From contig JAAYDC010000015.1 in the NCBI GenBank assembly GCA_012729455.1, forward strand, positions 1 through 64,000: 64,000 bases of DNA, given 5' to 3'. The notes under the pieces were generated by a model. The model did not search any database and was not told where the DNA came from. It saw only the letters and a program-made list of their open reading frames with translations. How positions within the stretch are numbered: position 1 is the first letter of the stretch; every line of letters begins with the position of its first letter. Below are positions 1-64,000 of the stretch, one piece after another. The stretch is from Chloroflexota bacterium. Lineage in GTDB: Bacteria; Chloroflexota; Anaerolineae; UBA1429. Both the position numbers and the translations under genes were made by a program.

Positions 1-1
1 C

Positions 2-721
2 TTAGCCTACTCAATTATGGGGATAAAAGATAAATCGCGTGTCATGATGGTTCAGTTTCATCAAAGCTACTCCTATGAGGATTTCATCATGGGATTTCGC
101 CCTACTGAAAACGGGTTTGAACTCAAAAGAGGTACTTTCTACAATTTCTGCAAAGACGCAGAAATAGACAGCGATAATGCTTATTTCTTCATCATTGATG
201 AAATTAATCGTGGCAATCTAAGCAAGATACTTGGTGAGCTTTTCATGCTGCTTGAGAACGATAAGCGCGGTATCAAACTTCAGCTACTCTATTCAGACGA
301 GAAATTTTCTGTACCAGAAAATATTTACATCATCGGCACGATGAACACCGCGGACCGCAGCCTGGCGCTGATCGACTATGCCCTGAGGCGGCGCTTTAGT
401 TTCTTCACGATGAAGCCAGCCTTTGAGAACGCCATGTTCAGACAATACCTGAGCGAGCTGAAAAACCCCAACCTGGACAGCCTTGTACGGCAGGTGCAGG
501 AGCTAAATAAGGAGATTGTGCAGGATACGTCGCTGGGTGAGGGATTCTGCATCGGTCACAGCTATTTCTGCGGGTACGATGCTTGCGGAAACGATCTGGT
601 GAAACAGATCATCGAGTACGACCTGCTGCCGATCCTGGCGGAATACTGGTACGACGAACCGGGTGAGGCAGAAAAGTGGACTAAAACACTGCGCAACGTG
701 CTAAAAGTGCTAAGTGGCTAG
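2..721 (+). CDS. mcrB: McrB-like AAA+ GTPase, C-terminal part (5' end outside window)
   Basis: This is the motor subunit of a modified-cytosine restriction system. In the known family, McrB hydrolyses GTP and moves the McrC nuclease along DNA carrying methylated cytosines. The visible part has a Walker B-like segment (FFIIDEINRGN), the sensor-like IGTMNTADRS and the ALRRRF arginine finger region, all typical of McrB. The frame stays open to the first base and the Walker A loop and the DNA-recognition domain are missing, so the gene starts upstream and the ATG at 17 is internal. It overlaps the next gene by 8 bp, as expected for translationally coupled mcrB-mcrC. Confidence 0.9.
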   Translation, partial: LAYSIMGIKDKSRVMMVQFHQSYSYEDFIMGFRPTENGFELKRGTFYNFCKDAEIDSDNAYFFIIDEINRGNLSKILGELFMLLENDKRGIKLQLLYSDEKFSVPENIYIIGTMNTADRSLALIDYALRRRFSFFTMKPAFENAMFRQYLSELKNPNLDSLVRQVQELNKEIVQDTSLGEGFCIGHSYFCGYDACGNDLVKQIIEYDLLPILAEYWYDEPGEAEKWTKTLRNVLKVLSG

Positions 722-1790
722 CTATAAAGGCATCCAGATCGCCAACATTTACTATATGTTGGCGTATGTTTATCAATCTCTGCGGCAGGATAAATACGCC
801 AGCATCGACCCGGAGTCGTTCGAGAACATCCACGACCTGTTTGCCGGGATTCTCGCCACTGGTATGTCGGTGCTGTTAAAGCGCGGGTTACTGCGCGAAT
901 ACACCGCCCACAGCGACGAACTGCCCACCCTGCGCGGGCGCATCGATATGGCTGGCTCGATCGACCTGCTGATACGCCGAGAAAAGCGCATCGCCTGCCT
1001 TTACGACGAGCTCTCCGAGCACACCACCATGAACCGCATCCTGAAGACCACCGCCCATGTGCTGGCCGCGGCACCCGAAGTCGAGTCCGAGCGGCGTACC
1101 GCGCTCAAACGGATCCTGCGCTACCTGAGCGACATCGACAGTCTGAATCCCTCGGCGATACCATGGAGCACGCTGCACTTTCACCGCAACAACGACCATT
1201 ACCGCATGCTGATAGGCATCTGTTACCTGGTGCTGGCTGGCCTCCTGCTGGCTACCGAGCCTGGCGCTCGCAAGCTGGCTGCCTTCCTTGACCCCGAACG
1301 GCTGGAAACGCTCTTTGAAAAGTTCCTGCTCGCCTACTACCGGCGACACTTTAACCTCTATCAGCCCAGTTCAAGACAGATTCAGTGGGATACCCCCGAA
1401 CCGGTCGACCTGCTGCCTTTGATGAAGACCGACGTCGTGCTCAGTCACGGTAGAAGCACGCTGATCATCGATGCCAAGTTCTATGGCAATACCCTGGTAG
1501 CCGGCCAGTACGGCAGTTTTACGGTTTCATCCGCAAACCTCTACCAGATTTACGCTTACGTGAAAAACTATGATACAAAGAACACCGGCGATGTCAGCGG
1601 CCTGCTGCTGTATGCCAAGACCGACGAAGAGATCCTGCCGGATATAGACACCGTCATAGGCGGTAACCGCATCGGGATTAAGACGCTCGACCTTGGGGTA
1701 CCCTTTGCTGAGATCCGCCGGCAACTCGACGGCATTGCGCAGGAATGGCTCCCTCAGCCTGTAGCCGAGGAGACCAGCTCGGCCGGCTGA
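714..1790 (+). CDS. mcrC: McrC-like nuclease subunit of McrBC restriction system
   Basis: This is the partner and nuclease of McrB. It is 358 aa with a GTG start overlapping the end of mcrB. The C-terminal half holds a PD-(D/E)xK-type core: an aspartate in KTDVVLSHG followed by LIIDAKFYG (D-x-K), near residues 240-255, as in McrC family nucleases. The N-terminal half is the part that contacts the McrB ring in known complexes. Position and overlap with mcrB support the call more than any single motif. No methylase is visible nearby, as expected for a type IV system that attacks foreign modified DNA. Confidence 0.88.
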   Translation: MASYKGIQIANIYYMLAYVYQSLRQDKYASIDPESFENIHDLFAGILATGMSVLLKRGLLREYTAHSDELPTLRGRIDMAGSIDLLIRREKRIACLYDELSEHTTMNRILKTTAHVLAAAPEVESERRTALKRILRYLSDIDSLNPSAIPWSTLHFHRNNDHYRMLIGICYLVLAGLLLATEPGARKLAAFLDPERLETLFEKFLLAYYRRHFNLYQPSSRQIQWDTPEPVDLLPLMKTDVVLSHGRSTLIIDAKFYGNTLVAGQYGSFTVSSANLYQIYAYVKNYDTKNTGDVSGLLLYAKTDEEILPDIDTVIGGNRIGIKTLDLGVPFAEIRRQLDGIAQEWLPQPVAEETSSAG

Positions 1791-1809
1791 GAGCCAAGCA
1801 GTGGCAGCA

Positions 1810-3015
1810 TTACTGGAAGCCGGCGCACTCTGCGGGTAAAGCGCTCTCTGCAGTTGGGTTGGGGTCCGTCAGCCAGGCTGTCAGGCAAGCATCCACCTGA
1901 TACAGGGCGTCAGCTGAGGCACCAGGCGGTTCGAGCACCCCTGCCAGCCAAGGTATCTGTAACCTCAGACCAGTCAGGCTCAACGGACCCGTTACCGGCA
2001 CCTCAAGGGTTGCATGGATGGGCGCGTCGGCGCCACTAACCGCCAAAAAAGGCTGGCGCGCGAGCTGCTCACGGTATCGCTCGGTGGTGAGGGCCAGCAT
2101 CGCGGGGGTAGCGGCAGCGTGGCTGTATACAGGGTAATGATCCACCAACACGATAGCACGACAGCCGGAAACATATTTACATAATTCTAAAACTGCTGCG
2201 TCGTCGGGCATATAACTCACCAAAGACCAGCCGTCCGGGTCGATGCGGCTGCCCGGTGGCAAATCCGGATCGAACCGCCCGCTGCGCACGGCATCCAGCG
2301 CACCTGCCAGCATGATACGGCGCTCCTCCTGATAGGGGGCCAGCAGGGTGCGCGTCTCTGATGTGCTCAAGCGTCCGCTGGCAACCGCCAGGGCATGCTC
2401 AATGTAGGTGCGGTTCCCGAGCTGCACGCGCCCATCCGGCAGGATACTCCACAGGCTCTGCTTCGGCAGCTGAGGGGCAACCACCAGCATGTCCCGCGCC
2501 GCCAGACGTTCTGCCAAGCCAGCCGCACTAGCGGAGGTGCTCAAACTGTTGGGCGCCAACAACACAATGCGCAGCGCCCCAGCCGGCTGCCGCGGGAGCC
2601 ACACCTGCACCAGCACACGCTGTGCGGGGGACTCCAGGTAGCGCCGATAACTGACGACCTGTCCGTCAGGCACCGCTCCACGATAGGGGTGAAAAGGCAG
2701 CACAACTGCAGGTACAAGAAGACTCAACAGTACGCCAATTAACGTCAGTACAGAAACCAGCTGCGAATGATGAGCCGTGGTGGGGTGGGAATGCAGGATC
2801 GCCCGCAGGCTGCGTGCCAGGACGAGTGCCGTCACGCCCAAAAGGGGATACAGGCGCGGCAGAAAGGGTTCGCTGCCAACCATCAGGTGCGCTGCCAGCA
2901 CCAGCGTGGCGGTGATCCCAAGCCATGCTGACCAGCGTCGGTGCCTGGCGGTAGCCTCAAGCAGTGCTCCAACGATCAGCAGGCCACTGGCGGCCAGGAT
3001 TAACGGACCGATCAT
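1810..3015 (-). CDS. Membrane protein with C-terminal alpha/beta-hydrolase-like domain, function unknown
   Basis: The protein is 401 aa. The first 120 residues contain about four hydrophobic segments, and the rest is a soluble domain of about 280 aa that would sit at the membrane. The soluble part resembles a degenerate alpha/beta hydrolase in its strand-loop layout (LRIVLLAPNSLS, MLVVAPQL, CRAIVLVDHYPVYSHAAATPAM). I see no clear GxSxG nucleophile elbow, so an active hydrolase is not shown. It is the last gene of the run from 8268 downward and lies 32 bp after the GH127 gene. It could be an inactive hydrolase or a receptor. Function not assigned. Confidence 0.6.
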   Translation of the reverse strand: MIGPLILAASGLLIVGALLEATARHRRWSAWLGITATLVLAAHLMVGSEPFLPRLYPLLGVTALVLARSLRAILHSHPTTAHHSQLVSVLTLIGVLLSLLVPAVVLPFHPYRGAVPDGQVVSYRRYLESPAQRVLVQVWLPRQPAGALRIVLLAPNSLSTSASAAGLAERLAARDMLVVAPQLPKQSLWSILPDGRVQLGNRTYIEHALAVASGRLSTSETRTLLAPYQEERRIMLAGALDAVRSGRFDPDLPPGSRIDPDGWSLVSYMPDDAAVLELCKYVSGCRAIVLVDHYPVYSHAAATPAMLALTTERYREQLARQPFLAVSGADAPIHATLEVPVTGPLSLTGLRLQIPWLAGVLEPPGASADALYQVDACLTAWLTDPNPTAESALPAECAGFQ

Positions 3016-3047
3016 CGCACCTTACACGCTGCCAGCTGTTGAGGCAT

Positions 3048-4871
3048 TCAGGAACAGGCGAGCGGGAAAAAGACCGTCCAGTGGCTGGAGCCAATCCCGT
3101 GGCCATGAAGCATAAAGGGCACCAGTAACGCCTGGAAGGGGCGGTAGCCGGCAGAAGACTTGTCATAATATAACGAGTCGCTGTGCTGTACCTGCCACAG
3201 TTCTGCTTCCAGGCAGGGCACACCATCGGAAGGCACCAGCTTGGGCAGCGTATCGGCGCGCGCATACACGCGCTCAACGGGATACTCGGCATCCTGCGCC
3301 GGAGCCTGGTAGCAATACACTAGCGGACCGCGCATAAAAGCCACTTGACCAAGGTTGGCAGCGACGGCTTCATCAGTCGCCACCTGGCGGATCGGCATCG
3401 CCAGTTCCAGCACCACAGCCTCGTCCGGCCGAGCGGCAACCTCCAACCAACCTCTCTGCACCGCACACGGCTGGCTATCGTCGATCGTTACACTCGCCTG
3501 GGTGCACCAGCCCGGCACGCGCAAGCGCAGCGTCGCCGGCGCCGAAACATGGCAGCTGATGCGTCCATCATAGGGGTAGCCAGTCACTACCTCGAGCTCG
3601 ACATCGCCATCGGCCAGCTGCACGCACGCGCGCAGGTCGCTGTACAGGTTGAGCGTAATGGTATTGCCGTCAGTAGCCAGCAGGTATTCGGGCAAGTCCG
3701 CCAAAAAGCGCCATACGTTCGGGAAACAGCAGCTGCAGGTATGCAAATCAGGCAGCCGAACGCGCTCGTAGGGCGACTTGCCGGCGTTCTGGCTGTACCC
3801 CTCTCCGGTCTGGCGGATCGGGTTATAGTAAAAAACCGCATCCTGCTCGGCGTTGAGCGCACCGAAAAAGTGGTTGTAAAGGATCGTCTCGACCGTATCA
3901 AAGGTCGCCGGATCATCCCACAGGCTTTGCGCGCGCAATGCGAACATCATCAGGGCGATCGAGGCGCACGTTTCGGCCACCGCGCCATGTTGCGGCAGGT
4001 TGTAAGCTTGAGGCGGGATAGCTTCGTTCATGCCAACGCCGCCGGTAAGGTATAGGCGGCTAGCACAGATGTCATCCCAGATCGGCTTGAGGGGCTCCAG
4101 GAAGCGCGCATCACCCGTCTCGAGGTAAAGCTCGGCATAACCGCACATCAGGTAGCCTACCCGCACGGCATGTGTCTTGCCGGCACCCGCGTGTATATCG
4201 CCGATGGGTGCAACCAGCCGGGCTTGCTGGGCTACCCAGGCACTGAAATCGAGATAGCGTTTCTCGCCCGTCGCGCGATACAGGCGCACCAAAGCCAGTT
4301 CGATCTCGGGATGGTCGCGCGTGCCGACCTCGGTAAAATAAGGGTTGCCGGCATCTCGCTCGCGGATCAGCATGTCCGCCCAACGGCAAGCAGCCTGCAG
4401 GGCATGGGTCTTGCCCGTAGCAGCATGGTGGGCGCAGGCCATCTCGATAAAGTGTCCGGCGGCGTAGAGTTCGTGGTAGGCATTGGTATCAAACACACTG
4501 CGCGGCGGCAGGACAAAGCCTCCGCCGGGTTGCTCACGCTGCAGGATCTCCTGCAGGTTGCATTCAATCGCCGCAGCCAGTTCGCCATCGTGCGATGCGG
4601 ACAGCGCGTAACTGGCGCTCTCCAGCAGCTTGTAGAGGTCGCTATCCTGGATAAAACGCAGGTGCTGCGGTAACAATGGTTCGTTGTGGTTCAGGCGCGC
4701 AAAGGGTTCTGCCACCGGGCTGGCGAACCCGAGCGGCAGGCTGTGCTGGCAGTTGCGTACAATGCGCTCGCCAAGAAATCCGCCCGCCTGCACATCGCGC
4801 AGCCCAACCGGCCAACAAAGTGCGCGCTGGCGTGACCAATTCGCCACAACAGCTGAAGGCTGCTTGTGCAT
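3048..4871 (-). CDS. GH127-family beta-L-arabinofuranosidase-like glycosidase
   Basis: This is a putative exo-glycosidase releasing beta-L-arabinofuranose from plant glycans, of the former DUF1680 family. It has an (alpha/alpha)6 barrel with beta domains and about 607 aa, a normal length. The zinc/cysteine site that defines GH127 is present: AETCAS near residues 296-300 gives the Glu and first Cys, and HTCSCCFPN near 375-383 gives the paired cysteines, one of which is the nucleophile in the characterised enzyme. I chose the ATG at 4871 because AGGAGGAG lies just before it and a longer frame would overlap the preceding lipoprotein gene. There is no signal peptide, so it is probably cytoplasmic. 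Confidence 0.85.
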   Translation of the reverse strand: MHKQPSAVVANWSRQRALCWPVGLRDVQAGGFLGERIVRNCQHSLPLGFASPVAEPFARLNHNEPLLPQHLRFIQDSDLYKLLESASYALSASHDGELAAAIECNLQEILQREQPGGGFVLPPRSVFDTNAYHELYAAGHFIEMACAHHAATGKTHALQAACRWADMLIRERDAGNPYFTEVGTRDHPEIELALVRLYRATGEKRYLDFSAWVAQQARLVAPIGDIHAGAGKTHAVRVGYLMCGYAELYLETGDARFLEPLKPIWDDICASRLYLTGGVGMNEAIPPQAYNLPQHGAVAETCASIALMMFALRAQSLWDDPATFDTVETILYNHFFGALNAEQDAVFYYNPIRQTGEGYSQNAGKSPYERVRLPDLHTCSCCFPNVWRFLADLPEYLLATDGNTITLNLYSDLRACVQLADGDVELEVVTGYPYDGRISCHVSAPATLRLRVPGWCTQASVTIDDSQPCAVQRGWLEVAARPDEAVVLELAMPIRQVATDEAVAANLGQVAFMRGPLVYCYQAPAQDAEYPVERVYARADTLPKLVPSDGVPCLEAELWQVQHSDSLYYDKSSAGYRPFQALLVPFMLHGHGIGSSHWTVFFPLACS

Positions 4872-4893
4872 CACTTCTCCTCCTGCGACACCT

Positions 4894-5706
4894 CTAGTAA
4901 GTAACTTGCATACGCTGGAGCCGTAGTGCGTCATCCAGCACGACGCCAATGCCCAAACCAAACACGCGCAGAAAGTTGACCGACCTTACAGTCTCTTTGC
5001 CGTCTTTGTCTACCGCGCGCATCTCACCGCTGACCCGTACCTGCACGCCCGAAACCGTCTGCTGGATGGCTGTTACCGGGTCAGTCGATTCAACCGTATA
5101 GTGCAGGTCCATCGTAATGGTATAACCACGGTTAACCGTCACGCTGTGTTCATCCCAGCTGTAGCCAACCACGAGTTTGTCAGCCGAGGGCAGGTAAAGG
5201 CCGGTGTGTTCGATAACCGCGATCGGCAGAGCGACCCGCGAGTTCGGATCGGCATAGATAATATCGTCGTAACGGATGCCATCCGATGTGCACGTCCAGG
5301 ACTGCTCATAACGCTCGCCAAAATCATAGCTGCGTGTGCTGGTTGCGGCAGTCATCTCGGCGCCCTCAACCACCTGGTTGACCTCCAAAGTCATGACTAC
5401 TTCGGCGGTATTCAGGCCCCACTTGGTGCCGGGCCGCAACGGCAGATAGGGATGGTCACAGGGTGTCTCAGATAGATACTCTGCCGCGCTCTTGAGCGTT
5501 GCTGCCGGCGCGACGCTGGCCGCTGTGGTGGCTGTGACTGCCTGCGCTGAAGCGCTGGAGTGCGGCGTGGCACTGGCCTGTGCTGCCGGGGTCTGCGTCG
5601 CAGGTGGTGTGCAGCCACTCAGTAGCAGGCTAACCAATACCAACAGCCCAATGTATGCCCGTACGCTTCGACTGAAACTGGTTTTCGAGGACCGTGTTAA
5701 GCACAT
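4894..5706 (-). CDS. Secreted lipoprotein of unknown function
   Basis: The protein is 270 aa. It has a signal sequence (GLLVLVSLLLSGC) with lipobox LSGC at residues about 28-31, so it is predicted to be lipid-anchored outside the cell. An Ala/Thr/Ser-rich linker of about 45 residues follows. The folded domain begins near PYLPLRPGTKW, a motif I associate with uncharacterised extracellular beta-rich domains. No catalytic motif was recognised. It lies 12 bp after surE and 22 bp before the GH127 gene, within one co-directional run, but the context does not fix its role. Confidence 0.65.
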   Translation of the reverse strand: MCLTRSSKTSFSRSVRAYIGLLVLVSLLLSGCTPPATQTPAAQASATPHSSASAQAVTATTAASVAPAATLKSAAEYLSETPCDHPYLPLRPGTKWGLNTAEVVMTLEVNQVVEGAEMTAATSTRSYDFGERYEQSWTCTSDGIRYDDIIYADPNSRVALPIAVIEHTGLYLPSADKLVVGYSWDEHSVTVNRGYTITMDLHYTVESTDPVTAIQQTVSGVQVRVSGEMRAVDKDGKETVRSVNFLRVFGLGIGVVLDDALRLQRMQVTY

Positions 5707-5718
5707 CTCAGATCCTTA

Positions 5719-6516
5719 TTATAAAGGCTGCCAACTAAATGAGCCGTCCAGAGCAGCGCGTGCGCTCAAATCGATAGTCAACGGGCTCACCGAGACCGCA
5801 CGCTCGACCAGGAGGGCGTAGGCGTCGCTCTCGGGTTCGAGCTCATCAAAGCGCTCGGTGCGGGTATACCCCTGCACCTGCAGCTGGCCGTTTCTATCGG
5901 CTACCAGGGTGGATTCATAATAAAAAAGCCGAGAGAGGTTGGTCAACCGCCACGGGGTGTCGGGGTGAGCATCATTTGGCACATCGATCTTGATAATCTC
6001 AACACCCCTCGGCAGCCCCTGCTCGAGGATATGAGTCGCTGCGCGCAGCGTGATATCGGCTGCACAGGAAAAACTGACCTCATCGCTTATCGTATAGTGA
6101 TGGATCACATCGGTTTCGAGCGACACCGCCAGCGCCGGCACGCCAAACGCAGCGCCTTCGATCGCGGCGCCCAGCGTACCGGAAACGGTGATGCCGATGC
6201 CGATGTTTTCGCCATAGTTGATGCCCGAAACCACAAGGCTGACCTGTTTATCGGCCAGTGCCATGATGGCAGTGCGCACTGCCAGGGCCGGCGTGCCCTC
6301 GACGGCAAAAGCCCCGGCCAAGTCAAAGCCAAGATCCAGCTCTACCTTGCTTACCGTGCCGGCGCCAGCCAGGCTGCGGCCTGCCCCGGATTGCTGCTGT
6401 TGCGGGGCAGCGATCAGGATATCCCCCAAGCCGTGCAGGGCGCGTGCACTCGCCGCCAGGCCGGGCGAGTAGATGCCGTCATCGTTGGTTAAGAGGATCA
6501 AAGGCCTTGAGCTCAT
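5719..6516 (-). CDS. surE: 5'/3'-nucleotidase SurE
   Basis: SurE is a metal-dependent phosphatase of nucleoside 5'- and 3'-monophosphates, acting in the cytoplasm in stress survival. The N-terminus carries the diagnostic ILLTNDDGIYSPG motif (Asp-Asp metal site). PQQQQSGAG follows near residue 40 and SGINYGENIG near residue 97, which are the usual SurE blocks. At 265 aa it has the family length. Its ATG overlaps the smpB stop by 4 bp (ATGA), so translation is probably coupled. Confidence 0.95.
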   Translation of the reverse strand: MSSRPLILLTNDDGIYSPGLAASARALHGLGDILIAAPQQQQSGAGRSLAGAGTVSKVELDLGFDLAGAFAVEGTPALAVRTAIMALADKQVSLVVSGINYGENIGIGITVSGTLGAAIEGAAFGVPALAVSLETDVIHHYTISDEVSFSCAADITLRAATHILEQGLPRGVEIIKIDVPNDAHPDTPWRLTNLSRLFYYESTLVADRNGQLQVQGYTRTERFDELEPESDAYALLVERAVSVSPLTIDLSARAALDGSFSWQPL

Positions 6517-6998
6517 TGGTAGGCTTCCTTAATAGCGCGTGCGAGGTTGCGCTCGTTTTCACGGTCGGTAATCGCCTCGCGTTTGTCATACAATTTTTTA
6601 CCGCGCGCCAGGCCGATCTCGACTTTGGCGCGGTTGTTGACCAGGTACAGTTTGGTAGGGATGATCGTATACCCGCGCTGCTCGACCATCACGCGCCAGC
6701 GCATGATCTCGCGCTTGTGCAAGAGCAGCTTGCGGTCGCGGCGCGGGTCGTGGTCCTGATAGCTGGCCTCGTGGTAGCCGGCAATATGCGCACCCACCAG
6801 CCATGCTTCATTGTTGCGGATCGTCACATAGCTATCGCGCAGGTTCACCTGGTTGGCGCGGATCGATTTTATCTCTGATCCCACCAGCACCAGTCCCGCC
6901 TCGAGCGTCTCAGTGATAAAGTAATCGTGAAAACCCTTGCGGTTCTGCGCGACCACCCGATCACCGCTGGGACGTGTTGCCTGAGCGTGCTTGGCCAT
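6513..6998 (-). CDS. smpB: SsrA-binding protein SmpB (trans-translation)
   Basis: SmpB binds tmRNA and brings it to stalled ribosomes. The 161 aa match the family along the whole length: FHDYFITETLEAGLVLVG, GSEIKSIRANQVNLRDSY, the KREIMRW block, and a C-terminal basic tail (KLYDKREAITDRE) that in the known protein enters the mRNA channel. It lies 1 bp after the protease gene and overlaps surE by 4 bp. No ssrA gene was recognised in this window. Confidence 0.96.
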   Translation of the reverse strand: MAKHAQATRPSGDRVVAQNRKGFHDYFITETLEAGLVLVGSEIKSIRANQVNLRDSYVTIRNNEAWLVGAHIAGYHEASYQDHDPRRDRKLLLHKREIMRWRVMVEQRGYTIIPTKLYLVNNRAKVEIGLARGKKLYDKREAITDRENERNLARAIKEAYQ

Positions 6999-6999
6999 G

Positions 7000-8268
7000 T
7001 TATTCGGTCAGCACTTTTATGGCGGCGTCCAACTGCGGGTCGCGCTCAGCTTCGGCGTCTTCCTGAGTAAATTCGACAATCAGATCCGGATCGATGCCGT
7101 TGCCATCCAGGTTGGCGCCTGAGGGCCGGTTCCACTTGGCAATCGTGACCCTCAAGCTCGAGCCGTTGATCATATCGTGGGTGGCCTGCACCGAGCCCTT
7201 GCCATACGTCTTTGTTCCGATGATCATGCCGCGTCCGGCATCCTGGATGGCGCCTGCCACAATCTCAGAAGCCGAGGCGCTGCCGCCATCGACCAAGACA
7301 GCCAGCTCAATCGTGGTTGCCTCGCCAGCTTGCCGCACGCGAAACTCACGCGGATCCGCATCGCGCTTGACCTCGGTGAGCACCAGCGTGTTGCGCGGCA
7401 GGAATTGGCTGGCGATCTCGACGGCCGTCTGCAGGTAGCCGCCCGGGTTGCCGCGCAGGTCGAGGATCATCCCAACCGGCTCTTGCGCCAGCAGCTCTTT
7501 GATGGCAGCCCTCACCTGCTTGGTTGCTACCGCGTTAAAAACGGTCAGCTGGATATAGGCGACCTTGCCATCCAGCATCTTGTAGGTCACTGCCGGTAGT
7601 TCGATGCGGTCGCGCGTGACGGTGACATCGAACTTTTCGGCGGTGCTCTCACGGCGGATAGTGAGTTTGACGCTGGTACCGCGCGGTCCACGGATCAGGG
7701 TCACCCCCTCGGTAACGGTCAGCCCCTTGGTGGGCGTGCCGTCGACCAATTCGATCACATCACCCGGCTGCAGGCCAGCGCGCAGGGCGGGGCTGCCCGG
7801 AATGGTGCGTACGATCGTCAGATCTCCATCACGCACCTCGACCGTTGCACCGATGCCTTCAAACGAGCCCTCCATACGCTCAGCCTCATAGCCGGCAGCG
7901 ATGGGCTCTACAAACATCGTATGTATATCGCCCAGCGACGATACCAGCCCGGCGGCAGCGCCATAATACATTCTGGTGGTATCGATCGATTCCGGGTCGA
8001 TGTACTCGTCCTTGAGGATACGCGTGATATCCATGAGCAGCTGTTCGCCCTGCTGGCTGGTCAGCGTCGCAGTGGCTTTGGCAGTTGGATTGGTCTGCGC
8101 GAGGCGCGGCGGCGTGCGGAGTTCCGGTACCTGCGAGACGAGGTACATCGCCAACATACCAGCGATAAAGCACATCAGGCTAAGCAGCAAGAGCCCCACA
8201 ACCATGCCGGTCTGGGTCTTGGGACGGCTGGGAGGCGGAATTGGGCCGACTTGCGGAGGATTTATCAT
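7000..8268 (-). CDS. C-terminal processing peptidase (S41, CtpA-like)
   Basis: This is a membrane-anchored serine protease with a PDZ domain that cuts proteins near their C-terminus. An N-terminal transmembrane helix (about residues 22-44) places the rest outside the cytoplasm. A PDZ domain follows (about 115-195, with GLQPGDVIELVDG). The S41 core has the catalytic serine in GGSASASEI (near 330) and the lysine in KTYGKGSVQ (near 355), the Ser/Lys dyad of the family. At 422 aa it is of normal length. It is the first gene of the run down to 1810 and has a good promoter upstream at 8301-8329. Confidence 0.92.
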   Translation of the reverse strand: MINPPQVGPIPPPSRPKTQTGMVVGLLLLSLMCFIAGMLAMYLVSQVPELRTPPRLAQTNPTAKATATLTSQQGEQLLMDITRILKDEYIDPESIDTTRMYYGAAAGLVSSLGDIHTMFVEPIAAGYEAERMEGSFEGIGATVEVRDGDLTIVRTIPGSPALRAGLQPGDVIELVDGTPTKGLTVTEGVTLIRGPRGTSVKLTIRRESTAEKFDVTVTRDRIELPAVTYKMLDGKVAYIQLTVFNAVATKQVRAAIKELLAQEPVGMILDLRGNPGGYLQTAVEIASQFLPRNTLVLTEVKRDADPREFRVRQAGEATTIELAVLVDGGSASASEIVAGAIQDAGRGMIIGTKTYGKGSVQATHDMINGSSLRVTIAKWNRPSGANLDGNGIDPDLIVEFTQEDAEAERDPQLDAAIKVLTE

Positions 8269-8300
8269 TGTCTTGTGCCTAAATAAGTGTCTGACGGTCC

Positions 8301-8329
8301 ATTATAGACAGCCCAGGCATGCGCGACAA
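8301..8329 (-). promoter_or_regulatory. Sigma-70-type promoter of the protease-smpB-surE run
   Basis: On the minus strand a -35 TTGTCG (8329-8324) and a perfect -10 TATAAT (8306-8301) are separated by 17 nt. Transcription would start near 8294, about 25 nt before the ATG at 8268. The next five genes follow closely (gaps of 1 to 32 bp), so this promoter may drive all six. Confidence 0.7.
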
Positions 8330-8363
8330 CTTTTGCCCGGGCGAGCCTGTAAAAACCGACGGC

Positions 8364-9350
8364 TCAGCTGAGGCGATCGCGTGCCAGTATGGCAGCTCCG
8401 ACCACTCCGGAGTGATCTCCCAAGCCGGCGCGGACAATCTTGACCTCCTCAGCGGCAGCATGGTTGATAAAACGCTGATATGCCGCCTCGCGCACAGGCT
8501 CCAGGTAGGCATCCCCCATGCGTTCGAGCACACCGCCGCCCACCACCACAGCCTGCGGATCCAGCAGGTTGACGCAGCTGGCCACCAGAATCCCTAAATA
8601 GAACTGGGCTTTGTTCACCGCAGCGATCGTCACCTGGTCACCTGCCTCGTAGGCCGTGCCGATGATATTGGCAGAAACATCCTCGCGGCCCGCTTGTACC
8701 AGTATGTCGGGCACGATGCTGGATTCTCCCGCTGCGATCGCCTCGAGGATGTAGCGCTCAATTGCCAGACGTGAGCAGAGCGCTTCGGCACAGCCATTCT
8801 GTCCGCAGTTGCAGCGCGGGCCCCCTTCGGCTTGCACGATCAGGTGGCCCACCTCGCCGGCTGAGTTGCGCGAACCGCTGTAGAGATGGTTATCGATGAT
8901 TACCCCTCCGCCGACGCCCGTGCCGACAAAGATAGCCACCATGTCGGAATAGCCCTTGCCGGCGCCAAAGGCATGCTCGCCCAAGGCACCCACGTTCACA
9001 TCGTTATCGAGCGTGACGGGCAAGTGCAGCATGGTATCCAGGGTGCGTCCCAGCTCGTACTGGTCCCAACTGGGGCCCAGGTTCTCGCAGCGCACTACCA
9101 CTCCGGTCGTCGGATCGATTGGCCCTGGCACCCCAATGCCAATGCCGACGATATCGTCGCGTTTGACGCGCGACTCCTTGATCGCCCTCTCGATCGTCTC
9201 GACTAGGCGGGTTGTTACACCATCAGCGCCCAGCTCGGAACGCGTCTTGCGCTTGGATTCACCAATCACGCGCCCGCTTTCGGCATCAACAACTGCCGCC
9301 AGCAGGCTGGTGCCTCCCAGGTCGACCCCGATGTAATACTGATTTGCCAT
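8364..9350 (-). CDS. ROK-family sugar kinase (glucokinase-like)
   Basis: This is an ATP-dependent hexose kinase of the ROK family, probably a glucokinase. The N-terminal phosphate-binding loop is IGVDLGGTSLLAAVVD, the catalytic region contains LDNDVNVGALGE, and the ROK zinc signature CNCGQNGCAE lies near residues 178-187. There is no N-terminal helix-turn-helix, so it is a kinase rather than a ROK repressor. At 328 aa it has the expected size. It ends a three-gene run with the GH4 enzyme 23 bp upstream, which fits phosphorylation of the released sugar. Substrate specificity cannot be read from sequence. Confidence 0.88.
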   Translation of the reverse strand: MANQYYIGVDLGGTSLLAAVVDAESGRVIGESKRKTRSELGADGVTTRLVETIERAIKESRVKRDDIVGIGIGVPGPIDPTTGVVVRCENLGPSWDQYELGRTLDTMLHLPVTLDNDVNVGALGEHAFGAGKGYSDMVAIFVGTGVGGGVIIDNHLYSGSRNSAGEVGHLIVQAEGGPRCNCGQNGCAEALCSRLAIERYILEAIAAGESSIVPDILVQAGREDVSANIIGTAYEAGDQVTIAAVNKAQFYLGILVASCVNLLDPQAVVVGGGVLERMGDAYLEPVREAAYQRFINHAAAEEVKIVRAGLGDHSGVVGAAILARDRLS

Positions 9351-9373
9351 ATTAGGCCCCCTCTACACTGTCA

Positions 9374-10666
9374 TCAGGCAAACTGCGGTAAAAAGGCCTT
9401 TTGAGCCTGCAGCAGATCATCCACCAGCCGCTCAGCGCTGACAGGGTCGCTGATACAGCCATCCAGCAACATGGCCTCCACCAGCAGCTTGCGTTCGCCC
9501 GTCAATGCAGCCTGCACTGTCAGGTCGTGCACGGCGATGCGTTGCATCAGCGGTGCCACCAGCGCCGGATGCAACCCTTCAGTTGGCAGATGCGTAAACC
9601 CGTCGCGATCCGCCCGGCAGGTCGCCTCCAGAATGGCATTTGGCGCCAGTTGTGGGATCAGCCCGGCATTGGGCAGGTTAGCGGCATAGCGGCGAGCAGC
9701 ATCCTGCTCGATGCTGTCGATCATCTCAGTCAGCTGGCCATGCTCGCCCTCGGCGCGCTCAAACAGACGCTCGTTAATCGGCTCGTCACCGCGTGCAAGC
9801 GCCCCCATGTGTTCATAGATGCGCTGGCCATACTCAATGGTCTGCTCGAGAGAAAAGGCGCTCACCCCCAAGGTGTTGCCGTAATAGTAGCCGTTCGGGA
9901 AGCGCTGCGGAAAGAACTCGGTTACATGGCGGTCGTTGACGGCCGGGTAGGCACCATAGGCCTCGAACAGGCTCCACGAGAAGCGGTTATGCTCGGGCGG
10001 ATGTGCCGCAATGTGCCGGCGTACTGCCGGCCAGGCATCCTCTCCGCGATACTTGAAGCCGTAAACCCAGGTAAAATGGTTGATACCTGCCGAGTTAAAG
10101 GTACATTCACTCGGATCGTATCCCATCAGGTGCGCCAGTTCCCGCTCGACATCATAGGTTCCGATGCACAGGCCTACCACCGGCACGTCCGTCGCCTGGC
10201 GGATCGCCCAGCAGTTAACCGACATGGGGTTGGCATAGTTCACAAACAGGGCTTGCGGGCAAAGACGTTTTACATCGTTGGCGATCTCGACCAACGCCGG
10301 GATCATGCGCATGGCGCGCGAGATGCCGCCGGCCATGGTTGTATCCCCCACTGGCTGGTAGATATTATAGCGGCGTGGGATCTGCACGTCTGCCAGCCAT
10401 GCTGTGCGTCCGCCAACGCCGATCGTGGTGACGACATAATCAGCCCCGCGCAGCATGGCGCTGCGCTCGGTGCTCGCCAGCAGGGAGATGGGGGCATCCT
10501 TGTAGCGGATCATGCGCTGAGCCAGACCCTGTGCGACTTGAAGCGCCTGCGGGTCAATATCCACCAGGCACAGCCGCCAGTTCTTTTTGGTGAGGATCAG
10601 ATCAGCCACCAGCCCCTGGGTAAACATAGCACTGCCCGCGCCGATCAATACGATCGTCTTTACCAT
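9374..10666 (-). CDS. GH4-family NAD-dependent glycosidase (alpha-galactosidase/galacturonidase-like)
   Basis: GH4 enzymes cleave glycosides by an oxidation-elimination route using NAD+ and a divalent metal. The Rossmann start VLIGAGSAMFTQGL is at residues 5-18. GDTTMAGGISRAMR, FVNYANPMSVN and the metal/active-site region GLCIGTYDVE with NSAGINHFTW follow in the GH4 order. At 430 aa it is full length. The start at 10666 has GGAGG 9 nt upstream. The position between a transporter and a ROK kinase supports sugar catabolism. Which glycoside is cut is not clear: the Cys region differs from the CHS version seen in several alpha-glucosidases. Confidence 0.85.
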   Translation of the reverse strand: MVKTIVLIGAGSAMFTQGLVADLILTKKNWRLCLVDIDPQALQVAQGLAQRMIRYKDAPISLLASTERSAMLRGADYVVTTIGVGGRTAWLADVQIPRRYNIYQPVGDTTMAGGISRAMRMIPALVEIANDVKRLCPQALFVNYANPMSVNCWAIRQATDVPVVGLCIGTYDVERELAHLMGYDPSECTFNSAGINHFTWVYGFKYRGEDAWPAVRRHIAAHPPEHNRFSWSLFEAYGAYPAVNDRHVTEFFPQRFPNGYYYGNTLGVSAFSLEQTIEYGQRIYEHMGALARGDEPINERLFERAEGEHGQLTEMIDSIEQDAARRYAANLPNAGLIPQLAPNAILEATCRADRDGFTHLPTEGLHPALVAPLMQRIAVHDLTVQAALTGERKLLVEAMLLDGCISDPVSAERLVDDLLQAQKAFLPQFA

Positions 10667-10693
10667 GTCTTCGCCTCCACGTGTGGGTTTTGA

Positions 10694-11959
10694 TCAGGCA
10701 TAACCCGTAAAACGGCCCAACAGCCAGCCGACCAGTGACCCCGCCACCACCAGCCAAGTCGGGCTGATGCGCAGACGGATGGCGCCAAAGCCGGCTAAAA
10801 GCGCGATCACCCAGGTGGGCCATTTCATCCACACCTCCGGACCCAACGGCAAGACCAACAACGTGGCCAGGGCTAATTCGACGGTGACAGCCGCCATCAG
10901 GCCGACGGAAGCCACGTTAACGGCATCCAGGAAGGCTGCCGTCCAGGTGGACTTGCGCAGGCGCGGCACCAAAGGGTTGAGCAGATAGGCCAGGATAAAA
11001 GACGGCGTGAAAATACCGGCAGCTGCCACAATACCGCCCGGCACACCCATTAGATAGTAACCGATAAATGCCGCCGTCGATGTAAAAGGCCCGGGGGTGA
11101 TCTGCCCAGCCGCCACGGCATCCAGCACCTGAGGCTGCGTCAGCCAGCCTAGGTCATCGACAATACCGCGCTGGATAAAGGCGATCAGCACATAGCCGGA
11201 GCCATACAGCACCGCACCAATCTTTAAAAAGAACCACCAGATGGCGCTCAGTGTAACCGGTACCTTTTCGGCCGCAGCCGCCACTCCGCCAACCGCGAGG
11301 GTCGGCATCACCCAGGGGATCCAGCTGGTGATTCGGCCCGCATCCAGCTTGCGGTCCGTACGGTTCACCACCAGCTGAAGCCACAGCATCCCTAAAATAC
11401 CGCCGCCGAGCATGGCGATCACTTCGTTAAGTCCCAGGAGCGTCGCCACCACCACGACGGCGCCGATCAGGGCAAGATGCCAGTTCTTGACGGCCGGTTT
11501 ACCCAGACGCAGTACCGCCGAGGCGATTACTGCCACGATAACAGGCTTGACGCCATACAAAAAGGGCGCCACTGCTGGCAGACTGCCAAAGCGTGCATAC
11601 ATGTATGCCAGCGCCAGGGTGATTGCCACGGCTGGCACCACAAAGGCGATGCCGGCTGCAAAGAGACCGGGCATCCCGGCGCGGATCTTGCCGATGTGCA
11701 TCGACATCTCGACCGAGTTGGGCCCCGGGATCAGGTTGGTGGCGCCCACCAGGTCCAAAAAGTACTGCCGGCTGATCCACTTGCGTCGCTGGACGAATTC
11801 GTCTTCCATCATGGCGATCAACACAGCCGGTCCGCCGAAACCGGTCGCGCCAATGGTGAAACACAGCACCGTGACTTCGATAAAGCGCTTCCAATAAGGC
11901 CCTTCTAGCGGTGCAATATCTGGTTCATGAGTTGGATCTGGGTCTGTAGGTTTACGCAA
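10694..11959 (-). CDS. chrA: CHR-family chromate/anion transporter
   Basis: The protein has 421 aa and about ten transmembrane segments. The family marks are in the first half: CFTIGATGFGGPAVLIAMM, then NLIPGPNSVEMSMHIG, the conserved GPNS-E block of chromate transporters. The second half repeats a weaker version (QITPGPFTSTAAFIGYY), as in long-chain two-domain ChrA. Known members export chromate in exchange or symport. Here it leads an operon with a GH4 glycosidase and a ROK kinase, which is unexpected for chromate resistance, so an organic anion may be the true substrate. The start at 11959 is the longest choice. Confidence 0.85.
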   Translation of the reverse strand: MRKPTDPDPTHEPDIAPLEGPYWKRFIEVTVLCFTIGATGFGGPAVLIAMMEDEFVQRRKWISRQYFLDLVGATNLIPGPNSVEMSMHIGKIRAGMPGLFAAGIAFVVPAVAITLALAYMYARFGSLPAVAPFLYGVKPVIVAVIASAVLRLGKPAVKNWHLALIGAVVVVATLLGLNEVIAMLGGGILGMLWLQLVVNRTDRKLDAGRITSWIPWVMPTLAVGGVAAAAEKVPVTLSAIWWFFLKIGAVLYGSGYVLIAFIQRGIVDDLGWLTQPQVLDAVAAGQITPGPFTSTAAFIGYYLMGVPGGIVAAAGIFTPSFILAYLLNPLVPRLRKSTWTAAFLDAVNVASVGLMAAVTVELALATLLVLPLGPEVWMKWPTWVIALLAGFGAIRLRISPTWLVVAGSLVGWLLGRFTGYA

Positions 11960-11979
11960 CGCACTACCTCGAATACAAT
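11951..11979 (+). promoter_or_regulatory. Candidate promoter of the aldo/keto reductase operon
   Basis: TTTACG (11951-11956) and TACAAT (11974-11979) are spaced by 17 nt. Transcription would begin near 11986, so the LacI-type palindrome at 12003-12018 would lie downstream of the start as a possible roadblock. The -35 is a four-of-six match and overlaps the first codons of the divergent transporter gene. Confidence 0.4.
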
Positions 11980-12002
11980 AGTTCGCATAGTCATCGGATG
12001 CC

Positions 12003-12018
12003 GTGTCACCGGTTACAC
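12003..12018. promoter_or_regulatory. LacI/GalR-type operator candidate
   Basis: GTGTCACCGGTTACAC is a near-perfect 16-bp palindrome (one mismatched pair) with the central CG and ACCGGT core typical of LacI-family operators such as those of GntR. It overlaps the -10 of the leftward promoter and lies just downstream of the rightward one, so one repressor could control both sugar operons. No LacI gene lies in the window. Confidence 0.5.
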
Positions 12019-12042
12019 TAGCGCAAACAGAGCCAATGTCAA
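12015..12042 (-). promoter_or_regulatory. Candidate promoter of the chrA-GH4-ROK operon
   Basis: Minus strand: a perfect -35 TTGACA (12042-12037), 16 nt spacer, and -10 TAGTGT (12020-12015). The start of transcription would be near 12008, about 50 nt before the first codon at 11959. The palindrome at 12003-12018 covers the -10 and start point, which fits repression. Confidence 0.55.
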
Positions 12043-12085
12043 ACCTTTAGAGCACACTGCTCTTCAGCAGCATCAGGAGGGAGCC

Positions 12086-13066
12086 ATGGAAAAGCGACGT
12101 TTTGGCAAGACCAATCTCGAGGTTACTTTGCTGGGGTTGGGTGGGCTGTTTATTTCAAAGGTGGGCGGCGCCTACCCGCAGGCGCGTGAGACGATCCTCG
12201 CTGCCCTGGACCGCGGCATCAACTATATCGACACCGCTCCCGGCTATCTCGATAGCGAGGAAGTGCTCGGACGCGCCCTGCAAGGCGTCGAAACCCCCTT
12301 TGTGCTCTCGACCAAGCTGGGCGGCCGTCCGCAGCCTTTTAACGCCCAGGATCGCAAGGGGCTCGAAGCCAGCTTTGCCGAGAGTCAGCGCCTCCTTGGC
12401 CGTCCGATCGACCTGCTGATGATCCATGAGCCCGACCGTCCGCGTCAGTACGATTGGTGGACGGATAAGCGCGCCTATACCGGCCCGGTACTCGACTTTT
12501 TGCGCGACCTGAAGGCTTCCGGAACTGTAAAAGCCATCGGGCTGGGCGGCACCACCGCTTATGAGATCGTGCCGATCATCGAGACGGGCGCCTTTGATGT
12601 GCTGCTGACGGCTTTTAACTATAGCCTGTTGTGGCGCGAGGCTGAGATTCAGGTGCTGCCGGCCGCTATCGCGCAGGGCATGGGCATCATCATTGGGTCG
12701 CCTCTGCAGCAGGGCGCCCTGGCTGCCCGCTACGACCAGGAGATCGCCTCCGGAGCCGCGTGGCTTTCCAAGCCGCGCCGTGAGCAATACCGTGCCCTCT
12801 ACCGTCTGTTGGATGAGCTGGGGATGTCGATCACCGATGTGGCGATGCGCTTTGTGATCTCTAACCCGCACATCACCACCACGCTCTCGGGAGTGCGCTC
12901 AGTCGAGGAGTTGGACCGCAACATTGCTGCCATTGAACAGGGGCCATTACCGCCGAAAATCCTGGGCAAGCTGGACGAGATCGCCGCCATGGTGCCCTTC
13001 CGTCCCTTTGAAGAACCCTTTGGGCTGCCATTTGGACGCGAATACTGGGGCCCTGGTCCCGCCTGA
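12086..13066 (+). CDS. Aldo/keto reductase
   Basis: This is an NAD(P)H-dependent oxidoreductase of the aldo/keto reductase superfamily. It begins RRFGKTNLEVTLLGLGG, then has the active-site segment GINYIDTAPGYLDSEEVLG (Asp and Tyr of the tetrad) and the lysine in LSTKLGG, in family order. The 326 aa fit one TIM barrel. I used the ATG at 12086 because AGGAGGGAG lies 3 nt before it. An upstream extension would run through the promoter region. It opens a rightward operon with GH43-like, HAD and SGNH genes, so it probably acts on a sugar or sugar acid, although no substrate is shown. Confidence 0.88.
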   Translation: MEKRRFGKTNLEVTLLGLGGLFISKVGGAYPQARETILAALDRGINYIDTAPGYLDSEEVLGRALQGVETPFVLSTKLGGRPQPFNAQDRKGLEASFAESQRLLGRPIDLLMIHEPDRPRQYDWWTDKRAYTGPVLDFLRDLKASGTVKAIGLGGTTAYEIVPIIETGAFDVLLTAFNYSLLWREAEIQVLPAAIAQGMGIIIGSPLQQGALAARYDQEIASGAAWLSKPRREQYRALYRLLDELGMSITDVAMRFVISNPHITTTLSGVRSVEELDRNIAAIEQGPLPPKILGKLDEIAAMVPFRPFEEPFGLPFGREYWGPGPA

Positions 13067-13085
13067 TCACACACGGAGGATACCC

Positions 13086-14099
13086 ATGAACAAATATGAT
13101 GAGCTGTTCGAGGCACTGCGCACCTCCTGGCAGGTTCCCTGGATGCAGGTCGCGCCCTCGTTCATCTCCGGTCGTTACGATAGCCTGGCAGTCGATTGTC
13201 CCTTTGTTTTCCGCGAAGACAACCATTTTGCCATGACCTTTATCGGCTTTGACGGGATTGGTTATCGCAGCGGGATCGCCACTTCGGGCGACCTGCTGCA
13301 CTGGCGCAAAGAGGGCATGGTGATCGACCGCGGCGAGGTTGGCTCGCCCACCGAATTCAATGTCGCATTGACATGGATCATGCGCGATAACGACCTGTAC
13401 GGCTCCGGCGAGCTGCAGCGCGTGGATGGCCGTTTATTGGGTACCTACCATGCCTATCCGGCGCCGGGCTATGAGACTGGGCCGGCTGCCATCGGGTTGT
13501 GCTGGTCGGATGATGCCCGTCACTGGCAGCTCGAGCCCTTTTTCCTGCACAGCCAAGAGGGCGCCGGCTGGGAGCGGGGCGGGCTCTACAAGTCGTGCCT
13601 GGTAGCACATGATGGCCTCTATTACCTGTTTTATAACGCCAAGAACCGCGACAGCTGGCCCTGGTTCGAACAAATCGGCCTCGTGACCTCGCGCGATTTG
13701 GTGCATTGGGAGCGGTATGCCGGCAACCCGGTACTGCCGGTGGGTGCGGCTGGAACCTGGGACGAACAATTCGCCAGCGACCCCTATGTGCTGCGAGCCG
13801 GCGATACCTGGGTGATGTTTTACTATGGCTTGGCCACTGACGGACACGCGCGTAATGGGGTGGCTTTTTCCGACGATCTGCTGCACTGGGAAAAGGCACC
13901 CGTGCCGCTGATCGATGTCGGTGCTGTGGGCAGTATGGATTCACAATATGCGCACAAGCCCGCTATCTTTTTCAACCGCGGTACGCTCTATCACTACTAT
14001 TGCGCGGTGAGCCCGTATCCCGAGGTAGAGCTGAATGGGGTGAGCACGCGCGAACTGCGCGGTATTGGTGTGCGCACCTCACGCCTGGTACACCTCTAG
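13086..14099 (+). CDS. GH43/GH32-like five-bladed beta-propeller glycosidase
   Basis: The 337-aa protein has the repeat pattern of glycoside hydrolase beta-propellers: short blades each carrying an S-D-D/L-HW signature (SGDLLHWRK, SDDARHWQL, SRDLVHWER, FSDDLLHWEK) and alternating YYLFYNAKN, WVMFYYGLA and LYHYYCAVS strands. This points to the GH43/GH32/GH130 type, acting on arabino-, xylo- or fructo-oligosaccharides. There is no signal peptide, so an imported oligosaccharide is likely. The ATG at 13086 has GGAGG 7 nt upstream, 19 bp after the reductase stop. The exact family cannot be fixed by eye. Confidence 0.75.
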   Translation: MNKYDELFEALRTSWQVPWMQVAPSFISGRYDSLAVDCPFVFREDNHFAMTFIGFDGIGYRSGIATSGDLLHWRKEGMVIDRGEVGSPTEFNVALTWIMRDNDLYGSGELQRVDGRLLGTYHAYPAPGYETGPAAIGLCWSDDARHWQLEPFFLHSQEGAGWERGGLYKSCLVAHDGLYYLFYNAKNRDSWPWFEQIGLVTSRDLVHWERYAGNPVLPVGAAGTWDEQFASDPYVLRAGDTWVMFYYGLATDGHARNGVAFSDDLLHWEKAPVPLIDVGAVGSMDSQYAHKPAIFFNRGTLYHYYCAVSPYPEVELNGVSTRELRGIGVRTSRLVHL

Positions 14100-14768
14100 A
14101 TGCAGCGTAACGCATGGCGCGCGGTCCTGTTCGATTTCGACTATACCCTGGCGGATTCTTCACCGGGGGTGATCCTGTGTGCCAACACCGCGCTGGACAG
14201 CCTGGGCTTACCGCCTGCTGAACCGGAGGCGATCCGCCGCACGATCGGTATGACACTTGCAGATGCTTACCGAGCTCTCACCGGAAGCGACGATACGGCC
14301 GCACGCGAGGCTTTTACCCAGGCATTTATCGCCTGCTCAGCAAAGGTGATGGCTGCCAACACCCGCCTTTACGAAAGTGCCCGCCGTATGATCCCACGTC
14401 TGGCAGCGGAGGGCTATACCCTGGGGGTGGTGTCGCTCAAATACCGCAGCCGCTTCTCGGGCGTGCTGGAGCGCGAGGGTATTGCCGTATATATTTCGGT
14501 ATTGGTGGGCGGCGACGATGTATCTGCTCACAAACCCGCCCCGGATAGCCTGTTACTGGCAGCTGAACAGCTGGCTATCGCCCCAACCAGCTGCCTGTAT
14601 GTGGGCGATAACCGCGTCGACGCGGATGCCGCAGCGGCTGCCGGCATGGCATTTGCCGGTGTGCTGACGGGTACCCACACTCCTGCCGAGTTCATACCGG
14701 GCACACGCCTGTTTCCCGACCTGGACAGCTTGTCTGCCTGGATACTAAACGATGAGACCACACGATAA
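14100..14768 (+). CDS. HAD-superfamily phosphatase (phosphoglycolate-phosphatase-like)
   Basis: The 222-aa hydrolase has HAD motif I FDFDYTLADSS at residues 11-21 (nucleophile Asp and acid Asp), a helical cap of subclass I, motif III lysine in AHKPAPDSLLLA, and motif IV LYVGDNRVDADAAAAAG. This is the layout of phosphoglycolate and sugar-phosphate phosphatases. The ATG follows directly on the stop of the glycosidase (TAGATG) without a visible Shine-Dalgarno site, suggesting translational coupling. It probably dephosphorylates a small sugar phosphate made by the operon; this is inferred from context only. Confidence 0.85.
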   Translation: MQRNAWRAVLFDFDYTLADSSPGVILCANTALDSLGLPPAEPEAIRRTIGMTLADAYRALTGSDDTAAREAFTQAFIACSAKVMAANTRLYESARRMIPRLAAEGYTLGVVSLKYRSRFSGVLEREGIAVYISVLVGGDDVSAHKPAPDSLLLAAEQLAIAPTSCLYVGDNRVDADAAAAAGMAFAGVLTGTHTPAEFIPGTRLFPDLDSLSAWILNDETTR

Positions 14769-14779
14769 AGGGGTAAAGC

Positions 14780-15868
14780 ATGGAGATCTTGCAGGTACGC
14801 TCTGATCTCACCTACACGCGCCGCGCCATCGAGAGCGGGCAGATCACGATCGGCTTTATGGGCGGATCCATCACCGACTCGCGCCCGGGCTGGAACTGGC
14901 CCGAGCCGGTGTTGCGCTGGTTCAAGGCGACCTATCCACAGGTGCGAGTAACGGTCGAGAATGGCGCCATCGGCGCGACTGGCTCGGATCTCGCGGTCTT
15001 CAGGGCAAAGGAAACGCTGATCGACACGGGCTGCGACCTGATCTTTGTCGAGTACGCCGTCAACGACTCGGGCTTTGAGCCCGAGCGGCGCCGCCGCACG
15101 CAGGAGGGCCTGCTGCGCAAGCTGCTGGCGCCCCCCGGCCGCGATGTGGTGCTGGTCTACACCTATATCCAGGATTTCTATAACGATATGATAGCCGGCC
15201 GGATGCCCGTCAGTATCGCTGCGCTCGAGACCCTGGCAGAACACTATCGGCTCAACAGCGTCTGGATGAGCCTGTACGCTCTGCAACGCGTGCAGCAGGG
15301 TTTTCTGCGCTGGGAGGAGTGGCTGCCCGACGGGCTGCATCCTCAGGCACACGGCAGCCTGGCCTATGGCGAGGCGGTCATCCAACTGCTAGAGCCGATG
15401 CTCGCCGGAAAAGTGCAGGCGCCCGAACGCGGCGCTCTGCCGGAGCCGCTCAACGCAGCCCATTGGAGTAATTCGGTCATCCTGCCGCTCAGTGAGGTGC
15501 GTACCGAGGGGCCCTGGCTCCTGCGGCGCTGGTACAACGAGAGCAATCCCTTTATGCCCTATGTGCTGGATACTGCCGCGGTAGGCGCCCGCTTTTCGCT
15601 GGATTTCGAGGGACGCGGGCTGGTGCTGGGCTTTGACTATGGCTCTCAGTCGGGCGAGCTGCGCTACCGGCTGGATGACGGAGAGTGGCGCGAGACCAAA
15701 CGCGAGCGTTTTGCCTGGGCCGGGCCGACTGGCTGGTACAAACTCGAGATCGTGGCGGATGACCTGCACTATGGCAAGCATCACTTTGAGGCCGAGGTGA
15801 TCCACGGCAACCTGCCCGAGTGCAAGGGCACCGACATGCGCTTGGGGTTGGTCGGGGTAGTGCGCTAG
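14780..15868 (+). CDS. SGNH/GDSL-family carbohydrate esterase-like protein
   Basis: The protein is 362 aa. Block I IGFMGGSITDSRPGW (Ser nucleophile, near residue 30), the glycine block GAIGATGSDL, the asparagine block VEYAVNDSG and block V DGLHPQAHG (Asp/His of the triad, near 185) give a complete SGNH hydrolase in the first 200 residues. A second beta-rich domain of about 150 aa follows. Such architectures remove acetyl or acyl groups from polysaccharides. No signal peptide is visible. It ends the rightward operon; its last 4 bases overlap the tail of the convergent kinase gene. Confidence 0.82.
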   Translation: MEILQVRSDLTYTRRAIESGQITIGFMGGSITDSRPGWNWPEPVLRWFKATYPQVRVTVENGAIGATGSDLAVFRAKETLIDTGCDLIFVEYAVNDSGFEPERRRRTQEGLLRKLLAPPGRDVVLVYTYIQDFYNDMIAGRMPVSIAALETLAEHYRLNSVWMSLYALQRVQQGFLRWEEWLPDGLHPQAHGSLAYGEAVIQLLEPMLAGKVQAPERGALPEPLNAAHWSNSVILPLSEVRTEGPWLLRRWYNESNPFMPYVLDTAAVGARFSLDFEGRGLVLGFDYGSQSGELRYRLDDGEWRETKRERFAWAGPTGWYKLEIVADDLHYGKHHFEAEVIHGNLPECKGTDMRLGLVGVVR

Positions 15869-17736
15869 CGCACAAACGAGCGCCAGGCGCCCTTGATGAA
15901 TCCCACAAGCAAGCCACCCACAAGTAAAAGCAGCCATGGCACAATGACGACCGCGGCGGCGATCAACAGGGGGCCTAACAGCGCCGGCAGGATATAGCCA
16001 TACCAAGCCTCAGGGTGTGCCAGCGACACCCAGTGGGTGACGAGCTGGCGGTCTGCGGGCAGGTAATAGAGCCCTGTCACGATCAGGGCTGCCAGCACCA
16101 GATACCACAGAAGGTGCAGCCATGGCCAGCGCACAAAGGGGCGTGCCAGGGTGCTGCGGATGCGCTCATAGCCGCTCAGCAGCCCGCCGGTGGTGCGGTA
16201 TGCCTCAGGGATGGCGGAAGACAGCGCGCGCCAGCTGATGCGCCACAGCTCGCGCAGTATCGAAACACGCACTGTGACGGAAATGGTAAGGGGCTCCTGG
16301 TCAGGCAAGGTGATGCGCACCTGGCCATGTTGTTCCTGGCGCAGCGGCAGGGCTTCGGCATGTACCGCCACGCGCAGCTTGGCTGGAGCTTGGACTGCTA
16401 TCGGCAATTCGGTGGGAAACACCTCCAGCCAAGGCTGGTTGACAGAAATTTGCGCGCGCGTATATCCGCGCGTGGTATTGATCAGCTCTACATAGCGCGA
16501 AATACCCGCCTCGCGCGCCACCCTCCCGAAATCGAGCTGGGCCGGATCCGCGACGGTGTGCGGGCGCGTCAGCCCGGTATCCACCACGCGCAGAAACTGC
16601 TCGAGCCCGGCATCCTGGTCAGGCACCGCCTGGACGATTTCATTTGCCGCCAGCACCAGGTCGAGGCGGTTGAGATCGCGCAGCCAACGCTGGTAATCGC
16701 CATGGTACATAAAGCTCTTAGCCGCTTCCCAGTGCTCGTCAGAAAGGGGCGCCAGGGTTGCCACCGAGCGGATCTGAGCACCGCCCGGAAAGGTAAAGGT
16801 CTCGACCTGGCGGTTGGGGGTGGCAAACAGCTCGAGCGCCTGGCGCAGCTGGCGCGCGTGACTGCGCTCGTTCGGGTCGGGCTTGAGGGCACGCTCGAGG
16901 GCTTGGCTGATCTCACGCGGCATCTGGCCCAGCTTGGGGTATTGGAAGGGATGCATGCGCGGATCGTCGTCAGTGAGGAGTTGGTAGAGTGTCACCGCAA
17001 GAGAAAAGACGTCGGAACGCGGCACCGCTTTACCCTGGTACTGCTCGGGCGGAGCATAGCCCTCGGTGCCATAGATCGAGGCTGGCGCGCCATGCAGCGC
17101 GTCGGGCGGGATATTCTGGCGGGCAGTGCCGAAATCCACCAGACGCACCTCGCCAGCCTGATCATCCAGGATCAGGTTGGCAGGCTTGACGTCCTGGTGG
17201 ATCACGGGGCGCGGTAATCCGTGCAGATATTCGAGGATGCGGCAGGCCTGGATGGCGTAGCGGATCACATCCTCGCGCGGCAGGGTGCGCACCGGCGGGA
17301 TCGCCACGCCATCCGGGTTGATTTGAGTGACGAACGACTCAAGGTTGGGTCCCCGGATGTACTCCATCACGATATAGTAGCGTCCTGCCTCGACAAAAAA
17401 GGCATAGATGCGCGGGATGCCCGAGTGAGAGAGCATGCTAAGGGTACGGCCCTCTTCCTCAAAGCGCCGCTGTGCGCGGTCACGCTCCTCGGGATTGGCG
17501 GCATCATAGTAATCCAGCATCTGCTTGACGACGCACAGCCGGTCAAAGGCGCGGCCGTCACGCGCGAGGTAGACCGCACCCATGCCGCCTTTTGAAAGGG
17601 ACCGTTGGATGCGGTATATACCGCCATCGAGGGTCGACCCGACGGTGATTTTACCCGCCAGCGCGGCGCTGCAGTACGGACAAAACCGCGAACTGGGCAA
17701 GACCTCGCGCTGGCAAGCAGGACACTTCAGGCTCAC
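15865..17736 (-). CDS. Membrane-anchored Ser/Thr protein kinase with zinc ribbon and Ig-like domain
   Basis: The protein is 623 aa: an N-terminal zinc ribbon (C-x2-C...C-x2-C, residues about 5-22), then a kinase domain (about 30-290), a linker, a beta-sandwich of the ASH/Hydin type (about 400-520, with QLDFGRVAREAG), and two transmembrane helices near the C-terminus. The kinase looks active: SKGGMGAVYLA loop, VVKQM lysine, HQDVKPANLIL catalytic loop (HQD instead of HRD), DFGTA and a PPEQY block. The GTG start overlaps the preceding FHA gene by 4 bp. It is the last gene of the five-gene signalling cassette and probably its membrane receptor. Confidence 0.88.
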   Translation of the reverse strand: MSLKCPACQREVLPSSRFCPYCSAALAGKITVGSTLDGGIYRIQRSLSKGGMGAVYLARDGRAFDRLCVVKQMLDYYDAANPEERDRAQRRFEEEGRTLSMLSHSGIPRIYAFFVEAGRYYIVMEYIRGPNLESFVTQINPDGVAIPPVRTLPREDVIRYAIQACRILEYLHGLPRPVIHQDVKPANLILDDQAGEVRLVDFGTARQNIPPDALHGAPASIYGTEGYAPPEQYQGKAVPRSDVFSLAVTLYQLLTDDDPRMHPFQYPKLGQMPREISQALERALKPDPNERSHARQLRQALELFATPNRQVETFTFPGGAQIRSVATLAPLSDEHWEAAKSFMYHGDYQRWLRDLNRLDLVLAANEIVQAVPDQDAGLEQFLRVVDTGLTRPHTVADPAQLDFGRVAREAGISRYVELINTTRGYTRAQISVNQPWLEVFPTELPIAVQAPAKLRVAVHAEALPLRQEQHGQVRITLPDQEPLTISVTVRVSILRELWRISWRALSSAIPEAYRTTGGLLSGYERIRSTLARPFVRWPWLHLLWYLVLAALIVTGLYYLPADRQLVTHWVSLAHPEAWYGYILPALLGPLLIAAAVVIVPWLLLLVGGLLVGFIKGAWRSFVR

Positions 17737-18725
17737 GCACCGACCTTGAAGATCAACTTGACGCGTCCGGCATCGATCTCGTCGCCTGATTTAAGCGGCT
17801 GCGGCGTGCCTGGCTGCAGGCGTTGACGGTTGAGCAAGGTAAAGTTGGTGCTGTTGAGGTCCTCGATCGTATAGCTGCCGCCACTCGAGCTGATTTTAAA
17901 GTGCTTGCGCGATACACCGCCATCCACACCGCCGTGCGCTGTCAGGTCGATTTCGGGGAATACGCCCGAGTAAGCGTCTTCGCGGCCCACCACCACCTCG
18001 GCAACAGCGGGCAGCGGCAACTCGGTACCGCTGGCGGATACCACCAGGCACGCCTCAGAGGCCGCGGCAGCCGCTTGCGACACAGCCGGGGTGGGTTCGA
18101 CTGCTGCCGTTGCTCCGGCGCCCTTGAGGGCTGTCCCACAGTTCTCGCAGTAGACGTCCTGAGCGGTTACCTGGGCGCCGCAGCTCGGGCAGTTGAGCCC
18201 GCCGACAGCCGGCGCCGCAGCATCGACTGGTGCGGCCTGCGACTGCACCGGCGCAAGCCCGCGCTGGTTCTTTAGGTCGGATCCGCAGGCAAAGCAAAAC
18301 TCGTCGTCATCCTTGACACCTGCGCCGCAATCGCGGCAGGTATGCGGGTCAGCAACAACCGCGCTGGCCGCCTCTGGAGCTACCACAGGGATTTGTGCGC
18401 TGGTCACTGGCTCGGGAGCCGCCAAGGGCGTGCCACAGTTTTGGCAAAATGCCTCGCCTGGCAGGTTCTGCGCCCCGCATGACGGACAGATCGCCTCCGA
18501 AACAACAGCCGCCGGCGCGGCTTGTGGTTCGGCCGGGGCAGCTGCGGGCACAGCAGTCGGCTGCTCAGAAGCAGCAACAGGTTCCGGCTGTACCGCTGGC
18601 TGAACAGATTCGGTTTGCGGGGCAGCTGCGGGTTGGGCCTCTTTGGCGGGCAGGCGAGTGCCGCACTGATCGCAAAAGATGGCGTCATCCTGGACGGTAT
18701 TCTGGCAATTGGAGCAGGTGCGCAT
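17733..18725 (-). CDS. Four-zinc-ribbon protein with C-terminal FHA domain
   Basis: The 330-aa protein is a probable phospho-threonine reader of the cassette. Four C-x2-C...C-x2-C zinc ribbons lie at about residues 4-22, 84-103, 130-148 and 180-199, separated by Ala/Pro/Glu-rich linkers. The FHA domain fills about 225-328 with VVGREDAY, GVSRKHFKI and EDLNSTNFT, the Arg, Ser/His and Asn positions that bind phosphothreonine in known FHA domains. The start has GGAG 6 nt before it, and the gene begins 2 bp after the vWA gene. It likely bridges the phosphorylated partners; its target is not known. Confidence 0.85.
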   Translation of the reverse strand: MRTCSNCQNTVQDDAIFCDQCGTRLPAKEAQPAAAPQTESVQPAVQPEPVAASEQPTAVPAAAPAEPQAAPAAVVSEAICPSCGAQNLPGEAFCQNCGTPLAAPEPVTSAQIPVVAPEAASAVVADPHTCRDCGAGVKDDDEFCFACGSDLKNQRGLAPVQSQAAPVDAAAPAVGGLNCPSCGAQVTAQDVYCENCGTALKGAGATAAVEPTPAVSQAAAAASEACLVVSASGTELPLPAVAEVVVGREDAYSGVFPEIDLTAHGGVDGGVSRKHFKISSSGGSYTIEDLNSTNFTLLNRQRLQPGTPQPLKSGDEIDAGRVKLIFKVGA

Positions 18726-18727
18726 GG

Positions 18728-20008
18728 TTATTCTCCTTTATCTGGCGCTGTCGGATTCTCGGTCAGGCGCTGAGTGAGTTTACGGGTCTGGTAATGCAGC
18801 TTTTTCGTGCCGCTCGATGACATCTGTCCGGAGCATTCCAGGTTATTGGCCTCCTGCTGAGCCGCCTGCGCCAAGTCGGTTTCACCAAGTTCGAGCAGGC
18901 GGGTTGCGGCGGCGCGCAGCTTTTGGGTAGCGCCGGCGATGTCGCCGCCCTGAGCATCCGCCAGGGCACGCGTCTGCAGCTTGTATGCCGTCACACGCTC
19001 AACCAGGTTCATCACGCGCGCGTCGTACTGGGCGGTCTGAGTGGGATCGGTGCTGTAGTTGACCACAATATCGCCGCGCACACTGGCCCCCGTGATCCCC
19101 TGCGTGGGCAGATCATAGATCAGCTGGGTTTGGGCGATGCGGTAGCGCCCGGCTTGGCGCGGCGGCACGAGGATCTCGACCAGCAAAGCCTTGCCCGAGA
19201 CGGCGTCCATCTCGCCCAGCGGCACCTGCACGTCAGCCTCGCCCACGGGGGTATAGCCGAGGTTGGTGATCATCGGCGTGACCTGCCACACCTGACGAGG
19301 GCTCACGCCTGCCACCAGTCGCATGATCAGCTGGGCGTCGCGCAAGACAGCCTGCTGTGCACGCTCGACCGTCTGGTTAAAGAGCGGTGCAATCTCGTCG
19401 GCCGAGACGATCTGGTCGGCATTGCCGAGCGAGCGGGCTGCGACTTCATCCAGCAGCTTTTCGTTCCAATCGTCTCCCAGACCCAGCACCTCGATGGGGA
19501 TGCGGTGTTCGCCGGCTTCTTTGGCGAGACGCAGGCACTGCTCTTCGTCGCCAAAGGTCTGCCCATCGGTGAACAAGAGCAGCTTGTTGGTGCGCTCTTC
19601 GGAATACTGCCGATAGACTTCGCGCAGACCGAGGCTCATCCCGCGCGACATCTGCGTCCCTCCGCCCGCCACGATGCGCTGCACGCGCTGGCTCAGGTTG
19701 CCCTGCTTGCCCAGCGGGGCACCGCCAGCCACCACGGTGGCCGAATCGTTAAACACCGTCAGCGAAACCAGATCGTCGGGAGCAAGCTTTGCCAGTGCCA
19801 GCTCGACAGCCTCAATCAGGCGAGTGAGCTTTTCACCGCGCATTGAACCGGAATGATCCAGCACAAAGCCAATGTTGAGCCCGATGCGCTCCTGACTGAT
19901 GACCGCCTGCGGCTGCGCCTCGACCAGGGCATAGATCAGCTGCTGGCTGTTGGTAACGGGGATATAGGGTTTGTTGAGGGTTACTTTGACCTGAACTGCA
20001 TCGGACAT
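18728..20008 (-). CDS. von Willebrand factor A (vWA) domain protein
   Basis: The protein is 426 aa with the vWA domain at about residues 40-220. The metal-ion-dependent adhesion site is intact: GFVLDHSGSMRG (DxSxS), GTQMSRG (Thr) and LLFTDGQTFGD (Asp). A beta-rich domain and a helical tail follow. There is no signal peptide, so it is cytoplasmic. I moved the start to the ATG at 20008 because GGAGG sits 8 nt before it; a GTG at 20017 overlaps that site. In TerY-type triads a vWA protein works with a PP2C phosphatase and a kinase, which are exactly its neighbours here. Confidence 0.88.
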   Translation of the reverse strand: MSDAVQVKVTLNKPYIPVTNSQQLIYALVEAQPQAVISQERIGLNIGFVLDHSGSMRGEKLTRLIEAVELALAKLAPDDLVSLTVFNDSATVVAGGAPLGKQGNLSQRVQRIVAGGGTQMSRGMSLGLREVYRQYSEERTNKLLLFTDGQTFGDEEQCLRLAKEAGEHRIPIEVLGLGDDWNEKLLDEVAARSLGNADQIVSADEIAPLFNQTVERAQQAVLRDAQLIMRLVAGVSPRQVWQVTPMITNLGYTPVGEADVQVPLGEMDAVSGKALLVEILVPPRQAGRYRIAQTQLIYDLPTQGITGASVRGDIVVNYSTDPTQTAQYDARVMNLVERVTAYKLQTRALADAQGGDIAGATQKLRAAATRLLELGETDLAQAAQQEANNLECSGQMSSSGTKKLHYQTRKLTQRLTENPTAPDKGE

Positions 20009-20042
20009 GCTGTCCACCTCCTGTCAGAACATGCATGGCGCC

Positions 20043-21254
20043 CTAGAGCACTTGTACAACGATCACGCTGATATTGTCTTCACCGCCGGCGAGGTTTGCA
20101 TTGCGCACCAGACGCTCGCAGGCACGCTGCGGGTCGGATTCAGCCAGCAGTACCTCTTCGATGCCGTCGTCGTGCACCATCTCCCACAGGCCATCTGAGC
20201 ACAAGAGCAGGCGCTCCCCGGCGCCGAACGGCACCTGGAAGAGGTCGCCCTGCTGGTCGGGCCGGTCGCCGACCGATTGGTAGATCAGGTTGCGGCGCGG
20301 ATGCGTATAGACATCGTTGGGTTGAATCTGGCCGGTATCCACCAGGCGCTGCACCAGCGAGTGGTCTTTCGTCACACGTTGAAGCCCGCTTTGGTTATGC
20401 AGATAGGTGCGGCTATCACCGATGTTGGCGATGTACGCGACGCCGCCTGCCAGTAAAGCACACGTCAGGGTGCTGGTCATCTGGCTATTTTGGGCCCGAC
20501 GCGCCTCCAGGATGGCAGAGTTAGCGGCCTGCACCGCCTTCAGCAGGAGCTGCGGTATGGCATCCGCCGGAGGCAATTTGCCGGCTGCCGCTGGCGTCCA
20601 GGTGCTTGCTTCCAGTGCCTGCCAGAGCGCCTCGACCGTCATTCGGCTGGCGACCTCGCCCGAATCCTGTCCGCCCAGACCGTCAGCTACCACGAAAAAG
20701 GCCAGCTCGCAGACGCCATAGCGAGTAAAGGCGCGTCCCTCGACGTAATCTTCGTTTTGGTCACGCTGAGCCCCCTTGTCGGTAGCCAACCCCCAGGATA
20801 AGCGCAAACCGCCGGGTGCCTCGGCCGCAAGGGCGGGCGGTTGCTCGGGCATCAGGTAGCCATAATAAGTGCGGCCGCCCTCGATGAATACCAGGTCATG
20901 CTGCGCAGGAGGCGTCAGCAGGTGCTCATCAAGCTCCAAAGTGCGGTAGGGCTCAAGCATGGCGCCGCATTTGGCGCAATAGGTGTCGGTTGCGCTGTTC
21001 TCGTCCGACCCGCAGGCCGTGCAATGCGCCAGGTCGACAGCCTGGTAGCGGTTGCGGGTGGGGGTATCCTTCAGAACTGCGGTAATGCGGTAGCGCCCAC
21101 CCAACAAGGTGCCCGACGCGAGACTCTGCTCGGCGGGCAGCACTGGTGCAGTTGATGGTTGCGTTTGCGCGTCGTCAGAGGGCAGGGGGATACCACAAAA
21201 GGCGCAAAAGCCAGCCTGTTCACGATTGTCACGCTCACATGCTGGACATTTCAT
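20043..21254 (-). CDS. PP2C-family Ser/Thr phosphatase with zinc ribbons
   Basis: The protein is 403 aa. The first zinc ribbon is at residues about 4-22 and a second one is near 80-100 (HCTACGSDE...YCAKCGAML). The PP2C domain occupies about 150-400. All metal-site motifs are present: QRDQNEDYV, VVADGLGGQDSGEVAS, IGDSRTYL, LLLCSDGLWEMV and GGEDNISVIVV. It should dephosphorylate the products of the two flanking kinases. The start has GGAGG 7 nt upstream, 3 bp after the kinase-FHA gene, so these two are made together. Confidence 0.92.
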   Translation of the reverse strand: MKCPACERDNREQAGFCAFCGIPLPSDDAQTQPSTAPVLPAEQSLASGTLLGGRYRITAVLKDTPTRNRYQAVDLAHCTACGSDENSATDTYCAKCGAMLEPYRTLELDEHLLTPPAQHDLVFIEGGRTYYGYLMPEQPPALAAEAPGGLRLSWGLATDKGAQRDQNEDYVEGRAFTRYGVCELAFFVVADGLGGQDSGEVASRMTVEALWQALEASTWTPAAAGKLPPADAIPQLLLKAVQAANSAILEARRAQNSQMTSTLTCALLAGGVAYIANIGDSRTYLHNQSGLQRVTKDHSLVQRLVDTGQIQPNDVYTHPRRNLIYQSVGDRPDQQGDLFQVPFGAGERLLLCSDGLWEMVHDDGIEEVLLAESDPQRACERLVRNANLAGGEDNISVIVVQVL

Positions 21255-21257
21255 CCC

Positions 21258-22748
21258 TTACCTCCCATCCGGGTTGCTCTCCAGGAGCAGCTCGAGTTCA
21301 ATTCGTCCAACGCGCAGGCGGTCGTGAGCTAACATAGCCTGTGCTACAACAGGTTGCAGGGCGCGCCCGTTTATAAAAGTGCCGTTGGTGCTATTCAGGT
21401 CCGTGACGGTAACCAAGGGGCTGCGCACCGTGATGCGGCAGTGATTGCGCGAGATATAACCTTTTGGATCATAGTAGTCCAGGTCAACCTGCACGGGCAA
21501 ACTTCCGCCGCGGCGTCCAAGCAGATGGTCGCCATCCTGCAGGGAAAAGACCTTGTTATTGCCAACCTGGTTGACGATGCGCAGCTGCACACGCGGCGCA
21601 CGGCTCAGGCTACAGCAGCACTGACGGCAAAAGTGGGCCTGTTTGCGGTTAAAAGCTCCGCAGAGTGGACATTGGTTGACATAACCGTCGATATTAACAA
21701 CCGTGCTCGGTTTTGCCCCGGCAGAGCGTGGTGTCGGTCTGCTCTTGTTAGGCACTGTCGCTGGGCGCGACAGCGCTGGGCGAGCCGGTGCAGCGGTTGG
21801 CAATACCTTGTGCTGCGTCAGAGCGGGTTGCGGTGTAGCCAGCACACACTGAGGTGGCCCACTGCGGTATTCACGCCTGATCTCGGCAATAATCTGCTCC
21901 ATACGGCGGCGTTCGTGCCGCGAGAGGCAGTCGTAGAGGGCACGTTGCATCTCGCGGGCGCTCTGGTAGCGAGCCTCGCGATTGTGGGCCATGGCGCGGT
22001 CGATAACAGCTGCCATCGCCTCGCTGACGGCTGGATTCATCTGCCTCAGCGAAGGACGCGGTGTCGGCACAAAGTAGGGCAGGGGGGCACTGTTGGCCAA
22101 CAGGTGATACATGGTAGCGCCCAGGGCATACAGGTCGGCACGCGCGTCGGTCTGCTGCTCACCCCATTGCTCGGGCGCGGCATAGTTTTCAGAGCCCATC
22201 GTGATCGTATCACGCCGTTGTCCGAACTTGAAAGTGCGCGCGATGCCGAAATCGATCAGCTTAATACGGCCGCTGGGGGTTATCATGGCGTTGCTGGGCT
22301 TTAAATCGCGAAAGATCACGGGCGGCTTGCGGCTGTGCAGGTAATTCAGCACCTCACAGATCTGGATAGCCCAATCCAGCACCGTGGAGGGCAGCAGCGG
22401 TGCGCCGGTTTTTTCAAGACGCTTGGCCAACGATTCGCCTTGAACAAAATCCATCACCAGGTAAACGCGCCCATTTGATTCAAAAAAAGCCGCCACTTTG
22501 GGCAGGTTTGGATGATCAAGCCCTACCAGGATATTGGCTTCCTGCGTAAAGAGGGCACGTGCTTCGTCCAGAGAGTGGGTATCATCGGGATCGGAGCGCA
22601 GCTCTTTCATCGCCCAGGTGTAGGTGCTGCCGTCCGGCAGCTGTTCCTCGACCTGGTACACCCACGCCATACCCCCGCCAGCCACCAGCCGGCTGACGCG
22701 GTAGCGGCCCTTTACGATTGTGCCCGAGGTTAGTGGTTGTGTATCCAT
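21258..22748 (-). CDS. Ser/Thr protein kinase with zinc ribbon and C-terminal FHA domain
   Basis: The protein is 496 aa. The kinase domain (about 12-275) has a complete active site: LVAGGGMAWVYQV loop, the lysine in AMKEL, FRDLKPSNAMI, DFGIART and AAPEQW. A proline-rich linker, one zinc ribbon (about 358-378, CPLCGAF...CRQCCCSL) and an FHA domain (about 395-485, with HLLGRRGG, ISRNHCRI and DLNSTNGTF) follow. It has no transmembrane helix, unlike the kinase at the other end of the cassette. It is the first gene of the five and lies back-to-back with an MgtC-like gene. Confidence 0.92.
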   Translation of the reverse strand: MDTQPLTSGTIVKGRYRVSRLVAGGGMAWVYQVEEQLPDGSTYTWAMKELRSDPDDTHSLDEARALFTQEANILVGLDHPNLPKVAAFFESNGRVYLVMDFVQGESLAKRLEKTGAPLLPSTVLDWAIQICEVLNYLHSRKPPVIFRDLKPSNAMITPSGRIKLIDFGIARTFKFGQRRDTITMGSENYAAPEQWGEQQTDARADLYALGATMYHLLANSAPLPYFVPTPRPSLRQMNPAVSEAMAAVIDRAMAHNREARYQSAREMQRALYDCLSRHERRRMEQIIAEIRREYRSGPPQCVLATPQPALTQHKVLPTAAPARPALSRPATVPNKSRPTPRSAGAKPSTVVNIDGYVNQCPLCGAFNRKQAHFCRQCCCSLSRAPRVQLRIVNQVGNNKVFSLQDGDHLLGRRGGSLPVQVDLDYYDPKGYISRNHCRITVRSPLVTVTDLNSTNGTFINGRALQPVVAQAMLAHDRLRVGRIELELLLESNPDGR

Positions 22749-22812
22749 CTAACTCAATACGCAGCAAGCAGGATAAAGTTGTGGTGGGCTGGCGTGCGGC
22801 GGGCAACACGGG

Positions 22813-22818
22813 TATAAT
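22813..22818 (+). promoter_or_regulatory. -10 element before mgtC-like gene
   Basis: A perfect TATAAT lies 28 nt before the ATG at 22847, and AAGGAGG follows at 22834-22840 with a 6-nt spacer. No good -35 at 16-18 nt was seen, so the promoter may need an activator. Confidence 0.4.
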
Positions 22819-22846
22819 AGCCTTTCAATCCATAAGGAGGCTCAGG

Positions 22847-23332
22847 ATGATCCCCTGGTGGGAGGTATTAGTGCGACTGGTGCTTGCCACCCTTATGGGC
22901 GCCATGATCGGCTGGGACCGCGAACGTACCGGCAAGCCAGCCGGGTTACGCACACTTATGCTGGTTGCGCTGGCATCCTGCACCTATTACCTGGCTGCAG
23001 CACAGGCCACCGCGGCGATGGGCGTCCCGCCCGACACAATCCGCGCCATGGCCGGCATAGTTGGCGGTGTCGGCTTTTTAGGTGCCGGCATCATCATGCG
23101 CTCGAACGACGAGATCTACTGGCTGACTACGGCCGCCGCGCTGTGGGCAGCTGCGGCACTGGGAATGGCCGCCGGTATGGGAGTGTACTATATCACTGTG
23201 CTTTCCGGCTTGCTGGTTTTAATAATCCTTTCCGTTCTGCCGGCGCTCGAGAAGCACATCTCCAATCGGCGCCGCAAGAAAAAGACACCTCCTCCGCAGC
23301 CGCCAGAACCGCATAACCCGCCAGACAACTAA
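22847..23332 (+). CDS. MgtC/SapB-family membrane protein
   Basis: The 161-aa protein has about four transmembrane helices and a short charged, proline-rich tail. The family block RDRERTGKPAGLRT-like (GWDRERTGKPAGLRTLMLV) is near residues 22-40, and IVGGVGFLGAGIIMR near 75-90. MgtC/SapB proteins are linked to Mg2+ stress and growth at low magnesium; the exact activity is unsettled. This is the short form without the C-terminal regulatory domain of enterobacterial MgtC. It has its own start signals, AAGGAGG 6 nt before the ATG. Confidence 0.85.
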   Translation: MIPWWEVLVRLVLATLMGAMIGWDRERTGKPAGLRTLMLVALASCTYYLAAAQATAAMGVPPDTIRAMAGIVGGVGFLGAGIIMRSNDEIYWLTTAAALWAAAALGMAAGMGVYYITVLSGLLVLIILSVLPALEKHISNRRRKKKTPPPQPPEPHNPPDN

Positions 23333-23345
23333 GGCATCTGGCGGG
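23317..23345. terminator. Stem-loop at convergent gene ends
   Basis: A perfect 9-bp inverted repeat (CCCGCCAGA and TCTGGCGGG) with an 11-nt loop spans the stop codon of the MgtC-like gene. The convergent reductase ends 10 bp further. There is no U-tract, so it may be a weak or factor-assisted terminator or an mRNA-stabilising hairpin. Confidence 0.5.
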
Positions 23346-23354
23346 TCAAGTAAC

Positions 23355-24347
23355 CTAGTCGGCGATAGCTGCGTCGATGGCGCTGAGTTCGTCATCGGTA
23401 AAGACGAGGTTATCGAGCGCGGCAACACACTCTTCGATCTGTGATACGCGGCTGGCGCCGATCAGTGCTGAGGTCATGCCCGGATGGCGCAGCACCCAAG
23501 CGATGGCTAACTGCGCCAGCGACTGGCCGCGCGCGTGGGCGACCTCGGCGAGCTTGCGCACCTTGGCCACGGCTGCATCGGTGATGTGTTCGGGCCGCAG
23601 GAAGCCGGTGGGACGGCCGGCGCGTGAATCAGCCGGGATACCTCCCAGATAGCGCTCGGTCAGCAAGCCCTGCGCGAGGGGCGAGAAGACGATGCAGCCC
23701 ATCCCCTCAGAGTCGAGCGTCTCCAGCAGTTCGTCCTCGATCCAGCGGTTAAAGATGTTGTATACCGGCTGATGGATGAGCGCCGGAGTGCCCATACGGC
23801 GCAGGATCGCGGCAGCACGGCGGGTCTGTTCGGCGTTATAGGATGAGATCCCCACATACAAGGCCTTGCCTGAACGCACCGCCTGATCGAGCGCCCCCAT
23901 GGTCTCCTCAAGCGGCGTGTTGGGGTCAGGCCGGTGGCTGTAAAAGATGTCGACATAATCCAGGCGCATGCGCCGGAGGCTCTGGTCAAGGCTGCTGAGC
24001 AGGTATTTGCGCGAACCCCAATCGCCGTACGGTCCAGGCCACATTTGGTAACCGGCTTTGGTCGAGATAATCAGCTCATCGCGGTAGCTCTTCAAATCGG
24101 CGTGCAAGATCGAGCCAAAGGTCTCTTCGGCCGAGCCTCGCGGCGGCCCATAGTTATTGGCCAGATCAAAGTGGGTGATGCCCAGGTCAAAGGCGCGATG
24201 GATCATGGCGCGCGCATTTTCGCGCAGATCGACCCCGCCAAAGTTGTGCCATAACCCCAACGATATGGATGGCAGCAGCAGACCCGACCTGCCACTGCGC
24301 CGGTAGGGCATCTTGTCGTAACGTGATTCAAGTGCCTGATAAACCAT
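23355..24347 (-). CDS. YghZ-like aldo/keto reductase (L-glyceraldehyde 3-phosphate reductase type)
   Basis: The 330 aa closely resemble the YghZ/Gpr branch of aldo/keto reductases, related to potassium-channel beta subunits. The N-terminus ESRYDKMPYRRSGRSG, the block LPSISLGLWHNFGG and ITHFDLANNYGPPRGSAEE (catalytic Asp and Tyr) are the branch signatures. Known members detoxify L-glyceraldehyde 3-phosphate and methylglyoxal with NADPH. It is a single gene; GGAGG lies 6 nt before the ATG, and a promoter is visible at 24499-24528. Confidence 0.88.
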   Translation of the reverse strand: MVYQALESRYDKMPYRRSGRSGLLLPSISLGLWHNFGGVDLRENARAMIHRAFDLGITHFDLANNYGPPRGSAEETFGSILHADLKSYRDELIISTKAGYQMWPGPYGDWGSRKYLLSSLDQSLRRMRLDYVDIFYSHRPDPNTPLEETMGALDQAVRSGKALYVGISSYNAEQTRRAAAILRRMGTPALIHQPVYNIFNRWIEDELLETLDSEGMGCIVFSPLAQGLLTERYLGGIPADSRAGRPTGFLRPEHITDAAVAKVRKLAEVAHARGQSLAQLAIAWVLRHPGMTSALIGASRVSQIEECVAALDNLVFTDDELSAIDAAIAD

Positions 24348-24498
24348 GTTGCCTCCTGTCTATTGCTATCTGAACGGGTTGAGTGCGAAAGACGATAAAT
24401 CAGAAGGGTGAATTGCCCCCATAACGATACACAACGCTCCTGCGGGTTGGGTTACGCGCCCGCACCGTTGAGCCACCTGGCAATGCCGGTTTGATGGT

Positions 24499-24528
24499 AT
24501 TGTAGGTCGGATGAGGAGCGAAAAGCAA
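24499..24528 (-). promoter_or_regulatory. Candidate promoter of the YghZ-like reductase gene
   Basis: Minus strand: TTGCTT (24528-24523), 18 nt, TACAAT (24504-24499). This predicts a leader of about 145 nt before the ATG at 24347. It is divergent from the stronger promoter at 24548-24576. Confidence 0.45.
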
Positions 24529-24547
24529 CTGTAAGCTTCGTTTGCAG

Positions 24548-24576
24548 TTGACAAGCATGCCGCTAGCCCGTACACT
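24548..24576 (+). promoter_or_regulatory. Promoter of the AAC(3)-like gene
   Basis: Perfect -35 TTGACA (24548-24553), 17 nt, -10 TACACT (24571-24576). The start of transcription would be near 24583, only about 12-21 nt before the possible start codons at 24595 and 24604, leaving little room for a Shine-Dalgarno site. Confidence 0.65.
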
Positions 24577-24603
24577 CGCGCCATCAACCTGAAAGTGTTT
24601 GGT

Positions 24604-25371
24604 ATGGCGAAAGCGCGCTACCACGCCGAACGAATTGCTGATGAATTACTCGCTGCCGGGCTGCGGCCAGGCAGTGTTGTGTTTGTTCACTCGTCGCTCT
24701 CCAAACTGGGATGGGTGGAGGGCGGGCCGGAAACCGTCATCGCCGGGCTCCGCCGCGCCCTGGGCAAGCAGGGCACCCTGCTTTTGCCAGGCTTTTCGTT
24801 CAGCACAGTTACCAAAGAACAGCCTCTGTTCGATATCCGCCACACACCTTCGTGCGTGGGTGCGATCTCGGAATACTTTCGCACCATGCCTGGCGTTGTG
24901 CGCAGCTGGCACCCGACTCACTCGGTATGCGGCATCGGACCGCTGGCACAACACCTGATTGACCGCCACGCTGAGGATGAGACACCCGTCGGTGCTCATT
25001 CGCCGTTGCGCACGGTGCGCGATCTGTGGGGCCAGGTGGTATTCCTGGGTTGCGGTGTCAGCCCGAATACCTCGATGCACGGTGTCGAGGAGCTGGCACG
25101 TCCGCCATTTTTCCTGCGCGAGTACTATACCTACCAGATGACTGACTGGGACGGCCAGGTGCACAATGTGCGTCACCGACACCACGATTTCCGCGGCTGG
25201 CGCCAGCGCTACGAGCGCCTGGAGCCCTTCCTGGCGCGCGGCACAGAACTCCACGAGGGTCCCGTGCTCGAAGGCAGAGTGCACATCATGGAAGCGCGCG
25301 CGCTGTGGGCGCGGGGTGTGGCAGAAATGAAGCGCAATCCGTTTGCCTTTGTCGAACGCATCATCAGCTGA
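24604..25371 (+). CDS. Aminoglycoside N3-acetyltransferase family protein
   Basis: This is an acetyl-CoA-dependent acetyltransferase of the AAC(3)/YokD family, about 255 aa. The N-terminal VVFVHSSLSKLGWVEGG, GTLLLPGFSF, the WHPTHSVCGIG histidine block and LGCGVSPNTSMHGVEE match this family. Chromosomal members near polysaccharide genes often act on sugars or other amines rather than antibiotics, so resistance is not implied. I took the ATG at 24604; GTG at 24595 in the same frame is an alternative. No ribosome-binding site is seen for either, and the predicted leader is very short. Confidence 0.8.
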   Translation: MAKARYHAERIADELLAAGLRPGSVVFVHSSLSKLGWVEGGPETVIAGLRRALGKQGTLLLPGFSFSTVTKEQPLFDIRHTPSCVGAISEYFRTMPGVVRSWHPTHSVCGIGPLAQHLIDRHAEDETPVGAHSPLRTVRDLWGQVVFLGCGVSPNTSMHGVEELARPPFFLREYYTYQMTDWDGQVHNVRHRHHDFRGWRQRYERLEPFLARGTELHEGPVLEGRVHIMEARALWARGVAEMKRNPFAFVERIIS

Positions 25372-25372
25372 C

Positions 25373-26902
25373 GTGGGCACAAAGCGCAAGACCGCTGAAC
25401 GTCAGGCTGAGCAAACGGCTCAGATCAGCCATCTGGCGTTGCGCGGCGGGACCTATACCAGCGCTTCGACTATCGTCACCCTGGTGTTAGGGCTGGTGCG
25501 CTCGATCCTGCTGGCTCGCTTTCTGCTGCCCAAAGTTTTCGGTTTGGCAGCGCTGGCTATCTTTTTTACAGACCTTATCTTTAGGCTGCTGACCCTCGAC
25601 TTTGACTCGGCGGTGATCCATCATCCCCAGCCCAACGATCGCACGCTGGCAGGCTTTATGCTGCTGCGCGTTGGTTTTGGCAGCCTGGCCGCTGTCGTCG
25701 CCTGGCTGGTGGCAGCCCCTTTAGGAAACGCTTACCAACAAATCCCGTCGTTTACCAGGCTGATGACGGTGCTGGTGGGCATCAACCTGGCGGCGATACT
25801 CAGCCAGGTAATGGAGGTTCTCCTGCGGCGCGCCATGGCGTTCAAACAGCTGGCGCTGATCAACGTCTGCGCATCCCTGGTGATGACGATAGTGGCGCCC
25901 TGGCTGGCCTGGCGCGGCGCGGGGGTGTGGGCATTAGCCGCAGAGTTAGGCAGCGGTGTGGCAATGCGCCTGATTCTTGTATGGGGTGTATTGCGCCCGT
26001 GGAACCCTACGTTTGCCACCGACCGCGCTACCCTGCGCTGGTATTGGCGCTTTAGCTTGCCATTATGGTGGAACAATACAACGACTTTTTTAAGCGAGCG
26101 CACCAACGACTACTGGGTGGGCGCGCGCCTGGGGAGCTCGTCGTTGGGAGCCTACGTCAAATCAGCCGAATATGGGCACTATCTGAGGCGTGTTTTAGCC
26201 GTGCCGGTGATGACTGTGGCGCAGCCGCTTTTTGCAAGGTTGCAAAATGATAGGCTGCGCCTTTCACAGGCCTTTATCCGCGTCACGGCCGGGTTGCTGC
26301 GCCTTGGAGGGCTTTATGGAGTGGTGGCCTTTAGTGCGGCCCCATGGTTGATCCCGCTGGTGCTTGGAGAGCACTGGCTGGTGATCGTCCAACCGTTTCG
26401 CATTTTTCTCTTGCTGGCGCTGCTCGATCCGTTACTGGCGGCGGGTGAGGGGCTGTTGTTGGCGGTTGGTCGCACCCGCGTCCTGGCAGGGATCCGCATC
26501 TTGCAGCTGGTGGTGTTTTTCGGTGCGACGGTACTGCTGGTTAGTGTTTGTGGCATGCTTGGAGCCGTCGTAGCGGTAAACATCATGTCGATGCTCGGTG
26601 CGATCGGCATGCTGGTCGCCGTGCGGCGCTCGGTTGATTACAGCCTGAACCGGCTGCTCGGATGGCCGGCCGCAGCGGTCGCGGCGGCGCTGCTGGCAGG
26701 CTGCTGGCCTGAGCTCCTTTCATTGACAGGCGGGGCACGTCTTGCGGCCCAACCGCTATGGTTGGGGATCGTCACGACAATCTCGGCTGGACTTGTTTAC
26801 ACTGCCGTGCTCTTTACCGGCGAAGGACGCGCTCTGTCTTCGGCCTGGCACCAGCTGCGGACGCTCTGGAAGGGGGGCTCGTCCGCGGAGAGCACGTTAT
26901 GA
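25373..26902 (+). CDS. Polysaccharide flippase (Wzx/MOP-type membrane protein)
   Basis: This is a lipid-linked oligosaccharide flippase-like protein of the MOP superfamily, 509 aa from the GTG at 25373, with about 12-14 hydrophobic segments. The start GGTYTSASTIVTLVLGLVRS, the segment VFGLAALAIFFTDLIFRL and the RNDYW-like ERTNDYWVGARLG are typical of the WzxC-like group. A longer start at 25343 would overlap the upstream gene. Its stop overlaps the ATG of a broken glycosyltransferase (ATGA), so the two once formed a cell-surface glycan operon. The glycan exported is unknown. Confidence 0.82.
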   Translation: MGTKRKTAERQAEQTAQISHLALRGGTYTSASTIVTLVLGLVRSILLARFLLPKVFGLAALAIFFTDLIFRLLTLDFDSAVIHHPQPNDRTLAGFMLLRVGFGSLAAVVAWLVAAPLGNAYQQIPSFTRLMTVLVGINLAAILSQVMEVLLRRAMAFKQLALINVCASLVMTIVAPWLAWRGAGVWALAAELGSGVAMRLILVWGVLRPWNPTFATDRATLRWYWRFSLPLWWNNTTTFLSERTNDYWVGARLGSSSLGAYVKSAEYGHYLRRVLAVPVMTVAQPLFARLQNDRLRLSQAFIRVTAGLLRLGGLYGVVAFSAAPWLIPLVLGEHWLVIVQPFRIFLLLALLDPLLAAGEGLLLAVGRTRVLAGIRILQLVVFFGATVLLVSVCGMLGAVVAVNIMSMLGAIGMLVAVRRSVDYSLNRLLGWPAAAVAAALLAGCWPELLSLTGGARLAAQPLWLGIVTTISAGLVYTAVLFTGEGRALSSAWHQLRTLWKGGSSAESTL

Positions 26903-27560
26903 GGGCGAACCTTTGGCGCGATTCCCCTGCCGAGGGCTGGCTCAGCATGGACCGCTATGCCAACGAACTGTATGATGCGCTGACAGCCCTGCAGGAGCCT
27001 GGCTTCTCGGTATGCATGCCCGACCCGCCACAATCGCCGCGCCGTTCACGACACCTGGCGCGCCTGCTGGACTATCCGCGTTGGGTACGTTCGCAGCCCC
27101 CAGGAGACATCGAGCATATCCTCGACTACTCCTACGGTCATCTCACCCGCAGCCTGAGCGGCTGGGTTTGACCGATGCAATATGCTTTATGGGTTTGATC
27201 AGTGATCATGATCCGCTGATGGCCTATAATGCCGTCGATGTCCTTTTATATCCTTCATTTTACGGAGGTTTTGGGTTTCCTGTACTCGAGGCGCTGGCGT
27301 GTGGGACGGCAGTTGTGACGAGTAACTGTGCCAGCCTGCCCGAAGTAGGGGGGACAGTCGCCAAGCAGGCGGATCCATATAGTCCGCACGCAATGGCTCT
27401 AGCGGTTGCTGAAGAACTGGAGAACGCCGACGACGCGGTAAAAACCGCCGCGCGTATCGCCTGGGCCTGCGAGTTTAGCTGGCAACGCACGGCACACGCC
27501 ACCCTGGCAGCTTATCGAAAGGCGCTCGAGCCGGCGGCTACCACCATGGCCACGGCATAA
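26899..27560 (+). pseudogene. Glycosyltransferase family 4-like remnant, internally deleted and frameshifted
   Basis: Two fragments of a GT4-type glycosyltransferase lie in different frames. The first (26899-27171) gives an N-terminus ending at HILDYSYGHL and then meets a stop. The second, readable from about 27150 to 27560, gives GLTDAICFMG, DVLLYPSFYGGFGFPVLEA and ACGTAVVTSN, the nucleotide-sugar-binding half. Intact members have about 370 aa; here only about 210 are present, so roughly 150 residues of the middle plus the frame were lost at the join near 27150-27170. It may be a true deletion or an assembly collapse. The 3' end overlaps acpS tail to tail. Confidence 0.75.
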
Positions 27561-27889
27561 TGGTCGCTGTGTGACAGGCTGATCGACCATTCCGTCAGCC
27601 CCAACTCTTGGGCGCGTGCAAGGGCACGCCCGTGTAAGATCACCTGCGGTTTGCCGTGCGCGTCTGGCAGGATCTCCATCTCCACCCAGCTGATGCCCAT
27701 AATGCCGGTACCCAGGGCTTTGGAGATCGCCTCTTTGCCGGCGAAACGCACGGCCAGCTCTTCCAATCGGTCTCTGCAATAGGCCTGTTCGGCGGGGGTA
27801 TAGACGCGTTGCAGAAAGCGCTCGCGCGCATGAGAAAGTGCGCGTTCCATGCGCGCGAGTTCAATCAGGTCAATGCCGCTACTCAGCAC
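27512..27889 (-). CDS. acpS: Holo-[acyl-carrier-protein] synthase
   Basis: AcpS transfers the 4'-phosphopantetheine arm of CoA to acyl carrier protein. The 125 aa have the family core GIDLIELARMERAL at the N-terminus (metal-binding Asp), RFAGKEAISKALG near residue 60 (Glu of the Mg site and CoA lysine) and a C-terminal SISLSHSDHYAVAMVV. It is of full length for group I AcpS. The last 49 bp overlap the broken glycosyltransferase on the other strand. It lies 1 bp after the SWIM gene and probably shares its promoter. Confidence 0.95.
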   Translation of the reverse strand: MLSSGIDLIELARMERALSHARERFLQRVYTPAEQAYCRDRLEELAVRFAGKEAISKALGTGIMGISWVEMEILPDAHGKPQVILHGRALARAQELGLTEWSISLSHSDHYAVAMVVAAGSSAFR

Positions 27890-27890
27890 T

Positions 27891-28151
27891 CTAAGCCTGT
27901 TCTTTGTCTTCGGCGATTTCGGGCATAGCGATCATCGGTTCGAGGATGCGCTCCATCGCCATGGTATGGCTGCAGACACCGCGCCGTTGGAAAAAGTCGC
28001 ATTGGCAGCTCCAGCCAGATTCACAGTAGGTTACCTCATAATTGGAGTGTTCGCCGCGGAACTCGACCGCCAGGCTCTTGAAGGTAACGCGGTTACGCTC
28101 TTCGGCATATCGTTTAGCTTTCTCGATCTTGGATATCATGCCAGAATCCAT
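27891..28151 (-). CDS. Small SWIM zinc-finger protein
   Basis: The 86-aa protein has one SWIM motif, CQCDFFQRRGVCSH (C-x-C-x8-C-x-H), preceded by the strand-rich EVTYCESGWS. SWIM domains bind DNA or proteins; in bacteria small ones are of unknown role. I took the ATG at 28151: AAGGAGG lies 10 nt before it, and the longer frame to 28307 would run through a promoter. It is followed after 1 bp by acpS, an unexpected partner. Confidence 0.72.
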   Translation of the reverse strand: MDSGMISKIEKAKRYAEERNRVTFKSLAVEFRGEHSNYEVTYCESGWSCQCDFFQRRGVCSHTMAMERILEPMIAMPEIAEDKEQA

Positions 28152-28190
28152 CTTGTGAAAGCCTCCTTGAAAAAAATCACACCGCCAAGC

Positions 28191-28232
28191 CCGGTAGGCC
28201 AGGAGGTGTGTGGTTGAGGAACATATTACCGG
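28191..28232 (-). promoter_or_regulatory. Leader inverted repeat before SWIM gene
   Basis: CCGGTA (28191-28196) and TACCGG (28227-28232) form a 6-bp inverted repeat inside the leader of about 117 nt predicted for the SWIM-acpS transcript. It may shape the leader RNA. No known riboswitch was recognised. Confidence 0.25.
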
Positions 28233-28274
28233 TTGGGAAAGGCATAACACCTCAGTCGTCTCATAACTGTCTAC

Positions 28275-28303
28275 AGTATAAGAGCTCGCTGAACGCCTGT
28301 CAA
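28275..28303 (-). promoter_or_regulatory. Strong promoter of the SWIM-acpS pair
   Basis: Minus strand: perfect -35 TTGACA (28303-28298), 17 nt, and -10 TATACT (28280-28275). Transcription would start near 28268, giving a leader of about 117 nt before the ATG at 28151. Confidence 0.7.
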
Positions 28304-28324
28304 CCACTGTTTACTAGACATAAC

Positions 28325-29407
28325 TTAGTCGTCGCGCGATGATTCGGTCGGAGACGCCACATCGGTGGGGCTGCGCCCATAAGTGGCAACCATGTCGGCT
28401 AGCCGTTCCTCTTCGGTCTCCCACGCGTATACCACGCGCGTCGTATCGGGGTGTTGGTGGCCCAGCAGGGCGGCGACCCACTCGAGCGGCATACCTTCAT
28501 TGAGCAGATCCTGCGCGCGCCGGTGCCGCAGTGAGTGCGGCGAGGTACTGGCATACAAGCCCTCGGCTTCAGCAGCCTTTTTGACTAGCAGCCAGGCATG
28601 GCTGGGACTGATCGCACGGCCAAGGCCACGGCGATGCGAGACAAACAGTGGTGCACGCAGCGAATCCTGGCGTTCACGGGTATAGTCGGCGATCAGTTGG
28701 CGGGTATCTTCGGAGAGAAATACGGTGCGCGGCTTGCCGTTCTTGGTAACGACCAGGCGCAGGCGCGTGGCGCGTCCATCGAGCACGTCCTCGCGCGAAA
28801 GTGCCAGGGCTTCTGAGATGCGCATGCCCGTGTCATACAAAAGCGCCATCAGGCAGCGGTTACGCAGGAGTGTTAACCGCGCCATGCCGGGTTTCTCTGG
28901 GAGCGGTTGGCGCAGGTAGTGAGTCAATACACGCATCACCTCGGGATCCACCTTGCGCTGCTTGTAGCCCTCGCGTCGCTGGCCACGGCCCTCATCGATG
29001 CGGCGCGCCATGCGCTCATAGGTAATGCCGGGAGGCAACAGGTCGCGCAGGTCTAACCAGTTCATTAAGCGACGTGCAGCCACGAGATAGGTACGGCTTG
29101 TACGCGTCGCTGCGTGCGAGTGGGCGTTTTTGGGGGGCATATAACTATCGGGATAAGCCTCGCGCAGCCATACATTGAATGATGCCAGGGTCTCTTCGGT
29201 GATCTCTGAAAGGGGCACCGGCGCGAGCTCGTCAGCAGCCTGATAGTTTCCAGCGCTGGAGTGGAAATAGCGAACTAAGGCATTCAAACCGTGGCGGTAG
29301 GTGCGTTTGGTGAGTGGACTCAGCTCGAGTTGCGTCAACATCACTTCGCCGGCCTGGTTGATCGTTTCGGGAGGATCCTGGGCGGGTGAGGTAGCCAGGG
29401 CGCTCAT
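28325..29407 (-). CDS. Tyrosine recombinase/integrase (XerC/D-like)
   Basis: This is a site-specific DNA recombinase of about 360 aa. A SAM-like core-binding domain fills about residues 20-115 and the catalytic domain about 150-340. The catalytic set is visible: Arg in DTGMRISEALAL, Lys in VVTKNGKPR, His-x-x-Arg in SPHSLRHRRA, His in LGHQHPDT and the Tyr nucleophile in RVVYAWETE. I chose the ATG at 29407 because GAGAGG lies 6 nt before it; an ATG at 29413 touches that site. No phage or transposon genes adjoin it, so it may be a chromosome-dimer resolvase type or a domesticated integrase. Confidence 0.88.
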   Translation of the reverse strand: MSALATSPAQDPPETINQAGEVMLTQLELSPLTKRTYRHGLNALVRYFHSSAGNYQAADELAPVPLSEITEETLASFNVWLREAYPDSYMPPKNAHSHAATRTSRTYLVAARRLMNWLDLRDLLPPGITYERMARRIDEGRGQRREGYKQRKVDPEVMRVLTHYLRQPLPEKPGMARLTLLRNRCLMALLYDTGMRISEALALSREDVLDGRATRLRLVVTKNGKPRTVFLSEDTRQLIADYTRERQDSLRAPLFVSHRRGLGRAISPSHAWLLVKKAAEAEGLYASTSPHSLRHRRAQDLLNEGMPLEWVAALLGHQHPDTTRVVYAWETEEERLADMVATYGRSPTDVASPTESSRDD

Positions 29408-29430
29408 GGGCATCCTCTCTGCATGATTAT

Positions 29431-29462
29431 CATTTGTAATATTATTTAATGTTTAATAAATG
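29431..29462. other. Possible recombination core site beside the recombinase
   Basis: Two 11-bp arms, CATTTGTAATA (29431-29441) and TTTAATAAATG (29452-29462), are inverted copies matching at 8 of 11 positions across a 10-nt AT-only centre. Xer-type sites have 11-bp arms but usually a 6-8-nt spacer, so this is only a candidate. It lies 24 bp before the recombinase start codon. Confidence 0.25.
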
Positions 29463-29464
29463 GT

Positions 29465-29502
29465 ATTATATCTCAGTAGCCCGAACGGGTCAAATCGGGC
29501 TA
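29465..29502 (-). promoter_or_regulatory. Recombinase promoter with inverted repeat over the -35
   Basis: Minus strand: -35 TTGACC (29493-29488), 17 nt, perfect -10 TATAAT (29470-29465). An 8-bp inverted repeat, TAGCCCGA (29477-29484) and TCGGGCTA (29495-29502), brackets the -35, a good place for a repressor or for autoregulation. Confidence 0.6.
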
Positions 29503-29569
29503 TAGGAGCTCCTCTCTGGCGTTGTTGCGCTAGAACAGACCATATTCACTGGTGTAAGACGCATTAACT

Positions 29570-29597
29570 TTGAGACCGCCACGTTTTTGGCTATAAT
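29570..29597 (+). promoter_or_regulatory. Promoter predicting a leaderless mRNA
   Basis: -35 TTGAGA (29570-29575), 16 nt, perfect -10 TATAAT (29592-29597). The usual start of transcription, about 7 nt beyond the -10, falls on or next to the ATG at 29605, so the transcript would have no leader. Earlier start codons (29587, 29599) would lie inside or upstream of the -10. Confidence 0.6.
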
Positions 29598-29604
29598 AAT
29601 GTGC

Positions 29605-32600
29605 ATGTCCAAAGCAGCATCATCCCAGTTGGGTCCCTCCGAGGCGCTGCAACGCTGCCCCAAATGTGGAGCATTGAACCAACCCTCAGCGGCTGTCTGC
29701 AGCGCGTGCCGCACGGCGCTGGTCGAGATATGCCCGCGCTGCCAAACGCCCAGAAAGTGGTACATCACCGAATGTGCGGTGTGCGCCCACCAAAGCGATA
29801 TCAACGCCCAGGAGTTTACTCGTTTATATAGCCCCGCGCCAACCAAACTGCTCAAAGAGCGCTTTCGTATTCTGGAGACGCTCGCTTCGAGCAATATCAG
29901 CAGCGTTTATCGCGCTGAGCGGCTCGATACCGCATCATCGCAGCTGGTACGCATTACCGAGCTGCGCACCACAGCGCACTTTCGCGCAGCCGAAAAGCGT
30001 GCCCTTGAGACCAGCGTTGTGGCATCTGTCAATCGCTGGCGTCAGGTCGAACACCCCAGCCTGCTGCCAATCGACGAACTGATCGTCGAGACGGAGCGCT
30101 ATTATGTCATATCACCTTATGTGGCAGGCATCAGCTGGCATACCCTGGCCCGAGATAACCACTGGCGGCCTCCTGTGGGCTTAATTTTGCTCTGGCTGGA
30201 ACAGTTATGTCTACTCTTGCACGCGCTGGAGCCCCACCGGCCCGACCTGAACCTGGCCTTTGTCGCCCCACAGCATCTGATGTCCACCACTTCCGGCTTG
30301 GCGATGCTGATCGACCACGGCTTGACATCCCTGGTAGCTCCGACAGAGTTCGGACCCTACGGCAGTATAACGGGATACGCGGCGCCTGAGCTGGCGCGCA
30401 GCCAGCCCACTCTGCAATCCGATATTTACACACTCGGCCGCTGTATTGCAGCCCTGCTGACGCATCGCTCACTGGAGAACACCTCCGGCACGCCTCCCAT
30501 CAGCCTGCCCGGGCTCGACAAGGCCGCGCAGTCGGCCATCAAACAGGTACTGACGGCCATGCTGGCGCAGGATCCTGCCAAGCGCGCCGATTCGGTGCAG
30601 GTCCTTTTAGAGCGTGTACAAAAAGCACACGCCAGGGTGCCGAACCTCGACGAGAGTGACTGGATCGCCCATTCCTTACGGCCAGTGGTGAGCGATTCAC
30701 GCCCTGTGCCGCGCTCTCGTAGTGCCATGTCACGGCGAGCTGCGAGCGCCGATTCGATGGAGGCGCTGGGTTTTACGCCCGATCCGCGCTACGGGATACA
30801 GGCGTCTGAGCGTGTCGCGCCGCCTGCACCGCCGCCCGCACGCACCTCTGCGCCCTCCCCTGCCGCGACCAACCCACCGCGCGCGGCGGCACTCACCGTT
30901 ACACCCAAGGAAATCCGCTACGAGCCCGACCCGGGCAATCCAAAGCGACGGGTGGTGCTGACGCTGCACAACCGCGGCAGTAGCCCCATCGAGGGCCGCC
31001 TGCGCCCTGCCCTGCCCTGGCTGAGTGCGCCCGGCAAGCTCTTTGTGATACCCGGTGGCAAGAGTGCTCGCGCCATCGTCACGATCGACGCTGACCTGGT
31101 CCCAGCTGGCGATAACCTCCTGCCCCAGGCACTGGCTATTGAGACCAACGCCGGCAGCCGCTGGATCAGCTTTAGAAGCCTTGTACGCGGTACGCCCAGC
31201 CTGCATCTGGCCAGCACACAGCTGGATTTCGGCACACTGACATCCAACGAGCCGCGCCAGCTGATGCTGAGCATCGAGAACCACGGCACGCTGCTCTTGA
31301 GCGGGGCGGCCAGTGCGCGCGTACCATGGGTACAGGTGCCGGGCAGCAAGTTCAACTGTCCGCAAGGCACCAGCCGCGACATTCCCATCAAGCTGCTGCC
31401 CAGCATGCTGCCAAACGGACCACAGACCACGCCAGCCGCCATTGCGCTGGATACCAACGGCGGTCAGGCCCTGGTAGCGGTTTCCGCCTGGCGCCAGCGC
31501 CCAGCCCTCGTACTGGAGCCAACGGTGTTGGATTTTGGCGCGCTGCCACCCGACGAGGCGGTTGAGCGTAGCCTGAAACTTGTTAACCGCGGCGATGGCC
31601 CTGCACATGGCCAGGTAATCAGCAATCACCCATCACTTTGGCTTTCGACTGACTCCTTTAGCCTCGAGGCTGGTGCAACTGTGTCGTTGCGTGCTGTGCT
31701 CACAGCAAAGGACCTGCCCGCCGGCCGGCAGGAGCTTTCCGGTGCACTGCAGGTCCTCCACAGCGATGGTACTGTACTCGCGCTGGATGTGCGTGCTACG
31801 GTGATGGCGCCCCTGTTGGTATTTGAGACCGCCGGCTTTGTTTTTGGGAGCGTGGCATTGGGCAAACTCACAACAGCCCAGCTGCTCATCAGCAACGAGG
31901 GCAACGCCCCATTCGCGGGCATCCTGGAGGTGCACCCCCCTTGGCTGCAGGTAGGACCCAACGACCTGCGGTTGGAGCCCGGCACTACCCTCACGCTGAG
32001 CGCCACTGCCGATAGCAACCAGCTGGGCAGTGAAGCGGACTATGACTCTGAGAATGCGGTGTCTATCCTCAGCCTTGATACGGGTGCATCGGTTGCCGAG
32101 ATCGCCGCGCATATAGCCGTTATCCAGCCGTTGATGGAGCTATCCGCTTCAAGTATCAATTTCGGCTACATCCCACGCGGTGAATCCGCCCAACAGGAGC
32201 TGGTGATCAGCAACTCAGGCAGCAGTCTCTTGGCCTGGCAGGCGCAGAGCACTGCGGATTGGCTCGAGATCAGCCCAACCCAGGGCACCTGCCGGCCTGG
32301 CACCGCTCAGGCAGTCGTGCTGAGGGCTTATTCGCTGGCATTTGATGCCGACGAGCGCGAGGTTGAGAGCATCCTGACGATTAATTCGGATGGCGGCCGC
32401 GCCAAGTTGACGGTTCATGCCGGCATCGCGGCGCCGGTACTTGCGGTCGAGCCTGCTATTCTGGCGTTGGAGAGCATTAACGCCCACGCTGTAAACGGCT
32501 CACTGCGTATCTTTAACCGCGGCCTGGGCGAGCTCTCCGGCACCCTGAGCAGCTCAGATAGCTGGTTGGTGCCCGAACGGCTCTCGTTCGTGTGTGCCAC

Positions 32601-33012
32601 GGGCCGCTCGGTCGGAATAACTATCGTGTGCGATCTTGAGGAGCTGCCGATCAACACCAGCTCACTCTCCGGCGAGGTGCGCATCGCCTCCAACGGCGGT
32701 GAGGGCGTGGTCGAGGTACAGCTCGCGATTGTCGCACTGCCCGAGCTGGTGGCCCCCGAACGCTTGATATTTGTGCCCGATGGCCCAGCCTGGACTGCCA
32801 AAGTAGCCCTGCAGAACATCGGCAGGGCCCTCCTGAGCGCCGATTTGGCAACCACTCACCAAGCGCTACAATGTGACCGTAGCCGTGTCGATATCAAACC
32901 CGGCAAGAGCGTGCGTTTAAAACTGCATTGGAACAGCAGCCAATTCCCCGGCCCCGGCGAAGCTGGGCTGGTGATCACCCATGATACTAACGTGGAGACC
33001 ATCACATCTTAA
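29605..33012 (+). CDS. Large zinc-ribbon pseudokinase with about seven ASH/Hydin-like repeats
   Basis: The protein is about 1135 aa. Two zinc ribbons (about 17-60) precede a kinase-like domain (about 85-340) that keeps the fold (LKERFRILETLASSNISSVYRA, APELARSQPTLQSDIYTLGR) but lacks key residues. The glycine loop is lost, VRITEL replaces the V-A-I-K lysine region, the HRD loop reads DLNLAFVAPQHLM without the catalytic Asp, and DFG is LIDHG. From about 425 to the end, roughly seven repeats of about 100 aa carry LDFG...L-I-N-G signatures of ASH/Hydin immunoglobulin-like domains. There is no signal peptide. It is 9 bp from a c-di-AMP receptor gene. Confidence 0.85.
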   Translation: MSKAASSQLGPSEALQRCPKCGALNQPSAAVCSACRTALVEICPRCQTPRKWYITECAVCAHQSDINAQEFTRLYSPAPTKLLKERFRILETLASSNISSVYRAERLDTASSQLVRITELRTTAHFRAAEKRALETSVVASVNRWRQVEHPSLLPIDELIVETERYYVISPYVAGISWHTLARDNHWRPPVGLILLWLEQLCLLLHALEPHRPDLNLAFVAPQHLMSTTSGLAMLIDHGLTSLVAPTEFGPYGSITGYAAPELARSQPTLQSDIYTLGRCIAALLTHRSLENTSGTPPISLPGLDKAAQSAIKQVLTAMLAQDPAKRADSVQVLLERVQKAHARVPNLDESDWIAHSLRPVVSDSRPVPRSRSAMSRRAASADSMEALGFTPDPRYGIQASERVAPPAPPPARTSAPSPAATNPPRAAALTVTPKEIRYEPDPGNPKRRVVLTLHNRGSSPIEGRLRPALPWLSAPGKLFVIPGGKSARAIVTIDADLVPAGDNLLPQALAIETNAGSRWISFRSLVRGTPSLHLASTQLDFGTLTSNEPRQLMLSIENHGTLLLSGAASARVPWVQVPGSKFNCPQGTSRDIPIKLLPSMLPNGPQTTPAAIALDTNGGQALVAVSAWRQRPALVLEPTVLDFGALPPDEAVERSLKLVNRGDGPAHGQVISNHPSLWLSTDSFSLEAGATVSLRAVLTAKDLPAGRQELSGALQVLHSDGTVLALDVRATVMAPLLVFETAGFVFGSVALGKLTTAQLLISNEGNAPFAGILEVHPPWLQVGPNDLRLEPGTTLTLSATADSNQLGSEADYDSENAVSILSLDTGASVAEIAAHIAVIQPLMELSASSINFGYIPRGESAQQELVISNSGSSLLAWQAQSTADWLEISPTQGTCRPGTAQAVVLRAYSLAFDADEREVESILTINSDGGRAKLTVHAGIAAPVLAVEPAILALESINAHAVNGSLRIFNRGLGELSGTLSSSDSWLVPERLSFVCATGRSVGITIVCDLEELPINTSSLSGEVRIASNGGEGVVEVQLAIVALPELVAPERLIFVPDGPAWTAKVALQNIGRALLSADLATTHQALQCDRSRVDIKPGKSVRLKLHWNSSQFPGPGEAGLVITHDTNVETITS

Positions 33013-33021
33013 GGAGGCAGG

Positions 33022-33309
33022 ATGAAACTAATTTTGGCGATTATCCGCGACGACTATGCGGCCGATGTGTTGGCTGCACTAACTGAGGAGGGCATTTCTG
33101 CCACGCGCATCAGCTCGACAGGCGGCATCCTGCGCCGTGGTTATGTCACGTTGATGATCGGTGTCGACGATGAAGCCGTCGACCGGACCCTGGATGTGAT
33201 CAACGCCAGCGCTGGCCCCACTCCCGACCCCACCGGTGCCGATGCAGCGCATCCGCCACGGCGTGCGACGGTGTTTGTGCTGGACGTCAGCGCTTTCGAG
33301 CACTACTAA
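33022..33309 (+). CDS. darA: PII-like cyclic-di-AMP receptor (DarA/PstA family)
   Basis: The 95-aa protein is short for a PII fold but matches the c-di-AMP receptor family: MKLILAIIRDDYAADVLAALTE at the N-terminus, the RISSTGGILRRGYVTLMIGV block (glycine-rich T-loop region that binds the nucleotide), and a C-terminal RRATVFVLDVSAFEHY. Known members form trimers and bind c-di-AMP in the cytoplasm, but their targets are mostly unknown. The ATG has AAGGAGG 5 nt before it, 9 bp after the pseudokinase stop, so the two are co-transcribed and end at a strong terminator. Confidence 0.9.
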   Translation: MKLILAIIRDDYAADVLAALTEEGISATRISSTGGILRRGYVTLMIGVDDEAVDRTLDVINASAGPTPDPTGADAAHPPRRATVFVLDVSAFEHY

Positions 33310-33322
33310 CCTCAGTGTATAT

Positions 33323-33356
33323 AAAGCCCCGAGGAGTTTAGGCTCCTCGGGGCTTT
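33323..33356. terminator. Strong bidirectional rho-independent terminator
   Basis: A perfect 14-bp stem (AAAGCCCCGAGGAG and its complement) with a 6-nt loop TTTAGG, A-rich before and T-rich after. It ends the pseudokinase-darA transcript and, read in reverse, could end the leftward zincin transcript at 33385. Confidence 0.9.
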
Positions 33357-33384
33357 AATATTATTTATCGTATTATATTAATTG

Positions 33385-33894
33385 CTACTGTATCTCAAGA
33401 TCGCTTAATAGTTCCTCTTTAAGCTGCCACGGGTTTGGTAACCTGGGTTCACGCCGATAGAGCGCTTCGACCTGCATAGCCTGCACCTCGTAGGGATTGC
33501 GCCGTTCGACAATGCTTGGCCATCCATGTTCGTCGAGTTCTGGCCAGTTTCTAAAGCCTCGACGCCCATAATGCAGCAGAAATAAGCAGGGCTGTGCGCG
33601 CCACTGCAGGACGTGGACATACTCGTGAATCACAAACGACCGATCGAACTCGTGCTGGTAGGTAAAGATGTAGCGGCCGAGCGTATAACCGCTGGTTCCA
33701 TGAATCGCCCAGCCGTTGGTTACCAGGCGGATGCCATCAGCCAGCTTGAACGCTTCGGCGCGGTTTTCCGGCCGCGAGAATATGCGCTTGAGCCAGTAGG
33801 CTGATGCGCCCAGCAGGTCCCCCAAGCTGATGCGTCTTGACCCGATCTGGTTGATCAGGCGCGGCCCAAGGATGTGGGCAAGCTGTACGTACAC
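33385..33894 (-). CDS. Small zincin-like metalloprotease domain protein
   Basis: The 169-aa protein has HEYVHVLQW near residues 91-99, an HExxH zinc motif, preceded by GYTLGRYIFTY and followed by NPYEVQAM, which may supply the third glutamate ligand. This layout resembles DUF4157-type domains. No signal peptide is seen. The start is a GTG at 33894 without a ribosome-binding site, so the N-terminus is uncertain. It is the last gene of the leftward run from 37896. The substrate is unknown. Confidence 0.65.
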   Translation of the reverse strand: MYVQLAHILGPRLINQIGSRRISLGDLLGASAYWLKRIFSRPENRAEAFKLADGIRLVTNGWAIHGTSGYTLGRYIFTYQHEFDRSFVIHEYVHVLQWRAQPCLFLLHYGRRGFRNWPELDEHGWPSIVERRNPYEVQAMQVEALYRREPRLPNPWQLKEELLSDLEIQ

Positions 33895-33934
33895 GCGTGC
33901 TCAGTAGAGCTGCTTCGGCTTCCAACCTCAGTGC

Positions 33935-35218
33935 TCAATCCTTCCAGATAAAACTCCAACGACCGTTGGCATCAAACCGCAGGGGCAGCGGTCCAGCCAG
34001 CACCTCACAAGGCACATTGAGCTGTTCCAGCAGCGGCTGCGACACGAGCAGCTCTTGCAGATGCAGTGTATCACGAATAACGGCCAGCTTCAGTGCCTCG
34101 GCGGGTACGCCGCGCTCACGAAAGCCGGCCGCCTCGAGGGCAGCCCGATCGCTTTCAAAGACCAACGGCAGTTTGGCACGCTCAAGGTTGCCGCTGGTGA
34201 GCACATTGGCGCGTGTTATCTCCCAATCGATCGCCTGCGCTAGTTCGCGGGTGGTGAAATCCGCCAGCCCCACCCCAACAGCGTTGCCATGGCTGGCAGG
34301 CGTCAGTCGTAAAAGCACCAGCGAGTGAATATCGGGGGCATCTTGCCATTCTGGCTCGCCGATGATGCGGCGACGGCCGATGACGTGGCAATCCATGCCT
34401 GTACCGCTGATCTCCTTACCCATGCGTTCGACGATCAGAATATCGCACTGCGAAAACGGCAGCCCGGCCGTCAGGGTTTTAGCACGAGCGAGCAGCACTG
34501 GTTCACGCGTTATGATCTCATCCGGCGCTAGCACCTCGAGCTCAGCCAGCTGGTTGGTGGGCCCTTCGATCAATGCAACACCGGCCAGGACCTTGCCTGT
34601 AGCCAGCACCAGCTGCGCGCAGGGCACCAGCTCGTCGCCCATTTCGGAGGTGTTTAATCGATGGATAGCAGCGGCGCCGCGGTGCTTGCCCATCCCCACC
34701 GCCAGCATTTTTACAAGGCCGCTCTCGATAGCTGCATCCAAGTTGGTGTGTTTTTTGATGCGGTTGACCACGATGATGCCATCCGCCTGAGCGGCCGCAG
34801 CATCCAAGTAAACCGGTGTACCCAGCGGGGTACTGCCCAAGGGCACCACCTCCATAGAGGACACAATCGGCGCCCCAACCGATTCGAGGGTAATGCCCAG
34901 CTCAGCCAACATGCCGCGTTGTCCCTCGGCAGTACCGCCGCCGTGCGATCCCATCGCCGGGAAGATAAATGGCTGCCATGCGCGCGCACGCAACACGCGC
35001 ACGATCGCACGCAGCACCTCTGGCATGCTGGTAATCCCGCGGCTGCCGGCGGTAATCGCGATTTTACTGCCCTCGGTCAGCGCCAGCCGGGATGCGAACG
35101 CTGTAAAACGTTCTTCAACGACGCGCTCGGGTTCCAGGGCAACGCTCTGCCAGCGCTGTCGGATATGATAAAGCGTTATGTTATCCAGAGATCGGCTTGG
35201 CGTTAGCCGGGATGTCAT
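33935..35218 (-). CDS. LarA-like protein (lactate racemase family, DUF2088)
   Basis: The protein is 427 aa. The N-terminal half shows the LarA fold features: KIAITAGSRGI, PFIFPAMGSHGGGTAEGQ, and RIKKHTNLDAAIESG, in which the lysine and histidines match positions used by LarA to hold its nickel-pincer cofactor. The C-terminal half is DUF2088-like. No larB, larC or larE cofactor genes are nearby, so it may act on another hydroxy acid or use a cofactor made elsewhere. It begins 8 bp after the preceding secreted-protein gene. Confidence 0.78.
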   Translation of the reverse strand: MTSRLTPSRSLDNITLYHIRQRWQSVALEPERVVEERFTAFASRLALTEGSKIAITAGSRGITSMPEVLRAIVRVLRARAWQPFIFPAMGSHGGGTAEGQRGMLAELGITLESVGAPIVSSMEVVPLGSTPLGTPVYLDAAAAQADGIIVVNRIKKHTNLDAAIESGLVKMLAVGMGKHRGAAAIHRLNTSEMGDELVPCAQLVLATGKVLAGVALIEGPTNQLAELEVLAPDEIITREPVLLARAKTLTAGLPFSQCDILIVERMGKEISGTGMDCHVIGRRRIIGEPEWQDAPDIHSLVLLRLTPASHGNAVGVGLADFTTRELAQAIDWEITRANVLTSGNLERAKLPLVFESDRAALEAAGFRERGVPAEALKLAVIRDTLHLQELLVSQPLLEQLNVPCEVLAGPLPLRFDANGRWSFIWKD

Positions 35219-35226
35219 GGTATCCG

Positions 35227-36219
35227 CTACCCGATCACTTGCAGCATATATACGCCCAGGTTACCCATCCACTCGATCATCTGGCCAAACCCAAGCGGAT
35301 AGCGCACGCCGTCATACATTGGCCAGGGGTCGATTACGTCAAAGAGCAGGATACCATCCGTGTTGCGCACAACCCGGCCGGAGATTGCGTGCTCGTGGGT
35401 GCCGATGGGATACACCTCGCCGGTCTCCGGGTCGGTCTCCCACTCGAGGGGTGCATCCACCTTTTGGCGCACCCACAACGAAAGCACTTGGTTGTTGGCA
35501 TAGGATTCGGCGAAAATATCCCGCAAGAGCTGAGCATTGTCAGCATTCACTTCCAGGTATACCGTGCGGTACGGTACACCCAGCGCCGCCAGACCGGGCT
35601 CTATCGGGCGAGGATAGACGCCATACCCACCCACTGCCGGGTCGCACACGGTAACAAAGCGCCCTTCAATGCTCCCGCGAAACCCGCGGTTCGGGTTGCA
35701 ATGCTCGCCAACAATATCGATAAAGTAATACTCGAAATCCTTGTAACCGGCCGGCATGCGCTCAGCCGGATCCACCCCAACACGGTAGCGGAAATACCAC
35801 TCGACGTTGTTGGCGGTTGTGCGCAGCTCGCACGAGACATACTTGGTCTGACCTCGCAAGGGTACCTCGCCGACCACGCCGCCCTGAGGCTGTTGGGGCA
35901 ATGTAGTAGGCGTCATCCTGGGGCTGGGCGTCGGCGTAACAGGCGGTGTCGGAGAATGCCGAATTGTGGGGCTCGGCGTAGGCGCTGCTGGCAGCTGGTA
36001 CAGGCTGACGCAGCCGTTGTTGGAGCAGATCGAGCTGCCATCGTTGCTCAGCCAGACATAACCGTTGCCCCATAACGAATGGTGGCGCCAGGGGTCATCC
36101 ATGCGGAATGCCAACACCGTGCTGGCGGTTGCTAACAACGCAGCAAGCAGCGTCAACCGAATGACCCAAACGGCAGGTTGGTTCTGCCGGAAAGGGTTAC
36201 GCACGTCTCGCCTACTCAA
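35227..36219 (-). CDS. Secreted or membrane-anchored protein of unknown function
   Basis: The protein is 330 aa. One hydrophobic segment near residues 19-38 (LTLLAALLATASTVLAF) is either a signal or an anchor. A Pro/Thr-rich linker (about 75-110) separates a short cysteine pair (ICSNNGC) from a folded domain that begins QTKYVSCELR and contains EYYFIDIVGEHC. It ends in a long stretch rich in Trp and Tyr. I recognise no family. Because of the linker it probably faces the outside. The start is a TTG at 36219; a GTG at 36204 is possible. Confidence 0.55.
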   Translation of the reverse strand: MSRRDVRNPFRQNQPAVWVIRLTLLAALLATASTVLAFRMDDPWRHHSLWGNGYVWLSNDGSSICSNNGCVSLYQLPAAPTPSPTIRHSPTPPVTPTPSPRMTPTTLPQQPQGGVVGEVPLRGQTKYVSCELRTTANNVEWYFRYRVGVDPAERMPAGYKDFEYYFIDIVGEHCNPNRGFRGSIEGRFVTVCDPAVGGYGVYPRPIEPGLAALGVPYRTVYLEVNADNAQLLRDIFAESYANNQVLSLWVRQKVDAPLEWETDPETGEVYPIGTHEHAISGRVVRNTDGILLFDVIDPWPMYDGVRYPLGFGQMIEWMGNLGVYMLQVIG

Positions 36220-36240
36220 GACACGCCTCGCTTCTACTGC

Positions 36241-37896
36241 TTACTGCTCTTCGCCGGCACGCTCAGCGTCGCGGTCAAGCTCACGGCGGGCACGCAGGGT
36301 GCTCATTAAGGTGGCAGCATCGCTGGTGCCCTCGAAAAAGTCAGCCAGGGCGATAAAGCGCTGGTCTGCTGCTGACGGTACGCCCCCCAACACCATATGC
36401 ACCGGTGTGGGTTTCAGAATAGTGCCCTGCGGCTTCAGGTTGGCAAACACCCGCGCCCACTGGCTGGGGAACTGCACATCCTTTACCATCGGCAATCCAA
36501 ACAGGTTGCCCTCGGCGTTTTCAGGATCCAGCTCGCTCGCAAGGCGCAGCGCGGTCCCCTCTGGTGAGGTCAGGAACATGACAAAATCGACCTCCAGGTC
36601 GTTTTGCTGCTGGATCTTTCGCGGTATCCCCCAATAGCCCACCGGCTGCTCGAGTGTGCGCTGATAAGCCAACTGTCCCGAGCCGTTATCCTGTGGGGGC
36701 AGCGCAAAGGCGCCTAGCTCAAAGCGGTTGCCACGTGTGATTGCTGGGTCGGGCGTAGGGGTTTGGCGTCCCTGCGGCCACAGCCCGATGTGCCCTGAAG
36801 GCAGCTGCTGCATCGCCTGGTTAAAGACAGCCGGAAATGGGCTGCCAGCGGGATGCAGGAGCGCCTGGCCCGTATAGAACCACAGCGGTTGGGTGCGTAC
36901 ATTCAATCGCCAGTCGATCGGCAATGTAGCCGGCTCAAGCAGCTCACGCAGACGCAGCATCATCGGCTCGAAAGAGCTGTCGAGCGCTCCCATAAAGTGC
37001 CCCTGGTCAAAGGCCTCCCAGGCGCGCACAAGGTTCATATCCACGCGATTCGGGTCGTCATAGTGCGGGTTGGTGCGCCAGTCTTCGGCCGGAAAGGCCT
37101 GTTCACGTGCCACAAAGCAGGCATCTTCTGGCTGGCAGCGGCAGAGACTCCAAAAATCGGGGGTAGCATACCACGGATCAGCATAGGCGCGCGTCAGCCA
37201 ATCCACCTGGTCGCTGATCTCTTGCAGATCAATGCCGACAAAACCCTCGCGCACCGAATGCGCCCACTCGACAAGTTCGTTGTAGGTCGTGGGCGGAGAA
37301 TCCGGGTCGAGCCCCTGTTTGCTTGCCAGGTCGGCGTTATAGTAAAACAGCACCTGATAGAGCTCAGTCGAGAGCATGTACTGCGAATCCGGATGCTCGC
37401 TCAGCGGATTCACCACTTCCGGGAAGAGTCCCTCCTGCCAGGGTTTGTTAGTATAGGGGCTGTAAGCATTCAAGTAGGGTTGCCAGTTCATAAAGCTCTG
37501 TAGGGCATCCAGCTCAACCAGGGTGTTGATGGTCGCCAGCGACATATCCGGCTGCCCCGAGGCAAACTGCTTGCGATAGTACGCATCGCGCTCGGCCAAC
37601 GGTTTGTTCTGCAGCTCGATTATCACCTCTACCTTCGGGTGTTTGGCGACATAGGCATCCGCCAAGGCCTGCCAGGCTTTAAAGCTGCCGCCAGAGACGG
37701 CCACCAGAATGGTGCCGTGTAGCTCGGGTGGTTGGGTTGGCTCGGGAGTCGCGCTGGATTCAGCAGTCTGGGGGGCCTGTGTTTCGCCCGACGGGGCGGC
37801 AGTTGGGAGGCTCCTCCCGCAGCCGGCTAACGCACCAGCCAAGGCTGCCTTGCCGACCAGCTGAAGCAACCGGCGTCTCGTCAGCATCAAGCTCAT
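36241..37896 (-). CDS. ABC-type extracellular solute-binding lipoprotein, orphan
   Basis: The protein is 551 aa. The N-terminus TRRRLLQLVGKAALAGALAGCG combines a twin-arginine-like start with a lipobox (LAGC), followed by a Thr/Pro/Glu linker. The mature part has the two-lobe pattern of family-1 sugar-binding proteins (GSFKAWQALADAYVAKHP, FYYNADLASKQGLDP, DPDSPPTTYNELVEWA). Such proteins deliver oligosaccharides to an ABC importer, but no permease or ATPase gene is in the window. The leftward neighbours at 36219 and 35218 may share its transcript. Confidence 0.82.
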   Translation of the reverse strand: MSLMLTRRRLLQLVGKAALAGALAGCGRSLPTAAPSGETQAPQTAESSATPEPTQPPELHGTILVAVSGGSFKAWQALADAYVAKHPKVEVIIELQNKPLAERDAYYRKQFASGQPDMSLATINTLVELDALQSFMNWQPYLNAYSPYTNKPWQEGLFPEVVNPLSEHPDSQYMLSTELYQVLFYYNADLASKQGLDPDSPPTTYNELVEWAHSVREGFVGIDLQEISDQVDWLTRAYADPWYATPDFWSLCRCQPEDACFVAREQAFPAEDWRTNPHYDDPNRVDMNLVRAWEAFDQGHFMGALDSSFEPMMLRLRELLEPATLPIDWRLNVRTQPLWFYTGQALLHPAGSPFPAVFNQAMQQLPSGHIGLWPQGRQTPTPDPAITRGNRFELGAFALPPQDNGSGQLAYQRTLEQPVGYWGIPRKIQQQNDLEVDFVMFLTSPEGTALRLASELDPENAEGNLFGLPMVKDVQFPSQWARVFANLKPQGTILKPTPVHMVLGGVPSAADQRFIALADFFEGTSDAATLMSTLRARRELDRDAERAGEEQ

Positions 37897-37927
37897 AGCA
37901 ACACTCGAATTCCTCTCTGAATTGAAA

Positions 37928-37954
37928 GGCTAAAGGGTATTGCTCCCTTTAGCC
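37928..37954 (-). terminator. Rho-independent terminator after the coiled-coil membrane gene
   Basis: A perfect 10-bp stem (GGCTAAAGGG and CCCTTTAGCC) with a 7-nt loop. On the minus strand it is followed by TTTCAATT. It lies between the stop at 38029 and the solute-binding protein start at 37896. Confidence 0.7.
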
Positions 37955-38028
37955 CAGCTAGATTGCACGACCCGCACCACGTTGCCAACCCAGGGTATCA
38001 CCCCACCGGGCGGGCGAATGGTACCAGT

Positions 38029-38487
38029 TCAGCGTTGCACATAATGCAGGCGCTCGAGCTCCTGCTTGAGCTGACGTTCTTTGGCCTGAAGCGGCCCCAG
38101 CGTACGGTTGACCTCTTCGACCTCAGCATTGCGCTCTTCGATCGCCTGGCGACGGATGGCCGACTCCTTGGGGATTCCTAGCCATATACTGATCACGATC
38201 GCGGCGATCCCGCCGATTACCAAAAAGACCGGGATAGCACAGGGATACTGCTCGTTCGCCGCACCAGTGTTCTTGGAGAGGTTCATCTGCAGCGCATAGA
38301 TCCATAGCCCAAGGGCAACCAGGATACCGATCGGCAGCGTGATGCGCAGCTTTTTCTGAGCAGCCTTGAAGCGTTCCTTGACCACATCTTCGATTTCACG
38401 AAGTATGGTCTGCTTTTTCTCGATCTGTTCGCGAATACTCTCCTGGATTTCTTTGAGTTCGGTTTCCAGCGGCGCCAGAGATGACAT
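38029..38487 (-). CDS. Small membrane protein with coiled coils, unknown function
   Basis: The 152-aa protein has Glu/Lys-rich heptads (about residues 6-45) and a second coiled coil at the C-terminus (about 112-150) flanking two hydrophobic helices (about 50-70 and 80-100). It would sit in the membrane with both coiled coils on one side. I chose the ATG at 38487 because GGAGG lies 8 nt before it. No family recognised. It stands alone between the methionine operon and the solute-binding protein gene, with a weak promoter (TACAAT at 38524-38519). Confidence 0.65.
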   Translation of the reverse strand: MSSLAPLETELKEIQESIREQIEKKQTILREIEDVVKERFKAAQKKLRITLPIGILVALGLWIYALQMNLSKNTGAANEQYPCAIPVFLVIGGIAAIVISIWLGIPKESAIRRQAIEERNAEVEEVNRTLGPLQAKERQLKQELERLHYVQR

Positions 38488-38573
38488 AGAATTATCCTCC
38501 ATATCTCGGTGCGTGCTGATTGTATCCTATCAAATAACAGATCGAAATGCAAGGCATTAGAAAAAAGGCCAGC

Positions 38574-39188
38574 CTAGCTCTGCAGTTCGAAAATAGCCAG
38601 TCCGGCAAAGAGATTGGCTAGTCGGTGTGGCAGGCGTTTACCGCTGGGTGAAAGAAAGACCTCGCGCGTGACCTCCAGATCCATGTCGCTGCATAGATCG
38701 TAAAAGTCTTTGACGGTGCACAAGTGCACGTTGGGCGTCTCGTACCAGGTATAGGGCAGGAACTCGTGTCGCGGCATGCGTCCGCTGAACAAAAGCTGCA
38801 GCCTTGTCTTGAACAAGCCAAAGTTTGGAAAGCTGACGATAGCACGCTCGCCAATGCGCAGCATCTCGCGCAGAACCGCCTGCGGGTCCAGTGTCTGCTG
38901 CAGCGTCTGCGACAGCACTACCACATCGAAACTGTGGTCACGGTAGTGCCCCATTCCCTCTAGCATGTCGCCGTTGTAAACCGGGATGCCGTTGTGAATC
39001 GCCTCGGCTACAAAACGCGCGTTGATTTCAATACCGCGCACCTGGCATCCCTTTTGTTGTGACAGTTCTACCAGCAACTGCCCATCGCCGCAGCCTAGGT
39101 CGAGTACGCGGCTACCGGGGGCGATAAAAGAGGCAATCATAGCATAGTCGGGACGGCGGCGGGCACGGTGGCGCAGCGCAGTGGGCAT
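38574..39188 (-). CDS. metW: Methionine biosynthesis protein MetW
   Basis: This is a methyltransferase-fold protein that partners with MetX in methionine synthesis. The 204 aa show RRPDYAMIASFIAPGSRVLDLGCGDG (SAM-binding glycine motif), FDVVVLSQTLQQTLDP, RAIVSFPNFG and RMPRHEFLPYTWYETPN, diagnostic of MetW. Its ATG overlaps the metX stop by one base (TGATG), so translation is coupled. It is the last gene of the sulfur operon starting at 43116. Confidence 0.94.
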   Translation of the reverse strand: MPTALRHRARRRPDYAMIASFIAPGSRVLDLGCGDGQLLVELSQQKGCQVRGIEINARFVAEAIHNGIPVYNGDMLEGMGHYRDHSFDVVVLSQTLQQTLDPQAVLREMLRIGERAIVSFPNFGLFKTRLQLLFSGRMPRHEFLPYTWYETPNVHLCTVKDFYDLCSDMDLEVTREVFLSPSGKRLPHRLANLFAGLAIFELQS

Positions 39189-40384
39189 CAGTTTTCTCCC
39201 TTGGTGACGCGCTGGTAGATATTCATGATAAAGTCGTGAATGGCTGCCGCATACCGTTCGTTGGGCAGCAAAAAGGCATCGTGCCCATAGGTGCTGGGCA
39301 CCTCCAGATAAGTGGTCGGAATACCATTAGCCTGCAAAGCCCTGACCAGCGCTTTGCCCTGGTATGGCGGATATAGCCAGTCACTGGTAAACGACACGAC
39401 CATAAACTCCGACTGGATACCACTAAAGGCTTCGATCAGCGAACCCTTGCTGGCTTCCAGGTCAAAGTAATCGATTGCTTTTGTTATGTAGAGATACGAG
39501 TTGGCGTCAAAACGGCGCACAAAAGCATCGCCCTGGTATTTGAGATAGCTCTCGACCTGGAATTCGGCCGTAAAGTCATAGCCCAGCGATTCGCGGCTCT
39601 GCAACCGCCGGCCGAACTTGGCCTGCATCTGTGCATCCGAGAGATATGTGATATGCGCGATCATGCGCGCAATTGCCAGCCCCGCGGTAGGTGAAGCCTG
39701 CCCATAGTAATTACCGCCCGCCCAGTTGGGATCAGCCATGATCGCCTGGCGGCCTACCTCGTCAAAAGCGATCCCCTGGGCGCTCTGTCGTCCGGTAGTG
39801 GCGATCGCCAGCACCGACGCGGTACGTTCGGGGTAACGAATCACCCATTCGAGCGCCTGCATGCCGCCCATGCTGCCGCCGATCACTGACAGCAAGCGGT
39901 CTATGCCGAGGTGATCGATCAGGAAGCGCTGGGCCTGCACCATATCGCCGATAGTGATGACGGGAAATTGCATACCGTAAGGCTTGCCGGTACGCGGGTT
40001 TTCGGAGGATGGGCCGGTCGAGCCCTTGCAGCCTCCCAAGACGTTGGCACAGATCACAAAGAGGTAGTCAGTGTCGAGTGCCTTACCGGGTCCGATCAGC
40101 AGGTCCCACCACCCGGGTTTCCGGTCTTCGGGGGTATGATACCCTGCCACGTGTGCATCGCCCGAAAGGGCATGAAACACCAGCACGGCGTTGCTGCGCG
40201 CCGCATTGAGCGTGCCATAGGTCTCATAAGCCATCGTAATCGGCCCGATCCGTGCACCCGAATCGAGCGCCATCTCATTGGGCGCCTCAGCAAAGGTAAA
40301 GTACTGAGGGGTGACCAAACCAACCGAGTTGTCGCCACCCAGTTTCGAGTTCGTAGTGATCGGGACTTCGTCATCGATAGACAA
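39188..40384 (-). CDS. metX: Homoserine O-acetyltransferase/succinyltransferase, MetX
   Basis: This alpha/beta-hydrolase enzyme acylates homoserine at the start of methionine synthesis. The 398-aa protein has HALSGDAHVAGY, the nucleophile elbow GGSMGGMQALEW (Ser near residue 160) and a C-terminal DWLYPPYQ with YGHDAFLL (Asp and His of the triad). The acyl donor is usually acetyl-CoA in MetX with this form, but some MetX enzymes use succinyl-CoA. I placed the start at the TTG at 40384 because GGAGG lies 7 nt upstream; the TTG at 40390 touches that site. Confidence 0.93.
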   Translation of the reverse strand: MSIDDEVPITTNSKLGGDNSVGLVTPQYFTFAEAPNEMALDSGARIGPITMAYETYGTLNAARSNAVLVFHALSGDAHVAGYHTPEDRKPGWWDLLIGPGKALDTDYLFVICANVLGGCKGSTGPSSENPRTGKPYGMQFPVITIGDMVQAQRFLIDHLGIDRLLSVIGGSMGGMQALEWVIRYPERTASVLAIATTGRQSAQGIAFDEVGRQAIMADPNWAGGNYYGQASPTAGLAIARMIAHITYLSDAQMQAKFGRRLQSRESLGYDFTAEFQVESYLKYQGDAFVRRFDANSYLYITKAIDYFDLEASKGSLIEAFSGIQSEFMVVSFTSDWLYPPYQGKALVRALQANGIPTTYLEVPSTYGHDAFLLPNERYAAAIHDFIMNIYQRVTKGEN

Positions 40385-40408
40385 GCACAACCCTCCAGGG
40401 TTTAGTAG

Positions 40409-41683
<1,275 letters not shown>

Positions 41684-41739
41684 ATCAGTTCCTTTCTTCC
41701 CAACGGCACTCTGGCACGCAGCGTTTTAGTTTGCGTGTT

Positions 41740-42669
<930 letters not shown>

Positions 42670-42683
42670 AGAGTTCCCTCGTT

Positions 42684-43116
42684 TTACTCGCTTAGTCGTG
42701 ATTCCTGGGGCATGTGGACAAGCTCCTGCACGGTCAGCCCGGCCAGGTAATCCAGACAGGTGCGATACCACTCCTGCCAGACAACCTGCTCGACACAGGC
42801 CGCGCCTTAGCAGGCCGCCAAGACGGTACTGCAACTTAAAGCCATCTGCCCCTTCAGATAGCTGGTAGACCTCGGCCAGGTTGATCTCGTGTGCCTCGCG
42901 GGCAACCCGGTACCCCCCGCTCGCTCCGCGTTGGCTCTTTACCAGCTTCGCTGTGTGCAACTGCCCTAGGATCTGCTCCAGATACCTGACCGGTATTCCT
43001 GTCTCCTCGGTCATGGCACGCGCGGTCAGCAGCTCGAATGAATCATGAAAAGACGCCAGGGTGTGCAATACACGAACTGCATAGCGGAAAAAGTAACCAG
43101 TCGCATACTTTAGCAA
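42684..43116 (-). pseudogene. Rrf2-family regulator (CymR-like), frameshifted
   Basis: The N-terminal winged helix is clear: [35 protein letters not shown] and the [12 protein letters not shown] wing. After GGLLRR the frame breaks. Removing one G near 42798-42806 restores an Rrf2-like C-terminus ([20 protein letters not shown]...) ending at a stop at 42684. As read, the frame instead runs into cysK. The start is an unusual TTG at 43116. The break could be real or a consensus error. The intact protein would likely repress its own cysK-met operon. Confidence 0.8.
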
Positions 43117-43135
43117 ACCTCTTGACTATAGGGCC

Positions 43136-43163
43136 ATACTAGACTTTCCTAGTTGGATGTCAA
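43136..43163 (-). promoter_or_regulatory. Promoter of the rrf2-cysK-met operon
   Basis: Minus strand: perfect -35 TTGACA (43163-43158), 16 nt, -10 TAGTAT (43141-43136). Transcription would start near 43129, just before the TTG start at 43116. Confidence 0.6.
43138..43153. promoter_or_regulatory. Candidate operator in the sulfur promoter
   Basis: ACTAG (43138-43142) and CTAGT (43149-43153) form a perfect inverted repeat across six bases, inside the spacer and -10 of the operon promoter. It is in the right place for repression by the Rrf2-like protein, although the motif is short. Confidence 0.3.
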
Positions 43164-43176
43164 CTGTGAACAATGC

Positions 43177-43205
43177 TTGACATCTCCCGCGCTCCATTTT
43201 ATTAT
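43177..43205 (+). promoter_or_regulatory. Strong promoter of the solute-binding protein gene
   Basis: Perfect -35 TTGACA (43177-43182), 17 nt, -10 TATTAT (43200-43205). The leader of about 100 nt ends in AGGAGGAAGG before the ATG at 43312. It diverges from the cysteine/methionine operon promoter with only 14 bp between the two -35 boxes. Confidence 0.7.
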
Positions 43206-43311
43206 GATGTGTACGATATGATATACCTCTCTGAAGGAGGCTTTAAACTAAAGCTGACAAAAGTTGAGGATCCAGGTCAGAGTTTGCAAATTGTTCACTT
43301 TAGGAGGAAGG

Positions 43312-44004
43312 ATGTTCAAAAAGCAATCGCTGTTCTTGGTAGTGTTGATCGCACTGGCTGTGGTGTTGGGCTCGTGCTCGTTTACGCCAGGACAGATGGA
43401 CGCCCCACCCGTCAGCGATGATACGACGGGAGGCGGTGGTGAAGAGGTCGTGGATGAAGAGGTCGAGCCCACGGCGACACCTACTGAGCTGACCCAAAAA
43501 GGTATTGTTGCCATCATCAACCTGTGGTACGACTGGTCGGGCGAGAATGAAGCGGTACTGAACGATGTGCTGGCCAAGTTCAAGGAAGAGTATCCCAACG
43601 TCATCATCAATACAACTTATGTGCCTGATAGCGAACTGAAAGAAAAGTTCGAAAAGGACTCGCGCACCCCGTACTTGATCATCGGTCCCCCCGACTGGGC
43701 CAAGGAATGGATGGACATCTATTTCATCCAGGACCTGAGCCTGATGGCAGAGGCCGAGACCGGCTGGATGGACACCTGGACCGAAGAGGCCTTGGCCACC
43801 AGCACGGTGGATGGCGCGTTATTGACCACCCCGATCAACGCCGGTATGGCTGGGGTTGACAAGCCCAGCGTCTTTTATCTGCCGGACGCAGCCAACTACC
43901 AGAACAAGACCGCGGCGTGGGAAATGATGATGTTCTTTACGCGCCCCGAGATTCAAGAGATGCTCGTTGCAGCTGGCCAGAAGACCATCCTCAAGGGCAG
44001 CTGA
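43312..44004 (+). CDS. Shortened extracellular solute-binding lipoprotein (internal deletion likely)
   Basis: The protein has only 230 aa. The lipobox is LGSC near residue 22, followed by an acidic linker and an N-lobe start (IVAIINLWYDWSGENEAVL, FKEEYPNVIINTTYV). After VDGALL the text jumps to TTPINAGMAG and a C-terminal FYLPDAANYQNKTAAWEMM. That piece normally occurs about 200 residues later in family-1 binding proteins of 420-450 aa. The fusion is in frame, so a protein could be made, but the ligand cleft would be incomplete. AGGAGG precedes the ATG. A strong terminator follows. Confidence 0.7.
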   Translation: MFKKQSLFLVVLIALAVVLGSCSFTPGQMDAPPVSDDTTGGGGEEVVDEEVEPTATPTELTQKGIVAIINLWYDWSGENEAVLNDVLAKFKEEYPNVIINTTYVPDSELKEKFEKDSRTPYLIIGPPDWAKEWMDIYFIQDLSLMAEAETGWMDTWTEEALATSTVDGALLTTPINAGMAGVDKPSVFYLPDAANYQNKTAAWEMMMFFTRPEIQEMLVAAGQKTILKGS

Positions 44005-44023
44005 GCGCAATCGGCCTGGCGAT

Positions 44024-44055
44024 ATGGGGGTGAGGATTCTCGCCCCCATTTTGTT
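44024..44055 (+). terminator. Rho-independent terminator
   Basis: The left arm ATGGGGGTGAG (44024-44034) pairs with CTCGCCCCCAT (44039-44049), 11 bp with one G-U pair and a GATT loop, followed by TTTGTT. It ends the shortened binding-protein transcript 20 bp after its stop. Confidence 0.85.
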
Positions 44056-44077
44056 GAACAGTATCTGCAGGGGGTAC

Positions 44078-45220
44078 ATGAGCAACCCGCGCGTCTCAAA
44101 CCGGGAAAAGCAGGCAGTGTGGGATGCCTACTGGGCGCGCAAACCGACGCGCGTGCCCATGATGCTGGCGACTAACCCGCGTATTATCCTGCTCAACCCC
44201 AAGCTGAACCCGCAATGTATCTCTTTTGAGACCTACTTTACCAGCCCTGAAGCAGCCATCGAGATCCAGCTGGACTGGCAGTGCTACCGTAGCCTGGTAC
44301 TAGCGGCTTATACCGATGACCCCTACGGCTTGCCCAATGAATGGAATGTGGGTATAGACCGGCAAAATGTATCGGAGTCGGTCTTTTTCGGCGCCCCGCT
44401 GGTTTTCCGCAGCGATCAGGTGCCCGATGTAAAGGCTTACCTTGATGACGACCACCGCGACGAGATATTCGAGATCGACATCGAACACCCGCTGGAGAGC
44501 GGTTTTTACAGGGAATGCCTCGACTTTCGTGACAAAATGGCGGAAGCCGCAGCCGGCCGTACTGTCGAGGGCTTGCCTATCCGCGTGAACCGCTATACCC
44601 CCACAGGCAGCGATGGCCCACTCACGGTGGCCGCCAACATTCGCGGCGCAGCTGCCCTAACTGACCTGGTGCTCGACCCGGATTATGCCCACCGCCTGTT
44701 CGACCGCATCATCCGCGCTGCGATTTACCGTGTACAGGCTATCTGCTGTTACTATCAGGATGAGACCATCGGAGTTGGCCTGGCAGATGATTCGATCCAG
44801 CTGATCAGCACTGCGCTCTACCAAAAAGCGCTGCTTCCGCATCACCGCCTGTTTTTCGACACGTTTTTTCCCGATAGACCACGTTCGATCCACCTGTGCG
44901 GCGATGCTCAGCACCATTTTCGCTTCCTGTGCGACGAGCTGAACGTACGCTCCATCGATACCGGCTTCCCGATCGATTTTGCAAAGCTGCGGCGCGACCT
45001 GGGTCCCGAAGTAGAGATATTGGGCGGCCCGCCGGTATCGATATTGCTGAACGGCAGCACTGATGCGGTCTACAACACCACCCGCGATATCCTGCTTTCG
45101 GGCATCAAGGAAGGCGGCCGCTTTATCCTCAAGGAGGCCAACAACCTGCCCCCCAATGTACCTGAGGCCAACCTTGAGGCGATGTATCAAGCCTGCCTCG
45201 ATTATGGAACCTACGAGTGA
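44078..45220 (+). CDS. Uroporphyrinogen decarboxylase (URO-D) superfamily protein
   Basis: The 380-aa protein has the URO-D TIM-barrel pattern: NREKQAVWDAYWARKPTRVP at the start, TVAANIRGAAALTDLVLDPD, ADDSIQLISTALYQK, FFPDRPRSIHLCGDAQHHF (His-x-Cys-Gly, as in metal-binding methyltransferase members) and a C-terminal FILKEANNLPPNVP. It is not a haem-pathway enzyme; this branch is found near sugar genes and corrinoid methyltransferases. I used the ATG at 44078 with GGGGG just before it. The start of a four-gene sugar-linked set (sialidase-like and Gfo/Idh follow). Confidence 0.8.
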   Translation: MSNPRVSNREKQAVWDAYWARKPTRVPMMLATNPRIILLNPKLNPQCISFETYFTSPEAAIEIQLDWQCYRSLVLAAYTDDPYGLPNEWNVGIDRQNVSESVFFGAPLVFRSDQVPDVKAYLDDDHRDEIFEIDIEHPLESGFYRECLDFRDKMAEAAAGRTVEGLPIRVNRYTPTGSDGPLTVAANIRGAAALTDLVLDPDYAHRLFDRIIRAAIYRVQAICCYYQDETIGVGLADDSIQLISTALYQKALLPHHRLFFDTFFPDRPRSIHLCGDAQHHFRFLCDELNVRSIDTGFPIDFAKLRRDLGPEVEILGGPPVSILLNGSTDAVYNTTRDILLSGIKEGGRFILKEANNLPPNVPEANLEAMYQACLDYGTYE

Positions 45221-45226
45221 AGGATT

Positions 45227-46333
45227 ATGTCTACTAACTACCTGCGCGGATCGACGGATGGCTTTATCGGACGGCGCACAAGCTTTCAGCGCTACCTGGT
45301 GTGTGCCCTGGAGGGCTACTTTCCGGTGCTGGTGCGCACCGGCGAAAACAGCCTGGCTGTAATATTCCGCAGCGGTGCTACGCACGTGGGCATCAGCGGC
45401 ACGCTCTCGACCAGCATCTCGGAGAATGGCGGTATCTCGTGGAGCGACCCTATCGCCGTAACACCGCGCTGGAACGACGACCGCAACCCAGCCCTGGGCG
45501 TCAACCGCCGGGGCGAGCTGATCGCCGCGTTCTGGCGGGCGGGCGCGCAGGCATATCCGATGGCAGAGGATGGCTCCGGGCGCCACTACCAGCCTGCCAA
45601 GGGCAAAGAGCTGGAGGTTGCCGCCACCTATATCACGCGCTCTGGCGATGCCGGCGCCCATTGGAGCACACCGCAGCTGTACCGCTCAGAACTGATCAAC
45701 CTGGCTTCACCGTATGGCCGTATCGTCGCCGAGGCGGATGGTACTCTGCTGATGAACCTCTATGGTTCGCTGCGCGGAGCACCGGACGGCTCCCCCGACA
45801 TCACCGTGTTATGCCGGTCACGCGATGACGGCCAGACCTGGGGCGATGAATCGGTAATCGCAGAGGGCTATAACGAGACCGCCCTGCTGCCGTTGGCGGA
45901 TGGCACGCTGTTGGCAGCCTGTCGATCCACCAGCGGGCTGATCGCCCTCACACGCAGCAATGATGGCGGCGGACGCAGCTGGACGGAGCCAAAAGCAGTA
46001 ACACGTATAGGCGAGCACCCAGCCGACCTGACGCTGCTTCAGAGCGGACGGGTGCTGCTCAGCTATGGACGGCGCATCCGCCCTTACGGTGCCGGGCTGC
46101 TCTACCTTGGCAAGACCGGCACCGGTGCGGATTATAGCCGCGAAGTGCTGCTGGCCGGCGATGGCATCCTCAACCAGGACCTTGGCTACCCCTCGACGGT
46201 GCAGCTGGCAGATGGACATATCGTGACGGTGCTGTATTATGCATGCGGATCCGCCATGAGCCAGCACTTTGGCGGCTGGGGCGATGTCTCGTGTCAGGCA
46301 ATCCATTATCACGAAGCAGATCTGGCGTTATAA
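45227..46333 (+). CDS. Sialidase-like six-bladed beta-propeller protein (BNR repeats)
   Basis: The 368-aa protein has at least four Asp-box (S-x-D-x-G-x-x-W) loops: SENGGISW, SGDAGAHW, SRDDGQTW and SNDGGGRSW. These are typical of sialidase/neuraminidase beta-propellers. The Arg triad of true GH33 sialidases is not obvious to me. There is no signal peptide, so it would act inside the cell on an imported sugar. It starts 6 bp after the URO-D-like gene. Confidence 0.78.
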   Translation: MSTNYLRGSTDGFIGRRTSFQRYLVCALEGYFPVLVRTGENSLAVIFRSGATHVGISGTLSTSISENGGISWSDPIAVTPRWNDDRNPALGVNRRGELIAAFWRAGAQAYPMAEDGSGRHYQPAKGKELEVAATYITRSGDAGAHWSTPQLYRSELINLASPYGRIVAEADGTLLMNLYGSLRGAPDGSPDITVLCRSRDDGQTWGDESVIAEGYNETALLPLADGTLLAACRSTSGLIALTRSNDGGGRSWTEPKAVTRIGEHPADLTLLQSGRVLLSYGRRIRPYGAGLLYLGKTGTGADYSREVLLAGDGILNQDLGYPSTVQLADGHIVTVLYYACGSAMSQHFGGWGDVSCQAIHYHEADLAL

Positions 46334-46353
46334 ATCGATCGGAGGAGAGTAAT

Positions 46354-47322
46354 ATGAAACCAGTGCGGGTTGCGATCATCGGTTGCGGCGGAATCGCCGA
46401 AGCGCATGCAGCAGCTTATGCGGCTGCCGGCGCGCAGGCAGAGATCGTCGGCTGTGCCGACGAGATTGAGGCCTCAGCCAGGGCATTTGCCGAAAAGCAT
46501 CATTGTGTAGCGGCGACCAACATCGACGAACTGCTCGATACGGTCAAGCCGGATGCCATCAGCATCTGCACACCGCCCAACAGCCACCTGCCGATCACAG
46601 CAAAAGCGGCAGCGCGCCGCATCCATGTGCTGTGCGAAAAGCCGATGGCGCGAAACGTCGATGAAGCCCATGAGATGATCCGGCTGGTTGAAGAGAGCGG
46701 AATTGTCTTTATGAACGGGCTGTGCCACACCTTTCATGGGCCTCTCAACCAGGCCAAAGGGCTGGTAAACTCGGGCAAATTGGGCGAGTTGGTGCATTTT
46801 TACAACCGCTTTGCCGGACGCTTTGAAGGCGTCGAAAAGCGCTGGTTTGCGGATGCCGAGATCGCCGGCGGTGGTGTGCTGCTGGATACCACAGTGCATT
46901 CCTTTTCGATCTTTAGGCACATCGCTGGTGATATTGAAAAGGTGCGTGCCGTGATCAATACCCGCCTGCCGACCAAGGTTGAAGATACGGCAGCCGTCGC
47001 ACTCAAGTCGGTGAGCGGTATCACCGGCGAAATATCGGCCTCCTGGCTGACAGATCCAGGCGAATGGATTGTGCGGCTCTACTGCACAGGCGGCGTGATC
47101 GAACTCGACTATAACCGAACCCCCAACCTGCGCTATCAGCTGCCCAAAGGCGATTGGGTCGAGGTCAACTATGAAGGCCCCGATCGCTTTGCGTTGGAAG
47201 TCGCTCATTTTCTCGAGTGTGTGCGCACCGGCGCAACGCCCTCGGTTTCGGTGGTGGATGGGGCTCGTACCATCGAAGCGATCGACCAGGCCTACCGGAC
47301 AGCGCGCACCGACTGCGCATAG
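46354..47322 (+). CDS. Gfo/Idh/MocA-family NAD(P)-dependent oxidoreductase
   Basis: The 322-aa protein oxidises or isomerises sugars or inositols. The Rossmann start VAIIGCGGIAEAHAAAY lies at residues 5-21, and the catalytic EKPMARN lysine follows near residue 95. AGGGVLLDTTVHSFSIF matches the His/Asp region of the family. The ATG at 46354 has GGAGGAG 6 nt upstream. Neighbouring URO-D-like and sialidase-like genes suggest that the substrate comes from an amino- or deoxy-sugar, but specificity is not visible. Confidence 0.88.
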   Translation: MKPVRVAIIGCGGIAEAHAAAYAAAGAQAEIVGCADEIEASARAFAEKHHCVAATNIDELLDTVKPDAISICTPPNSHLPITAKAAARRIHVLCEKPMARNVDEAHEMIRLVEESGIVFMNGLCHTFHGPLNQAKGLVNSGKLGELVHFYNRFAGRFEGVEKRWFADAEIAGGGVLLDTTVHSFSIFRHIAGDIEKVRAVINTRLPTKVEDTAAVALKSVSGITGEISASWLTDPGEWIVRLYCTGGVIELDYNRTPNLRYQLPKGDWVEVNYEGPDRFALEVAHFLECVRTGATPSVSVVDGARTIEAIDQAYRTARTDCA

Positions 47323-47342
47323 TCTGCTGCTGGTGTCAGAAA

Positions 47343-47370
47343 GGCCGTCAGAGAGGCATCTTTGACGGCC
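47343..47370 (+). terminator. Stem-loop terminator after the Gfo/Idh gene
   Basis: GGCCGTCAGAGA and TCTTTGACGGCC form a 12-bp stem (one G-U pair) closed by the tetraloop GGCA. Only a weak T-run follows. It separates the sugar genes from the two-component pair. Confidence 0.65.
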
Positions 47371-47380
47371 AGTTGGTATA

Positions 47381-47409
47381 TTGTTTATCGGACGTTAGTG
47401 AGGTATAAT
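47381..47409 (+). promoter_or_regulatory. Promoter of the two-component pair
   Basis: -35 TTGTTT (47381-47386), 17 nt, perfect -10 TATAAT (47404-47409). Transcription would start near 47416, about 34 nt before the ATG at 47450. Confidence 0.6.
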
Positions 47410-47449
47410 AGGCTCCGTACATGGTGGGGTCAAGTCCTGGCTGGGTAAA

Positions 47450-48925
47450 ATGACACAACCTCCGTCTTTTTCGTCGGAGCAATGGTATAATAGACTGATT
47501 GCGCAGCCTGCCCTATGGGCGAGCCTGCTCGTTTTTGTGCTGGTGATCAACGCCCTGGGCCACGAAATCACGCTGTATAACAACGTCGCCGAGCGGTATC
47601 TGTTGCATACCCAGAATCTGGCAGAGCTGACTCATGTATGTCTGGCAAACAGCAACACCCCAGTATCTGCCAATACGCAAACCTGCCTGCAGCATATCTC
47701 AGATCACACAGTCAGCAGTATCGCCCTGCTGGAGCGTTCCAACCTCGCAGAGGTCGCCAGCGCAGGTTCCGGCGCCAAGTTCCTTCCAGCTACCATCGCG
47801 CATCTAGATGGCGTGGATCTGACCGATGACCGCTTTATGCTGGTGCGCGACGAGGCGTTGCCCGCTACCATGTTGGCTGGTATTGCAGCTGTACCTCAGA
47901 GCGATTGGCTGCTCGTGGCGCAAGACCCCTTCCGCGAACTGATATCGCTGCGCGCGGTACCGCGGTTTAGCCTGATTTCGGGGACGATCTCGAGCATCGT
48001 GGCGGCTATACTGCTGGTGTTGATGGTCGTCAACATTGTTGTGCCACTGAGGCGGTTATCCAACCAGATGCGGGCGATCGGCACCGAGAATCCGCCTCCG
48101 CCCGCAGAGCCCGAAGTGCTCAGCGGCCTGGATGTGATTGCGCGCCTCAATTATTCGCAGAAGCTTGTCAGCCAGCGCATGCGTCGCTATCAGGTGAGTC
48201 TGCAACAGTACGCCACCCGCGTGACTAACGTGCGCGAAAACGAGCGCAAGCGCCTCTCGCACGACCTGCACGATGAAACCATGCAGGGGATTGTAGCTGT
48301 TGGCCAGCGGCTGCAGATTGCCCAGCGCTTGCTGCAGCGAGAAGCCTATGCCGACGCAGCTGAGCGCCTGCAGCAAGCCAGCAACGTGAACCGTATCACG
48401 ATGGAAGAGCTGCGCCGCACCATCAGGGCTCTGCGACCTGTCAACCTGGTGGGCGCCGGCCTGCTGGAAGCCCTGGCTGGTATGACCACCGAGCTAACCA
48501 ACAATCACCACATCGATGCGACGTTTGATGTACAGAACGACCCGCGCCCGATCGACCCGGATATCGAGTTGGCGATCTTTAGACTTACCCAGGAAGCGCT
48601 CTCGAACGCGCGTCGTCATTCACAAGCAGACCATGTCTCGGTGCTTTTAATCTATGATGTCGAACACGTGGTCCTAAAGATCGACGATGATGGTGTGGGC
48701 TTTAACCAGCCTGAGGATACCGACATTCTGGCTGTCCATGGCCATTATGGGCTGGTAGGAATGCAGGAACGCGTGATCGCGGTGGGCGGTGAGTTCGAGA
48801 TGAATTCGGCCGAGGGCCAAGGCACCCATTATCTGATCCGCCTGCCCTACCATGCCCAGCATGAGCACGACGCCCAAGAGCACACCGACGAGGTGCCCTC
48901 ATCTACACAAGACAGTAGCAGGTGA
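47450..48925 (+). CDS. Sensor histidine kinase (NarL-type, HisKA_3)
   Basis: The 491-aa membrane sensor has two transmembrane helices (about 22-40 and 170-195) around an extracellular domain of about 130 aa with two cysteines. A HAMP-like stretch leads to the phospho-acceptor block KRLSHDLHDETMQG (His near 270), and the ATP-binding domain has EALSNARRHS and DDDGVGF. The H-box with HDLHD is the HisKA_3 type that pairs with LuxR-like regulators, as found next to it. The ATG at 47450 lacks a clear Shine-Dalgarno site. The signal is unknown. Confidence 0.9.
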   Translation: MTQPPSFSSEQWYNRLIAQPALWASLLVFVLVINALGHEITLYNNVAERYLLHTQNLAELTHVCLANSNTPVSANTQTCLQHISDHTVSSIALLERSNLAEVASAGSGAKFLPATIAHLDGVDLTDDRFMLVRDEALPATMLAGIAAVPQSDWLLVAQDPFRELISLRAVPRFSLISGTISSIVAAILLVLMVVNIVVPLRRLSNQMRAIGTENPPPPAEPEVLSGLDVIARLNYSQKLVSQRMRRYQVSLQQYATRVTNVRENERKRLSHDLHDETMQGIVAVGQRLQIAQRLLQREAYADAAERLQQASNVNRITMEELRRTIRALRPVNLVGAGLLEALAGMTTELTNNHHIDATFDVQNDPRPIDPDIELAIFRLTQEALSNARRHSQADHVSVLLIYDVEHVVLKIDDDGVGFNQPEDTDILAVHGHYGLVGMQERVIAVGGEFEMNSAEGQGTHYLIRLPYHAQHEHDAQEHTDEVPSSTQDSSR

Positions 48926-48927
48926 TT

Positions 48928-49590
48928 ATGGCTGAACGTATTAATGTGATCATCGCGGACGATCACTCGATCGTCCGCCAGGGAATCCGCCAATACCTGG
49001 AGCTGACTGACGACATCACCGTCGTAGCAGAGGCAGCTGAAGGAAACCAGGCGATCGCGATGATCAACGCCTACCGACCCGACGTGGTGCTGCTGGATAT
49101 CAATATGCCCGGCATGACGGGCGTCGAGGTCACGCAAAAACTAAAGGCGCAGCACCCCGATATCAAAATCCTGATCCTGACGGCATATGATGAAGACCCA
49201 TATGTGTTTTCACTGCTGCAGGCAGGTGCTAACGGGTATCTGCTAAAGAATTGTGATATCGAGGAACTGCAAAAGGCCGTGCGTGCAGTACATCAGGGCA
49301 AAACGGTGCTGAGCCCGGTGGTGGCAGATAAAATTGTGCGCCAGATCCAGCGCACAACGCCAGCGCAACCCGACAACGCCTCCTCACTCGAGGACCTTAC
49401 CAACCGCGAGCTCGAGATCCTGCGCCTGGCCGCCAAGGGCTATACCAATAAAGCCATCGGCCAGGATATCGGCATCAGCGACCGCACCGTGCAGGGACAC
49501 TTGGCCAATATCTATGCCAAACTCAACGTTGCCAGCCGTACTGAAGCCGTTACCGAAGCTGTCAAGCGTAAACTGATCGACCTCGACTAA
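48928..49590 (+). CDS. NarL/FixJ-family response regulator
   Basis: This is the partner of the sensor kinase just upstream. The 220-aa protein has a receiver domain (about 1-120) with IIADDHSIV acidic pair, phospho-acceptor Asp in VLLDINMPGM (near 55), the Thr/Ala switch LTAYDED and the lysine in GYLLKNC. The LuxR-type DNA-binding domain (about 150-215) has LTNRELEILRLAAKG and NKAIGQDIGIS. The ATG at 48928 is preceded by GCAGGTGA; a GTG at 48922 is possible. A strong terminator follows. Confidence 0.93.
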   Translation: MAERINVIIADDHSIVRQGIRQYLELTDDITVVAEAAEGNQAIAMINAYRPDVVLLDINMPGMTGVEVTQKLKAQHPDIKILILTAYDEDPYVFSLLQAGANGYLLKNCDIEELQKAVRAVHQGKTVLSPVVADKIVRQIQRTTPAQPDNASSLEDLTNRELEILRLAAKGYTNKAIGQDIGISDRTVQGHLANIYAKLNVASRTEAVTEAVKRKLIDLD

Positions 49591-49594
49591 GACA

Positions 49595-49618
49595 AGAGGG
49601 CGCCTCAAGGCGCCCTCT
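49595..49618. terminator. Bidirectional rho-independent terminator
   Basis: A perfect 10-bp stem AGAGGGCGCC/GGCGCCCTCT with loop TCAA followed by CTTTC. It serves the two-component pair and may also act for the convergent gene ending at 49631. Confidence 0.85.
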
Positions 49619-49630
49619 CTTTCATGTGGT

Positions 49631-52051
49631 TTACCAGCGCACCAACAACGTGCCGTTCAAACCACGCAGCACCAGTTTATCACCCTCACGAATCGCCGGC
49701 GTATTCAACTGGCCGACAGGTCCTTTGGCATTATCCTGTGCGGTGGTCTGGCGCGAGGGCTGCCGGATGTATGCCCCATCGATCTTGTCCAGCGGCAGAT
49801 AAAGCGTCACAGTGGCATCCTCAAGGCCGGTAATACTGATCTCGCTTTCGCTGAATTCTTTGTTCAAGGTCTTGCGGCAGCTAATCGAACCGCTGGATTG
49901 GTCGACCAGCACGCGGCATTCCTTGCGATATGACTTGTCAAAAGCATAGTGAGCAAACCCGCCTTCGATCCAGGTGTCATCGCCAGTCATCACAGGAGCA
50001 CCACCGGGGAAGCGCAGCGCCAGGCCCACGGTGTTATCCGGCTTGTAGCCGTTCAGGATAAAGGCGTTGCGGTAGCGGGAGATAAAGCCCTGCGGATCGC
50101 GTTGCTGCGGGGAACGCAGCAGGTGGCGGATGTGCCAGCCCATCGCCCCCAGCAGCATGCACGGGATGCGCGCACCGTTGAAGGTACGCGATCGGTCGTG
50201 ATTGCGGATCCATTGCCCTTCGGCGACTTCAAGGGATACACTGCCGCGGCACCAGGCCACTTTTGCGCCTCGTGCCAGCACCGCATAGGCGCGCGTTACG
50301 TTACCCTGGCTGACGCTGCAAACCAGTTCGGAGGCGGTGCCGGGTGTCTGTACCTCGCGGATGCCTCCGCCAGACGTAACCGGGTTGTGAAGCAGCTGCC
50401 GGAGCGCGCCAAGTGAATCCAGATCGCTGCGCTGCCAGTCAAGCGCCAGTTCGCCAGAGATCGGCTCTGCCAGCTCAAGGCCCAGCAGCGTCAGCAACTC
50501 GGCTTGAGCGCCCTCCAGCGGTCCATAAAAGAGCACCTGTCCACCCTGTTCGATCCACCTGGCAAGCTGCGGCCAATAGGCGCGCATGTCGGCTGACGCG
50601 GGCGTATAGAGCACCGTGCCGTCCAGCACTCCGCTTGCCAGGGCACGCTCAAAGTGCTCGGTCGAAACCACATTGTTGAGCGGCAGCCCTGCGTCGATGG
50701 CCTTGGCGGTAAAGACGTCGCCAAACCAGATGGCGTTGGCACGTTCAGGCTGTTCCGACATCATGCTGTGATATTCGCGAATGGGATAGAGCCAGGTTAG
50801 CGGCCCAACCTGGTCAGGCAAATTGTCAAGAGCTGTCTCGAGATGCGGCATAAAGCTGCGCGCCGTGATGGGCTGCAGGTCGGCGTTTTCGTCATGTACA
50901 ATGGTGCCAAAGCCGTTGGGGGCGATCAGCTTGCCCTCGGCGCCCACCAACCCGATGCTGGCCGGCGCGTAAAGGTCGAAAGCCTGGTGATCGTAGGGAA
51001 AGTCCTCCCATGGGTTCTGCGGGTACCACGGGTCGTGCAGGTAGAACGAGAGATCCCAGTTGGGGGTATGGGCGATGCGCGACATGTTGGACGCCATGGC
51101 AAAGCCTACCGAGTCGTCGAAAAACACCGAGACGGTATAGCCCAGGGGATTATCCAGCAAACGGCGGTCGTAAAGATCCAATAGCGGTACGCCCTTTGCG
51201 GCCACATCCACCCCCACCGGCCAATTGGAGCCCTGTGCACTGACGCGTTGCTTCGGCGCCTCCGTCTTGTACATAAGCCAGAACTCGAGGATGTCGTTGG
51301 CCAGCTCGTGATAAGGGGTCAGCCCAAAGCGTTCACCGTCAAAGTTGCGCCCCACGATATTCCAGGGGTAGGTGCCAAACCCGAGCCCGTTTGAGAACGA
51401 GATGTTTTGGATATCCATTACGCGGCAAAAATCGGCCACCTGCTTGCCCAGGAAGCGCCCAAAAGGCTCGCCCTCGGGGATGCCGTGCGGATAAGCGCCG
51501 TATCGGCGCTTGTCAGCGTGCAGAATGCCCTTGTAGTCGATCGAGACGCCGTGGCCGCCGCCCATAAAGCTGACGATCTCGGGGTGCCACTCGTAGCGAA
51601 ATAGCGATTCGCAAAACTCGGGGCCGGGTTCGGCCAGCGTGGCGATCTGCACTGGTAAACCGGTCTGTTCAGCTGCAACCTTGCGGATAATTTTGATGAT
51701 GTTTTGCAGGTCACGATAGGTAAAGTGAAACCAATCTTCCTTGAACGGGCGCAGAGGGATGGGATCAAACGAGTATCGCGCGTTTTCCTGGTTGTTGTGG
51801 CCTTTGTAATGGTCCCATTCGAACTCGTCGTCGAGGTTGCCACTCCAGCGGTAGATGTGCTCGCCGTTGCCAATCATTAGGCCCAGGTTGAGCTCTTTAG
51901 CGCGCGCGATAAGCGGACGCCACAGGTCAAGTAACTCGATGATCACCCGTCGAATGTTAGCCGGGTCGTTATCCGGAAAGTAACGCATCGTCATCGAAAG
52001 ACTGGCGGTGAAATCAGGTCGGACGGGCATCCCGATTGCTGGAAAGGTCAT
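49631..52051 (-). CDS. Large glycosidase-like protein, family not recognised
   Basis: The protein is 806 aa without a signal peptide. The first half looks like a TIM-barrel hydrolase: LGLMIGNGEHIYRWSG, VQIATLAEPGPEFCESLFRYEW, GHGVSIDYKGILHADKRRYG. The middle (about 440-560) resembles the amidotransferase-like domain of GH42-type enzymes (LDGTVLYTPASADMRAYWPQLARW and GGQVLFYGPLEG). The end is beta-rich. Candidate acids are Glu in LAEPGPEF and EHIYR, but I cannot assign a GH family. It has its own strong promoter and a long leader (52052-52411). Confidence 0.6.
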   Translation of the reverse strand: MTFPAIGMPVRPDFTASLSMTMRYFPDNDPANIRRVIIELLDLWRPLIARAKELNLGLMIGNGEHIYRWSGNLDDEFEWDHYKGHNNQENARYSFDPIPLRPFKEDWFHFTYRDLQNIIKIIRKVAAEQTGLPVQIATLAEPGPEFCESLFRYEWHPEIVSFMGGGHGVSIDYKGILHADKRRYGAYPHGIPEGEPFGRFLGKQVADFCRVMDIQNISFSNGLGFGTYPWNIVGRNFDGERFGLTPYHELANDILEFWLMYKTEAPKQRVSAQGSNWPVGVDVAAKGVPLLDLYDRRLLDNPLGYTVSVFFDDSVGFAMASNMSRIAHTPNWDLSFYLHDPWYPQNPWEDFPYDHQAFDLYAPASIGLVGAEGKLIAPNGFGTIVHDENADLQPITARSFMPHLETALDNLPDQVGPLTWLYPIREYHSMMSEQPERANAIWFGDVFTAKAIDAGLPLNNVVSTEHFERALASGVLDGTVLYTPASADMRAYWPQLARWIEQGGQVLFYGPLEGAQAELLTLLGLELAEPISGELALDWQRSDLDSLGALRQLLHNPVTSGGGIREVQTPGTASELVCSVSQGNVTRAYAVLARGAKVAWCRGSVSLEVAEGQWIRNHDRSRTFNGARIPCMLLGAMGWHIRHLLRSPQQRDPQGFISRYRNAFILNGYKPDNTVGLALRFPGGAPVMTGDDTWIEGGFAHYAFDKSYRKECRVLVDQSSGSISCRKTLNKEFSESEISITGLEDATVTLYLPLDKIDGAYIRQPSRQTTAQDNAKGPVGQLNTPAIREGDKLVLRGLNGTLLVRW

Positions 52052-52411
52052 ATCGCACTTCCTTAGTTTGGTGAGATGCTAGTGCAATGCAGAGATATAG
52101 GCAAGCGGATTATTGAGGGTAGTAAGTGAGGAGCACAAAAGCACAGAGCCTCAAGTGACCTTTGATGCTCTCTGCCTTCAGCCCATCGCGTTTTTGGGAG
52201 TGTCTCCTCCAAAGGCCCAGTCCCAGTCGGTCCCGGTTCACTCGGGAGTACCGAGTTTCTCCGCTCCCCGCCGGCCTCCCGATCGCACTCCTGCGTTCTT
52301 TCCTCCGGCTCACAGACCCCTTCAAGGCTCTCGCCTCTTCAGGTATCCGCTTACTGTCCTAGCCTTTTAATGTGCCGCTCAGAGATGTCATTAATCTCTC
52401 GAGACTCTGTG
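52052..52411 (-). other. Long 5' leader with a self-complementary core, no gene
   Basis: About 360 nt separate the predicted transcription start from the ATG at 52051, with no convincing protein gene. Closing arms AGAGCCT (52145-52151) and AGGCTCT (52325-52331) frame a GC-rich core that contains GCCGG/CCGGC (52270-52274, 52305-52309) with an inner CGCA/TGCG hairpin. It also holds ACTCGG/CCGAGT (52240-52256) and GGAG/CTCC (52197-52207). This looks like a structured RNA. No known class was recognised. Short overlapping frames on both strands look like chance. Confidence 0.4.
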
Positions 52412-52417
52412 ACCAAG

Positions 52418-52446
52418 AGTATACACCACTCGTTTCGAAATGTCAA
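52418..52446 (-). promoter_or_regulatory. Strong promoter of the 806-aa glycosidase-like gene
   Basis: Minus strand: perfect -35 TTGACA (52446-52441), 17 nt, -10 TATACT (52423-52418). Transcription would start near 52411, giving the unusually long leader. The palindrome TTTCGAAA lies in the spacer. Confidence 0.7.
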
Positions 52447-52470
52447 TAGGTAAACCGACCAATTTCGAAA
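52433..52470. repeat. Pair of TTTCGAAA palindromes at the promoter
   Basis: TTTCGAAA occurs at 52433-52440 (inside the promoter spacer) and 52463-52470, 30 bp centre to centre, about three helical turns. A third CG-centred palindrome, TCTCGAGA, lies at 52397-52404 just downstream of the start point. This spacing suits a dimeric repressor of the LacI type. Confidence 0.45.
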
Positions 52471-52476
52471 ACTCGT

Positions 52477-54345
52477 TTAAACCGTGCGCTCCCCGTAAAA
52501 GCTAAAGAGCATCTCTAACGTACGCCCGTTGGCACTGGCGTTGGGCTGCCAGGGGCAAAAGGTCGGATCGTTGGCAGCGTAACGCTCCAGCATGTAATAC
52601 TCAGCGCTCATGCCATAACGGATCTGAGCTGCTAGGGTTTCGGCAGCTTTATCGCGCTCGCCGCGCGCTAACCAAGCGTGATACCACTGGAAATCTGACA
52701 TGGAAACATACCAGGTATAGCCAGCCCACGGGTCGGCAAAATACCCCTGGGTCATCAGGCATTCCGTCATGGGTGCAGTAAGGCCGTTTTGCATCCAGCC
52801 GCGCTTGCGCCAGTAGAGTTCGAGGCGCTCAAACAGCGGGCTGTTGGCGTCGATAATGCCGGCACGCACCAGGTTGCTGGGACCGTCACAGCAGTATGGC
52901 CCGAATGGCGGGTAAAGCTCGCTGATCCCCAGCACGTTGGGGATGTACACATCCACGCGAGCGTCCTGCCCTGCTACCACGCGTGCAAGGGTGCGCTCCA
53001 GACAGGCACGGTAATCACTGACGATGTCAGCCAGCTGCTGGCTAGCCGGATCGCCCAGCTCGTCGAAAGCACGGGCAACGGCGCTTAGCCCCATAAAAAT
53101 TAAGCTATCGGAAAAGCACCAGTACTGTCCTTCATATTGCCAGTCGTGCCCGATGCCAGGCGGCATCAGACCGTAACCCAGCGCGGATTCGTCACCGCGC
53201 GTCTTGTTGCGCTCGCGCTCCAGGTAGTCGACCGCCGCCAGGATAGCATCACGCCAACTGGCCAGCGCCTTGGAGTCCCGGCTGAATGACAGGTGATTGC
53301 CAAGCGCATACAACACGCCGCCCGTCTCGTTTTGCCAATGCGGCGAGTTGATGCCCTCAAACTTGCCAGCGTTCTCGCCGTCCACAGCCTGCTGACCGCG
53401 GAAAAACTCGAGTGCCCTGGCACTCCAGCGATGCAGCCCCAGATGAGCAAGCGCACTGATCCACTCCATCGTCTCAACCGGCCATACGCCGTCGTAGCGC
53501 CCGCCCTGGCGCGGCCAGATCGCCCCATCGGCGGTCATCGCCAGCATCTGAAGGCACTGGCTGGTGAGGTGCAGTACCATCGGTTCCAGGGATGCGGGCA
53601 CATCCGGGCGCCGCGTGATCTCACTCAGAGTTGCCTGCCACCAAGCCAGCGCCTCAGCATATGCCGCGGTATAGGCCTGTGGGTCGGCGCTGGCGACAGC
53701 ATCGCCCATCTGGATGATAACCTGCGCCTCGCCCAAACCAGCCACGGTAAGCTCGGTGATAGCCAAATGGTTGGCCAAAAACGCGGCCGATTTACGTCCC
53801 TGCCAGCGCAGTTCGGCGTCATCCGGCAAGCCGATGGCGATGCGATGTGCCCCATCACTGAGGCGCTGGCCATCCAGCTGCCAGGTAGCCTGGATCATAT
53901 CCCAATGCGCCAGCTGCGGGCGGTAGGAAGCATAATAGTCTCCATGCATGCCAATCAGTAGGCGGTCCAGCCCGGTGCGCGGCATCAGGCCGAGGCGCAT
54001 CGTTTGCGGGGCCACCGACGTGTTTTGCAGCGTCAGCCTGGCATGCGTAACCGGCTGTTCAGCCATTGTGCAGAAAGCCTCCAGCTGAAGCTCAAGTGCA
54101 CCATAGCGCGCCTTGATGGCAGGCAGCGGGACGCCGTCGTCGCGGATTTGCCAGCTGCTATTGAGCCAATCGAGCGGCTGCAGGTCATCGCCAAAGAGCA
54201 GGCGCAAGCCATAGTCATCCGGCTCTTGCCCTTGAGGCGGCACCACCTGCTTGTTGACGAGTTTGAAATCCGGCCACAGAGTGACCTGGCGCTGTGAAAG
54301 CGGCGGGTGCAGATAGAGCTTGATTGTGCGCGGTTGATCCCACAC
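52477..54345 (-). CDS. Six-hairpin (alpha/alpha)6 glycosidase-like protein
   Basis: The protein is 622 aa. A beta-rich N-terminal domain (about 1-225) is followed by an (alpha/alpha)6 part (about 250-610) with helix-start acidic motifs: GRYDGVWPVETMEWISAL (Asp and Glu), GENAGKFEGINSPHWQNETGG and WAGYTWYVSMSDFQW. This layout fits glycosidases of the GH78/GH94/GH125 type but I cannot place it in one family. No signal peptide. It begins 4 bp after the creatininase-family gene. Confidence 0.65.
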   Translation of the reverse strand: MWDQPRTIKLYLHPPLSQRQVTLWPDFKLVNKQVVPPQGQEPDDYGLRLLFGDDLQPLDWLNSSWQIRDDGVPLPAIKARYGALELQLEAFCTMAEQPVTHARLTLQNTSVAPQTMRLGLMPRTGLDRLLIGMHGDYYASYRPQLAHWDMIQATWQLDGQRLSDGAHRIAIGLPDDAELRWQGRKSAAFLANHLAITELTVAGLGEAQVIIQMGDAVASADPQAYTAAYAEALAWWQATLSEITRRPDVPASLEPMVLHLTSQCLQMLAMTADGAIWPRQGGRYDGVWPVETMEWISALAHLGLHRWSARALEFFRGQQAVDGENAGKFEGINSPHWQNETGGVLYALGNHLSFSRDSKALASWRDAILAAVDYLERERNKTRGDESALGYGLMPPGIGHDWQYEGQYWCFSDSLIFMGLSAVARAFDELGDPASQQLADIVSDYRACLERTLARVVAGQDARVDVYIPNVLGISELYPPFGPYCCDGPSNLVRAGIIDANSPLFERLELYWRKRGWMQNGLTAPMTECLMTQGYFADPWAGYTWYVSMSDFQWYHAWLARGERDKAAETLAAQIRYGMSAEYYMLERYAANDPTFCPWQPNASANGRTLEMLFSFYGERTV

Positions 54346-54349
54346 GGCA

Positions 54350-55147
54350 CTAGTCCTTTCGTAGTTGGGCCTTGCGGTTAAAGAACTCCGCCTCGAGGGC
54401 GGGCATCACCCGGTCAGCCTTGACGGCGCGGATAAAGCGCACCAGGGCATACCGCTCGAGTTTGGCCAGCGCTGCACCCTTCTCGGCGTTGGCGGTGCGC
54501 GCATCTCCGGCGTAATGTTCTGGATAGTTGGCGTACCAGCTCACCCCCAAATACGCCCCCGGCACGTCGCGCGCGCGGCCCAACGGCAGGGCCGGCTCAG
54601 CCTCCACGTCCTCCATCTTGACCAGTTCGGGATAGTTGGCCATGGTAATGCTCGTCTCGCACTCACAGGCATGTCCGTGCTGCTCGGTCTCGAGCAGGGC
54701 CTTCCAGGCAGCGCTCTCTTCGGGGGTGAATTCATCTTTGAACAGGTACACCGTGTAGGGCTTTTGCTCCCATAGGCTCATCTGCGCCAGGAACCCCAGC
54801 AGGCTGTGGTTACCGCCGTGTCCGTTAACCAGGATGATCTTTTTAAAACCATTGCGGCCGATCTCGTCCAGCACGCTCTGCAGCAGATCAATTAACAGGG
54901 TGGGCTTGATCGTAAACGCCCCAGGAAAGCAGGTAGCCTCGTAGATTTGGCCAAAGTAAAAGGGCGGGAATACCACTGCTGGCTCCTCGATGGCTGCCTG
55001 AGTTGCCAACTTGTGCACGTTGAGCATGTCGGTGCCCAGCGGCAGATGGCTGGAATGGCGCTCGAGCACGCCCAGTGCCAGAAGACACACTCCCGTCTCG
55101 GTAACAGCCTTGGCGAAATCAGGCGCGGTCAGTTGTTCCCACTGCAT
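54350..55147 (-). CDS. Creatininase-family amidohydrolase
   Basis: The 265-aa protein has the metal site of the creatininase family: Glu and His in ERHSSHLPLGTD (near residue 30, with Asp at the end), and His in NGHGGNHS (near 115), with a glutamate in ECETSITMANY. The first motif reads ERH-SSH instead of the common EQHGPH. Members open cyclic amides (creatinine, pyrrole-carboxamides) or act on sugar lactams. Its place among glycosidases suggests a sugar or lactone substrate. ATG at 55147: GGGAG lies 7 nt before it; 55165 is a longer alternative. Confidence 0.85.
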   Translation of the reverse strand: MQWEQLTAPDFAKAVTETGVCLLALGVLERHSSHLPLGTDMLNVHKLATQAAIEEPAVVFPPFYFGQIYEATCFPGAFTIKPTLLIDLLQSVLDEIGRNGFKKIILVNGHGGNHSLLGFLAQMSLWEQKPYTVYLFKDEFTPEESAAWKALLETEQHGHACECETSITMANYPELVKMEDVEAEPALPLGRARDVPGAYLGVSWYANYPEHYAGDARTANAEKGAALAKLERYALVRFIRAVKADRVMPALEAEFFNRKAQLRKD

Positions 55148-55170
55148 GGCAAGCTCCCTTTGCATTTGTG

Positions 55171-55767
55171 TTATTTGATTACTACGTTGTCGAGGTGCAC
55201 GATCACTCGGTCATCGATGACATTGATGCGCGCGATGCGCCCCTCGTAGCTGACGCGCTCGCCAGCGGATTGGGTGGCATCTTTGGTCAGATGCAGAACC
55301 ACTTCAGGATAGGCCGTCTGGTCGGGCGTGTTGTTTATCCACAGCTCACGCTGGTTGTGCAGATTGACCACAGTTCCTCTCCACGCCACGTGCGTGCCGA
55401 CCAACGAGCGCGCAAAGGCGCGCCACTCTTCAGGCGAGTCTTCATGCATGGCGCCGGCAACCTGCGTATAGGCACCGTAATAGGGATTCTCGAGCGGAGT
55501 TTGCGGTTCGCTCGGAACGACACGCCCCTGGCCGGACCGGGGCGGCTCTTCATAATCATCGACCAGCTCTTTGTCGGTGAGCGGGGCGCTCTCGGGAGCC
55601 TCTGTTGTCGCACTTGGGCTGGGATCGGGCCTGCTGGTTTCGAGCAGAATGCCGATCAGCGCGGCGATCATCACCATCCCTGCCAGGATGACTGCCAGAA
55701 TCTTGGCACGCAACTTGCCTGGGTTGGGATCGGGTGCTTGATATCGATATGGTGGGTATTGCCGCAC
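55171..55767 (-). CDS. Membrane-anchored protein with OB-like domain, unknown function
   Basis: The 198-aa protein has one transmembrane helix (about 22-44) behind a positively charged start and an acidic Pro-rich linker. The C-terminal domain of about 90 aa has a beta pattern (THVAWRGTVVNLH, EVVLHLTKDA, VSYEGRIARINVIDD, VIVHLDNVVIK) resembling an OB or tRNA_anti-like fold. It is divergent from the 55897 gene and lies 23 bp before the creatininase-family gene. No enzyme motif seen. Confidence 0.6.
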   Translation of the reverse strand: MRQYPPYRYQAPDPNPGKLRAKILAVILAGMVMIAALIGILLETSRPDPSPSATTEAPESAPLTDKELVDDYEEPPRSGQGRVVPSEPQTPLENPYYGAYTQVAGAMHEDSPEEWRAFARSLVGTHVAWRGTVVNLHNQRELWINNTPDQTAYPEVVLHLTKDATQSAGERVSYEGRIARINVIDDRVIVHLDNVVIK

Positions 55768-55810
55768 GTTGTACCTCTACCCTCTAGTCACTGCATGCTA
55801 CCTATATCCT

Positions 55811-55830
55811 ACACGCAAACGCCCGCGTGT
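55811..55830. repeat. Inverted repeat upstream of the 55897 gene
   Basis: ACACGC (55811-55816) and GCGTGT (55825-55830) form a 6-bp inverted repeat with an 8-nt spacer between the two divergent genes, 12 bp before the -35 of the rightward promoter. It is a possible operator. Confidence 0.3.
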
Positions 55831-55841
55831 GCCATTTTGGT

Positions 55842-55870
55842 TTGGCAGGGCACCGCCAATAGGATAGAAT
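55842..55870 (+). promoter_or_regulatory. Promoter of the 55897 operon
   Basis: -35 TTGGCA (55842-55847), 17 nt, -10 TAGAAT (55865-55870). Transcription would start near 55877, 20 nt before the ATG at 55897. Confidence 0.6.
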
Positions 55871-55896
55871 CCGCTCATCACCAAGGGGCTAGGCAC

Positions 55897-57465
55897 ATGG
55901 AAATAAACTATTCACTCATGCCGCAGGATATCATCGCGCTGCAGGACACCCTGCTGCCAACCCTCAGGGAGGTTGGCGTCAACCGCATTTGGACCACCGA
56001 CAGCCTGACAGGCCGTACAGTTGCCGATGATGCGACCTTTAGCGCCAGCAAGGCTATCCTCGACCAGCAAGGCTTTGATAGCAGCGGCTTTGGAAGCGTG
56101 GTGGTAGGGCACCCGGGCAACTCCCTCAACCCCGATGACCCTACCCTCGATCTGACGGTGCCCGCAAATTGGCGCTACCGTGTCGACCGGCACGGCAAAC
56201 CGGTTTACTTTTGTGCGGATATCGAGCCAAACATGATGGCGGATAATACCGCGGCTGTACGGCGCATGCGCAAGCTGGGCTATACCACGTTTTCGGCCGA
56301 CGACGATCTGCGCATGGGCAACTGGGGCGATGCGATCCAGGGTTGTTTTTGTGACAAGTGCCTGGCAGATTTCAACCAGCGTGTGGGTTTTACTTATTCG
56401 CGCCGCGAGATCGCCCAGGCAATCGAGCAGCTGGATGACAGAACCCTGCTGGAAGCCTGGGTGGCTTATAACTGCAGCAAGGTCGAGCGGTTGATGGATG
56501 CCTTGGCGGATGAGATCGACCACATCGGGCTGATGGTTATGCATATGGGCGATGAACGCCACGGACTCAACCTGCCCAAGCTGCGCGCCCAACACCCCGA
56601 CATGTTCTTTCGCGTGGGCGAAATGTACTTTTCAGACGCCGATTATGGCACTATCGCCGGCAAGATCGACCTGCTGGCTGGGATTTCACAGCACCTGACA
56701 GCGGTCGGGCGCCGCAGGAGTTACAGCGAGACGACCATTTTCCCACCGCGTGCACTCAGCCCAGAACACTGGGTGCACAAGGCGCGCCTGACTCTGGCAG
56801 CCGGTACAGAGAACCTCTTTTTTATGGGCGGTACGTGGATTATCGAGGATCGTTACTGGCACGCCATGGCCGCAGCTATGCCTGGCCTCAGGCGCATTGA
56901 GGCCCTCTCCAAGCCTAAGCACCGCTACCCGATCCACATGGTTTCGGGTACAGATGGCACACGCGGAGAGACGATCCATCCGCCTGCCCTGCCGCTGCGC
57001 GCCGGTTTGCCGGTGCTGAGTGTGCGCGGTTCGGTCATTCCAAAAGGCGGCGAGATTCTTCTGGCACTGGGTAGTTACGACCTGACGGGCCCCTGGGAAG
57101 CAGCCCTGGGGAACTATCGCGCGATCATCTGCGACCAGGATGCCTTGGCCGCCAACCCGCAGCTGGCCGAGCGTGCTACCGTCGTGCTGAATGCCTCGCT
57201 GCGTGAAAGTGGTACCTCACATCTGGAGCTCTTGCGCAGCCACCTGGCGCGCCTCGAACCGAACTATCCGCGTATCAGCGCCGGCCAAGACCTGGCCCTC
57301 TTCTGGGTGGGCGAGCGCGTGCTGATCCTCAACCTGCTGCCAGAACCCAACAGAGGTGTGCTGACCTATGGTGCCAGCCGGGTGCCGATCGAGCTGGGCG
57401 CGCTGGCAATCGGCACGGTGTCGCTGGATGGCCAGTCCGCCGGAAGCTGTGAGGTTATACAGTGA
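55897..57465 (+). CDS. TIM-barrel glycosidase-like protein with CxCxxC, family not recognised
   Basis: The 522-aa cytoplasmic-looking protein has a TIM-barrel style first half: GVNRIWTTDSLTGR, VYFCADIEPN, YTTFSADDDLRMGNWG, then GCFCDKCLADFNQR (near 150-162, Cys-x-Cys-x2-Cys) and GLMVMHMGDERHGLNL. A C-terminal beta part follows. In beta-galactosidase-like barrels a similar cysteine cluster before a helix binds zinc or is structural. No family assigned. The ATG at 55897 follows the promoter; a longer open frame back to 55168 is antisense to other genes. It overlaps the next gene by 4 bp (GTGA). Confidence 0.62.
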   Translation: MEINYSLMPQDIIALQDTLLPTLREVGVNRIWTTDSLTGRTVADDATFSASKAILDQQGFDSSGFGSVVVGHPGNSLNPDDPTLDLTVPANWRYRVDRHGKPVYFCADIEPNMMADNTAAVRRMRKLGYTTFSADDDLRMGNWGDAIQGCFCDKCLADFNQRVGFTYSRREIAQAIEQLDDRTLLEAWVAYNCSKVERLMDALADEIDHIGLMVMHMGDERHGLNLPKLRAQHPDMFFRVGEMYFSDADYGTIAGKIDLLAGISQHLTAVGRRRSYSETTIFPPRALSPEHWVHKARLTLAAGTENLFFMGGTWIIEDRYWHAMAAAMPGLRRIEALSKPKHRYPIHMVSGTDGTRGETIHPPALPLRAGLPVLSVRGSVIPKGGEILLALGSYDLTGPWEAALGNYRAIICDQDALAANPQLAERATVVLNASLRESGTSHLELLRSHLARLEPNYPRISAGQDLALFWVGERVLILNLLPEPNRGVLTYGASRVPIELGALAIGTVSLDGQSAGSCEVIQ

Positions 57466-58574
57466 GCGCTCCCAGGACGCCGATGCCCACGCGTACTCTT
57501 GGTCAGCTCGGTTGGTCGGTCGGCGAGATCGGCCTGGGCACTGAATACCTCATCCCTGCCACCCGCGAGACGATTATTGAGGTGGTACGTGCGGCTCATG
57601 AGCGTGGCGTGACGTATTATGAACTCTTTCCAGCCCAGCCGCACTATCGCGATGCCATGGGCGAAGCCTTTGCTCCCCTCCGTAAAGAGGTGATCCTCTC
57701 GGCGCATCTGGGGTCTACCGTACCCGATAACCAGTATGAGGCTGCCCGAGATGTCGCGGTTTGCCGCAAGTGGTTTGAGGACTATCTGCGCCGCTTTCGT
57801 ACCGACTATGCCGACGTGGTGTTCCTGCATAACGTCGATACCCAGGAAGATACCGACGATGTGCTGCGCCTGGACGGGCTGCTGGGGCTCGCGCAGGATT
57901 ATGTCAAGAAAGGCTCGGCGCGTGCGGTTGGTTTTGCCGGCCACACGGTGAGCACTTCGCTGCAGGCAGTGCGCACCGGTGCGATCGACATGCTGCTCTT
58001 CCCCGTACACCTGGCTGGGCACACTTTTGTGAGCCCCGAATTCAACTCGATGGCATCCATTCACGACCTGCTCCAAGAGTGCCGCGAGCGAGGTGTGGCA
58101 GTGGTGGCGATGAAGCCCTACGGCGGCGGCAAGCTGGTCGAGCGCCGGCCGGATGGCCGATCGGCTGCAACCCCTGTACAGTGTCTGGCCTATACTCTCT
58201 CGCAGCCGGGAGTAGCATGTGCGGTGCCGGGCTGTGCCAATGTGGCTGAGCTCGAGTCTGCGCTCGCCTACCTGGATGCCACCCCCGCCGAACGCGACTA
58301 TGGGCCGGCTATCGCTCAGGTGAACGAAACGGTTCAGGGCGGTTGCGTCTATTGCAACCACTGCCTGCCCTGTCCGTCCGAGATCGACATCGCTCAGGTA
58401 ATGCGCTACCTCGACCGTTACGAGCTTCAGGAGCAGGAAGCGATCTATCGTTCGTATCATAATCTCGTCAACAATGCAGATGACTGCATTGAATGCGGTG
58501 CCTGTGAGGAACGCTGCCCCTTTAGGGTGGCTATCATCGAACGAATGCGTGCAGCGCAGACGCTCTTTAGCTGA
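57462..58574 (+). CDS. Aldo/keto reductase with C-terminal ferredoxin domain
   Basis: The 370-aa protein has an aldo/keto reductase barrel (about 1-290) joined to a [4Fe-4S] part. The barrel begins RTLGQLGWSVGEIGLGTEYL and contains VTYYELFPAQPHY in place of the usual D-A-x-x-Y catalytic segment. The tail has CVYCNHCLPCP and DCIECGACEERCPF, eight cysteines that fit two clusters. Such proteins are widespread in anaerobes and reduce or oxidise sugar-derived aldehydes with electron transfer; the exact reaction is not known. GTG start, coupled to the preceding gene. Confidence 0.88.
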   Translation: MSAPRTPMPTRTLGQLGWSVGEIGLGTEYLIPATRETIIEVVRAAHERGVTYYELFPAQPHYRDAMGEAFAPLRKEVILSAHLGSTVPDNQYEAARDVAVCRKWFEDYLRRFRTDYADVVFLHNVDTQEDTDDVLRLDGLLGLAQDYVKKGSARAVGFAGHTVSTSLQAVRTGAIDMLLFPVHLAGHTFVSPEFNSMASIHDLLQECRERGVAVVAMKPYGGGKLVERRPDGRSAATPVQCLAYTLSQPGVACAVPGCANVAELESALAYLDATPAERDYGPAIAQVNETVQGGCVYCNHCLPCPSEIDIAQVMRYLDRYELQEQEAIYRSYHNLVNNADDCIECGACEERCPFRVAIIERMRAAQTLFS

Positions 58575-58586
58575 AAGGGAGGGACC

Positions 58587-59153
58587 ATGTTTCACAGACT
58601 GGTGCAACATAGCCGTAGCTACCGCCGTTTTGATGGCAGTGCTGCCATCGATACCGAGACACTTACAGGACTGATAAGCCTGGCACGTCTGAGCCCTTCG
58701 GCAGCCAACCGTCAACCGTTAAAGTACGTTCTGTCCAATACCCCAGAGCGCAACCATAGTGTCTTTGAGACCCTCTCCTGGGCAGGATACCTAAAGGACG
58801 GTACGCCTTCCGCCGAGGAGCGCCCTACGGCGTATATCATCATCCTGCTAGATCATGAAATTAGCGTCAGTGCCGGCTGCGACCACGGCATCGCTGCCCA
58901 GACGATCCTGCTGGGTGCCAACGAACTAGGGTTGGGTGGATGCATGTTCGGGGCGGTCCGGCGCGATGCGCTCCGCAGTGCGCTCAATATCCCGGAACGC
59001 TACGAAATCCTGCTGGTAATCGCGCTGGGGCGGCCGGTTGAGACGGTGCAGATCGAAGAGGCCGTCGATGGCGCCATCAAATACTACCGCACGGCGGATC
59101 GCATCCACCATGTACCCAAGCGCCCATTGAGTGAGGTTATCCTTGACATCTAG
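58587..59153 (+). CDS. Nitroreductase-family FMN protein
   Basis: The 188-aa protein has the FMN-binding nitroreductase pattern: HSRSYRRFDGS (phosphate-binding Arg pair), LSPSAANRQPLKYVL (Ser/Asn near residue 40) and GLGGCMFGAVRRDA near 115. It is of the short single-domain type. Reactions range from quinone or nitro reduction to flavin-dependent dehydrogenation. It lies 12 bp after the ferredoxin-fused reductase, with GGGAGGG before the ATG, so electrons may pass between the two. Substrate unknown. Confidence 0.88.
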   Translation: MFHRLVQHSRSYRRFDGSAAIDTETLTGLISLARLSPSAANRQPLKYVLSNTPERNHSVFETLSWAGYLKDGTPSAEERPTAYIIILLDHEISVSAGCDHGIAAQTILLGANELGLGGCMFGAVRRDALRSALNIPERYEILLVIALGRPVETVQIEEAVDGAIKYYRTADRIHHVPKRPLSEVILDI

Positions 59154-59195
59154 CCAGACCCTTTACCGGCTGGCCAGAGCCATCACGGCGCCGGC

Positions 59196-61265
59196 ATGCT
59201 GAATAACTTTTGGCAGTCGGGGCATCTGCGGCAGATGCCCCGACTGCGCTTTGGCGGGGCGCGCTGGTTTTCTGGCGAGGTTGTCGCGCTGGTGGGCATC
59301 CTGCTGCTGGCGCTCGTGCTGCGCCTCGTGCATCTCTCTCTGGCGCCCTTTGGGGCGGCCTCAGCTCAGCAGCTGCTCGATAGTGACACGATCCTGCACG
59401 GTGACCTGCTGCTGATCTCCACGCCGCTGGAGGGAATTAGCCCGCAGCCGCCTCTGGCTGGCTACCTGTATGCCATCCCCCTGCTCTTTAGCCGCAACCC
59501 GATAGTTGTCCTGGTATGGGGCGTGCTGCTGCAAATTGGCGCTATACTGCTTGCCTACAGCACCTGCCGCCGGTGGTTTGGCATGCGTGCTGCCATTCTC
59601 ATGGCCCTGGTATGGGCTGCCAGCCCGTGGGCGATCCTGCAGAGCCGCGTGATCAGCCCGCACATGTATGCCCCGTTGTTGGTCACAGCCATGTATTGCG
59701 GCCTAGAGATGGCCCTCAACCGCCGCCTGGCGCCCGGCTGGCTATTAAGCTGGCTATCTGCCTGGCTGCTGCTGAACCTGCACACTGCCTACTGGCCGAT
59801 GCTGGTGATCATGGCGGTTATCTCGCTGATCTATTGGTGGCGCGTTGCCTGGCGTCATGCCATCGCTGCCGCCCTGGTAGGTGTGGCGCTCCTGATCCCC
59901 TACCTATATTATGGCTATACCGCCTCTGGCGGAGCATTGCTCACCTGGCTAGCGAGCCTGCACGCCGCCGGCGTGCATTGGGGCCGTAAGGCTTTCACAG
60001 CGGCGGTGCGCATAGCCAGCGGCTGGGGATTCACCAGCCTGCTGGGGGGCACGCCGCCAGTTGGACGCTTTGCAGAGCTCTTGCAGGGCATCCAGCAGGC
60101 TTCGGCCGTGGTATGGATCGCCGCATTGACAAGTGTGTTGCTGCTGGCGTTTTGGCGCCTGGCGAACTGGAACCGCCGGCCCAGCTCCGAAAAGCTGGTC
60201 TGCCTGCTCTTGTTGCTGGGGGCAGCCTGCGGGGCGCTAGCGGGGATGCCGCAGGCACAGCCTCTGGCCGAACCAAGTGCGCTCACCCCCTTGGTGATGA
60301 TGCTTTACGGATATGCCCTGGCCAAGTTGATCTCTTTGGTGCTCGCGCATCGTTACGCCGAACGCTCCTGGTTGGTGGCTGAGCGTCTGGCAACTGCGAT
60401 GCTCCTGCTAGTGCTGCTGTTAGCGCCGGTGTATGGCGCACGCGTTCTGCTGCTCACGCTCCAGCAGCGCAGCATTCCGGCCCCATACGGCATGACGCTG
60501 CGCTTTTGGCAACAGACTGCAAACGCCACCGGTAAGGTCCTGCGGCTGGATGGCGCTGCTCGCCTGTACACCGTTGGCGGAGAGGCCCTGGGCGCCGACC
60601 GCCGTATCCTCAGCCTGCGCTATCTGCTTGCTGACGAATTTGAGGTGATCAACCTGTGCCCGAGCGATGGACTTTGCCTGGCTGTGCCTCTCTATGGCTC
60701 GCATCACCTGCTGCTTTTACAGCCGCAGCCCGAAGTGAGCCAGTACCTCGAGCACCACATGGCCGCCAAAGAGGCTATCGTCACCGTCGCCGACAAAGCA
60801 CATTCGGCAGTACTGTACACCCTGCCATCTGTTAGTGTGGACGGGATGGCTGGCGAGATCCCGCATCGCGAGCTTTGGTCAGTAGATGATGGCGCCCTGC
60901 TGCTCGGGTGGGAGACCCCGGCTCTGCAGAGTGCTGCAACGCGCCTGGCAACATGGTGGACCTGGCGCACCCAGCCAGTGCCTCAACTTGACCACGCCTT
61001 GGCAGTGCGCAGCTATGACACCAGCGGAACGCTCAGTGAGCTGCGCCGCGAATTTGGGGTGCCCGAAGCCTATTGGTCAGCCAGTTATGTCTTTGTGCGT
61101 TGGATGGATCTGCCAGCCATTTACCAGCAAGACCTGCACAGCGGCCTGCAGCTGGGAGTCTACCGCCAACCGGACCATGTGATCAACCGCGTCAATGACG
61201 AGCAAGCCGACCGCCCCAGCACCGCAATTACCATACGTCTCTCGGCTGACGAAGAGCGCCGCTGA
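59196..61265 (+). CDS. GT39/ArnT-like integral membrane glycosyltransferase-like protein
   Basis: The 689-aa protein has about 10-11 transmembrane helices in the first 430 residues and an extracytoplasmic C-terminal domain. The first loop after TM1 contains LLDSDTILHGDLLLIS and PLAGYLY, the position where PMT/ArnT-like enzymes have acidic catalytic residues; here the D-E or D-D pair is not clear. Such proteins transfer sugars from lipid carriers. The start ATG at 59196 is 42 bp after the nitroreductase. Specificity unknown. Confidence 0.72.
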   Translation: MLNNFWQSGHLRQMPRLRFGGARWFSGEVVALVGILLLALVLRLVHLSLAPFGAASAQQLLDSDTILHGDLLLISTPLEGISPQPPLAGYLYAIPLLFSRNPIVVLVWGVLLQIGAILLAYSTCRRWFGMRAAILMALVWAASPWAILQSRVISPHMYAPLLVTAMYCGLEMALNRRLAPGWLLSWLSAWLLLNLHTAYWPMLVIMAVISLIYWWRVAWRHAIAAALVGVALLIPYLYYGYTASGGALLTWLASLHAAGVHWGRKAFTAAVRIASGWGFTSLLGGTPPVGRFAELLQGIQQASAVVWIAALTSVLLLAFWRLANWNRRPSSEKLVCLLLLLGAACGALAGMPQAQPLAEPSALTPLVMMLYGYALAKLISLVLAHRYAERSWLVAERLATAMLLLVLLLAPVYGARVLLLTLQQRSIPAPYGMTLRFWQQTANATGKVLRLDGAARLYTVGGEALGADRRILSLRYLLADEFEVINLCPSDGLCLAVPLYGSHHLLLLQPQPEVSQYLEHHMAAKEAIVTVADKAHSAVLYTLPSVSVDGMAGEIPHRELWSVDDGALLLGWETPALQSAATRLATWWTWRTQPVPQLDHALAVRSYDTSGTLSELRREFGVPEAYWSASYVFVRWMDLPAIYQQDLHSGLQLGVYRQPDHVINRVNDEQADRPSTAITIRLSADEERR

Positions 61266-61541
61266 TGGATTTCAGCACCAACCTGGCGGAACAGTTCCCC
61301 GACGAGCTCGAGTGGCTTCTGTAGATGATGCGCACCAACATCGAGCTGGCAGCAGTTTGCACCTTATTACCGTACAGTTGCCGGGGCTGATGGTCTCTCT
61401 GCTGGCGAGCTGCACCTGCTCGAGCTCGACAAAGCCGGCGCCGATGATACCGCCCTCGAAGCCGATATCACCGCGGTTGGTCTTGAACTGTACTGTATGA
61501 ACCTGATTGTCACGTCGGTGCCGACGACACCGCTGCATTAG
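61264..61541 (+). pseudogene. Possible decayed small gene between PMT-like gene and RNase J
   Basis: Protein-like text occurs in three successive frames of this 291-bp interval: MDFSTNLAEQFPDELEWLL then a stop, then SSLHLITVQLPG, then GELHLLELDKAG and ADITAVGLELYCMN to a stop at 61541. One gene with two frame breaks would explain this; chance is also possible. No family recognised. Otherwise this gap holds no gene, and no clear promoter for RNase J was seen in it. Confidence 0.3.
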
Positions 61542-61556
61542 AAGAAAGCAGGCAAC

Positions 61557-63206
61557 ATGAATAAACTGACACTTATTCCCCTCGGGGGCTTGGGCGAATT
61601 TGGCAAGAACTGCACCGTGCTGAAATATGGCGACGATATTATCGTAATCGACGTCGGCCTGATGTTCCCTGACGACGACATGCCCGGGGTCGACCTGGTG
61701 ATTCCCGATTTCTCATATCTGATTGAGCACCAGGCCAACATCCGCGGCATCCTGATCACCCATGGTCACGAAGACCACATCGGCGCACTGCCCTATCTGC
61801 TGGCCCAGATCTCGGCTACGATCTATGCAACGCCGCTGGCCAGCGGCCTGATCGAGGGCAAACTGCGCGACGACCGCCTGCTTTCCAATGCCGAATTGCA
61901 CACCATGTTGCCGGGCCAATCGATCAAGCTGGGCGCCTTTGAGGTGACCCCCTTTCACGTCAACCACTCAATCCCCGATTCGGTCGGCCTGGCGATCCGC
62001 ACCCCGCTGGGGCTGGTGGTGCATACGGGCGATTTCAAGATCGACCACACCCCCATTGATGGCAAGACCATCGACCTGGGGGCACTCTCCAAGCTCTCCA
62101 ACGAGGGCGTACTGCTGCTCATGTCGGATAGCACCAACGCCGAATCGGCGGGTTATACCGCCTCTGAGAGTAAACTGATCACCTCGCTGCGTCAGGTGTT
62201 TAGCCAGACGCAGGGACGCATTATCGTTGCGACCTTTGCTTCACTGATCTCGCGCATCCAACTGGTGATCCAGATCGCAGTGGAATACGGCCGCAAGGTC
62301 GCTATCGCCGGGCGCAGCATGGAGGAATCGGTCTCGATCTCTGAAAAGCTGGGTTATATCCGCTTCCCGCACGATTCCAGGCTGCCGATTACCGCCATCA
62401 ATGCCCTGCCGGCCAACCAGGTATGCATTCTCGCGACCGGCTCGCAGGGCGAGCCCAACGCTGCCCTGGGGCGCATGGCCAAGGGGCACTTTCGCAACCT
62501 GACCATCTCAGAGGGCGACACGGTGGTGTATTCGTCCAAGGCCATCCCCGGCAACGAGACCGCCATATATCGCAACATCGATTCGCTCTTTCGCCTGGGC
62601 GCGGATGTGATCTATGGCGAACAGGCAGGACTGCACGTCTCAGGGCACGCGGCTCAAGAGGAGCTGAAACTGCTCCTCAACCTGCTGCGGCCGCTCTACT
62701 TTGTGCCGACGCACGGCGCCAGCCGCATGCTTTACCGCCACGCCCAGCTGGCGTATGCCATGGGGTACACCGAAAACGAGGTCTTTGTGCTCGATAATGG
62801 CCAGACACTCAAATTCAGCACCGCCGGTGCAGCCTTCGGCGAGACGATCGCGCTCAATACGGTCTATGTGGATGGCTCGTTGGTGGGTGATGTCGGTAGT
62901 ACTGTCCTGCATGACCGCCTGACCCTCGCACAGGACGGTTTTGTTATCGCCAAAGTGGCGATCGACAAGCGTATCGGCCGCCTGATGACCGAGCCAGAAC
63001 TGATCTCGCAGGGGTTTGTGTGGCAGCCCGCCTCGGGGCAATTGCTGCAAAAGGCGGTCGAGACGATCGGCAACATCGTGGCGGGCAGCAGCGGCGTGCT
63101 GGACGCCGACATGCTGGCGACGCGCATCAAGGGCAGCCTGGAACGGCTGTTTTACAACGAGACCAAGCGCCGTCCGCTGGTGATCCCGATGATTTTTATC
63201 TCATAG
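61557..63206 (+). CDS. rnj: Ribonuclease J
   Basis: This metallo-beta-lactamase/beta-CASP RNase takes part in mRNA decay and 5'-3' RNA processing. The 549 aa begin LTLIPLGGLGEFGKNCTV, and the zinc motif GILITHGHEDHIGALPY (H-x-H-x-D-H) is near residues 65-80. The later metal ligands (THGASRMLYRHAQLA in the PxHG-like region, near 385) and the C-terminal domain are present. Normal length for RNase J1/J2. Its last 6 bases overlap a convergent gene. AGCAGG precedes the ATG. Confidence 0.95.
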   Translation: MNKLTLIPLGGLGEFGKNCTVLKYGDDIIVIDVGLMFPDDDMPGVDLVIPDFSYLIEHQANIRGILITHGHEDHIGALPYLLAQISATIYATPLASGLIEGKLRDDRLLSNAELHTMLPGQSIKLGAFEVTPFHVNHSIPDSVGLAIRTPLGLVVHTGDFKIDHTPIDGKTIDLGALSKLSNEGVLLLMSDSTNAESAGYTASESKLITSLRQVFSQTQGRIIVATFASLISRIQLVIQIAVEYGRKVAIAGRSMEESVSISEKLGYIRFPHDSRLPITAINALPANQVCILATGSQGEPNAALGRMAKGHFRNLTISEGDTVVYSSKAIPGNETAIYRNIDSLFRLGADVIYGEQAGLHVSGHAAQEELKLLLNLLRPLYFVPTHGASRMLYRHAQLAYAMGYTENEVFVLDNGQTLKFSTAGAAFGETIALNTVYVDGSLVGDVGSTVLHDRLTLAQDGFVIAKVAIDKRIGRLMTEPELISQGFVWQPASGQLLQKAVETIGNIVAGSSGVLDADMLATRIKGSLERLFYNETKRRPLVIPMIFIS

Positions 63207-64000
63207 CGGCAACGCTACCGGCTGGTGCAGCCTGGCCGACTCATAGCTGGCCAACACAATCTCGAGCACGCGGCGCGCATCTTCTCCGGTGCAAGGCGGC
63301 GGAGTATCTTCCAGGATGGCGCGCGCAAAACCTTCTTCAATAGCTTGCCGGTCGATCATGCGGCCTGGGTTGACCAGTTCCCGCCACTGGCCTGGCTCGA
63401 AGCCTTCGCCAGGTTCGGTGCTCATCATGATAGAGTAACGCGGCGTGCCAGAGGGGTTAAGGATGATCTGACCCTTGGTACCATAAATGCGTGGGCCTGT
63501 CAGGCACTCATGTTCACCGCCTCGCATCGCTGAGCCGGCTTGGATTACCCCAATAGCGCCATTATTGTAGCGCATCACCACCCCGACGGTGTCTTCGACT
63601 TCCACGGGTGTGCTGAGAGTATCGCTTTCGGCATAGAGGCGCGTCACTTCCAGTCCCGTCACAAAGCGGATCGCGTTCAGGTCGTGAATGACATTCATGA
63701 TCAGCACACCTCCTCCGGCACGCGCCAGCTTGGTGCGCCAATCGGTGGAAACGCGCTGCGTGTAGCCGGCCTGCCAATAGTGCGCTGGTTTATCAACAAT
63801 CGCGTTCAAACGCACCGCAGTGACATCGCCAATCATTCCACCAAGAATCATGTCGCGAGCAAGCCGCTGCCCACCATCCACCTGGTTATAAAAGGAGACC
63901 CCTAGCTTGACGCCCGCCTCGCGGCAGACATTGATCAGCTTGTCAGCATCAGCGAGGGTGGTGGCGATGGGCTTTTCCATCAGCACATGCTTGCCGGCTT
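63201..64000 (-). CDS. Gfo/Idh/MocA-family oxidoreductase, 5' end beyond the window
   Basis: This is the C-terminal part of a sugar dehydrogenase-like protein. The frame stays open to the last base and the NAD-binding Rossmann start is missing. Visible parts are the EKP motif in VLMEKPIATT (catalytic lysine) and the GGGVLIMNVIHDLNAIRFV segment with Asn/His residues, and GTKGQIILNP. It overlaps the RNase J stop tail to tail by 6 bp. Substrate unknown. A second member of the family is at 46354-47322. Confidence 0.9.
   Translation of the reverse strand, partial: AGKHVLMEKPIATTLADADKLINVCREAGVKLGVSFYNQVDGGQRLARDMILGGMIGDVTAVRLNAIVDKPAHYWQAGYTQRVSTDWRTKLARAGGGVLIMNVIHDLNAIRFVTGLEVTRLYAESDTLSTPVEVEDTVGVVMRYNNGAIGVIQAGSAMRGGEHECLTGPRIYGTKGQIILNPSGTPRYSIMMSTEPGEGFEPGQWRELVNPGRMIDRQAIEEGFARAILEDTPPPCTGEDARRVLEIVLASYESARLHQPVALPL

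What the first reader, a model, noticed from the sequence alone, without database searches (positions are those of the whole stretch)
15865..22748. Five-gene phospho-signalling cassette built around kinase, PP2C, vWA and FHA proteins
Seen: five tightly packed minus-strand genes (gaps of 34 bp or less, one 4-bp overlap) encode a kinase+FHA, a PP2C phosphatase, a vWA protein with intact MIDAS, a four-zinc-ribbon FHA protein and a membrane kinase with an Ig-like domain. Known: TerY-type triads (vWA, PP2C, kinase) occur in stress-response and predicted defence islands. Inferred: this is an expanded five-component version in which a soluble and a membrane kinase are read by FHA domains and reset by PP2C. 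Four of the five proteins carry zinc ribbons, which may bind one scaffold or nucleic acid.
Basis: partly seen in the sequence, partly recalled or inferred. Interest (0 to 1): 0.7.

Follow-up and report, generated by a model that had tools for sequence, protein, structure and literature searches.

The report
Bacterial ArnAB-like phospho-switch operon
Five side-by-side genes in a Chloroflexota genome encode what looks like a self-contained phosphorylation switch built on the same vWA and zinc-ribbon/FHA protein pair that Sulfolobus archaea use to control swimming and DNA-damage responses, but here the kinase and phosphatase genes sit next to it; the arrangement is ancient and widespread in the phylum.

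Summary
In detail: five minus-strand genes (gaps 3, 25, 2 and -4 bp) encode kinase+ZnR+FHA, double-zinc-ribbon PP2C, vWA, four-ZnR+FHA, and ZnR-kinase-Ig-TM. They form a conserved unit. The core KIN-PP2C-VWA-(ZnR)FHA occurs in 33 of 41 sampled Chloroflexota families, and related four-gene clusters sit on cyanobacterial and Deinococcus plasmids. The fifth gene is a lineage-specific addition. TerY is not the nearest relative. The vWA's best single-sequence match in the PDB is archaeal ArnB (E=1.6e-10), and its model has ArnB's three-part fold. The gene after it has ArnA's layout (N-terminal zinc ribbon, linker, FHA) in 75 of 77 cases where an FHA gene directly follows. The vWA C-terminal helix carries a conserved T-[KR]-[KR] signature like ArnB's phosphorylated Thr-Arg-Arg sites. 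Best explanation: a bacterial ArnAB-type phospho-switch with dedicated kinase and phosphatase. The kinase phosphorylates the vWA's C-terminal helices, the FHA protein then binds tightly, and PP2C (the only PP2C found in this genome) resets it. Output unknown. No link to defence was found; TerD and T6SS VipB were not found in the genome. Phosphorylation, binding and output remain inferred.

The parts
21258..22748 (-). K1: soluble Ser/Thr kinase (aa 20-283) with C-terminal zinc ribbon (aa 360-377) and FHA domain (aa 410-476)
21279..21671 (-). ArnA-like zinc ribbon + FHA module fused to K1; its FHA aligns to that of the four-ribbon FHA protein (39% over 56 aa)
20043..21254 (-). PP2C phosphatase with N-terminal double zinc ribbon; the only PP2C_2 (PF13672) hit in the genome
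18728..20017 (-). vWA protein with ArnB architecture: vWA inserted in a beta-sandwich plus C-terminal helical bundle; no zinc ribbon
19565..19858 (-). MIDAS region of the vWA (D54-S56-S58, T121, D151), invariant in 26 relatives
18773..19021 (-). C-terminal helical bundle of the vWA protein (aa 333-415), counterpart of ArnB's phosphorylated RHB domain
   Evidence: PMC6509490; PMC12852372
18773..18808 (-). conserved tail TKKLHYQTRKLT (T404, T411, T415; K405, T411, R412 nearly invariant), candidate phospho-acceptor sites
17733..18725 (-). ArnA-like protein: four C-x2-C-x10-C-x2-C zinc ribbons, Pro/Ala linkers, C-terminal FHA with R248, S272, N294 invariant in ten relatives
15865..17736 (-). K5: zinc ribbon, Ser/Thr kinase, helical region, Ig-like (ASH/HYDIN-like) sandwich, C-terminal hydrophobic helices; lineage-specific fifth gene
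16264..16560 (-). Ig-like beta-sandwich of K5 (aa 393-491), between the kinase and the membrane helices, so probably cytoplasmic

Best explanation
The cassette is a bacterial ArnAB-type phospho-switch with its own kinase(s) and phosphatase. The vWA protein (ArnB counterpart) is the hub: vWA, beta-sandwich and C-terminal helical bundle. The next gene (ArnA counterpart) has zinc ribbon(s), a flexible linker and an FHA domain. Proposed cycle: unphosphorylated, the zinc ribbon(s) dock loosely on the vWA protein's beta-sandwich and helical bundle. K1, which carries its own zinc-ribbon/FHA module, docks the same way and phosphorylates threonines in the C-terminal T-[KR]-[KR] helix. The FHA domains then bind the phosphothreonines, tightening the complex and exposing or hiding surfaces for an output partner. 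The zinc-ribbon PP2C dephosphorylates the hub. K5 adds a membrane-tethered input in this order. Shown here: genes, domains, conserved linkage, fold and sequence relation to ArnB, ArnA-like layout, conserved tail, single PP2C hit. Inferred: phosphorylation, docking, FHA binding, membrane input. The output is unknown; stress or growth-state control of gene expression is my guess from the archaeal systems and from J-domain and response-regulator links in relatives.
For: Single-sequence search of the whole PDB puts ArnB first (8s05_A, 1.6e-10); the profile search puts it second (1.4e-26). The model (pLDDT 92.5) matches the ArnAB complex structure 8s05 and ArnB paralogue 5a8j over 420+ alignment columns (TM 0.55-0.69). 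77 of 112 vWA genes are directly followed by an FHA gene; 75 of the 77 have the zinc ribbon N-terminal to the FHA, as in ArnA, and none of the 112 vWA proteins has a ribbon. T[KR][KR] density is 0.0151 in the last 50 residues against 0.0004 elsewhere; ArnB's phosphopeptides read IETTRR, VEQTR, EVTKK (PMC6509490). vWA and FHA distances correlate best of all pairs (rho 0.79, null max 0.12). KIN+PP2C+FHA lie within 6 kb of the vWA gene in 71 of 105 loci and in at least one locus of 33 of 41 families. Only one PP2C hit in the genome.
Against: No biochemistry. The Foldseek rmsd is high (5-6.8 A over the whole chain) and the top structural hit is an actinobacterial vWA protein, so ArnB is a relative, not proven an orthologue. 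The FHA domain is closer to GarA/OdhI/FhaA than to ArnA. The conserved threonines lie in a confidently predicted helix, so they would need to unfold or be exposed; a progression into buried sites is reported for ArnB (PMC12852372). Some vWA paralogues keep the tail without an FHA neighbour. Two Chloroflexota FHA partners lack the ribbon. Pfam found no ArnB_C hit among its listed matches.
Confidence: 0.62

Rival explanations
1. TerY-P-type triad: vWA, PP2C and kinase acting as a Ter-system/stress-response or defence accessory.
For: Same three protein classes side by side; weak vWA-TerF-like match (E=0.002); actinobacterial zinc-ribbon kinase, PP2C and stand-alone vWA triads are described in GAP1-N2 conflict systems (PMC7159879).
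Against: No TerD hit in the genome; the vWA protein has the ArnB three-part architecture; an FHA/zinc-ribbon gene is part of the core; flanks are metabolic; PADLOC gives only generic kinase and PP2C matches.
Confidence: 0.08
2. T6SS-like threonine phosphorylation pathway (PpkA/PppA/Fha): the cassette controls firing of a contractile injection system.
For: Functional parallel: kinase, PP2C and FHA, and PpkA carries a vWA domain (PMC1262709). The genome has a contractile-injection cluster with a kinase-FHA and an FHA-tail protein on the same contig, and the only PP2C hit is in this cassette.
Against: T6SS VipB not found; the injection cluster lies about 180 kb away with its own kinase; no injection genes were seen next to the cassette in the relatives whose gene products were examined.
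Confidence: 0.12
3. General PASTA/PknB-style envelope control: K5 is the sensor and the soluble proteins are downstream targets, with no special vWA-FHA switch.
For: K5 has predicted membrane helices; its kinase domain is PknB-like; some relatives place an FHA-ABC exporter of the Rv1747 layout beside the cassette.
Against: K5 is missing from most relatives while KIN-PP2C-VWA-FHA stays; its Ig-like domain sits on the kinase side of the membrane helices, so it is not an extracellular sensor like PASTA repeats.
Confidence: 0.1
4. Chaperone-linked regulator: the vWA protein delivers clients to Hsp70 and phosphorylation gates this.
For: Relatives have an N-terminal J-domain on the vWA protein (DnaJ E=1.3e-20 in L109; 7 of 26 members), and one has an apparent dnaK downstream.
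Against: No J-domain on the window protein and none in many families; dnaK linkage is rare.
Confidence: 0.08

Closest known systems
ArnA-ArnB of Sulfolobales (archaellum regulatory network; PDB 8s05, 5a8i, 5a8j)
   Same: vWA inserted in a beta-sandwich plus C-terminal helical bundle; partner with N-terminal C-x2-C-x10-C-x2-C ribbon, linker and FHA; consecutive locus tags in S. acidocaldarius (Saci_1210/1211); Thr-Arg/Lys sites in the terminal helices; kinase and phosphatase control.
   Different: Kinase and PP2C are in the same operon (the archaeal system uses ArnC/ArnD and PP2A; to my knowledge unlinked); PP2C instead of PP2A; four ribbons in the window's FHA protein; extra ribbons on kinases and phosphatase; bacterial host, output unknown.
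Kinase-PP2C-vWA triads linked to GAP1-N2 GTPase conflict systems in actinobacteria (PMC7159879)
   Same: Zinc-ribbon kinase, PP2C and stand-alone vWA as neighbouring genes.
   Different: That passage mentions no FHA partner, and the theme is tied to GTPase systems; none was identified beside the window cassette.
T6SS threonine phosphorylation pathway PpkA-PppA-Fha
   Same: Kinase, PP2C and FHA reader; vWA present in PpkA.
   Different: vWA fused to the kinase; works on a T6SS, whose VipB was not found in this genome.
Mycobacterial PknA/PknB-PstP-FhaA/FhaB cluster
   Same: Kinase, PP2C and FHA genes together (from my own knowledge).
   Different: No vWA protein; tied to rodA/pbpA and cell division.

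Membership tests
ArnAB phospho-switch | vWA protein with split beta-sandwich and C-terminal helical bundle | tested here: met
   Model pLDDT 92.5; Foldseek to 8s05/5a8j
ArnAB phospho-switch | Sequence homology of the vWA protein to ArnB | tested here: met
   phmmer E=1.6e-10, first in PDB; profile 1.4e-26
ArnAB phospho-switch | Adjacent partner with N-terminal zinc ribbon and C-terminal FHA with intact pThr residues | tested here: met
ArnAB phospho-switch | Thr sites next to basic residues in the C-terminal helices | tested here: met
   sites in ArnB from PMC6509490
ArnAB phospho-switch | FHA sequence closest to ArnA | tested here: not met
   GarA/OdhI/FhaA score better than ArnA; hence filed as 'works like', not as a proven member or orthologue
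ArnAB phospho-switch | Kinase phosphorylates the bundle and FHA binds it | not testable with these tools
   needs biochemistry
TerY-P triad | Linked to TerD-family genes | tested here: not met
   No PF02342 hit in the genome
TerY-P triad | Small stand-alone TerY vWA | tested here: not met
   429-aa ArnB-like three-part protein
T6SS threonine phosphorylation pathway | T6SS present | tested here: not met
   No VipB PF05943 hit
Anti-phage kinase systems (PD-T4-6, MADS) | Match beyond the kinase domain, defence neighbours | tested here: not met
   K1 and K5 matches centre on the kinase domain; metabolic flanks

The most novel reading that the evidence does not exclude
A widespread bacterial ArnAB system, with related clusters in Chloroflexota, Cyanobacteriota and Deinococcota, in which one vWA hub recruits kinase, phosphatase and FHA reader through a shared zinc-ribbon docking code. 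It would be a bacterial relative, possibly the source, of the archaeal ArnAB switch and of the Sec23/24 core fold.
Probability: 0.35. Interest if true: 0.85.

Novelty: new variant of a known kind. Interest (0 to 1): 0.7.

Why it matters
It gives a testable substrate (the vWA C-terminal helix) and reader (zinc-ribbon FHA) to the uncharacterised kinases of a large phylum. It extends the archaeal ArnAB switch to bacteria with its enzymes in the same operon; a 2026 ArnAB paper regards most ArnB-like folds elsewhere as not taking part in such multi-phosphorylation (PMC12852372). It also offers a reason why four of five proteins carry zinc ribbons: all may dock on the one that does not.

Tried and rejected
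TerY/Ter system (no TerD); T6SS (no VipB); anti-phage defence (PADLOC hits centre on kinase/PP2C domains; flanks ordinary); PASTA-like extracellular sensing by K5 (Ig-like domain on the kinase side). K5 fold search gave only generic kinase hits. Literature on a bacterial vWA-FHA-PP2C-kinase operon: nothing found in the open-access library apart from the actinobacterial triad; subscription papers, including comparative-genomics work by the Aravind/Koonin groups, were not searchable and may mention it. Random tail-motif matches were checked against shuffled tails.

Full report
Observation. The five genes are present as described: K1 21258-22748, PP2C 20043-21254, VWA 18728-20017, FHA 17733-18725, K5 15865-17736, all minus strand, spaced 3, 25, 2 and -4 bp. 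Domain scans agree. Both kinases keep their catalytic motifs (FRDLKPSN/DFG and HQDVKPAN/DFG), the PP2C its metal motifs, the vWA its MIDAS (invariant in 26 relatives), and the FHA its pThr-binding residues. Zinc ribbons: one in K1, two in PP2C, four in the FHA protein, one in K5, none in the vWA; eight in all, seven with C-x2-C-x10-C-x2-C spacing. Flanking genes are metabolic or transport genes (GDSL hydrolase, MgtC, aldo/keto reductase, glycoside hydrolases).

Genome context. The 2.64 Mb genome (99.2% complete) has a single PP2C_2 hit, the cassette's, a single match to this vWA, four FHA domains, two of them in the cassette, and four kinase-like loci all on this contig, two in the cassette. 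No TerD, no T6SS VipB.

Conservation. vWA homologues were found across Chloroflexota (239 of 400 genomes at E<=1e-3, a figure that includes generic vWA hits; 139 of 298 same-class genomes at E<=1e-30). I fetched about 100 loci, read ORFs and scored neighbours. Of 105 Chloroflexota vWA loci, 71 have kinase, PP2C and FHA within 6 kb on the same strand (56 of 82 when contig ends are excluded); 64 of 82 genomes and 33 of 41 families have at least one complete set; the order kinase-PP2C-VWA-FHA is exact in 50. The loci were picked from top hits for spread across families, not at random. Exceptions are mostly solo or tandem vWA paralogues in some families (L037-L048). Tree distances among the four proteins correlate well above permuted nulls, highest for vWA with FHA (0.79). 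Outside the phylum, Nostoc, Tolypothrix and Gloeothece plasmids carry VWA-FHA-PP2C-kinase, and Deinococcus plasmids VWA-kinase-FHA-PP2C followed by a second kinase.

What varies. In the window's order all five genes recur in the same order in seven other genomes and, truncated by contig ends, in three more; family f96 (L076) also has them. K5-like genes are otherwise limited to a few families, and a sixth ZnR-kinase-Ig gene follows K5 in L031, L032, L033, L076 and L095. The kinase's extra part is swapped between lineages: beta-propeller in most relatives tested, TPR in L049 and a cyanobacterium, ZnR-FHA in the window, predicted transmembrane segments in L058, beta-helix with SH3 in Deinococcus. 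Other relatives fuse a J-domain to the vWA and have a response-regulator-like gene and an 80-aa gene downstream.

Relation to ArnAB. The vWA model shows the vWA inserted in a beta-sandwich with a C-terminal helical bundle. PDB fold search: 4fx5, then the ArnAB complex 8s05, then ArnB paralogue 5a8j, followed by inter-alpha-inhibitor heavy chain and, further down, Sec23/24. By sequence alone ArnB is the first hit in the PDB. ArnA is an N-terminal zinc ribbon (C21, C24, C35, C38), linker and FHA; the ribbon docks on ArnB's beta-sandwich and helical bundle when unphosphorylated, and the FHA binds after ArnC phosphorylates threonines in the terminal helices (PMC6509490, PMC12852372). In my loci 75 of 77 FHA genes directly after the vWA gene have the ribbon before the FHA. 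The last vWA helix carries GTKKLxYxTRKLT or variants; T-[KR] is in the last 50 residues of 73 of 81 non-redundant vWA proteins and T-[KR]-[KR] is about 38 times denser there than in the rest, though homologous columns are not independent. ArnB's phosphopeptides end in TTRR, EQTR, VTKK.

Reading. The most economical account is an ArnAB-type switch with its enzymes in the same operon. K1 carrying an ArnA-like ZnR-FHA module (one search shows its FHA resembles that of the FHA protein) suggests a kinase that docks on the hub it phosphorylates. The zinc-ribbon-docking idea for PP2C and K5 is inference. The output is unknown: in Sulfolobales ArnAB represses motility and, in S. islandicus, DNA-damage genes (PMC10470591); in Deinococcus wulumuqiensis the cluster follows pprA and lexA, which fits but is a single case.

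Membership. The vWA protein meets the ArnB tests I could run (fold, sequence, partner layout, tail threonines), but the FHA sequence is not specifically closest to ArnA and no tree was built across archaea, so I claim that it works like ArnAB, not that it is a proven member.

Limits. No biochemical data; ORF-based gene calls; literature limited to open-access PMC; orthology with ArnB versus shared ancient fold not resolved by a tree.

Noticed in passing
Own contig C11 about 195-210 kb (L132:5457-14673, L153:4689-10302), outside the window: A contractile injection system cluster (sheath, gp19 tubes, CIS_tube-LysM, base_V spike, baseplate J) with an FHA domain fused to a Tail_P2_I protein and a 1018-aa kinase-FHA: possible threonine-phosphorylation control. 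The only PP2C hit in the genome is in the studied cassette.
   Followed up: partly
window:29587-33012 (+): 1141-aa zinc-ribbon protein with a divergent kinase-like domain and several Ig-like (HYDIN/ASH) domains, 7 kb from the cassette; may relate to the sixth gene seen after K5 in other genomes.
   Followed up: no
L082-L083 (G517) and L084-L086 (G466): Very large arrays of about ten or more kinase genes, many with zinc ribbons, mixed with vWA, PP2C, FHA and membrane proteins.
   Followed up: no
L084:2709-5351 and L058:13511-16000; similar ORFs in L056, L059, L081, L087, L120: FHA-FHA-ABC-ABC2_membrane transporters (Rv1747-like layout) in or next to cassettes; two checked by Pfam.
   Followed up: partly
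L109 and other Anaerolineales-type relatives: vWA protein with N-terminal DnaJ domain, followed by FHA, a conserved 80-aa protein and an OmpR-type response-regulator-like gene; apparent dnaK downstream in L136.
   Followed up: partly
L129 (Deinococcus wulumuqiensis plasmid): VWA-kinase-FHA-PP2C cluster directly downstream of pprA and lexA, suggesting a DNA-damage link in that species.
   Followed up: no
L037-L042, L044, L045: Solo vWA paralogues in f25/f61 genomes, most with tails ending in KTVRL(S/T)D-type motifs instead of TRKLT; possibly a second signalling branch.
   Followed up: no
window:28325-29413 (-): Phage-integrase-family gene near the kinase-like Ig protein.
   Followed up: no
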